Below, piece after piece: positions 1 to 32,739 of a stretch of DNA of 32,739 bases. A program made the position numbers and the translations under genes. The notes beneath the pieces were generated by a model. It was not told where the DNA came from. It made no database searches and saw nothing but the letters and a program-made list of their open reading frames with translations. Every line of letters starts with the position of its first letter. Position 1 is the first letter of the stretch. The stretch comes from a virus: IMG/VR virus record IMGVR_UViG_3300009428_000032, positions 1 to 32,739 of that record; one strand, given 5' to 3'.

Positions 1-283
1 CCTTAATGGTCTTACTTATTTCAGCCGCAGCCTCGTAATTCTCGTCCTTTAATATCTTCGATTGTATAGCATAAAGGTTCTGTAGCCTTATGTATAGACC
101 TTCCTTCTTAGATATGTCTTCCGATTGACCATCATCCATATCCTCCATCTCCATCATTTCATTGTAATTCTTATCGTCACGTTCATCGACCTTATCAAAG
201 AACTCTTTATCCAATTGCTTCTGCTTCTTAACTAATGCTTCGATAATCATATCGACCAACGTATTCATTTCTTCTTTAGTCAT
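1..283 (-). CDS. Hypothetical charged early protein, cut by window edge
   Basis: The reading frame starts at an ATG at 283 and stays open to the left edge, so only the first 94 codons are visible. The protein begins MTKEEMNTLVDMIIEAL and is very rich in Asp, Glu and Lys. The last visible stretch (LQNLYAIQSKILKDENYEAA) reads like an amphipathic helical hairpin and is vaguely reminiscent of a UVR motif; that likeness is weak. Three bases separate it from the upstream DnaA-like gene, so it is the next cistron of the leftward operon. Function unknown. Confidence 0.7.
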   Translation of the reverse strand, partial: MTKEEMNTLVDMIIEALVKKQKQLDKEFFDKVDERDDKNYNEMMEMEDMDDGQSEDISKKEGLYIRLQNLYAIQSKILKDENYEAAAEISKTIK

Positions 284-286
284 GCT

Positions 287-733
287 TTATTGTTTTAAGG
301 TTTTTGATTTAGAATGATTTTTATTTAAAAATCTAATTATTCTATCTGTTGTTGCTACACCCTTTCTCATGAATGTAACCGTACCTTGATTCCAATCTAT
401 ATCTACGATATCTCTACACAGAGGAGCCTTAATATCCCCATTTAGTATCGCATAAGATATAGCATCTCTATCTACCATAGTAGCCTTATCAAACTCGTAG
501 AGCATGTCTATCTTACCCGACCCAAACAGTACGGTAGAATGATCTCTACCTATGTATTGACCTATAGCGGATGTGGTTGAGCATGTGTATGACCTACACA
601 TGTTGCAGAACATATGCCTAGCAGTCACTAAGTCTTGTCGCCTATTAACGGTTAGTATATCTTCTTTTTTTACCCCGTAGTACTTGCAAATTACTTTCAT
701 TATATTGTTGAAACTTAATAAATTCTTACTCAT
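287..733 (-). CDS. DnaA C-terminal (domain IV)-like DNA-binding protein
   Basis: 148 residues, about a third the length of full DnaA, with only the DNA-binding end represented. Residues ~10-75 follow the Bac_DnaA_C pattern: a helix over VICKYYGVKKEDIL, the basic TARHMFCNM helix, and the signature GRDHSTVLFGSGKI, which corresponds to the DHSTVLHA box-contacting motif of DnaA domain IV. No AAA+ ATPase part is present, so it cannot act as a full initiator. Such free-standing domains are known in Bacteroidota phages. Binding to DnaA boxes, to recruit or block the host initiator or to act at a phage origin, is inference. The C-terminal ~60 residues match nothing I recognise. It sits in the leftward early operon, 11 bases after a 58-residue gene. 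Confidence 0.85.
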   Translation of the reverse strand: MSKNLLSFNNIMKVICKYYGVKKEDILTVNRRQDLVTARHMFCNMCRSYTCSTTSAIGQYIGRDHSTVLFGSGKIDMLYEFDKATMVDRDAISYAILNGDIKAPLCRDIVDIDWNQGTVTFMRKGVATTDRIIRFLNKNHSKSKTLKQ

Positions 734-744
734 TTTATTTGATT

Positions 745-921
745 TTAATTGTTAAACACTATCTTATCTACACTCTTTATAAGCTTAATCTGCTCGTTAA
801 TCTGATTAATCTTCTTATCGTTCTCCTTCCATATAAGCAGTTCACCATTACGATTATCGTTTTGGAAATCCCACTTAAGTTTTTCTAATGCATCTAGCAA
901 TATATCTTTATCAATTTTCAT
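745..921 (-). CDS. Small hypothetical protein (58 aa), coiled-coil-like
   Basis: An ATG at 919-921 opens a 58-residue frame ending in TAA at 745-747 that fills the gap between the LytTR gene and the DnaA-like gene. The product starts MKIDKDILLDALEKLKW and contains KKINQINEQIKLIKS, a heptad-like run suggesting a short coiled coil. The tight fit between neighbours on the same strand and the absence of another frame support it as real. No function can be assigned. Confidence 0.6.
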   Translation of the reverse strand: MKIDKDILLDALEKLKWDFQNDNRNGELLIWKENDKKINQINEQIKLIKSVDKIVFNN

Positions 922-929
922 AGATTTTA

Positions 930-1274
930 TTATATAAAATTAAACATTAACCTTAATTGTTCCTTAACTTCTAGCTTCCTACTAGCACTGATAGGTATAG
1001 ATATACCATCGGTATCTAGCAGTAAGTAACCACCTAAATCTCTATGCAAAGCTATAACCCTATCGGCATTGACCACAAAAGATCTATGCGTCTTAATGAA
1101 GTTACTTTCAATCAACTTACCCTCTACATAGTTTAAGTTCTTGGATATCATAACCCTTTCATTCGTGCAATGCACAACCGAGTAACTACCATCTGCTTGT
1201 ACGAATAGTATATCATCGGTATCGATAATTTTACTACCATACATAGTCGGCAGACCTATCTTATTCTTCTTCAT
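930..1274 (-). CDS. Stand-alone LytTR DNA-binding domain protein
   Basis: 114 residues that are almost entirely one LytTR domain. Visible family features are the N-terminal strand IIDTDDILFVQADGSYS, the strand pair around ERVMISKNLNYVEGKL, and the diagnostic FIKTHRSFVVNADRVIAL, which corresponds to the F-x-R-x-H-R-S-(Y/F)-hydrophobic-V-N core. LytTR domains normally sit behind a response-regulator receiver domain. Here there is no receiver, so phosphorylation control is absent and the protein probably acts as a constitutive or level-controlled DNA binder. It overlaps the upstream gene by four bases (ATGA), implying translational coupling. A regulator of host or early phage promoters is the likely role (inference). 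Confidence 0.9.
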   Translation of the reverse strand: MKKNKIGLPTMYGSKIIDTDDILFVQADGSYSVVHCTNERVMISKNLNYVEGKLIESNFIKTHRSFVVNADRVIALHRDLGGYLLLDTDGISIPISASRKLEVKEQLRLMFNFI

Positions 1275-1516
1275 AGCTTCTTTACTTTATAGAACACCGC
1301 CTCATTTTTCTCCCCATCACTTATGTCATGCCCCGAAACACTATAATCGTTTCCGACTACCTTCTTTAGCTCAAACATATCTATCGGTAGCCAGTATCCG
1401 AATCTTAAAGTAATGTCGCTATTCGTGCTTATAGACACACTCAGTTGATCATACTTTGACATTCCACTGGCTGACCACCAATTTTCTATCCTCTCTACTA
1501 CATTCATCTTATTCAT
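1271..1516 (-). CDS. Hypothetical early protein (81 aa)
   Basis: 81 residues, starting MNKMNVVERIENWWSASGM. It ends in TGA inside an ATGA overlap with the LytTR gene, so the two are probably translationally coupled. A hydrophilic protein with a possible beta-rich middle (SVSISTNSDITLRFGYWLPI) and no membrane segment or catalytic motif. The second Met (codon 4) is an alternative start. Function unknown. Confidence 0.65.
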   Translation of the reverse strand: MNKMNVVERIENWWSASGMSKYDQLSVSISTNSDITLRFGYWLPIDMFELKKVVGNDYSVSGHDISDGEKNEAVFYKVKKL

Positions 1517-1584
1517 AATTTCTAAATTTATTTATATTCCATACTCGTACCTCGTTCAGCACATAGCTAAACCGTTAGCACCCA

Positions 1585-1740
1585 TTAGTCATAATCGTTA
1601 TCATCATAATCAATACTACCATCCATACCTATTGCGTGTTCAAGCAAAGCCTCTTTAAAATCTCTAATTACACATTCAAAAGTTTCCCTAGAGTGTCCAT
1701 GCTCCTCTATGTATTTGTCAATAAATTCTAGTAAATCCAT
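1585..1740 (-). CDS. Small acidic hypothetical protein (51 aa)
   Basis: An ATG at 1738-1740 opens a 51-residue frame ending in TAA at 1585-1587, in the gap between two clear leftward genes. It begins MDLLEFIDKYIEEHGHSRET and ends in a very acidic tail (DGSIDYDDNDYD). An A/T-rich leader precedes the start, as for neighbouring genes. Small acidic early proteins are common in phage takeover regions, but no function can be read from this one. Confidence 0.55.
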   Translation of the reverse strand: MDLLEFIDKYIEEHGHSRETFECVIRDFKEALLEHAIGMDGSIDYDDNDYD

Positions 1741-1768
1741 TTTGTTTTAGTTTTAAATTAACGGTGCA

Positions 1769-1972
1769 TTACCTTACCTCGTTAAGTAGGTAATCTATTA
1801 TACAATCGTACTCACTCCTAACATCTACATTAAAGTTAGATTTTAAGAATAGATCTTGATGATTTAATACTTCGGGAAATATCAAATCATATTCAAGTTC
1901 TTGGTATTCTGTTTCGTTGTTCTCAATGTGGTTCATAAATAATTGAGAGAATAAAAAGTCTTCGTAATTCAT
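1769..1972 (-). CDS. Small acidic hypothetical protein (67 aa)
   Basis: 67 residues, beginning MNYEDFLFSQLFMNHIENNE, strongly acidic and probably helical. Its leader contains one of three copies of a promoter-like element (1979-2008) on the coding strand, so it may head a transcription unit with the genes to its left. No recognised family. Confidence 0.6.
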   Translation of the reverse strand: MNYEDFLFSQLFMNHIENNETEYQELEYDLIFPEVLNHQDLFLKSNFNVDVRSEYDCIIDYLLNEVR

Positions 1973-1978
1973 AATAAT

Positions 1979-2008
1979 TTAATTAAACGCACCCTAACAA
2001 CATATATA
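1979..2008 (-). promoter_or_regulatory. Candidate early promoter element, copy 1
   Basis: Read on the minus strand this is TATATATG, six bases, then GGGTGCGTTTAATTAA, ending only a few bases before the ATG at 1972. Two similar elements on the same strand lie in the divergent region (7187-7217 and 6670-6699). The repetition and the position just upstream of a leftward gene suggest a phage-specific promoter or operator. It does not match the Bacteroidota consensus TAnnTTTG. Confidence 0.4.
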
Positions 2009-2081
2009 GTTAATGTGCTTAGTTAATATTTGTTTTTAATTTGAAGGCTAGTGCAATCGCATACTAACCATATACTAAACA

Positions 2082-2333
2082 TTACTTGTGATATTCCATA
2101 TCATCCACCCATAGTGGTGTCTTCTCCCCTACATACGCATTGAAGGTGTTAAACTCAGCACATTCTATTGCGTCCTCTTCACTCATATCTTTCATAAGTA
2201 TTTCTATCACTTTGTTTCTAGAGTAAACTACCTTCCACATATTCGGCTCAAAGCCTATTATTGCACCGTTAAATCCATCTGCGAATAATACATCATCGCT
2301 AGATCCATAAACATCTACTATTACTTCATACAT
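2082..2333 (-). CDS. Conserved small phage protein of unknown function (83 aa)
   Basis: 83 residues. The arrangement ADGFNGAIIGFEP, then KVVYSRNKVIEILMKD, then MSEEDAIECAEFNTFNAYVG and EKTPLWV is one I recognise from small proteins widespread in marine and Bacteroidota phages (pattern GFD-A-IG ... EFN--GA-VGE-TP). Their function is not known to me. It is probably cytoplasmic and early. It follows the next gene by three bases, so it is cotranscribed. Confidence 0.75.
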   Translation of the reverse strand: MYEVIVDVYGSSDDVLFADGFNGAIIGFEPNMWKVVYSRNKVIEILMKDMSEEDAIECAEFNTFNAYVGEKTPLWVDDMEYHK

Positions 2334-2336
2334 AGC

Positions 2337-2582
2337 CTATTCGTTTAAGTAAGCTATGTTGAATGAGGTCGAGTATAAGCTATTCCACTCGCAAGACTCA
2401 AGGAATGTCATAGCCAATGTGTTTACCATTTCACTTCCGCTGCTCTCATTGAACACCTCCTCATAGACCAATGCGTGAAACTGATTTGCATTCTCGCATT
2501 TCAATATTAAATGTCTGTCTATATTGCATATAACATCTTTGTACAGCATATAATTCTCGTATGTTTCAAAGTTATTTCTCAT
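2337..2582 (-). CDS. Hypothetical early protein (81 aa)
   Basis: 81 residues starting MRNNFETYENYMLYKDVICN. No membrane segment; three Cys are scattered with no zinc-finger spacing. It overlaps the upstream gene by four bases (ATGA at 2579-2582) and is followed three bases later by the 83-residue conserved gene, so the three are a coupled set. Function unknown. Confidence 0.65.
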   Translation of the reverse strand: MRNNFETYENYMLYKDVICNIDRHLILKCENANQFHALVYEEVFNESSGSEMVNTLAMTFLESCEWNSLYSTSFNIAYLNE

Positions 2583-2746
2583 AATATCATTTTTTTTAGT
2601 TCATCAACTTGTGCAGTTGAAATTAATAGCTTTAAGTATCTATCTATAACCGCCTCAAGTGCATCTCCCTTTAAAGGGAAATCAGTGTCGCAGCATTCTA
2701 ATATAAACTCTTTAAATTCTCGCTTAACCTCTTCTGTATCTTTCAT
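2579..2746 (-). CDS. Small hypothetical protein (55 aa)
   Basis: The ATG at 2744-2746 gives a 55-residue product beginning MKDTEEVKREFKEFILECCD. A GTG seven codons further up would also be in frame, but it overlaps a good Bacteroidota-type -7 element (TATATTTG, minus strand 2774-2767), so I prefer the ATG. Helical and charged, with an adjacent Cys pair. It ends in TGA inside an ATGA overlap with the next gene. Function unknown. Confidence 0.6.
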   Translation of the reverse strand: MKDTEEVKREFKEFILECCDTDFPLKGDALEAVIDRYLKLLISTAQVDELKKMIL

Positions 2747-2766
2747 ATCTATTTTATTTAGATTCA

Positions 2767-2803
2767 CAAATATAATTAAATTGTTAGCAATTCGTTAACA
2801 ATA
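2767..2803 (-). promoter_or_regulatory. Candidate promoter/operator before the 55-aa gene
   Basis: On the minus strand TATATTTG (2774-2767) fits the Bacteroidota -7 consensus TAnnTTTG, about 20 bases before the ATG at 2746. Just upstream is an imperfect inverted repeat, TTGTTAAC then GCTAACAA arms, that includes TGTTAACGAAT, an 11-mer also present at 6553-6563 before the first early gene. The -33 box spacing is poor, so the promoter call is tentative. Confidence 0.3.
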
Positions 2804-3075
2804 ATTAGTTTTTCTTGCCGACCAAAACTACCCATCCTAGTATCACCAGTGTATCTAAGCCTATTCTCGGCTACTAAATTAGTTATTGACCTTCTCACAC
2901 TTGTGAGGGGAATAGTACCATTAAACACTAGTTTAAGTATCTGAGATGCTCCGTATTCGATTGCTTTCTGATCCGATAAGAACTCCATAATCTTTTCGTT
3001 TTGAGTTTTCGCTTTCGTTTCAAATACTTCTAATTGCTTACCACTCTCGTTAGTGGTGTTGTAATAATTTTTCAT
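2776..3075 (-). CDS. Winged-helix DNA-binding protein (99 aa)
   Basis: 99 residues. Residues ~22-90 look like a compact winged helix: AKTQNEKIMEFLSDQ (helix 1), ASQILKLVF (helix 2), PLTSVRRSITNLVAENRL (recognition helix), then a wing around TGDTRMGSFGRQEKLIIV. The SVRRSI-NL--E-RL pattern followed by a G-rich wing and a terminal strand is one I associate with small phage wHTH proteins. Probably an early regulator or DNA-associated protein; its target is unknown. It is preceded within 11 bases by the 120-residue gene on the same strand. Confidence 0.75.
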   Translation of the reverse strand: MKNYYNTTNESGKQLEVFETKAKTQNEKIMEFLSDQKAIEYGASQILKLVFNGTIPLTSVRRSITNLVAENRLRYTGDTRMGSFGRQEKLIIVNELLTI

Positions 3076-3086
3076 TTTAATTTAGG

Positions 3087-3449
3087 TTATTTATTAATAA
3101 AATCTAAAATTTCTTGACAAGTATGTTGCTGAGTACCCCATATATGACCCCAACCAATTTGTGTTGTGTCAATTTTAATATCAGTATTTTTAATTGTAAG
3201 AATATTACCATTTTTTGTGCCAGTTGTTGTATGAATTGGTGAATGCAAACCGCCAGTACTAGTTCGTCTAGTCATACCGTCAATACTATGGTTAATATTG
3301 AGTTCTGTAAGAAGTTTGCTGATAGAGTTAATATTAGGCATTCTATGTTTTGCTTTCCAACCGTTATCATTAGACTTGTTTTGAAGTTTAATAATTGTCT
3401 CTTGTGATTTTTTTGTAAGTTCCATCTTGCTTTTGTTTTCGTTTTTCAT
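3087..3449 (-). CDS. Hypothetical protein (120 aa) with atypical codon use
   Basis: 120 residues, starting MKNENKSKMELTKKSQETI, with a Lys/Asn-rich N-terminus and a Thr/Gly-rich middle (MTRRTSTGGLHSPIHTTTGT). The end, IGWGHIWGTQQHTCQEILDF, looks ordered. Isoleucine is written almost only as ATT here, whereas the flanking genes use ATA freely, which suggests a later arrival. It is spaced one base from the gene upstream and 11 bases from the one downstream. No recognised family. Confidence 0.6.
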   Translation of the reverse strand: MKNENKSKMELTKKSQETIIKLQNKSNDNGWKAKHRMPNINSISKLLTELNINHSIDGMTRRTSTGGLHSPIHTTTGTKNGNILTIKNTDIKIDTTQIGWGHIWGTQQHTCQEILDFINK

Positions 3450-3450
3450 A

Positions 3451-3675
3451 TTAATCTAATCTTAAAAAGTAAGTTCTTAAATCGGTAAAGAACTTAACAT
3501 TGAGATCACCACCAAATTCAACCGCCCCGTCTAGATGTCTTATTGCGTTATCTAGGTCTTTTTTAGCTAGTCTAATTAGCTGCTCTGTAGCATATTGATA
3601 AAAGTATACGTTCGATGTTTCATATATCGATGCTAGTCTTTCTAGTCTTTTGATAACCATTTCTTGATTTGTCAT
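3451..3675 (-). CDS. Hypothetical helical protein (74 aa)
   Basis: 74 residues, MTNQEMVIKRLERLASIYE at the start, predicted largely alpha-helical with alternating hydrophobic and charged residues. No membrane segment or catalytic motif. Preceded by an A/T-rich leader and followed by the 120-residue gene after one base. Function unknown. Confidence 0.65.
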   Translation of the reverse strand: MTNQEMVIKRLERLASIYETSNVYFYQYATEQLIRLAKKDLDNAIRHLDGAVEFGGDLNVKFFTDLRTYFLRLD

Positions 3676-3730
3676 TTTTGTTTAAGTTTAAATTAAGGGT
3701 GAGGAATATCCCCACCCTATAGTATTATTA

Positions 3731-4642
3731 CTACACTTTCTCTAACGCTAACCAACCACACATAGTGTTGTATGCTCTAGCAGATATTGTCGCATCCGTA
3801 CCAAACAATAGACTTTCTACCTTATCTTTTCTAGTGGTAGAATGATTAGTATACCTAGTTACTGCGTTAAACAATGCCCATAACGTCTCACCTTGTTCGT
3901 TTATAGATTGCTCTATGTCGTTAGAGAATTGCTTCATGTTGTTTTGTGTTCGTGTTGACACATCTGACCTATTCTTGTTAGCATCTACCTTGAATACAGA
4001 CATCACAATATCTTGTATGTGATTCTTTTCAAATCTAACATTGGCTGCATTCTCGAATACCTCCAATTGATTATTCTCGTAGTTCATTGCTTGTTGGAAC
4101 AACCGCATAGCTTCATCTAATCTTTGTTGTAGTGAAGCTGAATGCCTGAATTTAGATAGGAATTTATTTGCCATTGCAAACGTATTCTCGCAACACACTA
4201 CTTGATTAGTGCTACCAAATCCAACCGAACCACTGCCATCGTGCTTGTTTGTGATAGTAATATACCTATTCACATCGCTTTTCCCGATATACTTACTAGG
4301 TAATTCTAGCTGAAGGAAGACTCCCGAACCACTACCTATTGAACCACCACCTACATTGCCATAGCTACCTAGTGTAGAAGCATTGTCCCAAGGGTGGTGA
4401 AAGTTAGCGTTTGGATTAAAGTTACCATTCGCAGACTCAATGAGCATATGTGCTGCATCTTTGTTTTGCAGAAACTCATACCTATTACCAACCACACCAA
4501 GAATGGCATCGTTATCACTTCTTTCTACCGCATACTTATCGGGAACAATTGTTCCTTTCGATGTGTACAATTCTTGCTTTGAAGCCGTCCAATTTAATCC
4601 CGTAGCCTCTAGTGTTTCAAATACTATTTCATTCTTATTCAT
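3731..4642 (-). CDS. DUF932 family phage/plasmid protein
   Basis: 303 residues, the normal size for DUF932 proteins (TIGR03299-like). The N-terminal part (TSKGTIVPDKYAVERSDNDA, then ILGVVGNRYEFLQNKDA) matches the family's opening. The central ITNKHDGSGSVGFGSTN and QVVCCENTFAMANK correspond to the family core, in which conserved Cys-x-N-T residues precede a helical C-terminal half. The biochemical role of DUF932 proteins is not established; they are common in phages and plasmids. It is the largest gene in the early block. A Gly/Ser-rich loop (GNVGGGSIGSGSG) interrupts the middle. A 6-bp hairpin sits just before its start. Confidence 0.85.
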   Translation of the reverse strand: MNKNEIVFETLEATGLNWTASKQELYTSKGTIVPDKYAVERSDNDAILGVVGNRYEFLQNKDAAHMLIESANGNFNPNANFHHPWDNASTLGSYGNVGGGSIGSGSGVFLQLELPSKYIGKSDVNRYITITNKHDGSGSVGFGSTNQVVCCENTFAMANKFLSKFRHSASLQQRLDEAMRLFQQAMNYENNQLEVFENAANVRFEKNHIQDIVMSVFKVDANKNRSDVSTRTQNNMKQFSNDIEQSINEQGETLWALFNAVTRYTNHSTTRKDKVESLLFGTDATISARAYNTMCGWLALEKV

Positions 4643-4650
4643 AATTTTTT

Positions 4651-4666
4651 TGATGGTAAGCCATCA
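4651..4666 (-). promoter_or_regulatory. Small hairpin in the DUF932 leader
   Basis: TGATGG-CTTA-CCATCA on the minus strand forms a perfect 6-bp stem with a 4-base loop, ending eight bases before the DUF932 start codon. It is too weak and T-poor to be a terminator on this strand. It could mask the start or be an operator half-site pair. Role inferred from position only. Confidence 0.3.
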
Positions 4667-4678
4667 CCTATTTGATTA

Positions 4679-5011
4679 TTAAATTAAGTTTGAATTGTAA
4701 CTATTTTCGATTTCCTTGAGTTCTCTTTTCTTGCATTTAGTCTTAATGAATGCACCGTATTCGATGTTATTATCTAAACAATACCTTCTTAAATTCTGAC
4801 CATACTCGCAAGATATCACGTTAAATTCCGTTAACAACTTCTTTGCTTGTTCTTCGTACTGCTCATCATATCCGTACTGAAAGGGTATTAAATACTCTTT
4901 ATCGTAACCATATTGAGGTCTAACCTTTATTGTCCCTGCAAAGTAGCTATTACAATTAACTCTGTCGAACCATTCTTTTGCTTGTATTTCTATTTTTGTT
5001 ACCATAACCAT
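4679..5011 (-). CDS. Hypothetical early protein (110 aa)
   Basis: 110 residues. The first codons give MVMVTKIEIQ, so the start may be codon 1 or codon 3; the latter gives 108 residues. The middle is Tyr-rich (RPQYGYDKEYLIPFQYGYDE), with two YGYD(K/E) repeats, and the C-terminus is Lys/Glu-rich. No recognised domain. It lies between the tRNA-like element and the DUF932 gene on the same strand. Confidence 0.65.
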   Translation of the reverse strand: MVMVTKIEIQAKEWFDRVNCNSYFAGTIKVRPQYGYDKEYLIPFQYGYDEQYEEQAKKLLTEFNVISCEYGQNLRRYCLDNNIEYGAFIKTKCKKRELKEIENSYNSNLI

Positions 5012-5037
5012 TTAGCTTAAATTAATATTTGGATTAG

Positions 5038-5100
5038 TAGCACAGAGGGAGTCGAACCCTCTGACAGAGAGAATCGAACCCCCTGAAACCATTTGTGCTC
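5038..5100 (-). ncRNA. tRNA-like structured element with tandem T-arm hairpins
   Basis: On the minus strand a 6-bp outer stem, AGCACA (5099-5094) with TGTGCT (5044-5039), encloses two adjacent 21-base hairpins. CAGGGGG-TTCGATT-CTCTCTG lies at 5085-5065 (7 bp, two G-U pairs). CAGAGGG-TTCGACT-CCCTCTG lies at 5063-5043 (7 bp, perfect). Both have T-loop sequence. Read as a tRNA, the first hairpin is an anticodon arm (loop TTCGATT, anticodon CGA), then a short variable loop, a T-arm and an acceptor strand, but only ~10 bases are available for a D-arm and there is no encoded CCA. It starts 19 bases after the upstream stop codon. It may be a D-armless tRNA, a tRNA mimic, or a decayed tRNA whose T-arm was duplicated. 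Confidence 0.45.
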
Positions 5101-5118
5101 TTTGTTTGTTATATACAA

Positions 5119-5385
5119 TTAGTATAACCAAGTTTGAGATAATTCAACTCTATATTCAGAAGCTTCTCCATTAACGTCTAATTTCACTAATACGTCTATT
5201 GGTGAAGCGCTTATACAATCGTCTAAATTTTCTATTTGCTCTTCAACGAATGAAAAGGAAATTAATGTTGCATCAAAATGGGACTCAATTGCTTCTTTGA
5301 ATTTGTCACCAATGTTTTCAATAGTTACTGTGCCTACATTTGGGCATTCGCTATTTTCTGATTCTAAAATTGTTATATATTTCAT
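5119..5385 (-). CDS. Hypothetical early protein (88 aa)
   Basis: 88 residues, starting MKYITILESENSECPNVGTV, acidic, with alternating strand-like and helical stretches. No signal peptide or membrane segment. Ile is written mostly as ATT, as in the 120-residue gene to the left. It directly precedes the tRNA-like element on the same strand. Function unknown. Confidence 0.6.
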   Translation of the reverse strand: MKYITILESENSECPNVGTVTIENIGDKFKEAIESHFDATLISFSFVEEQIENLDDCISASPIDVLVKLDVNGEASEYRVELSQTWLY

Positions 5386-5400
5386 TTTATTTATTTTTAA

Positions 5401-5625
5401 TTATAAATTATCTCTTACTGAGTTGTTCATCATCATTTGGCTAGTTGGTGCAATACCAAAACTTACCCAATTATCTTTATTGTTAAACTGAGCTCTACAA
5501 TGATCCATAATAGAATCATCAAATTCTAAATGATTACCTGCAACATCAGTTACGGGATGCCATTTACCTTGCCACCCATCATGAAGGAAAGTAACCCAAG
5601 CCATTTCTTTATTTAAATCTAACAT
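5401..5625 (-). CDS. Hypothetical early protein (74 aa)
   Basis: 74 residues, starting MLDLNKEMAWVTFLHDGWQG. Trp-rich (four Trp), with no recognised motif. Its end is 15 bases from the next leftward gene, and it starts seven bases after the stop of the 80-residue gene upstream, so it is internal to the operon. Function unknown. Confidence 0.6.
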   Translation of the reverse strand: MLDLNKEMAWVTFLHDGWQGKWHPVTDVAGNHLEFDDSIMDHCRAQFNNKDNWVSFGIAPTSQMMMNNSVRDNL

Positions 5626-5632
5626 AACGCTT

Positions 5633-5875
5633 TTAATTTACTTTAAAATTATCAATATTAAAATTTCTTCTCAATTTGTTCTCCACTAATACTCTTCTAT
5701 CACCTATTCCCGAGACGTAATGAATAGTCCCGTGACTATGTAAGTATCTTGCCCGTATTTCGCTCACAATGCTGTGAATAGTGATATTTAATGGTCGGCA
5801 AATACCCGCACCTCTATCATAGTTCTCTAAGGTAAATAGCTGACTTCCATTTGTATAAATTACAATCTCCTTCAT
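5633..5875 (-). CDS. Hypothetical early protein (80 aa)
   Basis: 80 residues, starting MKEIVIYTNGSQLFTLENYD, basic overall, with an Arg-rich second half (RARYLHSHGTIHY, then GDRRVLVENKLRRNF) that could touch nucleic acid. This is a charge-based guess with no family match. A/T-rich leader (TTTTTTTAG region) upstream. Confidence 0.6.
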   Translation of the reverse strand: MKEIVIYTNGSQLFTLENYDRGAGICRPLNITIHSIVSEIRARYLHSHGTIHYVSGIGDRRVLVENKLRRNFNIDNFKVN

Positions 5876-5902
5876 AACTCTTTTTTTTAGATTAATATTA
5901 AA

Positions 5903-6163
5903 TTAGTAGCTTCCTTGCTTAAATAGCTCTGTCTTTTCGATTCTTGCTACTTCATATGCGGGTAGTTCATCGCAGTAACATTCGTATTTGTCGAAACTAT
6001 CCTCGCATTTTTTGTTTATGCGTCTCAATTCCTTTGATTCGTACTCTTCGCATTCTAGATTATCATATATGACATCTCTTTTTGCATTAAATGCATTGTA
6101 CTTTACTAGCCAAGCAATAGCCTTGTTTAGATTACTTTGATTTGCTTTTGTTTTTGCCTTCAT
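5903..6163 (-). CDS. Hypothetical early protein (86 aa)
   Basis: 86 residues, starting MKAKTKANQSNLNKAIAWLV, with a basic N-terminus and an acidic Cys-containing middle (DSFDKYECYCDELPAYEVAR). The single CYC pair is not enough for a zinc finger. Second cistron of the leftward block. Function unknown. Confidence 0.6.
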   Translation of the reverse strand: MKAKTKANQSNLNKAIAWLVKYNAFNAKRDVIYDNLECEEYESKELRRINKKCEDSFDKYECYCDELPAYEVARIEKTELFKQGSY

Positions 6164-6191
6164 CTTTGTTTGTTTTATTATTTTAATAATG

Positions 6192-6485
6192 TTATCCTTT
6201 ATAATTTTCTAGAATCCAATTAATTAATAACGCTCTGTGATTGTCCGATAACTGACAATAGAATGTGTTAAACACTGCATTGCTTCCTACCCTATCATAT
6301 ATAGACGAGAACTTGCTATTGAAATGGTCTACCATTACAGGATTATCTTTCCATACATCAGAAATAAAGTTGTGCGGATAATTAAAACCAAACATAATTA
6401 CCTTATTTACTGTCTTTAAACTAGTCAACTCATTGACTTTCAGAGTCTTAACGCTCGTACTACTCATTTGTTCTATCTCTTCCAT
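6192..6485 (-). CDS. First gene of the leftward early block, hypothetical (97 aa)
   Basis: 97 residues, starting MEEIEQMSSTSVKTLKVNEL. The C-terminal half (FYCQLSDNHRALLINWILEN) looks like a compact helical region. No known family is recognised. It is closest to the divergent control region, and the phased TGTTAR repeats begin about 40 bases upstream of its start, so it is probably among the first genes expressed. Small first-in-operon proteins of this kind often act on the host, but nothing in the sequence shows that here. Confidence 0.65.
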   Translation of the reverse strand: MEEIEQMSSTSVKTLKVNELTSLKTVNKVIMFGFNYPHNFISDVWKDNPVMVDHFNSKFSSIYDRVGSNAVFNTFYCQLSDNHRALLINWILENYKG

Positions 6486-6525
6486 GACTCAATAGTAGTT
6501 TTTTGTTTATAATTGACAATACTTG

Positions 6526-6563
6526 CTAACAACGATTTAACAACAATTTAACATTCGTTAACA
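6526..6563 (-). repeat. Four helically phased TGTTAR repeats
   Basis: On the minus strand TGTTAA, TGTTAA, TGTTAA and TGTTAG occur at 6558-6563, 6548-6553, 6537-6542 and 6526-6531: steps of 10, 11 and 11 bases, one DNA turn each, so all four face the same side of the helix. They lie 41-78 bases upstream of the first early start codon, where an activator or cooperative repressor array would sit. Confidence 0.55.
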
Positions 6564-6565
6564 TA

Positions 6566-6655
6566 TTATGCTCTGCAGCCTAGTAAATAGGTTGAAGCAT
6601 TCGGACATAATGCTTCCCAGGTAACATTTATGCTCTGTAGCCCAGTAAATAGGTT
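6566..6655. repeat. 28-base direct repeat pair
   Basis: Copies at 6566-6593 and 6628-6655 differ at two of 28 positions and share the core AGTAAATAGGTT, with similarity continuing a few bases upstream (TAACAT). In the first copy CCTA-GTAAA-TAGG is itself a small inverted repeat. The 62-base spacing, with a hairpin between, looks like an iteron or regulator-binding arrangement. Confidence 0.6.
6594..6616. other. Hairpin between the direct repeats
   Basis: GAAGCAT (6594-6600) and ATGCTTC (6610-6616) form a perfect 7-bp stem with a 9-base loop, starting immediately after the first 28-base repeat. There is no T-tract on either side, so it is not a standard terminator. It could be part of an origin or a binding site. 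Confidence 0.45.
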
Positions 6656-6669
6656 AACATCAATACAAG

Positions 6670-6699
6670 CTAATTAACGGGCGCAATTAATCTTATATA
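6670..6699 (-). promoter_or_regulatory. Candidate early promoter element, copy 2
   Basis: On the minus strand TATATAAG, seven bases, then GCGCCCGTTAATTAG. It is the most diverged of three copies but keeps both halves and a similar spacing. It points leftward at the first early gene, about 185 bases downstream, which would leave a long untranslated leader. Confidence 0.35.
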
Positions 6700-6870
6700 C
6701 CTATATATATATAGGACACGCTAAATGCTCTTAAAATGGCTTATAATAGCTTGTGTAGCCATTATATACACTGAAGGAAAGTGACCAGAGGAATGTGCAG
6801 TTAAAAGTGTAACATTCTTTGGGTTGTTGAATGAAGGTAGAAAGTAGTGGTGAGGTTATGCAATAGTTCA

Positions 6871-6916
6871 CCATAACTAACAGAATCAATTAACCATAAC
6901 TAACACAATCAATTAA
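6871..6916. repeat. Tandem 23-base direct repeat
   Basis: Two adjacent 23-base units, CCATAACTAACAGAATCAAT followed by TAA, at 6871-6893 and 6894-6916, with a single G/C difference. Each unit holds TAACTAAC and TCAATTAA. Adjacent iteron-like units in a non-coding divergent region fit an origin or regulator array. Confidence 0.6.
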
Positions 6917-7092
6917 CCTTATCTAAGATAATAAGTTAGGCTTGACTAACAATAGTAGTGAGTGATACCTAATGAATGCAGTTAGGTAGGGCAAAAGTGT
7001 AACATAGATAGCAATAGTTGTAGGAAAACTTGAGGCTGTGGCTGTAACCGACTGAAAACCCGCTATATATACGGGATTCTGTGGAAAAACAC

Positions 7093-7118
7093 GGGGGGGT
7101 GGGTCATTTTGGAATGGG
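7093..7118 (+). other. G-rich run, possible G-quadruplex
   Basis: Seven Gs, a T, three Gs, then after 12 bases three more Gs, in otherwise A/T-rich DNA. Four GGG tracts can be chosen, with one long loop, so folding is possible but not certain. A perfect palindrome, GAAAAATTTTTC, lies just downstream at about 7129-7140. Confidence 0.25.
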
Positions 7119-7186
7119 TTTCCTTTTGGAAAAATTTTTCTGAAATCGCTATATAACCCCCTACCCCTTCATATGTGATGTAATAC

Positions 7187-7217
7187 CTAATTAACGCACC
7201 CCAAGAATACATATATA
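7187..7217 (-). promoter_or_regulatory. Candidate early promoter element, copy 3
   Basis: On the minus strand TATATATG, eight bases, then GGGTGCGTTAATTAG, closely matching the copy at 1979-2008. Transcription leftward from here would cross ~700 non-coding bases before the first early gene, so it may also give an untranslated RNA or a replication primer. Confidence 0.35.
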
Positions 7218-7395
7218 AAATATATGTTCCTAAAAGCCAGGCTTTAACACTTGATTTGAGACGCACACAAACACTCGAGTTCAAAAAAGTGCCACTAGGG
7301 TGTAAAGTATAAAGAGTAACAGGCTATTGGCACATTTTTAAAGACCATATAAATATCTTAGGAATGTAAAATATCTATATAGTATGTAAGTATGT

Positions 7396-7424
7396 TATAG
7401 TATAGAATCGTGTGCGTTTTAAAT
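7396..7424 (+). promoter_or_regulatory. Possible rightward promoter related to the early element
   Basis: TATAGTATAG followed six bases later by GTGCGTTTTAAAT resembles the leftward elements but on the plus strand, ending about 30 bases before the first rightward start codon (7453). It is weaker than the three leftward copies. The placement is what makes it plausible. Confidence 0.25.
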
Positions 7425-7452
7425 GTAGATTTTATTAAGATAAAATATAGAT

Positions 7453-7887
7453 ATGGGTATTAAAGATTTTTTTCAGAAGAACAAGAGCAAGAATAGAACA
7501 AGAACCTATGAGGAGACACCTACTTCTAGCAAATTTGTTTTATCAAACAAAAGAAGGCAGCTAACGAAAGAAAGTGAGGGTGACGTATTTGACCCTAACG
7601 CCACTCTAAAGTCTAAAACCACGCTTGTAAAAAAGAACAAAACAGTTTCGTCTTTAAGTGTAGACAATAGATCTACGGGTAATACAAAGCAAAGTTATAA
7701 GAAAATAAATTATAAGCGTGGTGTGAAAGAAGCCGTTACATCAACAGGTCATTACGATGATGATCAAATTTTTGATAAGGGCTCAAGCAGGAGCATTAAA
7801 GAAACGCCAAAGAAGACTGTAATAAAGACTTCTGGTTTTGATAAGGACGGCAATTCATACAAGACAAGGAAAAAATATGTCAAGTAA
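7453..7887 (+). CDS. First rightward gene, basic hypothetical protein (144 aa)
   Basis: 144 residues, starting MGIKDFFQKNKSKNRTRTYE, very rich in Lys, Ser and Thr, with little hydrophobic content, so probably disordered. Similar Lys/Ser-rich small proteins recur later in the rightward block. Its 3' end overlaps the start of the next gene by 11 bases. No family recognised; a DNA-binding or virion-internal role would fit the charge but is a guess. Confidence 0.65.
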   Translation: MGIKDFFQKNKSKNRTRTYEETPTSSKFVLSNKRRQLTKESEGDVFDPNATLKSKTTLVKKNKTVSSLSVDNRSTGNTKQSYKKINYKRGVKEAVTSTGHYDDDQIFDKGSSRSIKETPKKTVIKTSGFDKDGNSYKTRKKYVK

Positions 7888-8128
7888 GCAGAAGTTAAGC
7901 CCTAAAGCAGCAAAAGATAAAGCCGATAGGGATTTAAAGATAGCTCTGACACCAGACAGAAGGAACAAGAAGGCCGAGAACTACAGAAAGCGTAGGGATG
8001 CGGAGAATAAGTTTGGTAAGCTATGGCTATTAGGTAAAGATTACGACCATAAGGACGGGAAGTTTAAGTCCGTAAACGCCAACAGAGGGAATGACGGTAA
8101 CGGAACTAAGAGAGAAGGGAAGAAATAA
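7877..8128 (+). CDS. Conserved small basic phage protein (83 aa)
   Basis: I place the start at the ATG at 7877 (MSSKQKLSPKAAKDKADRD), because the 13 codons upstream lie inside the previous gene and look non-native. Features I recognise from many phages are the ALTPDRRNKKAENYRKRRDA block, then KDYDHKDGKFKS and NRGNDGNGTKREGK at the end. The function of that family is unknown to me. It is strongly basic. It overlaps the upstream gene by 11 bases and is followed by another tiny basic gene. Confidence 0.75.
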   Translation: MSSKQKLSPKAAKDKADRDLKIALTPDRRNKKAENYRKRRDAENKFGKLWLLGKDYDHKDGKFKSVNANRGNDGNGTKREGKK

Positions 8129-8136
8129 CAAAAGAT

Positions 8137-8310
8137 ATGAAAGGAGTTGCACATTACAAGAAAGACGGTACGCTTTACAAAGGCAAAGGCACACATAAAG
8201 ACGCTAAGGGTAAGCTAATGAGTGGTAAAACACATACAGCTAGTAGTAAGTATCTATTCCACGCTAAAGAGCTGTCAAAGACAGTACAAAAGAAACTAAA
8301 AACCAAATAA
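8137..8310 (+). CDS. Tiny conserved basic phage protein (57 aa)
   Basis: ATG at 8137, TAA at 8308-8310, 57 residues. It begins MKGVAHYKKDGTLYKGKGTH and continues with KGKLMSGKTHTASSKYLFH and AKELSK, a pattern (HYKKDGTLYKG ... GKTHT-SSK-L-H-KELSK) shared by tiny proteins of many marine and Bacteroidota phages. It fits exactly between neighbours, ending two bases before the next ATG. Function unknown; the basic charge and placement before tail genes suggest a virion-associated role (inference). Confidence 0.75.
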   Translation: MKGVAHYKKDGTLYKGKGTHKDAKGKLMSGKTHTASSKYLFHAKELSKTVQKKLKTK

Positions 8311-8311
8311 C

Positions 8312-9358
8312 ATGGCAATAAATTATACATATCCAGTAAAGACTGTACCAACCAGTGCTGATGACATACTAATAATAGATAACGCTGACTCTAGTAAGGC
8401 TACAAAAAGAATTAAAATATCTACCCTACCTAATAGTGGTAGTGGGCAAGTTATTGAGACAGTAGAGGTTAATAGTCTTATAGCTAAAGGAGACCCCTTA
8501 TATGTATCAGGTTTTAATAGTGGGAGTTCTATAGCTATTGTAGATAAAGCTGATGCGTCAGATCCTAATAAGATGCCAAGTGTTGGTATCGCAACAGAAG
8601 CCATAGCTTCAGGTGCTACAGGTGAAATGATTGTTATTGGAGTTGCTAACTCAATTAATGTTAACGGCATACCATCTTCAGGCCCAAACCCATTAGTTAA
8701 TGATGTTATATACGTGGCTTCTGGTGGAGGGTTAACCTCTATAAAACCTACAGGAACTAACTTAGTTCAAAACGTAGCTATAGTGCTAAAGGCAAGTGGT
8801 AGTGGTTCTTTACAGGTAACGGCAATTGGAAGGTCTAATGACCTACCTAATATACCACAGGGCAATGTTTGGTTAGGCGATTCTAATGGTGTGCCAACTG
8901 CTTTACCTATAGGAATTAATAATACCATACTAACGTCAAACGGTACTACCGCTTCATGGACGACTTCTGCTCTGTCTAATTATCTACCACTAACTGGTGG
9001 GTCAATGACTGGAAGTATATCTGGCGTTCCGTCTATAGAGATAGGTACTCAGACGTTGACGATTGATGGTTCAGGCGATACCTCATTCGACCCATCATTA
9101 GGGGCTTTTGCTTATATAGATCCTCTCACTGGAATAAATAACTTTAATGTATCATTAATGCCATCTGGGGTAACTGCAAAAGTAGCTCTTATTAACTTAA
9201 GTGGAACTAGTAGTGTATCGGGATGGGTGGCTAACGGTAACCCTGTCAAATGGGCAGGAGGAACCTTACCTACAATAAGTACTACAGGAGTAGATATAGT
9301 GACATTTGAATTTATCGGTATTGCTGTATACGCTTCTATAATTCAAAATTACTCATAA
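8312..9358 (+). CDS. Tail fibre/structural protein
   Basis: 348 residues. It has a short N-terminal segment (VPTSADDILIIDNADSS) typical of fibre proteins. Then comes a beta-rich domain, roughly residues 47-150 (NSLIAKGDPLYVSGFNSGSS, ADASDPNKMPSVGIATEA, and GEMIVIGVANSINVNGIPSS), of the kind found in phage fibre and decoration proteins. The linker IPQGNVWLGDSNGVPTALPI is a common fibre junction. The C-terminal 100 residues are another beta domain. It would act on the virion surface in adsorption. No catalytic residues are visible. It starts two bases after the 57-aa gene and begins the tail-fibre module. Confidence 0.75.
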   Translation: MAINYTYPVKTVPTSADDILIIDNADSSKATKRIKISTLPNSGSGQVIETVEVNSLIAKGDPLYVSGFNSGSSIAIVDKADASDPNKMPSVGIATEAIASGATGEMIVIGVANSINVNGIPSSGPNPLVNDVIYVASGGGLTSIKPTGTNLVQNVAIVLKASGSGSLQVTAIGRSNDLPNIPQGNVWLGDSNGVPTALPIGINNTILTSNGTTASWTTSALSNYLPLTGGSMTGSISGVPSIEIGTQTLTIDGSGDTSFDPSLGAFAYIDPLTGINNFNVSLMPSGVTAKVALINLSGTSSVSGWVANGNPVKWAGGTLPTISTTGVDIVTFEFIGIAVYASIIQNYS

Positions 9359-9378
9359 AACAAACAAAATAATATAAC

Positions 9379-9942
9379 ATGTCAAACACAAGTAAAGGAA
9401 TAGGTCAAGATAGATTAGCAGGAGTATTTGGTAGTAAGTATATGCCCGCTGCTACTTATAATAACCAGAGAATATATGCGTTTATAGCTCAAGAAGACGA
9501 TACGCAGTTTTCCGCATTATCTGGGGGTGACGAGTCAGTGCCACAGGTTATAAATACAGGGACTGTAAGGGCCGCAGCTATAACAACCGCAATATCAGCA
9601 GCCACTATTGGTCAATATAATAATGTAGCCTATACAGGCGGTTCAGGAAGTGGGTTAGTATTAAACATAACAGTTACTGGAGCAGCAACGGGGGTCGTTA
9701 CAGTTATTAACGCAGGCACTGGATATGTGATAGGGGATGTAATAACAGTTACAGCAGGTGAGTTAGGAACAGGATCAGGCCCAGTAATAACACTAGCCTA
9801 CCAGGACTTTGGATTAGACTATCTTACCTCTCAATCATTAGCATCTGTTAATTTAAATAAAGGCGCATTAATAACTGCTCCTCAAGGAGAGACATTTAAA
9901 ACATTGATTGTAGCCACTGGTTCTGTAATAGCTTATTCATAA
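9379..9942 (+). CDS. Tail/virion protein with GSG...GTGY domain
   Basis: 187 residues. The N-terminal part (GIGQDRLAGVFGSKYMPAAT, then NNQRIYAFIAQEDDTQFSAL) looks like a structural connector. Residues ~84-140 hold a small beta domain with the pattern GGSGSGLVLNITVTGAATG, VVTVINAGTGYVIGDVITV and a final G-rich strand. The same pattern occurs in the ring protein at 29505 and the muzzle-like protein at 31728. The family is common in phage virion proteins as an add-on domain. Its last base overlaps the first base of the next gene (TAATG), implying coupled expression. A small surface or decoration protein is the best guess. Confidence 0.65.
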   Translation: MSNTSKGIGQDRLAGVFGSKYMPAATYNNQRIYAFIAQEDDTQFSALSGGDESVPQVINTGTVRAAAITTAISAATIGQYNNVAYTGGSGSGLVLNITVTGAATGVVTVINAGTGYVIGDVITVTAGELGTGSGPVITLAYQDFGLDYLTSQSLASVNLNKGALITAPQGETFKTLIVATGSVIAYS

Positions 9943-12341
9943 TGCCGTTCCTGTCAGCATCGGGGATGAGCCCGTATAATAAGATAAGAGGAGGTGGAGG
10001 TGAGTCTGCTCCAGTAGTACCTCTACTGCTAGACGTTTACACAGGTGCTGCGGCAGCTTATTCGCTTAGAAAAATAGCGTTGGCAACCACTAATGTTATT
10101 AGAGTTAGACGTTCTAGTGATAGTGCGGAGCAAGATTTTACAGCCGAGCAAATTACAGATGGAACCTTATTAGCGTTTACAGGCTCAGGAGATGGTAGGG
10201 TTGTAACGTGGTATGACCAATCTGGAAACAATGCCCACGCAACTCAAGTTACTCAAAACAAGCAGCCAAGAATTGTATCAAGTGGAGTATTAGTGTTAGA
10301 CAGTTCTGGTGTAAATCCAACAATGGAGTTTCACGTTCTTAATGTCGGTTCTGTATTAAATGCACCCTTAGTAGGCTCGCAGCCATTTACGTTATTTAAT
10401 TTAAGACGCTATCGAGTTGGTGGAACTACAACAAGGGTAGCAATTGGATATGCAGGAAGTGGAAATAGTTATGCAGATAATAACATAGGAGGTTCATTTA
10501 GAAGTTACTACGGTGCCTATGTTATTCAAGGAGCAAATAACACAAATAGAGGATTATTTTATTCGCTCGCAAATGGAGCATCTACAGCAGTATCTTTAAA
10601 CGGTGGAAGTGAAGTCATAGGTAATGCAGGTACGTCAGGTGCTTCTGCCCTTACTATTGGAGCTGCAGGATTAAATTTTCCGCCTGAAATGAACGAACAA
10701 GAGGTGATAATTTATAACAGCAATCAGTCCTCCAACAAAGCAGGAATACTGACCAATATTAACACGCATTATAATCTTTACCCTGAACCAATAAGCGGAT
10801 TTTTATACGATTATTCAGGTGCTAGTGTAGCCTATTCGTTAAGGCAACTAGGTGTTTATGCCGATGGAAATGAAGTAAATGTTGTCAGGGTTAGAAGAAG
10901 TAGCGATAGTGCAGAACAAGATTTTACATCTACTGAGATTACAGACGGAACGTTATTGGCGTTTACTGGTTCTGGCGATGGATTTGTCTCAAAATGGTTT
11001 GACCAATCTGCAAACGGAAATCACGCAGAACAATTAACAGCCATCAACCAACCAAAATTAGTTTCGGCTGGTGTGGTTGTATTGGACAATGGTAAACCAG
11101 CGATTGATTATGCACCAGGAGCAGGAGATTCTTACTTTGAATTTACTCAACTCAATAACATCAGGTCTATTTTCTACGTCTTAAATGCAGTAACAGCAGC
11201 TTCTTCATTTAAAAACTACATCCTAGGAAACAGTTACTTAATTCACGAATATGATTCGGGCGCAGGGCAACAATGGATATATACTTCAATGCCATCATTC
11301 ATAACGAGCGGAAATAATAAAATTAACGGTGTCACTACAGATTTGACGACTACCAACAGGCAATTAAATCAAGTTCTGTTGACTTTAATACATACAGCAT
11401 CTAGCGGCACGGCTGACCAAATATCAAAAGATAGAGGTCTTAGCGGAAGAAGCTGGAGAGGCAAAATGCAAGAATTAATTATGTACCCGTCAGACCAAAC
11501 AACTGACTTAACTGCAATAGATATTAACATTAACACTTTTTACAAGATTTATGCGTATCTACCATATAACGGTTCTGATGTTGATGCAAATGCATATATA
11601 AATGCAGGAGGGATTACTAATTTTGTTGAAATAGCAGCCATCGAACAGCTAGTTTCAAATTTAAAAGGAACAGGTAATACAACTAACAATTCAGATGTAT
11701 GGAACTCTCTACATTGGATTAACTTAGCATCCGCAACGAGTTTAGCGGCATCTTTAAACGATTTAAAGGGCGGATATAATTTAACAGCTTACAACTCTCC
11801 AACTTGGGCAAATACAGGCATTAAAGGCAACGGTGCAAATATGTACTTACTAACCAGCTATATTGCAAATAATCACGGCTCTATATTAGATAGTAATTCA
11901 TTCGGTTGCGCTGTAAGGACAACACAAACAACAGCTTCTGGCGCTACATTTATGGGTGTTAGAAATTCCTCAACTAATCCATATAATGCAATGGTTGTAT
12001 CTGCAGGTAGCAGATATTATGGTAATAATTCACCTTTTATACAAGATGTTGGTGCTGGTCAGTTTCCAACAGGAATTTTTATAAATAATAGAACAAATTC
12101 TTCAAATTTTAATATTTATTTTAATAATGTATTAGATTTTACTGGAAATGTTCCAACCAACAATATGGCAACTGCTCCTATGGGTGTTTTATGTCAAAAT
12201 AATGGAGGAACAGCAGCAGGTTTTTCAAATATGGAATTTACAGTTGTTTTTGAGGGTCAAGGATTAACAGCAAATCAAATGCAAGACTTAAATGACTCAA
12301 TAAATACATTAAATGCCAATATTATAGAGGGGGGAAGATGA
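9942..12341 (+). CDS. Tail fibre/adhesin with tandem AbfB-like/LamG-like domains
   Basis: 799 residues. Two tandem copies of one domain occupy ~27-283 and ~285-535. Each has an AYSLRK/AYSLRQ strand, V-RVRRSSDSAEQDFT, ITDGTLLAFTGSGDG, W(Y/F)DQS-NG-HA-Q and a QPKLVSAGVVVLDNGKP-type strand. This is the signature I associate with the concanavalin-like domain of alpha-L-arabinofuranosidase B and with Bacteroidota phage fibres. A third, diverged LamG-like domain fills ~540-799. It probably binds host polysaccharide; whether it cleaves sugars cannot be told. The gene's third part is richer in ATT and TTT codons than its neighbours, suggesting domain exchange. It ends in TGA inside an ATGA overlap with the next gene, with a TAA two codons later. 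Confidence 0.75.
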   Translation: MPFLSASGMSPYNKIRGGGGESAPVVPLLLDVYTGAAAAYSLRKIALATTNVIRVRRSSDSAEQDFTAEQITDGTLLAFTGSGDGRVVTWYDQSGNNAHATQVTQNKQPRIVSSGVLVLDSSGVNPTMEFHVLNVGSVLNAPLVGSQPFTLFNLRRYRVGGTTTRVAIGYAGSGNSYADNNIGGSFRSYYGAYVIQGANNTNRGLFYSLANGASTAVSLNGGSEVIGNAGTSGASALTIGAAGLNFPPEMNEQEVIIYNSNQSSNKAGILTNINTHYNLYPEPISGFLYDYSGASVAYSLRQLGVYADGNEVNVVRVRRSSDSAEQDFTSTEITDGTLLAFTGSGDGFVSKWFDQSANGNHAEQLTAINQPKLVSAGVVVLDNGKPAIDYAPGAGDSYFEFTQLNNIRSIFYVLNAVTAASSFKNYILGNSYLIHEYDSGAGQQWIYTSMPSFITSGNNKINGVTTDLTTTNRQLNQVLLTLIHTASSGTADQISKDRGLSGRSWRGKMQELIMYPSDQTTDLTAIDININTFYKIYAYLPYNGSDVDANAYINAGGITNFVEIAAIEQLVSNLKGTGNTTNNSDVWNSLHWINLASATSLAASLNDLKGGYNLTAYNSPTWANTGIKGNGANMYLLTSYIANNHGSILDSNSFGCAVRTTQTTASGATFMGVRNSSTNPYNAMVVSAGSRYYGNNSPFIQDVGAGQFPTGIFINNRTNSSNFNIYFNNVLDFTGNVPTNNMATAPMGVLCQNNGGTAAGFSNMEFTVVFEGQGLTANQMQDLNDSINTLNANIIEGGR

Positions 12342-12535
12342 AATATTTAATATTTAAAATCAAACCAGAAGGAAATCCAAAAATTAGTAAAAATAATTTT
12401 GTGTCACCTACAAAATGTGATGAAGGTTATTTTGTTGACATTGTTTTTAAACAAATTTGTATAGATTTTGGATGGGTAGATTTTAACGAAGTAGAAAATG
12501 TAACCTTTTTAAAGACAGAAGAAATTACACCATGA
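12338..12535 (+). CDS. Small hypothetical protein in the fibre module (65 aa)
   Basis: 65 residues, starting MKYLIFKIKPEGNPKISKNN. It starts in an ATGA overlap with the fibre gene and ends in another ATGA overlap with the next frame, so its expression depends on the fibre gene. It has no signal peptide and no motif I recognise. Candidate roles are a fibre chaperone or tip partner, from position only. Confidence 0.55.
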   Translation: MKYLIFKIKPEGNPKISKNNFVSPTKCDEGYFVDIVFKQICIDFGWVDFNEVENVTFLKTEEITP

Positions 12536-12624
12536 TATACTACGGACACGCAACAGATAAGAGCAAGCTACCAGCAGACAACGTTTGGTTAACGGATAAT
12601 CAAAAATTAGTAAATATTAATTAA
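12532..12624 (+). CDS. Very short frame (30 aa), possible fragment
   Basis: The ATG at 12532 overlaps the preceding TGA and opens a 30-codon frame (MIYYGHATDKSKLPADNVWL..., TAA at 12622). It ends one base before the next ATG at 12626. The DNVWLTDNQKLVN part resembles linker sequence in fibre proteins, so this may be the remnant of a longer fibre gene rather than a functional gene. Confidence 0.35.
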   Translation: MIYYGHATDKSKLPADNVWLTDNQKLVNIN

Positions 12625-12625
12625 A

Positions 12626-12871
12626 ATGATAGAACAAGTAAACGGGTACAAGTACGCTACAGAGGCTGAAGCAATATCAGCAAGAACACAATGTGCGGAA
12701 CATTATGGTCTTCCAAAATCACCAGAAGATGTCACAATTTATTGGGTGAATTACAACGAGGCAAATTTAGATACACCTATATTCTGGTATATTATTTTTG
12801 ATGCAAGTATTGAAATAGTGCTAGGAACTCCTACAGATTTCTATGTAACTCAGCCAGATGTACCAACTTAA
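12626..12871 (+). CDS. Small hypothetical protein in the fibre module (81 aa)
   Basis: 81 residues, starting MIEQVNGYKYATEAEAISAR. A middle segment (PEDVTIYWVNYNEANLDTPI, then FWYIIFDASIEIVLG) looks like a small alpha/beta fold. I recall similar short proteins next to fibre genes of Flavobacterium phages, with no known function. It is part of the rightward run and is spaced one base from the short frame upstream. Confidence 0.6.
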   Translation: MIEQVNGYKYATEAEAISARTQCAEHYGLPKSPEDVTIYWVNYNEANLDTPIFWYIIFDASIEIVLGTPTDFYVTQPDVPT

Positions 12872-12904
12872 ACATTAAATAACAACCAAAAACAACAACC
12901 AAAT

Positions 12905-13174
12905 ATGAGTGGAGAGATTATAGATGCGTTAATGAATAGTGGTGCTGGACTTGGAGGTGGAGGAGTGTTAGGAGCTATTCTAGCAAAATATCTCGTTAAT
13001 AAAGCAGAAAGAGAAGTTAGGTATATAAAAAGAGAGTTATCTGAGAACAAAGAGTTAGACTCTGCCAGAGACACCGCAATACAACTACTTAAGATGGACA
13101 TGGAGAATAGAAAGAGTCTTTTTGAGAAATTAGAAAGACAGATGGAAAATCTATATAATAAAGTAAATAAATAA
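12905..13174 (+). CDS. Small membrane-anchored coiled-coil protein (89 aa)
   Basis: 89 residues. A glycine-rich hydrophobic stretch (~13-33, GAGLGGGGVLGAILAKYLV) could be one membrane segment. It is followed by a long charged helix (EREVRYIKRELSENKELD through MENRKSLFEKLERQMENLY) with heptad character. One membrane span plus a coiled coil fits XhlA-like or holin-accessory proteins, though in XhlA the order is reversed. A virion protein cannot be excluded. Confidence 0.55.
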   Translation: MSGEIIDALMNSGAGLGGGGVLGAILAKYLVNKAEREVRYIKRELSENKELDSARDTAIQLLKMDMENRKSLFEKLERQMENLYNKVNK

Positions 13175-13225
13175 TAAAATAGGTAATAATAGAATTATAC
13201 ACATAAAACTTAAACAACAAAAAAA

Positions 13226-13480
13226 ATGACAAACGAAGTAATTAACTTAGAAACGGTATTTAGTGGTTTTGATAAAGGAACAGACTTACAACCAAAGAAT
13301 ACAAGAACAAATAACCAAGGAGTAAAAATCGAAGACATCGCAGGATTCATTAAAATAAAAACTACTGCTGGTGCGCCCGCCTCAGGTGTAATAGGTGATA
13401 TGGTGTTTAATACATCTGACTCAAAAATATACATTTGTAAAACGGCAAACACTTTTGTAGCAACAGCAGCATTGACATAA
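13226..13480 (+). CDS. Small fibre-type structural protein (84 aa)
   Basis: 84 residues, starting MTNEVINLETVFSGFDKGTD. The C-terminal half (GVIGDMVFNTSDSKIYICKT) is the GD-V-NTSD-K-Y-C pattern common at the ends of phage fibre proteins. Probably a small virion surface protein or fibre accessory. It is preceded by an A-rich leader (AAACAACAAAAAAA) typical of Bacteroidota translation starts, and followed by the groEL leader. Confidence 0.6.
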   Translation: MTNEVINLETVFSGFDKGTDLQPKNTRTNNQGVKIEDIAGFIKIKTTAGAPASGVIGDMVFNTSDSKIYICKTANTFVATAALT

Positions 13481-13535
13481 ACCTTATCTCTAGGTCAAAA
13501 GAGTAACAATATAATCTAATCTAATTTAATAAAAT

Positions 13536-15074
13536 ATGTCTGACGGAATCGTTAAGAATTTAAACTTCGGAGACGAAGGTAAAAATAAAGTGTTTGAAGG
13601 TGTATCAAAATTAACACGTGCCGTTAGCTCTACATTAGGGGCTAGTGGTAAATGTGTTATGCTTGAGGATGGATCTGGCAAACCACTAATAACAAAGGAT
13701 GGTGTAACTGTAGCAAATTCAATTATACTGTTAGACCCCGTAGAAAACATGGGTGCAACGCTTCTAAAGGAAGCTGCTAGGCAAACCGTAAAAGAAGCTG
13801 GCGATGGAACAACAACGGCTACGGTGCTGGCACACTCTATACTAAAGGAGGCTTTTAATACAAAGGATTACAACTCTAGAGAAATTAGGGATGGTATAAA
13901 CTCCGCTGTTGAGAAGGTAATTGGTTACCTGGAGAACAAAGCAAAGTCCGTAGAGGGTTCAATGCTTAATCATGTAGCCACAATATCATCCAACAATGAC
14001 AAGTACTTAGGAGAGGTTATAGCTAGTACATTTGAAAGGGTTGGTGATAACGGGGTGGTTAGTATGGAGATATCTAACGATGAGAAGACAACCGCTGAAA
14101 TAGTTGACGGAGCTACCTTAAACAAGGGTCTTAAAAGTATGCATTTTGTGAATAACAAAGAAAAGGGTACTTGCGAGTTAAATAACCCGCTGGTACTTAT
14201 AGTAGAGGACAAAATACCTAACGTAAGAAAGATACAAAGCATACTTGAACATATTATCAAGGAAAAGAAAGAGCTACTTATAATTGGTGATGCAGATGAG
14301 CAGGTAATTACAGCATTGGCAATGAATGCCATGAAAGGTAATATCAAGGCTAATATAGTTGACGCACCAGATTACGGTATAAACAGAAAGCAGATACTAG
14401 AAGACTTCGCTGCATTAACTGGAGCTAAGGTTATAAACGAAGAATTAGGGGACGATATGGATCTGATTGAATCAGATTATTTAGGAACATGCTTAAAGGT
14501 AACTACAGACAATGAAGAAACTATCTTACAAACTGAAGGCGTTAATGATGACGTTGACAATCTTATTAAAAAGATTAATTTACAGCTTAAAGAAACTAGT
14601 GCTCCCTTTAAAAAAGTTCAGCTTGAAAAAAGGCTTTCTAGGCTTGCGGGCAAAGTTGGTGTTATTAAAGTTGGTGCTAACTCGGAAGTTGAATTAAAGG
14701 AAAAGAGTGACAGGGTTGAGGATGCAATATGTGCAACCAAGGCCGCTATCAAGGAAGGTATACTTCCAGGTGGGGGAATAGCCTTACTAAATGCAAGCAA
14801 TAAAATTAAACCTAAAGGCTTAGGTGAAGAAATCTTACTAAGAGCGTTGAAGGCTCCGTTTGATATTATAATGGAAAATGCAGGCATGCAGGACTTTGAA
14901 GCACCTAAGGTTGAAGGTAAGGGATACAATGTGGTTACAGGAAAAATGGTAAATATGATTAGCGCAGGAATAGTCGACCCTTTGCTGGTAACTAAAAGTG
15001 CTTTGAAGAATGCTGCATCTGTAGCAAATACAATACTAGCTACTGATTGTGTAATTAATAACTTAAGAGCATGA
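13536..15074 (+). CDS. groEL: Phage-encoded chaperonin GroEL (Cpn60)
   Basis: 512 residues, close to bacterial GroEL (~545). Equatorial ATP-site motifs are intact: TKDG (53-56), GDGTTTATVL (89-98) and GILPGGGIALL (408-418). RVED at 393-396 carries the Asp equivalent to the catalytic D398 of E. coli GroEL, and GIVDPLLVTKSAL (478-490) matches GILDPTKVTRSAL. The apical domain spans roughly 185-375. The C-terminus stops at NNLRA, without the Gly-Gly-Met tail. It would fold phage proteins, probably virion components, in an ATP-driven cage with GroES. The groES start overlaps its TGA stop (ATGA). An A/T-rich leader (AATCTAATCTAATTTAATAA) precedes it. Unusual in phages; likely captured from a bacterium long ago and diverged. 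Confidence 0.95.
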   Translation: MSDGIVKNLNFGDEGKNKVFEGVSKLTRAVSSTLGASGKCVMLEDGSGKPLITKDGVTVANSIILLDPVENMGATLLKEAARQTVKEAGDGTTTATVLAHSILKEAFNTKDYNSREIRDGINSAVEKVIGYLENKAKSVEGSMLNHVATISSNNDKYLGEVIASTFERVGDNGVVSMEISNDEKTTAEIVDGATLNKGLKSMHFVNNKEKGTCELNNPLVLIVEDKIPNVRKIQSILEHIIKEKKELLIIGDADEQVITALAMNAMKGNIKANIVDAPDYGINRKQILEDFAALTGAKVINEELGDDMDLIESDYLGTCLKVTTDNEETILQTEGVNDDVDNLIKKINLQLKETSAPFKKVQLEKRLSRLAGKVGVIKVGANSEVELKEKSDRVEDAICATKAAIKEGILPGGGIALLNASNKIKPKGLGEEILLRALKAPFDIIMENAGMQDFEAPKVEGKGYNVVTGKMVNMISAGIVDPLLVTKSALKNAASVANTILATDCVINNLRA

Positions 15075-15331
15075 GAGCAGTAGGAAAATATATACTAATA
15101 GAGCCAGTTAAAGAAGGTGAGGTATCTACCAAGGGAGGATTGTTATTAGCTGAAACTCATAGGGACGATATAAGATACAGGGAGGCTAAGGTTAAAACCA
15201 TAGGAGCCCTTGTTGAAGGTGTTAAGGACGGGGATACTATCTACTATGATAGACACGCTGGATTTGATATGGAAGTTGACAAGACTATGTATAAGGTTAT
15301 CAAAGAGTTTGATGTTGTTGTAGTTTTATGA
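15071..15331 (+). CDS. groES: Phage-encoded co-chaperonin GroES (Cpn10)
   Basis: 86 residues, slightly shorter than bacterial GroES (~97). It opens with a Cpn10-like strand (AVGKYILIEPVKEGEVSTKG), followed by the mobile loop GGLLL, which corresponds to the GGIVL that docks on GroEL. The second half (AKVKTIGALVEGVKDGDTIY, then YDRHAGFDMEVDKTMYKV) follows the barrel strands and the V-x-x-GD-V-x-Y pattern. It caps the phage GroEL, whose gene overlaps it by four bases, and may also work with host GroEL. It ends in TGA in an ATGA overlap with the next gene, with a TAG two codons later. Confidence 0.9.
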   Translation: MRAVGKYILIEPVKEGEVSTKGGLLLAETHRDDIRYREAKVKTIGALVEGVKDGDTIYYDRHAGFDMEVDKTMYKVIKEFDVVVVL

Positions 15332-15774
15332 GAAAGTTAGAGGCCAGCGATGTACGAGACTTACACCTGTTAAAGCATTATCGGATAATACGACAATGGG
15401 CTTGCAAGAACAATGGGTTGAACAGTGCAGATTTAGAGTTATTAATATATCTAGATTGTGTTGGTCTTTTTAACAGACTTGATTTTATAAACGGCTCTTA
15501 TTCTTATAGCTGGGATACTAGAAGGTGGTCTAAGCTAAAGCAGGAAGGCTGGATAACATTATTTTCAGCTAGGAACAGGACTACAGTTAAATCTAACGTA
15601 TATAAGGTGTCGTTTAAGGGAAAGCAGCTTATAAGTAGAATATATAGAATTATGTTAGGGGATGAGGATATACCTACCAGCACTAAACGTAACTCAATAA
15701 TGAAGGGTAAGAAGTACACAGACAAGGTACTTATAAAATCAATTAAAAACGTAAACAACGATAAATCATTATAA
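15328..15774 (+). CDS. Winged-helix (MarR-like) phage protein (148 aa)
   Basis: 148 residues. HLLKHYRIIRQWACKNNGLN and SADLELLIYLDCVGLF form a helical N-terminus. WSKLKQEGWITLF looks like a recognition helix and the start of a wing, followed by a strand (KSNVYKVSFKGKQLISRIY). This order resembles MarR-type winged helices, and I recall similar proteins in crAss-like and marine Bacteroidota phages. The C-terminal 40 residues are Lys-rich and probably disordered. It may regulate late transcription or be virion-associated. It overlaps groES by four bases. Confidence 0.65.
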   Translation: MRKLEASDVRDLHLLKHYRIIRQWACKNNGLNSADLELLIYLDCVGLFNRLDFINGSYSYSWDTRRWSKLKQEGWITLFSARNRTTVKSNVYKVSFKGKQLISRIYRIMLGDEDIPTSTKRNSIMKGKKYTDKVLIKSIKNVNNDKSL

Positions 15775-15784
15775 ATAAATAAAA

Positions 15785-16735
15785 ATGGGTTACAAGACAA
15801 AATCAATGATATACGCAAAGTCATTAAAGGCGGGTCTTCATTTTACAGGCGGGCCTGGTAGTGGCCCTGACGATAATCTTAATAAAATACTAGAAGCTGA
15901 TAAAGCTGATAAAGCTAAAGTTAGTGATAATATAGGTATTATAGGTGGAAATGGTGATAATAGTTTAATAAAAAAGACCCCAGAGAAAAAAGAACGTACA
16001 AAAAGAGAAAATCGAAAGTCAGCCAAAGAAGATATTGACTCTGGCGTTTTATCTGGACTTGCTAGTGGAAGTAAGGGCACTCAAACAGGAACTGCTCTTG
16101 GTATAATTTTTAATAAGATTAAAGCTAATAAGGTAGCTGGCACAGAAAATGGAGCAGCAAAAAAAGAGTCTTCTAATGTAGGCTCGGCAACATCAACAGG
16201 ATTTGGTGCTAAGAAAGGATTTGATTCAAAAATAGATGTAGAATTATCTGATAATTTTAAGGAGGATATTAGTACGCCAGATTTCAATAAAAAGAAAGCA
16301 AGTTCTGGTGACTTAAGTAAAATGGCTTCTGGAAGCCAAGAAAGAATAGCTGAATACAAAAAACGTAATTGGGCTATGGATGCTACTACTGGTAGCACAG
16401 TTAAAAAATCTAAGGTAGTTAAAGCAAAACCTGCTCAAAAACTTACTGGAAATGTAGCTACTAAACATTCTTCAACTAAAAGACCAGGTAGTGGGATTGG
16501 AAAACAAGGCTCATCGAATGTAGGCAAAAAAGTTACAACAATAAAACCTACTAGAAAGATTGTAAAACCAGGCAAATCGAATGTAAATACACCAAAAAAT
16601 AAGGAAACTGAAGAAGGTACTCGTTTTTTATCAAATAAATGGTTTCAAGAATCCGCAGAAAATAGCACTTTTTTTGATCCAAAACGTTTGAGTCTAGAAC
16701 AAATTAAAAAGAGGCAATTAAAACAAAAATTATGA
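15785..16735 (+). CDS. Lys/Ser/Gly-rich, probably disordered protein (316 aa)
   Basis: 316 residues, starting MGYKTKSMIYAKSLKAGLHF and continuing TGGPGSGPDDN. The rest is low complexity: Lys, Ser, Gly, Thr and Asn, with repeated KSNVN/SSNVG-type elements (e.g. KQGSSNVGKK, KPGKSNVNTPK) and almost no hydrophobic core. It looks intrinsically disordered and basic. The short ordered C-terminus ends SLEQIKKRQLKQKL. It belongs to a cluster of similar basic proteins up to 19481. A virion-interior or genome-associated role fits the composition but is inference. It ends in TGA overlapping the next ATG. Confidence 0.65.
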   Translation: MGYKTKSMIYAKSLKAGLHFTGGPGSGPDDNLNKILEADKADKAKVSDNIGIIGGNGDNSLIKKTPEKKERTKRENRKSAKEDIDSGVLSGLASGSKGTQTGTALGIIFNKIKANKVAGTENGAAKKESSNVGSATSTGFGAKKGFDSKIDVELSDNFKEDISTPDFNKKKASSGDLSKMASGSQERIAEYKKRNWAMDATTGSTVKKSKVVKAKPAQKLTGNVATKHSSTKRPGSGIGKQGSSNVGKKVTTIKPTRKIVKPGKSNVNTPKNKETEEGTRFLSNKWFQESAENSTFFDPKRLSLEQIKKRQLKQKL

Positions 16736-16938
16736 AAAAAGGAAAACGATTATATGCCCCAGAGCAAGGAAGTGATGCTATCTGGGATGGCCCTTTAGAT
16801 CTAGACTCTATGCCGAAAGGCAAGGGGTCTAGCAGTGGTGCAAATGGTATCAAGCTACTAGCTCATAATGCAGCGGCTTATATACCAGGCCCTATTACAA
16901 AGATAGCCAAGGGTACGGATGGTTTAGGTATGAACTAA
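16732..16938 (+). CDS. Small Gly/Lys-rich protein (68 aa)
   Basis: 68 residues, starting MKKGKRLYAPEQGSDAIWDG. It has a Gly/Ser-rich middle and a C-terminal helix (GIKLLAHNAAAYIPGPITKI). It starts in an ATGA overlap with the disordered protein, and its last base is the first base of the membrane protein gene (TAATG). Function unknown; the placement links it to the lysis genes. Confidence 0.55.
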   Translation: MKKGKRLYAPEQGSDAIWDGPLDLDSMPKGKGSSSGANGIKLLAHNAAAYIPGPITKIAKGTDGLGMN

Positions 16939-17105
16939 TGGACGTAACAGATTTGAAGATATGGCTACTTAGCACTATCGTCATGTTTATGACATTGACT
17001 GATATAGAAGTAATATTAAAAATATTTTTATTAATCTTAACAATAGCATACACTTTGTATAAGTGGTTTTATTTTTATAAAAAGAAAAAGCATGGAAATA
17101 AGTAA
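16938..17105 (+). CDS. Small membrane protein (55 aa), holin candidate
   Basis: ATG at 16938, TAA at 17103-17105, 55 residues. It reads MDVTDLKIWLLSTIVMFMTL, then TDIEVILKIFLLILTIAYTL and a basic tail YKWFYFYKKKKHGNK: two hydrophobic segments (about 8-20 and 24-42) with a positive C-terminus, the layout of small class II holins. I recall similar short membrane proteins directly before M15 peptidases in Bacteroidota phages. It overlaps the endolysin start by 14 bases, which strengthens the lysis assignment. Confidence 0.7.
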   Translation: MDVTDLKIWLLSTIVMFMTLTDIEVILKIFLLILTIAYTLYKWFYFYKKKKHGNK

Positions 17106-17550
17106 GCATGTATCGTATAAGGAAGGTATAAGAAGTTCTACGGCAACTCGCTGGGGGATAGATAACGACCCTAACGCCACTCAATTACTTAATATGTCAT
17201 TACTATCCGAAGAAATATTTGAGCCGCTTAGAGAGTATGTAGGAGCCCCTATACGGATTAATAGTTTCTTTAGGTCTGAAGAATTAAACAGGGTACTTAA
17301 AGGAAGTTTTACTTCTCAGCACTGTAAAGGAGAAGCTTTTGATTTAGATGATTCTTATGGACATAAGACTAATGCAGAAATGTATGAGTTTATTAAAAAC
17401 AACTTATCTTATGACCAGCTTATATGGGAATTTGGTTCGGATGAGAATCCGAGTTGGCTACATGTGTCTTATGTTTCTGAAGAAGAAAATAGAAATATGC
17501 GATTAAAGGCTTACAAGTATAACGGTAAAACTAAATATAAAGCAATATAA
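17092..17550 (+). CDS. Endolysin, peptidase M15 family
   Basis: 152 residues, one Peptidase_M15_3-type zinc domain. Family features are INSFFRSEELN, SQHCKGEAFDLDD (zinc ligands H77 and D84 in HxxGxAxD) and SWLHVSYV (H124, third ligand). It is expected to cut peptide cross-links of peptidoglycan at lysis. It has no signal peptide, so export would depend on a holin. It lies just after the 55-residue membrane protein and overlaps the next gene by one base (TAATG). Length is typical for small phage M15 lysins. A virion-borne entry role is less likely. Confidence 0.9.
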   Translation: MEISKHVSYKEGIRSSTATRWGIDNDPNATQLLNMSLLSEEIFEPLREYVGAPIRINSFFRSEELNRVLKGSFTSQHCKGEAFDLDDSYGHKTNAEMYEFIKNNLSYDQLIWEFGSDENPSWLHVSYVSEEENRNMRLKAYKYNGKTKYKAI

Positions 17551-17870
17551 TGGCTTATACGCAACACGGCAGTCCTTTTCTAGCAAAGAGTAAACCACCA
17601 GCTCCTTCAAAGAAGAAGTCTTTAGGTTATTACAATAAAGCAAATCCTACGGGTACAGGAACTGATGCTGGTGGTGGAATGAGTGAGAAGGGTGTTAAAA
17701 AATACCGAAAGGATAATCCTGGAAGTAAGTTGCAAACTGCTGTAACTAAAGACCCTTCTAAGATTAAAGCAGGCAGCAAAGACGCTGGTAGAAGAAAATC
17801 TTTTTGTGCTAGGTCAAAAGGCTGGAAAGGTGAGAGAGGGTTAGCGGCAAGAAGAAGATGGAATTGTTAA
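17550..17870 (+). CDS. Conserved small basic phage protein with C-terminal Cys motifs
   Basis: 106 residues. The second half is a recognisable small phage family: SEKGVKKYRKDNPGSKLQTA, VTKDPSKIKAGSKDAGRRK, SFCARSKGW, and the C-terminal RRRWNC. I associate this with the DUF6321-type proteins found in many marine phages; the label is from memory. Two Cys (in SFCAR and the final residue) are characteristic. The N-terminal 45 residues are a Gly/Ser/Pro-rich linker. Its function is not known to me; it may be virion-associated. Confidence 0.7.
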   Translation: MAYTQHGSPFLAKSKPPAPSKKKSLGYYNKANPTGTGTDAGGGMSEKGVKKYRKDNPGSKLQTAVTKDPSKIKAGSKDAGRRKSFCARSKGWKGERGLAARRRWNC

Positions 17871-17889
17871 TAGTAAATAAATAATAGAT

Positions 17890-18195
17890 ATGGATAAGTC
17901 AAGAAAAAGAATTGCACAGGATTACGCTCGCAACGCTATTGTGGACGGAGACACTAAAGCAGGTCGATATGAAAAGAAGATGGCAGTAAAAGAAGCTGCT
18001 GGAGAAGGGCCTTCTATGAGGTCTAAGGCTTTAGGCTCTGATCAGTCTAACCTTTATATGTCAGGAACATCTATGGGTAGTGGTATTGATATGAAAGCAG
18101 GTTGTAGTATATCGAAGCATATGAAAGGTAGCGGTATGAATATGAGTGCTGATTTAAAGTATATGCCTATTGATAACCGTGCTTCAACTAAATAA
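17890..18195 (+). CDS. Small basic protein with MGSG...Cys-KHMK motif (101 aa)
   Basis: 101 residues, starting MDKSRKRIAQDYARNAIVDG. The N-terminal half is a charged helix. The second half is Met/Gly/Ser-rich and contains MSGTSMGSGIDMKAGCSISK followed by HMKGSGMNMS. The next gene carries a closely related motif at its C-terminus, so the two share a short functional peptide or a common origin. No enzyme motif is seen. Confidence 0.6.
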   Translation: MDKSRKRIAQDYARNAIVDGDTKAGRYEKKMAVKEAAGEGPSMRSKALGSDQSNLYMSGTSMGSGIDMKAGCSISKHMKGSGMNMSADLKYMPIDNRASTK

Positions 18196-18197
18196 TT

Positions 18198-18641
18198 ATG
18201 AGTAACGGAGATAGCTCAAGGAAAAAACAGGAGGAATCTGGAACTACAAGTAAACCTATTAGACCGATAGAGGAAGAGAAGGTAAATATTAATCCAAAGG
18301 TAGGATATGGCGACTATGCTAACGACCCTCTTGCTGGTTGGAAGGCTCCTGGACTTAGTGACGGATCGCAAGCAGTGCTTGATAGTGTAAGAGAGGCAGG
18401 AGCAGGAACGGTAAAGACAACGGGTGGAATACCTTCTCCTGAACACCAAAAAAGAATAGACGCAAAAAAAGCAGAAATAGATACCGCTATTCTAGGTAAA
18501 TTCGGGCAGGTTCAGTCTAGCCCTAAATATAAAAGTGAAGTTTCAATGAAAAGCGGAGGAACTTCAATGGGTTCTGGTAAATCATCTACATCAAGCGGAA
18601 TTAAAATGTGCGGAAGTCAAATTGGTAAACATATGAAATAA
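18198..18641 (+). CDS. Small hydrophilic protein with the same Cys-KHMK motif (147 aa)
   Basis: 147 residues, starting MSNGDSSRKKQEESGTTSKP, probably disordered, with Pro/Gly/Lys-rich stretches. The C-terminus reads MKSGGTSMGSGKSS, then SGIKMCGSQIGKHMK, matching the GTSMGSG and C-S-I-KHMK elements of the preceding protein. It starts two bases after that gene. Function unknown. Confidence 0.6.
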   Translation: MSNGDSSRKKQEESGTTSKPIRPIEEEKVNINPKVGYGDYANDPLAGWKAPGLSDGSQAVLDSVREAGAGTVKTTGGIPSPEHQKRIDAKKAEIDTAILGKFGQVQSSPKYKSEVSMKSGGTSMGSGKSSTSSGIKMCGSQIGKHMK

Positions 18642-18643
18642 CT

Positions 18644-18994
18644 ATGGCATTCAAACTACAATCACCTCCTTATGTAAAAGAACCAGTACCTACCTATGAA
18701 TCTGATTTAGGTGAAGGTATCCTTGGGCAAAGCAATAATAATGGAACTATAGTGATCAACAGTAAGTTAGACCCTAAGTTTCATAAAGAAGTTATTGACC
18801 ATGAGATGGTACATATTAATCAGATGTCTAGAGGTGATTTAGATTACGATGAAAACAATATATACTGGAAGGGTAAAACTTATTCTAAAAGCGACAGTAA
18901 AATAGCTATGGCTAGTCCAAAGAGCTCTCCTTGGGAAAAGGAAGCTTACAGCAAATCAAAAACTAAATATAAAGATAACAAATACAATGTTTAA
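18644..18994 (+). CDS. Miniature HExxH metallopeptidase-like protein (116 aa)
   Basis: 116 residues. IDHEMVHINQMSRGDLDYDE contains the zincin signature HExxH (H53, E54, H57), and downstream SPWEKEAY offers a Glu as a possible third zinc ligand. The intervening NNIYWKGKTYSKS looks like a beta-hairpin. I recall similar small proteins in phages with this virion gene order. A zinc peptidase role, perhaps cleaving capsid or cell-wall proteins, is possible but the protein is very short for a zincin. It overlaps the next gene by eight bases. Confidence 0.65.
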   Translation: MAFKLQSPPYVKEPVPTYESDLGEGILGQSNNNGTIVINSKLDPKFHKEVIDHEMVHINQMSRGDLDYDENNIYWKGKTYSKSDSKIAMASPKSSPWEKEAYSKSKTKYKDNKYNV

Positions 18995-19481
18995 ACCTAA
19001 TATAGTAACAAGCGGTCTGTTAATGACAGGCAATAAAATAAAGGTAGTTAAGAAGAAAAAGAACCCAAAAGAAATTCCAGCAGTACCTGTAAGCAACACT
19101 ATGTTTGCTGCACCTGAAAATCTTCCTTATAATGATCCTGCTGCAGTGCGAAGAAGAGCTGAGGAAAGATCATCTCAAAGGCAAGAAGATCAATCGGCTG
19201 CTAATAAAAGAAAAGCTAATCCAATGACTGCTAGTCAGCTTAAAGGAAAAGTTAAGGATGCGGAAAAATTCCATAAAAAAGCTGGTAAGAACCAAAGAAA
19301 AACCATAAAAGCATCGACTGGTAGACAAAATCTAGCTACTGGTGGTGTTCGAGGTATGGTCAAAGAAGCTGGTGATTGTAGTAAAACATCTACTTGTGCA
19401 AGAGAAGTTTATGAAAAATTTAAGAAAGGGCAAGGTGGTAAAAAAGGAAAAGCACACGACAAACTAATGAAAAGTAAATGA
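18987..19481 (+). CDS. Lys-rich, probably disordered protein (164 aa)
   Basis: 164 residues, starting MFKPNIVTSGLLMTGNKIKV followed by VKKKKNPKEIPAVP. The middle is charged and helical (PAAVRRRAEERSSQRQEDQS). The C-terminus holds DCSKTSTCAREVYEKFKKGQ and ends KLMKSK. Two Cys lie close together (DCSKTSTC), possibly metal-binding or a disulfide. No family recognised. It ends in TGA overlapping the holin start (ATGA). Confidence 0.6.
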   Translation: MFKPNIVTSGLLMTGNKIKVVKKKKNPKEIPAVPVSNTMFAAPENLPYNDPAAVRRRAEERSSQRQEDQSAANKRKANPMTASQLKGKVKDAEKFHKKAGKNQRKTIKASTGRQNLATGGVRGMVKEAGDCSKTSTCAREVYEKFKKGQGGKKGKAHDKLMKSK

Positions 19482-19933
19482 AAAAAAAATTTAAGGATAC
19501 GAAGATAGCTGCGTTTTTAAAAAACAAAGCACCTGGAATTTTAAATATGGTTGGCGATATATTGCCTACTAATGGTGCTCTTGGTGTTGTGAAAAATTTA
19601 ATATCTAAAGATGAATCTATATCCGCTGAAGATAAAGAAACAGCACTAAAGCTTATAGACCAAGACACAGTAGAAATGAAGGAGGTTAGTAAGCGTTGGG
19701 TTGCTGATATGAAATCCGATTCGTGGCTATCTAAAAATACCAGGCCAATGTCATTAATATTTCTAACCTTAATGACTGTAGCTCTAATATGGGTAGATAG
19801 CATTGAGGCCGCTAGTTTCTCTGTGGATACTGGTTGGGTTAATTTACTACAAACTTTAACTACAACAGTATACGTTGCTTACTTTGGTTCAAGAGGAGCA
19901 GAAAAATGGAAAACTTTAGGTAATAATAAGTAG
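19478..19933 (+). CDS. Holin of the 3TMs-type superfamily
   Basis: 151 residues. The N-terminal half is soluble and helical (ISAEDKETALKLIDQDTVEM, ending WVADMKSDSWLSKNTRP). It is followed by two hydrophobic segments at about 91-107 (MSLIFLTLMTVALIWV) and 119-136 (GWVNLLQTLTTTVYVAYF), closing with GSRGAEKWKTLGNNK. The SWLSKNTRP-membrane-GW-LLQTL--TVY--YFG-R--EK layout matches the family called 'Holin of 3TMs' (PF11351) as I know it. It would permeabilise the inner membrane for the M15 lysin. It ends in TAG. Confidence 0.8.
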   Translation: MKKKFKDTKIAAFLKNKAPGILNMVGDILPTNGALGVVKNLISKDESISAEDKETALKLIDQDTVEMKEVSKRWVADMKSDSWLSKNTRPMSLIFLTLMTVALIWVDSIEAASFSVDTGWVNLLQTLTTTVYVAYFGSRGAEKWKTLGNNK

Positions 19934-19959
19934 AGTATAATCAAATTTAATTTAATATA

Positions 19960-20196
19960 ATGAACATAACTGAAAAAGAGTTAGAAGAAGTTAGGGAGCA
20001 GCAAACTAAAATTGCAGAAATCAAGCAAGATTTAGGAACCCTGGAAATGCAAAAGCACGAGATACTTCATGTGTTGGTAGATATAAACAAAGAAGTTAAC
20101 GACACCAAGAAATCACTAGAAGAGAAGTACGGGCGAGTTAATATAAATCTTGATGACGGTAGTTATACTGATATTGAGGAAATCCCTAGCGAATAA
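19960..20196 (+). CDS. Conserved coiled-coil phage protein (78 aa)
   Basis: 78 residues, almost wholly a coiled coil (LEEVREQQTKIAEIKQDLGT, then LEMQKHEILHVLVDINKEVN), ending in KYGRVNINLDDGSY. That ending is one I recognise from small conserved proteins of marine phages located shortly before the terminase. Function unknown. The leader AAATTTAATTTAATATA resembles that of groEL. Its last base overlaps the next start (TAATG). Confidence 0.65.
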   Translation: MNITEKELEEVREQQTKIAEIKQDLGTLEMQKHEILHVLVDINKEVNDTKKSLEEKYGRVNINLDDGSYTDIEEIPSE

Positions 20197-20423
20197 TGGG
20201 AAGTGTTATAAGGAAAATTAGCATTGGTGCTGATTACAAAAATGAAGCTATGCATTACGCTGTATCACAGCAAGTGTACGGTGGTCATGAAATATCTGAT
20301 ATTCTCCTAGATGAGAAAGATAACTCTTATAACATTTACATAAAGAAGAACAACGAAGTATTGCCTTGGAAGAAGTTTAATTCTAACATGGCTATCTCTG
20401 TGGAGTACGATTTACAGTATTAA
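20196..20423 (+). CDS. Conserved small phage protein (75 aa)
   Basis: 75 residues. The pattern IRKISIGADYKNEAMHYAVS, ISDILLDEKDNSYNIYIKK and EVLPWKKFNSNMAISVEYDL belongs to a small family widespread in marine phages upstream of terminase genes (KISIG-DYK-AMHY ... WK-FN--M--S-EY). Its role is unknown to me. It overlaps both neighbours by one base (TAATG at each end). Confidence 0.7.
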   Translation: MGSVIRKISIGADYKNEAMHYAVSQQVYGGHEISDILLDEKDNSYNIYIKKNNEVLPWKKFNSNMAISVEYDLQY

Positions 20424-21019
20424 TGAAAAGCGTACATGATTTTATTGTAAAACCTATAAACGGTAGATACAATAACACAGTAAAAGTCGGAGATGTAGAT
20501 CTTGTAGTAAATACAAAAATAGAGGAGTTCAAGAGCATAAGCAAGATTGCTGAGGTAGTAGCTTTGCCATTATCAATGAAAACAAATGTGGAGATAGGTG
20601 ACAAGGTTGTTGTTCACCACAATGTCTTTAGAAGGTTTTATGATATAAGAGGCAATGAAAAAAACAGTAGAAGTTTTATAAAAGAAGACCTATATGCTTG
20701 CTCACCAGAGCAGATATATATGTACGGAGCTAATACAGCTCATTTAGACTACTGTTTTATAAAACCCTTAGCAAACCATGATATTTTTATTACAAGCAAG
20801 GAGAAGCCTCTTATGGGCTTATTAAAGCATGGTAACGAGGGGTTAGACAAGCTGGGGGTTTATGAGGGTGATTTAGTATCCTTCAGACCAACCTCTGAGT
20901 TTGAGTTTGTAATAGATGGAGAATTATTATATTGTATGAAATTAATTAACGTTGTAGCAAAGCATGAACGTAAAGGAAACGAAGAAGAGTATAATCCAAG
21001 CTGGGCAAAAAGCAGTTGA
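20423..21019 (+). CDS. Possible second co-chaperonin-like (Cpn10-fold) protein
   Basis: 198 residues. The first ~80 residues resemble a Cpn10 barrel: HDFIVKPINGRYNNTVKVGD, ISKIAEVVALPLSMKTNVEI and GDKVVVHHNVFRRF correspond to the opening strand, the central V-x-AV-LP strand and the GD-VVVH strand of GroES. The rest (IRGNEKNSRSFIKEDLYACS onward, and GLLKHGNEGLDKLGVYEGDL) contains a second barrel-like GD-V element. I recall homologues in marine phages near the terminase. Calling it a co-chaperonin is inference; a head-assembly barrel protein is the alternative. It ends in TGA with TAA four codons later. Confidence 0.5.
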   Translation: MKSVHDFIVKPINGRYNNTVKVGDVDLVVNTKIEEFKSISKIAEVVALPLSMKTNVEIGDKVVVHHNVFRRFYDIRGNEKNSRSFIKEDLYACSPEQIYMYGANTAHLDYCFIKPLANHDIFITSKEKPLMGLLKHGNEGLDKLGVYEGDLVSFRPTSEFEFVIDGELLYCMKLINVVAKHERKGNEEEYNPSWAKSS

Positions 21020-21251
21020 GGAATTAATTAAAGTAGCTAAAGAGGCTATTGTAGATTCCGATGATGACCTAACAGCAGATAAGCTAAAGAATGCAGCGGC
21101 AACTAAGAAGCTGGCTATATTCGATGCCTTTGAGATTCTTAATAGAATCCAGGAAGAGGAGGATATGCTAAATGAGTCCGATAAGAAAGGAGATTCAAAG
21201 AAGCAGCAGAATTTTAAAGGTTTTGCAGAAGGTAGAGCAAAGTTCGAATAA
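20964..21251 (+). CDS. Candidate terminase small subunit (95 aa)
   Basis: 95 residues, starting MNVKETKKSIIQAGQKAVEE. Helical throughout: QAGQKAVEELIKVAKEAI, an acidic loop DSDDDLTADKLK, then AAATKKLAIFDAFEILNRIQ and a charged tail. It stands directly before the large terminase, one base from its start, as the small terminase does in related phages, and I recall similar proteins labelled so. It would recognise phage DNA for packaging. The start lies 56 bases inside the upstream gene in another frame. Confidence 0.6.
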   Translation: MNVKETKKSIIQAGQKAVEELIKVAKEAIVDSDDDLTADKLKNAAATKKLAIFDAFEILNRIQEEEDMLNESDKKGDSKKQQNFKGFAEGRAKFE

Positions 21252-21252
21252 T

Positions 21253-23469
21253 ATGTACGAACAAACATTATACAGGGTACTGGATGGCTATATAAAACCT
21301 GCTACTCTAAAAAAGAAAAACAAGGTCAAGTCCTGGAAGTATGGATATGACGAAGACCATGATATGGTCGTTATAAGTAAAACTGGTAAGATAGGTGATA
21401 TATACGAAATACAAAATCTTAAAATAGCATTACCAGCTGAGTTTAAAACTCACAACTTTAAAGAAAAGAAATGGGGTAAGTTAGATTACCCTAAAGAGTT
21501 AAGCAGAATTAAAACAATATTTGACTGGAAGGAATACCCAGAAGAATTTAAAGAAGACTGGTACGATTATATCGAAACAGAATTTGAAAGAAGGGATACT
21601 GGATTTTTCTTTTCCAACAAAGGTAAGTCTACTTATATTACAGGGTCACATTATATGTATTTACAATGGTCAAAGATTGATGTTGGAAATGCAGACTTCA
21701 GAGAATCAAACAGATTGTTTTATATATTTTGGGAGGCATGCAAGGCTGATACAAGGTGTTTCGGAATGTGTTACTTAAAGAACAGGCGTAGTGGATTTTC
21801 ATTTATGTCGTCAGGAGAAACAGTTAACCTTGCTACAATGTCTACAGATTCTAGATATGGCGTGCTATCAAAATCAGGGCCTGATGCAAAGAAGATGTTT
21901 ACGGATAAGATAGTACCTATATCTATTAACTATCCGTTTTTCTTTAAACCCATACAGGATGGTATGGATAGACCAAAGACGGAATTAGCATATAGAGTAC
22001 CTGCTTCAAAGCTTACTAGAAGAAAGCTTGATATAAACGAAACTGTTGCAGATATAAAAGGGTTGGACTCTACGATTGATTGGAAGAACACAGGAGATAA
22101 CTCTTATGATGGTGAGAAGCTTAAACTGCTAGTGCATGATGAATCTGGTAAATGGGAAAAGCCTAATAACATATTAAACAATTGGAGAGTAACAAAGACT
22201 TGTCTAAGGCTGGGTAGCAGGATTATTGGCAAGTGTATGATGGGATCAACAAGCAATGCCTTAGATAAAGGTGGTAGCAATTTTAAAAAATTATATTATG
22301 CCTCAGACGTTGAAAAAAGAAACAGTAACGGACAAACTGCTTCTGGATTATATTCTTTGTTCATACCTATGGAATGGAATTACGAGGGATACATTGATTC
22401 TTACGGAATGCCTGTCTTCGACATACCAGAAAAGCCAGTTAGCGATCCGTATGGAATACCTATTAAAAAAGGGGTAATAAGTTACTGGGAGAATGAGGTT
22501 AATGGATTAAAACAAGACCAAGATGGTCTAAACGAATTTTACAGACAGTTCCCTAGAACGGAGCAACATGCATTTAGAGACGAAGCAAAAGAATCTTTAT
22601 TCAACCTAACAAAGATTTACCAGCAAATAGACCATAACGAGTCTATGGCTTCCAGTACGTTAGTTACAAAAGGTAACTTCCAGTGGGAAAAAGGTATTGT
22701 AGATACAAGGGTTATATTCATGCCAAATAAAAATGGTAGGTTTTATGTCAGTTGGATACCTCCAATTAGCTTACAGAATAGGGTTATAACAAAGCATAGT
22801 ATTAAATACCCTGGTAATGAGCACTTAGGCGCATTTGGTTGTGATAGTTACGATATATCTGGAACGGTAGATAATAGAGGTTCTAACGGTTCGTTACATG
22901 GATTAACTAAGTTTAGTATGGAGGATGCCCCTTCAAATCATTTCTTTTTAGAATACATATCTAGGCCACAAACTGCTGAGATATTCTTTGAGGATGTGCT
23001 TATGGCTTGCGTATTTTATGGTATGCCTATACTAGCGGAAAACAACAAACCTAGATTGTTATATCACTTTAAAAGAAGGGGTTATAGAGGTTACTCTATG
23101 AACAGGCCAGATAAGTTATCAAATAAGTTATCTGTAACAGAAAAAGAGATTGGCGGGATACCTAACTCAAGCGAAGATATAAAACAAGCGCATGCTGCTG
23201 CAATTGAAACGTATATAGAGGAATTAGTTGGAATACTAGGTGATGATGAAATGGGAGATATGTACTTTCAAAGAACATTAGAAGATTGGGCTAGGTTTAA
23301 TATTAATAATAGAACTAAGCACGATGCTTCTATAAGCTCAGGATTAGCCATAATGGCTTGTAACAGAAACAGATACGCACCAATAAATAAAGTGGTACGA
23401 AAAAATATAAATCTAGGATTTAAGAAATACGATAATACTGGAGAATTTTCAAAAATAATAAATAAATGA
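21253..23469 (+). CDS. terL: Terminase large subunit
   Basis: 738 residues from the ATG at 21253. An in-frame ATG 27 codons upstream lies inside the preceding gene and is rejected. The ATPase has KNRRSGFSFMSSGE (~176) as a modified Walker A, of the RR-x-G-x-S type seen in related phages, and LLVHDESGK (~292) as Walker B. The RuvC-like nuclease has GCDSYD (529-534), AENNKPRLLYHFKRRGYRG (~595) and TKHDASISSGLA (~689) carrying acidic metal ligands. It drives DNA into the prohead and cuts concatemers. The length matches crAss-like and marine Bacteroidota phage terminases. It ends in TGA overlapping the portal start, with TAG two codons on. Confidence 0.95.
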   Translation: MYEQTLYRVLDGYIKPATLKKKNKVKSWKYGYDEDHDMVVISKTGKIGDIYEIQNLKIALPAEFKTHNFKEKKWGKLDYPKELSRIKTIFDWKEYPEEFKEDWYDYIETEFERRDTGFFFSNKGKSTYITGSHYMYLQWSKIDVGNADFRESNRLFYIFWEACKADTRCFGMCYLKNRRSGFSFMSSGETVNLATMSTDSRYGVLSKSGPDAKKMFTDKIVPISINYPFFFKPIQDGMDRPKTELAYRVPASKLTRRKLDINETVADIKGLDSTIDWKNTGDNSYDGEKLKLLVHDESGKWEKPNNILNNWRVTKTCLRLGSRIIGKCMMGSTSNALDKGGSNFKKLYYASDVEKRNSNGQTASGLYSLFIPMEWNYEGYIDSYGMPVFDIPEKPVSDPYGIPIKKGVISYWENEVNGLKQDQDGLNEFYRQFPRTEQHAFRDEAKESLFNLTKIYQQIDHNESMASSTLVTKGNFQWEKGIVDTRVIFMPNKNGRFYVSWIPPISLQNRVITKHSIKYPGNEHLGAFGCDSYDISGTVDNRGSNGSLHGLTKFSMEDAPSNHFFLEYISRPQTAEIFFEDVLMACVFYGMPILAENNKPRLLYHFKRRGYRGYSMNRPDKLSNKLSVTEKEIGGIPNSSEDIKQAHAAAIETYIEELVGILGDDEMGDMYFQRTLEDWARFNINNRTKHDASISSGLAIMACNRNRYAPINKVVRKNINLGFKKYDNTGEFSKIINK

Positions 23470-25874
23470 ATATAGGCGCAAACCCAAATAGTGTATTTCC
23501 TAGCCAAGTAGTTAGTGACGCTGAAAAATCAAGCTTTGAATATGGCGTACAGGTTGGTAGAGCTGTTGAATCGGAATGGTTTAGACAAGGTGGCATGGGG
23601 AATAGGTTTTCTCAGAATTATAATCATTTTCACACATTAAGGCTTTATGCAAGAGGAGAGCAGCCAGTACAGAAATATAAAGATGAACTAGCAATTAATG
23701 GTGACCTATCTTATTTAAACTTAGACTGGCAGCCTGTTCCAGTTATATCTAAATTTGTAGATATAGTTGTAAACGGTATTACTGAAAAAGAATTTGAAAT
23801 AAAAGCATATGCCCAAGACCCAGAGTCTATAAGAAAAAGAACTGAATACGCTGAGAGCATCATGCAGGACATGATAGCCAAAGAGGAGATTGAGGCACTT
23901 AATGCTGCAATTGGGGTAAACACATTCAACACTAAAAACCCAGAGAATTTACCGCAGTCAGAAGAAGAGCTTTCCTTGCACATGCAGCTTGATTACAAGC
24001 AAGCTATTGAGGTAGCTGAGGAGGAAGTTATAAATCAGGTATTAGCCAAGAATAAGTTTAACGAAGTAAAAAAGAGGTTTAATTATGATTTAGCTGTACT
24101 GGGAATTGGTGCTGCTAAGACTACTTGGAATAAAGCTGAAGGCGTAGTTCTTGAATATTGCGACCCTGCTAGAATGATTTATTCATACACTGATGATCCT
24201 AACTTTGAGGATGTATATTATGTTGGTGAAGTTAAGGCACTTACGATACCAGAATTAAAAAAGCAGTTTCCTGACATATCAAAGGAAGAGCTAGAAAGAA
24301 TTGAAAAGATGCCAGGCAACAGAGAGTATGTTACTGGTTGGAATGCTTACGATAAAAATACTGTTCAGGTTTTGTTTTTTGAATACAAAACTTATAATAA
24401 CCAGGTATTCAAAATTAAGCAAGGCCCTAACGGCTTAGAAAAAGCAATACAAAAGACAGACGAATTTAATCCTCCTGAGAACGATACATTCAAAAAGGTA
24501 TCAAGAACCATTGAGGTGTTATACAGTGGAGCTAAGATACTGGGTAACAATCAAATGCTTAGATGGGAGCTGGCTAAGAATATGACCAGACCATTTGCAG
24601 ATACCACTAAGGTAGAAATGAACTACGTTATGTGTGCTCCTAGAATGTATCAAGGAAGGATAGAATCTATCGTAAGCAAGATAACTGGATTCGCTGATAT
24701 GATTCAGCTTACACATTTAAAGCTGCAACAGGTTATGTCTAGAATGGTTCCTGACGGAGTATTCTTAGATGTTGATGGATTGGCAGAAGTCGACTTAGGT
24801 AACGGAACAAACTATAATCCAGCCGAAGCACTTAATATGTACTTCCAGACTGGTAGTGTTTTAGGTAGGTCAATTACGCAAGATGGAGATATGAATAGAG
24901 CAAAGGTTCCTATTCAAGAATTGCAAACATCAAGCGGAGGTGCTAAGATACAGTCTCTAATACAGACTTATCAGTATTACTTGCAAATGATAAGAGACGT
25001 TACTGGGCTTAATGAGGCTAGAGATGGTTCTGCCCCAGCTAAAGATGCTTTGGTAGGATTGCAGAAGATGGCTGCTAATCAATCAAATGTAGCAACAAGA
25101 CACATACTACAGGCTAGTTGTTATATATCACTTAGAATATGTGAGAACGTATCTATGAGAATAGCGGATTCGTTAGAGTTCGCCTTAACCGCAAATTCAT
25201 TAGAGAATAGTTTAACTAAATTTAATGTTGCAACCTTAGCTGAAATAAGTCAATTAAACTTGCATGACTTTGGTATCTTCTTAGAATTAGAGCCAGACGA
25301 TGAAATAAAAGCTCAATTAGAGCAAAACATACAGGTTGCGTTGCAATCAGGTGGTATAGACTTAGAGGACGCCATAGATATAAGACAGGTAAAAAACCTT
25401 CAGTTAGCAAATGAAATGCTAAAGGATAGGAGAAAGAAAAAGCAGGCAGCAGCACAACAAGCACAGCAGGCTAATATACAAGCGCAAGCACAGGCTAATG
25501 CAGAGTTAGCTGAAAAAGCAGCGATGTCTGAAGTACAGAAACAGCAAGCGTTAACGGCTGAGAAAGTGAGTATAGAGCAGGCTAAGTCTCAGTTTGAGAT
25601 ACAGAGAATGCAGGCAGAGGCTCAGATAAAAAGAGAGTTGATGGCTACCGAGTTTAACTTCAACATGAAACTAGCTCAGGTTAGGGTAGATGCTGAAAGC
25701 CTAAAAGAAAAGGAGATAGAGGATAGGAAAGATAAGAGGGTTAAGATAACAGGAACTCAGCAATCTGAAATGATTGACCAAAGAAAAAACAATTTATTAC
25801 CTAAAAACTTTGAATCTACAGGTAATGATGTCTTAAGTGGGGGGTTTGGTTTAGGAGAGTTTGACCCAAGTTAA
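23466..25874 (+). CDS. Portal protein
   Basis: 802 residues, the size of crAss-like phage portals. WFRQGGMGNRFSQNYNHFHT and LRLYARGEQPVQKYKDEL open the clip/stem-forming region. EVIDIV-type core strands (VPVISKFVDIVVNGITEKEF) and WNKAEGVVLEYCDPARMIYS match the portal wing. IRDVTGLNEARDGSAPA and KDALVGLQKMAANQSN give the conserved channel-side segment. Residues ~645-760 are a Gln/Ala/Glu-rich coiled coil that probably forms the barrel or extends into the head. It sits between terminase and scaffold, overlapping terL by four bases. The ring of portals is the DNA entry and exit channel. Confidence 0.9.
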   Translation: MNIGANPNSVFPSQVVSDAEKSSFEYGVQVGRAVESEWFRQGGMGNRFSQNYNHFHTLRLYARGEQPVQKYKDELAINGDLSYLNLDWQPVPVISKFVDIVVNGITEKEFEIKAYAQDPESIRKRTEYAESIMQDMIAKEEIEALNAAIGVNTFNTKNPENLPQSEEELSLHMQLDYKQAIEVAEEEVINQVLAKNKFNEVKKRFNYDLAVLGIGAAKTTWNKAEGVVLEYCDPARMIYSYTDDPNFEDVYYVGEVKALTIPELKKQFPDISKEELERIEKMPGNREYVTGWNAYDKNTVQVLFFEYKTYNNQVFKIKQGPNGLEKAIQKTDEFNPPENDTFKKVSRTIEVLYSGAKILGNNQMLRWELAKNMTRPFADTTKVEMNYVMCAPRMYQGRIESIVSKITGFADMIQLTHLKLQQVMSRMVPDGVFLDVDGLAEVDLGNGTNYNPAEALNMYFQTGSVLGRSITQDGDMNRAKVPIQELQTSSGGAKIQSLIQTYQYYLQMIRDVTGLNEARDGSAPAKDALVGLQKMAANQSNVATRHILQASCYISLRICENVSMRIADSLEFALTANSLENSLTKFNVATLAEISQLNLHDFGIFLELEPDDEIKAQLEQNIQVALQSGGIDLEDAIDIRQVKNLQLANEMLKDRRKKKQAAAQQAQQANIQAQAQANAELAEKAAMSEVQKQQALTAEKVSIEQAKSQFEIQRMQAEAQIKRELMATEFNFNMKLAQVRVDAESLKEKEIEDRKDKRVKITGTQQSEMIDQRKNNLLPKNFESTGNDVLSGGFGLGEFDPS

Positions 25875-25899
25875 TTTTTAATTTATATTATATTATATT

Positions 25900-27093
25900 A
25901 TGTCAGAAGAAAAAGAAGTAAAGCAAGAGGGTGAATTTAAGATAAAGAAAAAACCTTCAATGAAAAAACTAGGTAAGCAACCTGAAGTTATTAAGGTGGA
26001 TTTGTCTGCTAAGAAAGCAGAAGAATCAGAGGTAACTAAAGTTGTAATACCTTCTAGTGAAGAGAAAAAGGATGCCAATACAGAGCAAGAAACAACAAAC
26101 TTGGTTGCAGATAAACAAGCCGAAGCTGTACAAGAAGTGGAAGCAGAAGTATCACCAGGGGAAGGCTCCATTCAAGATGATGGGTTTTCAGCCATACAAG
26201 AAATAACTGAAGAGGATATAAGTGAAACAACGCAAGAAGTTGTTAATGCTATTAACCAATCAGAAGAAACTGGAAAGCCATTACCAGAAAATATAGAGAA
26301 ACTTGTTTCTTTTATGGAGGAAACAGGCGGGAATATAGAAGATTATGTAAGATTGAATGCTGACTATAGCAATATAGATAGCGATACTCTACTAAGAGAG
26401 TATTATAGTAAAAGTAAACCTCACTTAGACGCTGAGGAAATATCCTTTCTGATAGAAGATAACTTCTCGTATGATGAAGATATTGATGATGAAAGAGAAG
26501 TTCGCAAGAAGAAGCTTGCGTTTAAAGAAGAGGTTGCAGAAGCTGAAGGGTTTTTGGATGACTTAAAGGGTAAATATTACGATGAAATCAAGTTGAGGCC
26601 AGGCGTAACCCAAGAGCAAAAGAAAGCTACAGACTTCTTTAATCGATATAATGAAGAGCAAAGTTTAGCGGGGCAAAAAAGGGAAAGGTTTAAGAAGGCT
26701 ACATCTAATCTTTTAAACGATGATTTCAAAGGTTTTGATTTCAACATCGGAGAAAAGAAATTTAGATATGGTATTAATAACCCAACTAAAGTTGCTGCGG
26801 ATCAATCTAATTTAACTGATTTTGTCGGAAAGTTTCTGGACAACGGAGAGGTTAAAGACCATAAGGGTTATCATAAAGCTATGTATGCTGCTTCAAATGT
26901 AGACAAGATTGCTACTCATTTTTACGAGCAAGGTAAAGCTGATGCTGTCAAGGATGTGGTGAATAGTTCAAAGAACATTTCAGACAAACCTAGACAGACT
27001 GCCGATGACAGTGTTTTTATTAATGGGTTAAAAGTTAAGGCTATAACTGGGGTAGACTCTTCTAAGTTAAGAATTAAGAAAAAACAATTTTAA
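25900..27093 (+). CDS. Scaffolding protein
   Basis: 397 residues, very acidic, between portal and capsid genes, the usual scaffold position. The N-terminal 120 residues are Glu/Lys-rich and disordered. The middle is helical (EAEGFLDDLKGKYYDEIKLR). The C-terminal part has GEVKDHKGYHKAMYAASNVD followed by KIATHFYEQGKADAVKDVV, the conserved tail of scaffolds in related phages, which probably binds the capsid protein. It ends LRIKKKQF, a basic patch typical of scaffold capsid-binding ends. No protease motif is seen. Confidence 0.8.
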   Translation: MSEEKEVKQEGEFKIKKKPSMKKLGKQPEVIKVDLSAKKAEESEVTKVVIPSSEEKKDANTEQETTNLVADKQAEAVQEVEAEVSPGEGSIQDDGFSAIQEITEEDISETTQEVVNAINQSEETGKPLPENIEKLVSFMEETGGNIEDYVRLNADYSNIDSDTLLREYYSKSKPHLDAEEISFLIEDNFSYDEDIDDEREVRKKKLAFKEEVAEAEGFLDDLKGKYYDEIKLRPGVTQEQKKATDFFNRYNEEQSLAGQKRERFKKATSNLLNDDFKGFDFNIGEKKFRYGINNPTKVAADQSNLTDFVGKFLDNGEVKDHKGYHKAMYAASNVDKIATHFYEQGKADAVKDVVNSSKNISDKPRQTADDSVFINGLKVKAITGVDSSKLRIKKKQF

Positions 27094-27112
27094 AAATTAA
27101 AAAAGAAAAAAA

Positions 27113-28588
27113 ATGGGACAATTTGGAACAAATGATCCACTAGGCGCATTTAGCCTAAGACCGATGCCAACTAAAACAACTTTGGCTGATAATTATTTAA
27201 ACTTTGCTGACGGAAGCGGAAACGATTTTGCACAGCAGTATTTACCAGAAATTTATGAAGCTGAAGTAGAGCGATACGGAAACAGAACTTTATCTGGATT
27301 TTTGCGTATGGTTGGTGCTGAGATGCCAATGACTTCTGACCAAGTTATCTGGTCTGAGCAAAATAGATTGCATATCGGTTATGAGAACGGAGCAGGAAAC
27401 TTAAGTGTTGTACTTAGTGGTGCTGCAACAGCGGGTGGTTCAACAATTACTTTAGGTTCTGACCATAACATGTCAATAAGAGTAGGTAATACTGTTGTTG
27501 TTTCTGATGCTGCTACTGGACTTGTAACGCTTAAATGTTATGTTTCTGCTATCAATCAAGCAGCTAGAACATTTACCGTATTATCATATACTACTGTTAA
27601 TTTAACTAGCATTGCAGACGGAGCTGTAAATCTATTTGTTTTTGGGTCTGAATTTGGTAAAGGTACAGATGGAATGCAAGGTTCTCTTGAGGCTTCATTC
27701 ACACAGTTTAACAACAAGCCAATTATCATTAAGGATACTTATGAAATAAGTGGCTCTGATGCTGCTCAAATTGGTTGGGTTGAAGTTGCTGCTGAAGACG
27801 GAACATCAGGATACCTATGGTATTTGAAATCAGAAGGCGAGACTCGTCTACGTTTTCAAGATTACTTAGAGATGGCTGTTGTTGAAGGAGAAACTGCTAC
27901 TGCTACTTCTGGTGTAATTGCAAATACTGCTCTAGGAACAGGAATCACAACTGCTGGTACTGAAGGGTTGTTTGCTGCAATTACTGCAAGAGGTAATGTA
28001 TACCAAAACTATGCAAACGGAACTGGAACAGCTGGTGCTGGAGCTAGAAGTGCTTTACAGGATTTTGACCTTATTCTACAAAATCTTGACAAGCAAGGGG
28101 CTATTGAAGAGAATATGTTATTCTTAGATAGACTTACATCTTTGAATTTTGATGATATGTTAGCTGCTCAGAACTCTTATGGAGCTGGCGGTACTTCTTA
28201 CGGGGTGTTTGAAAACTCTGAAGAAATGGCATTAAACTTAGGATTTGATGGTTTCAGACGTGGTTCTTATGATTTCTATAAGACTGATTGGAAATATTTG
28301 AACGATGCTACTACTCGTGGTATGATTGACAACATTAAAGGTGTTATGGTTCCTGCTGGAACAAGCACAGTGTACGATCAAATGCTAGGAACTAACATCA
28401 GACGACCATTTCTACATGTACGATACAGAGCTTCTGAAGCTGATGACCGTAGAATGAAGTCTTGGATTACTGGTTCTGTTGGTGGAGCAGCTACTTCTAC
28501 TTTTGATAAGATGGAAGTAAGTTTCTTATCTGAGAGATGTTTAGTAACTCAAGCAGCTAATAACTTCGTGTTATTCACAGCAGCTTAA
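27113..28588 (+). CDS. Major capsid protein
   Basis: 491 residues, the length of crAss-like capsid proteins, directly after the scaffold. It probably has an HK97-type fold: an N-arm (NDFAQQYLPEIYEAEVERYG, then NRTLSGFLRMVGAEMPMTSD), an inserted beta domain at about 100-175, and a core with KPIIIKDTYEISGSDAAQIG and a C-terminal IRRPFLHVRYRASEADDRRM. The leader AATTAAAAAAGAAAAAAA is A-rich, as for strong Bacteroidota genes. A terminator follows at 28608. Fold assignment is from position and family likeness, not from a structure search. Confidence 0.9.
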   Translation: MGQFGTNDPLGAFSLRPMPTKTTLADNYLNFADGSGNDFAQQYLPEIYEAEVERYGNRTLSGFLRMVGAEMPMTSDQVIWSEQNRLHIGYENGAGNLSVVLSGAATAGGSTITLGSDHNMSIRVGNTVVVSDAATGLVTLKCYVSAINQAARTFTVLSYTTVNLTSIADGAVNLFVFGSEFGKGTDGMQGSLEASFTQFNNKPIIIKDTYEISGSDAAQIGWVEVAAEDGTSGYLWYLKSEGETRLRFQDYLEMAVVEGETATATSGVIANTALGTGITTAGTEGLFAAITARGNVYQNYANGTGTAGAGARSALQDFDLILQNLDKQGAIEENMLFLDRLTSLNFDDMLAAQNSYGAGGTSYGVFENSEEMALNLGFDGFRRGSYDFYKTDWKYLNDATTRGMIDNIKGVMVPAGTSTVYDQMLGTNIRRPFLHVRYRASEADDRRMKSWITGSVGGAATSTFDKMEVSFLSERCLVTQAANNFVLFTAA

Positions 28589-28607
28589 TTATAAGCAATA
28601 AATATTA

Positions 28608-28660
28608 CTTGGGGTCACGCTTTGTGGCCCTAAGTTTTATTTTTTTTATTTATTTATTAT
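28608..28660 (+). terminator. Rho-independent terminator after the capsid gene
   Basis: CTTGGGGTCAC-GCTTT-GTGGCCCTAAG forms an 11-bp stem (two G-U pairs) at 28608-28634, followed by a T-rich tract (TTTTATTTTTTTTATTT). It lies 20 bases after the capsid stop and before the next gene's A/T-rich leader, so it should limit read-through from the highly expressed capsid gene. Confidence 0.8.
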
Positions 28661-28670
28661 ATTATATTTT

Positions 28671-29432
28671 ATGAAAGCAAAAGAAAAAACAAAAGACACT
28701 TGGGAACTGAAGGACAGAAGATACTATCTTTCTCACAATAAAAGCCCACTAACAATGACATTAGCTAGTAAGCATTCAGAATTACATCCTATGATGTATT
28801 TTGACGAGAAACTAGGATATGAAAGAGAGTTAAGGTACGCTACAAATCAATTATCAACATTTGTAGATGAACAAAAAGGCCCTGTAACTCTTGCACATAT
28901 TGTATTTATACAAGGAGTATTAATGGTTCCTAAGAATAAGCAAAACTTACAAAAGCTATTATCTTTATATCACCCTCAGAGAGGTTTAACGTATAAAGAA
29001 CAAGATGAGGTTGCAAACGCTGTAAATCAGCTGGATGACATTCAGCTTGAGATAGAAGCATTAAATCTTGCTAACACACTTGAGTTAGAGCATGCTGAAG
29101 CAATACTAAGAACAGAATTAGGTAGTGCTGTATCTACAATGAGCAGTAAGGAACTTAAAAGAGATTTGATGTTATTAGCTAAAAGCAATCCAGCTTTATT
29201 TATAAGTTTAGCACAAGATGAGAATGTTGAGCTAAGAAGCTTTGGTATTAGAGCTGCTGAGGCCGGAATAATAGCATTGTCTTCAGATCAAAAAACATTC
29301 AAATGGGTAATCAACGGCAGAAAGCTAATGGAAGTTCCTTTTGACGAACACCCTTACTCGGCATTAGCTAGTTGGTTTAAAACTGATGAAGGAATGTTAG
29401 TGTATAAAAGTATAGAGAAAAAATTCTCTTAA
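28671..29432 (+). CDS. Conserved virion/head-completion protein (253 aa)
   Basis: 253 residues. RRYYLSHNKSPLTMTLASKH and LGYERELRYATNQLSTFVDE form the N-terminal part. The middle is a long helical stretch (DDIQLEIEALNLANTLELEH). The end has TFKWVINGRKLMEVPFDEHP and YSALASWFKTDEGMLVYKSI, a conserved ending that I recall from homologues between capsid and tail genes of crAss-like and marine Bacteroidota phages. Its role is uncertain: head completion or a minor capsid component. It is flanked by two hairpin terminators, so it has its own transcript level. Confidence 0.7.
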   Translation: MKAKEKTKDTWELKDRRYYLSHNKSPLTMTLASKHSELHPMMYFDEKLGYERELRYATNQLSTFVDEQKGPVTLAHIVFIQGVLMVPKNKQNLQKLLSLYHPQRGLTYKEQDEVANAVNQLDDIQLEIEALNLANTLELEHAEAILRTELGSAVSTMSSKELKRDLMLLAKSNPALFISLAQDENVELRSFGIRAAEAGIIALSSDQKTFKWVINGRKLMEVPFDEHPYSALASWFKTDEGMLVYKSIEKKFS

Positions 29433-29453
29433 TATGTAACTATAATTTATAGT

Positions 29454-29485
29454 GGTGGGCTGACTTAATGTTGGCTCACCTTTAT
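29454..29485 (+). terminator. Hairpin terminator or attenuator before the ring protein gene
   Basis: GGTGGGCTGAC-TTAAT-GTTGGCTCACC pairs over 11 positions (three G-U pairs), followed by TTTATAAATAAA. The T-tract is short and broken, so termination is probably partial. It may instead stabilise the upstream mRNA end. Confidence 0.6.
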
Positions 29486-29504
29486 AAATAAAACACAAAA
29501 TAAT

Positions 29505-30563
29505 ATGGCAATAAACGTGAATACGGTATACAAGACTGTATTATTAATACTCAACAAGGAAGAGAGGGGCTATGTAACTCCAGATGAGTTTAATAAAATT
29601 GCCACACAGGTTCAGCTAGAAACATTTGAACAGTATGGCGAAGATTTAAACCAGCAACTTCGTATACCTCAGACAGATACAGATTACGCAGATAGAGTTG
29701 CTGCTATTGATGAGCACCTTTCTATATTTAAAACATCAGGGCCTGCTGCTTATGTAGCCGCTGCTGCCCCAACTCCTGCTCATTTTACATTGCCTACTAC
29801 TGACGTTTTTAATAATACCGTAGAGCTTTACAGGCTAGGTGTTGTTAACTACAAAGAACAAGTCGAACTCCAAAGACTTCAAAGAATGGATTTTTATAAC
29901 ATTCAAAAATCTCCATTAACAAAATCAACAGAAACATTCCCAACTTATTTACTAGAAAATGAAAGGTTATTCGTAAAGCCTGATACTATTATTAGTAATA
30001 TAAACTGTGACTTCTTAAGAAAGCCAATAGACCCTAGGTGGGGTTATTCAATTGGAACTGTAGGACAGTATGTTTATGACCCTACCGTATACGGGCCATT
30101 ACTATTAAACACTGGCTCTGGAACGCTAACAGGTAGTATAACAGGCGTGAATCCAACAGACAAAGACCCAGCGATTACTACTGGGGTCGTCCAAAGTACT
30201 ACGACTGGCTCTGGGGTGGGCTTAACTGTTAGTATAACAACTATTGGTGCTGCTGGATCTGCCACAGTAACAGATGTTAGTATCACCTCTGCTGGTACGG
30301 GATACGTAAGTGCAGATACAGTAACTTTTTCTAGTGCAAGTTTTGGCGGTGGTGTAGGTGGTAGTTTGGAGGTGACGTTACAAGATTCTAATTTTAACTC
30401 TAATAGCACTTATGGCTCAACTCAAATAGAACTAGACGTATCGGAACAGACAAGTTTTATATTAAAAACTTTATTCTACTTCGGTGTTGTAGTAAAAGAT
30501 CCTCAGATTATTCAAGTTGCTGCTTCTCAAATCCAGCAAGAAGAAAACAACTCAAAAAGATAA
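29505..30563 (+). CDS. Tail ring/adaptor protein with an inserted beta domain
   Basis: 352 residues. The N-terminal TVYKTVLLILNKEERGYVTP and DEFNKIATQVQLETFEQYGE are the conserved start of the connector ring protein in crAss-like and related podoviruses. STQIELDVSEQTSFILKTLF and DPQIIQVAASQIQQEENNSK are its conserved end. Between them, residues ~195-300 are a separate Gly/Ser/Thr-rich domain (GSGVGLTVSITTIGAAGSAT, SAGTGYVSADTVTF), apparently an insertion. At the DNA level residues 215-279 are nearly shared with the muzzle-like gene. It would link portal and tail. It follows a hairpin terminator and precedes a second ring protein gene by three bases. Confidence 0.75.
   Translation: MAINVNTVYKTVLLILNKEERGYVTPDEFNKIATQVQLETFEQYGEDLNQQLRIPQTDTDYADRVAAIDEHLSIFKTSGPAAYVAAAAPTPAHFTLPTTDVFNNTVELYRLGVVNYKEQVELQRLQRMDFYNIQKSPLTKSTETFPTYLLENERLFVKPDTIISNINCDFLRKPIDPRWGYSIGTVGQYVYDPTVYGPLLLNTGSGTLTGSITGVNPTDKDPAITTGVVQSTTTGSGVGLTVSITTIGAAGSATVTDVSITSAGTGYVSADTVTFSSASFGGGVGGSLEVTLQDSNFNSNSTYGSTQIELDVSEQTSFILKTLFYFGVVVKDPQIIQVAASQIQQEENNSKR
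30149..30339 (+). repeat. 191-base segment shared with the muzzle-like gene, copy 1
   Basis: Aligns without gaps to 32549-32739, an offset of exactly 2400 bases, with about 32 mismatches by eye (~83% identity), mostly transitions at third codon positions. Both copies are read in the same codon phase and encode the GSGVGL...GTGY beta domain. The second copy runs off the window, so its right limit is unknown. Confidence 0.85.
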
Positions 30564-30566
30564 GAT

Positions 30567-31724
30567 ATGCCAAATCCAAATGGTGGTTTAATAACCGAAA
30601 CTAATGCTCAGTATTATTCAGGTCAGCAAGGCTTTATAGGTGATGGTGTTACGTTATCATTTGTTTGTAATTTTAACACAGACTTAGCTAACGCTGTTGT
30701 TGGTGCTTCTAATGCAAACTATACGGTAACTGTAAATGGTCTTGCACCTGGTACATTCACTATGGCAAACAACATTATAAAATTTAATGTTGCACCTGCT
30801 AATTTAGCGGTAATTTTAATTACCCTAAGCACAAATGCTTTAAGGTTTAACTATGGTGGTTATCAATACACTAGCCTTAATGATATAATCAATAACTTTA
30901 TGGTTGCATATGTTGGTGCTGGCAAACTAATACTTAGTGCTAAAAGAACAGACATTATATTTCATGCTAAACGTGGTATGCAAGAGTTTAGCTACGATAC
31001 GTTAAAAAGTATTAAGTCTCAGGAGCTAACTATGTCACCTAGCCTAACAGCTATAATACCACAGGATTACGTTAATTACGTTAGGTTATCTTGGATAGAC
31101 AACTTAGGTGTTAAAAGAATAATATACCCGAACAATAACTTAACTATAATCCCAGCTCAAGCATTAGAGCAAGACAATAAAGGAGTCCCAGTGCAAGATG
31201 GATTTGGTGAGAATATAGAAACTGATCCACCTGAAACAGTACAGAGGTGGAGAAAAGCTAATGCTAGCATAATATCAGGAACTTTTAGTAACACACAGCT
31301 AAATCAAGGTTTTGATTTTGATAGAGATTATTGAGATAGTTTTTGGGGTGGCGTAAACGGACAGAGATATGGTCTAGAGCCTCAACTTACACAAAGAAAC
31401 GGGTGGTTTGGTATCGATGAGGTTAGAGGCGTATTCACCTTTTCAAGCAATTTAAAGGACGTTATGATAACCATAGAGTACATTTCTGACGGTCTAGCAT
31501 ACGACTTGGACACTAGGGTTCCCAAGATGATAGAGGACGCTATGTACAGCCATATAAGCCACGCAATAATAGCCAGTAGAATCAATCAGCCAGAATACGT
31601 TGTTAATAGATTAAGACGAGAACGAAGTGCTAAACTTAGAAACGCAAAAATAAGGCTGTCTAACATAAAGCTAGGTGAGATAGTTCAAGTTATGAGAGGT
31701 AAATCTAAATGGATAAAATCTTAA
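30567..31724 (+). CDS. Tail ring protein with in-frame TGA at codon 256
   Basis: One gene of 386 codons broken only by TGA at 31332-31334. Before it, RFNYGGYQYTSLNDIINNFM, LSAKRTDIIFHAKRGMQEFS and IPQDYVNYVRLSWIDNLGVK are conserved ring-protein blocks. After it, in the same frame, come GQRYGLEPQLTQRNGWFGID, YISDGLAYDLDTRVPKMIED and VVNRLRRERSAKLRNAKIRL, ending LGEIVQVMRGKSKWIKS, the conserved C-terminus of the same family. With TGA as Trp the junction would read FDRDYWDSFWGG. No internal ATG gives the second part a sensible separate start before its first conserved block. The TGA is thus read through, a recent nonsense mutation, or a sequence error; the full-length product is the functional form. 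Confidence 0.8.
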
Positions 31725-31727
31725 AAT

Positions 31728-32739
31728 ATGCCAGAAGCTAATAATCAATTTACAGGCTCTAAGATGAATAAAGATCTTAGCCCTAGATTAATCCCTAGTA
31801 CACAGTACATAGACGCAAGGAACGCTACAGTATTAAATTCTGAAGGTGGAGAATCAGGGTTGCTTCAAAATGTTGAGGGTAATACATTATTAACTAATCT
31901 TAATTGAATTGGAGAGAATTTAGAGATAGTAGGCTTATTTTCAGATAAGATATTAGATAGAATGTTTTTGTTTGTAACGAACTGGAATGACCCATCTCCT
32001 GAAGGCGTGTCAAACTTTGCTTCACCAGCCTCTAGTCATTACATATGCATGTATGATATTAAGACTAACACCTCAACTACCTTAGTATCGGGGAGTTTTT
32101 TAAACTTTAGCAAAACAAAGCGTATACTTGCTGTAAATTTACTAGAAGATTTATTATTTTTTACAGATAATAGGAATCAGCCTAGAAAAATAAATGTTAA
32201 TTCTGCAATATCAGATTCCACTTATTATACGAATGAGGATAATATTTCAGTGTTAAGGTACTTCCCTTGGAATGCTCCTCGATTATCTAAGAATATATTA
32301 TCCCCAGGAAAAACAAGCCAATACCCTTTAGAGGTAAGAAGTGAGCTTTTAATAACTACTCAGCCACTTGTAATTGTTAAACCTTCTGGAACATACATTG
32401 AGCAGGTAGGATCTGCTGGCTGGACGACTAGCGGTGACGGAATCGATGCTTACATATCGATAACCATAGAAGGAACTTCTCCAAATCAAAATATTTCTAG
32501 CTTATTTGTTAGTGATTTTAATGTTAACTTAACAAGCAATATAACTACGAATCCAACAAATAAAAACCCAACAACTACTACTGGGGTTATTCAAAGTGCT
32601 ACAACTGGTTCTGGTGTAGGTTTAACTGTTAGTATAACAACTACTGGTGCTGTCGGCTCTGCTACAGTAACAGACGTTAGCATTACCTCTGCTGGTACAG
32701 GATATACAAGTGGAAATACAGTAACCTTTTCTGGCGCAA
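31728..32739 (+). CDS. Muzzle-like large tail protein, partial, with in-frame TGA at codon 60
   Basis: ATG at 31728, three bases after the ring gene, open to the right edge except for TGA at 31905-31907. The start (NNQFTGSKMNKDLSPRLIPS, then TQYIDARNATVLNSEGGESG) and the later LLEDLLFFTDNRNQPRKINV match the N-terminal part of the long tail-nozzle/muzzle proteins of crAss-like and marine Bacteroidota phages. Around the stop the frame reads LLTNLN-stop-IGENLEIVGLFSD and continues without interruption for ~277 codons. From residue ~274 it enters the GSG...GTGY domain shared with the ring protein. It probably forms the distal tail channel. Its end lies outside the window. Confidence 0.75.
32549..32739 (+). 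repeat. 191-base segment shared with the ring protein gene, copy 2
   Basis: Partner of 30149-30339, about 83% identical without gaps, and truncated by the window edge, so the shared region may be longer. Shared blocks include TTAACTGTTAGTATAACAAC (exact) and ACCTCTGCTGGTAC (exact). Confidence 0.85.

Follow-up and report, generated by a model that had tools for sequence, protein, structure and literature searches.

The element at positions 5038-5100 of the viral DNA analysed here (the window, 32,739 nucleotides in all) is probably one copy of a widespread, unregistered minimal tRNA mimic of phages. The mimic comprises the top half of a tRNA (acceptor stem, D-loop segment with GG, and T-arm), has its T-arm duplicated in this copy, and would punctuate polycistronic mRNA so that host RNase P, and probably also RNase Z, could cut it. 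This reading builds on what is observed of the family: its sequence, covariation, a rule of helix length, placement between genes and rarity outside phages.

A tRNA-like element in an early operon

The preliminary description had located an acceptor-like stem enclosing two hairpins at these coordinates within the early operon, and all of this holds, the sequence being that of the minus strand. Minus is also the sense strand of the early genes and mRNA at 287-6485, and the element proper runs from 5099 to 5037. Read 5' to 3', the RNA passes from AAAG into the 5' strand of the acceptor-like stem, AGCACA (5094-5099; all features given here are on the minus strand), which pairs with TGTGCT (5044-5039); the stem covaries in the family and reads AGCGC/GTGCT in a homologue from the related contig L127. 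The D-loop-like AATGGTTT (5086-5093) follows, with equivalents of G18 and G19; it is identical in L127 and is supported by the held-out set described below. At the position of an anticodon arm stands a first T-arm hairpin, CAGGGGG-TTCGATT-CTCTCTG (5065-5085), with seven pairs including two G·U and the T-loop TTCGATT. After a single T comes the second, CAGAGGG-TTCGACT-CCCTCTG (5043-5063), which is matched by the T-arm part of our covariance model R1 and abuts the 3' strand of the acceptor-like stem (5039-5044). The first two bases of that strand could pair in either stem, and its remaining TGCT leads into ACTAAT, whose A-C (5037-5038) corresponds to tRNA positions 73-74, where A and C each occur in 60% of 173 elements.

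The two hairpins had been described as near copies with three differences per 22-base unit, and they are indeed a 22-nt tandem duplication (5042-5063 and 5064-5085; 86% identical, 3 differences in 22 nt). The differences fall at stem position 4 (G·U versus A-U), at stem position 16 (G·U versus G-C) and at variable loop base 59, and all three are structure-neutral. Their nature, two G·U/Watson-Crick swaps and one variable loop base, indicates that both hairpins are kept as RNA of the minus strand only.

In the ORF list, the element lies between an upstream early gene of 88 aa (5119-5385, minus strand; 80% identical to a homologue in L208), whose stop codon ends 19 nt ahead of the acceptor stem, and a downstream early gene of 110 aa (4679-5011, minus strand; homologues at 77-78% in L122-L125), whose ATG lies 27 nt past the element. 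Neither gene has a Pfam match. No obvious hairpin is found 3' of the element, which occurs once within the 32.7-kb fragment. The leftward operon (287-6485) consists of small genes, mostly of no assigned function. Two of them (287-733 and 930-1274) encode a DnaA C-terminal DNA-binding domain and a LytTR DNA-binding domain and are, judging by these domains, likely regulators or origin binders. Elsewhere in the window, 13536-15331 encodes a phage chaperonin pair, Cpn60/GroEL-like (E 4e-56) and Cpn10/GroES-like (E 3e-11).

The region by itself folds better than all 200 dinucleotide shuffles (z -2.8). However, its minimum-energy fold (-26.2 kcal/mol) pairs the two T-arm copies with each other, and the two-hairpin form reaches -22.1; folding energy alone therefore does not support the two-hairpin drawing. 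R1 matches the window at 5096-5064 with 18.8 bits (E 0.0032, filters off), and the tmRNA model RF00023 gives 11.3 bits, on a T-arm only. In the window, ARAGORN called no tRNA and Rfam 15 gave 0 matches at the gathering threshold. An initial pattern scan for tandem GGTTCGA returned mostly coding matches and a few tRNA-end duplications, and a dedicated tandem-T-arm pattern found only 12 cases in viral contigs, most of them other things. At the level of sequence, the support for the window element that goes beyond chance is comparative: a single-T-arm homologue with compensated stem changes, and hundreds of covarying relatives.

That homologue lies on the L127/L122 contig, which carries genes homologous to the neighbours of the window element together with a single-T-arm version, AAAG-AGCGC-C-AATGGTTT-A-TGCGAG-TTCGATT-CTCGCA-GTGCT-ACTAATC, with a five-pair acceptor. 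AATGGTTT and the ACTAATC tail are the same as in the window; the T-arm stem differs by paired changes. In L127 the element is downstream of the homologue of gene 4679-5011, whereas in the window it is upstream of that gene, which ties the element to gaps and not to one gene. It is absent from the relatives L124, L208, L128, L132, L165 and L172 (records that are possibly fragments) and thus comes and goes among relatives. In a blastn search, the early region had no near DNA relative among named phages; the window terminase is 45% identical to those of Flavobacterium phages and 64% to those of MW202828 phages.

The family retains the top half of a tRNA

The family consensus, about 45 nt long, is an acceptor stem of 5-7 bp, a D-loop-like AAYGGTT, a T-arm and then A-C. 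Members have no D-stem, and nearly all are without an anticodon arm. The usual element has one T-arm, and tandem T-arms are peculiar to the window copy, which holds all family parts plus a second T-arm in the place of the anticodon arm; its duplication is a derived variant, either functional or on its way out. Mycobacteriophages provide precedents for an inserted arm at this place: some of their copies have a helix there that resembles an anticodon arm or the P2 of tmRNA.

Viral contigs were searched with the pattern AATGGTTT N4-9 GTTCGATTC. The stems were left out of this pattern and can thus be used as a test of structure. Among the distinct matches listed, 96 of 113 (85%) form an acceptor of at least 5 bp, compared with 15% when the arms are permuted, and the T-stem extends by at least 4 in 87% of the same 113, compared with 9%. 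With a held-out AACGGTTT pattern, both stems are formed in 72% of the 82 distinct matches listed, against an expectation of about 2.5%.

Covariation was counted in a single-length alignment (A4) of 28 diverse copies; a mixed-length MAFFT alignment (A3) was set aside because gaps were misplaced in its stems. In A4, 142 cells are changed on both sides of a pair, compared with 38.7 after shuffling, and pairing stands at 98.7%, compared with about 50% once the partner is slid by one base. The A4 copies were preselected for pairing, and the unbiased tests of pairing are thus the unselected-pattern and held-out sets. R1 finds many copies per locus, and 60 of these, fitted to the model, repeat the covariation picture. 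The preliminary description had proposed conservation of the pairing as a check, with a lack of compensatory changes in homologues counting against it; such changes are abundant.

The coaxial helix of acceptor and T-stem measures 11-13 bp in 166 of 173 elements, with a mode of 12, as in the 12-bp stack of tRNA. AATGGTT or AACGGTT is present in 158 of the 173 (AATGGTT was in the search pattern). The tRNA hallmarks of a TTCRANY T-loop and a GG in the D-loop are likewise present, partly through the search pattern. ACCA follows the acceptor in only 5 of 173 elements, and the third acceptor pair is G·U in 8.

Some relatives are larger: their D-loop and T-arm are separated by an additional arm, either anticodon-like or a long tmRNA-P2-like stem (L410 5528-5724 and 8975-9095; L544 3359-3478 and 4434-4633; L546 5456-5604). 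Another, related-looking group (L422, L428, L429, L426 and L433) shares an arrangement in which a further T-arm and a hairpin AGTAC..GTGTCGA.. come after one element or T-arm.

Elements stand one per gap, just past stop codons

Four annotated mycobacteriophages were surveyed (Cuke, Fowlmouth, MrMiyagi and Indlulamithi). A tRNA-like element occupies 46 of the 50 gaps in their early regions, compared with 0% for shuffled gaps and 1.4% for coding windows. The order within a gap is stop codon, a spacer of about 8-10 nt, element, ACG, small hairpin, ribosome-binding site and start codon. Orthologous gaps have compensated stems, such as CCGGGG/CCCCGG in Cuke and CCCTGG/CCAGGG in MrMiyagi. The sole element-free early gap in Cuke, Fowlmouth and MrMiyagi (L410 1336-1414, L544 597-676 and L545 668-743) holds a conserved double hairpin of a different kind, GGCCACTCTCGAAAGAGAGTGTGCC ... 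CTGGTCAATTCAGACC.

Of the 173 elements, 24.9% have a stop codon that ends 8-11 nt upstream of the acceptor (0.7% at random positions), and a start codon lies 21-60 nt after the element in 35.8% (7.6% at random positions). Among the matches listed for the held-out set, 54% have a stop codon 0-11 nt away on their own strand, compared with 3.4% for the opposite strand. A hairpin occurs at most 36 nt past the element in 40%, compared with 8% of sequences shuffled by mononucleotide, a weaker control than dinucleotide shuffling. The genes that flank elements are varied and include those for a major head protein, single-strand DNA-binding protein, primase, sigma factor, methyltransferase and unknown products. 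In contigs such as L452 and L484, four or five near-identical copies, one per gap, resemble those of Chryseobacterium prophages. On the reverse strand of L355 (about 4490-4850), three tandem elements are spaced by a degenerate 5-nt periodic sequence with no obvious gene.

Elements are essentially phage-borne, as indicated by their rarity in bacterial genomes. Under stricter filters, 246 random Bacteroidota genomes gave one match. Fourteen genomes chosen for having a match contain one to five copies each, on a single contig in all but one genome, and a narrower pattern run over the whole 257-Gb genome collection returned 56 stretches, some of them coding matches. Other named carriers include the phages Corynebacterium PSonyx, Gordonia Cafasso, Streptococcus D4446 and Javan199, Microcystis Mel-JY01 and Pasteurella PMP-GADVASU-IND. 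In PSonyx, the element (L397 1495-1540) is directly upstream of the RtcB-like RNA ligase gene gp91. A variant with the loop ACTGGCATAA in the haloarchaeal virus HRTV7 (L401 1484-1528) overlaps the stop codon of a LAGLIDADG endonuclease gene.

The element is not annotated as a feature in any of the named carrier phages, and Rfam 15 gave 0 matches at the gathering threshold in ten element-rich loci of 80 kb. Searches of an open-access literature collection turned up no account of such elements in phages, which by itself does not establish novelty.

A model for operon punctuation

From these features we infer D-loop/T-loop docking and cleavage at the elements, as follows. Once early mRNA is synthesised, the GG of the D-loop would dock into the T-loop, the T-arm would stack on the acceptor to give a helix of about 12 bp, and the tRNA-processing enzymes of the host would recognise the resulting elbow. 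The RNase P cut would fall on the acceptor's 5' side, in many phages some 8-10 nt past the stop codon of the upstream gene; a 3' processing enzyme, RNase Z or another, would cleave past the acceptor, near the conserved A-C. Both cuts together would yield monocistronic mRNAs, and in many phages the downstream mRNA would then start with a protective hairpin and the next ribosome-binding site.

A published account of RNase P (PMC11143913) reports that the enzyme measures off 12 bp from the T-loop, shows sensitivity at G19, G53 and A58, and cuts model hairpins made of acceptor and T-stem; both RNase P and RNase Z are described as gauging the distance from the elbow to the 3' end (PMC11286949). Equivalents of G19, G53 and A58 are all conserved in the element family, and what is conserved (D-loop GG, G53, T-loop and the helix of about 12 bp) is what gives a tRNA its elbow and its measuring rod. 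A cutting mark would be expected, by analogy, to look like this: on the sense strand, present in every gap and placed just beyond the reach of the terminating ribosome. Of the options in the preliminary description, a processing signal is the one that the sequence evidence favours, through one copy per gap just past the stop codon, co-orientation with the genes and strong covariation. Bacterial RNase P prefers CCA, whereas the 3' end of the element is A-C-N, and CCA inhibits RNase Z. The near absence of CCA thus fits a 3' endonuclease such as RNase Z and lowers the efficiency expected of RNase P.

Comparison with known systems

The closest parallel in use is that of mitochondrial t-elements, or tRNA punctuation: tRNA-like structures between or beside protein genes in polycistronic transcripts are cut by the tRNA 5' and 3' endonucleases, a mechanism used in plant mitochondria (PMC8003010, citing Forner 2007 and Hanic-Joyce 1990). 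The phage element is similarly tRNA-like and stands between protein genes on the sense strand, as the 46 of 50 gaps and the same-strand bias attest. It differs in being borne by bacterial phages, in its much smaller size, 45-nt consensus and A-C tail, and in occupying nearly every gap of some regions; its cutting is inferred only.

With the tRNA-like domain of tmRNA (RF00023) the element shares an acceptor stem, a D-loop without a D-stem and a T-arm. Unlike tmRNA, it is multicopy between genes and lacks an mRNA-like domain with a tag frame, the D-loop and T-arm being a few nucleotides apart in nearly all copies. Pseudoknots, CCA and the conserved alanine identity pair G3:U70 are also lacking, and the P2 helix is absent from most copies. 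In Rfam, the strongest matches under threshold were to RF00023 (20.2 bits; gathering threshold 47) and to mascRNA, taken up below. Annotated phage tmRNA genes were seen in Cellulophaga phage Calle_1 (L412 521-880) and crAss-like phage cr50_1 (L413 738-1233), and a stretch of Cellulophaga phi38:1 (L411) that matches phage tmRNA genes has been left unannotated. Phage tmRNA genes are a possible evolutionary source of the tRNA-like domains.

The mascRNA/menRNA family (RF01684) likewise places a tRNA-like module beside a long RNA, and mascRNA is processed by RNase P and RNase Z. It differs in lying at the 3' ends of eukaryotic lncRNAs, in single copy and with an anticodon-like arm; a full-length weak match scored 15.6 bits against a gathering threshold of 42.5. 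Phage T7 is a further case of operons with repeated intergenic RNA structures, in which RNase III sites provide the punctuation, but there the structures are long double-stranded hairpins and not tRNA elbows, and the enzyme is another. Phage RNAs recognised by host RNase P are known, namely phi80 M3 RNA, C4 antisense RNA and T4 gene 32 mRNA (PMC11143913), but none is a repeated intergenic tRNA top half. The M3 RNA, annotated in phi80 as an oop homologue, was considered as a precedent and rejected: phi80 carries no copy of the element. In bacterial Y RNA (YrlA), a tRNA-like module is joined to a Y RNA stem with a Ro-binding site; beside the 45-nt core of the phage element no Y-stem is apparent.

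Alternative explanations

The elements might remain uncut and act as stable tRNA-shaped insulators that shield the upstream 3' end from exonucleases or halt post-termination ribosomes before the next cistron. The 8-11 nt between stop codon and element roughly match the stretch of mRNA that a terminating ribosome covers, and a second hairpin often follows. We consider this unlikely, since a plain hairpin would suffice, and the conserved D-loop GG, G53, A58, other T-loop residues and 12-bp stack are hard to explain without machinery that binds tRNA. Alternatively, the elements might mimic tRNA, or the tRNA-like part of tmRNA, and thereby lure SmpB, T-loop-modifying enzymes or tRNA-targeting host defences, either as decoys or as landing sites. 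A phage with many copies would have many decoys, some larger copies have a P2-like helix, and two copies align over the full length of the Rfam tmRNA model, its middle being deleted (20.2 bits). That fit is nevertheless under the curated threshold, no reading frame or conserved G3:U70 is present (8 of 173 have G·U as third pair), and decoys would not need a strict place, one per gap, after stop codons. Decoys thus strike us as quite improbable.

Cassette-like shuffling of small genes at DNA-level recombination sites (att or attC-like) would fit an element on opposite sides of the same gene in the window and L127, and one element per small gene recalls cassette arrays. Here, too, belongs the earlier suggestion of a decayed tRNA serving as an att-like site. 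However, copies within one genome, such as L298, share structure and not stem sequence: pairing is kept while the stems differ, and the conserved core common to attC or att copies was not found. A DNA site would have no need of tRNA-specific loops, G·U pairs or a sense-strand bias, and integrases are rare among the flanking genes; we regard this origin as very improbable. Least credible, to the point of hardly deserving belief, is a functional D-armless tRNA-Ser(CGA) or its fossil. The cloverleaf-like drawing with a CGA loop had suggested a decoding tRNA, but CGA simply belongs to TTCGATT, the T-loop of the extra arm; a U would stand at position 37, and no tRNA is called. Moreover, the relative's copy and nearly all other members have no arm at the anticodon position.

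A different question is whether the window copy still works. Its mispaired minimum-energy fold, the lack of an obvious following hairpin, a stop codon 19 nt away instead of 8-10, and a score of only 18.8 bits mean that it may be a weak, partly decayed example. The stronger claim, that the T-arm duplication permits mispairing and has already abolished function, is compatible with operon punctuation by the family as a whole, and the simple form retained in a relative agrees with it; we hold it to be a minority prospect, if one to be taken seriously. Against it, all three copy differences preserve both hairpins, the acceptor stem, D-loop and A-C tail are intact, and extra-arm copies at the same place are known in mycobacteriophages.

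Implications

Returning to the preferred reading, a tRNA mimic that marks mRNA for cutting, we are evenly divided on its broadest form. In that form, unrelated phages of Actinobacteria, Bacteroidota, Firmicutes, Proteobacteria and Cyanobacteria, and perhaps one haloarchaeal virus, would share an undescribed tRNA mimic that, gene after gene, hands polycistronic mRNAs to host RNase P and RNase Z, a punctuation previously associated with mitochondria. If the reading is true, the elements would be a new and very common class of phage RNA, missed by tRNA finders and Rfam, in the gaps that annotation leaves blank. They would offer minimal natural substrates for studies of elbow recognition by RNase P and RNase Z, and R1 would serve as a model for annotating phage operons. 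Phages would set the units of their mRNAs through the tRNA-processing enzymes of the host, which could be tested in isolated Mycobacterium smegmatis phages.
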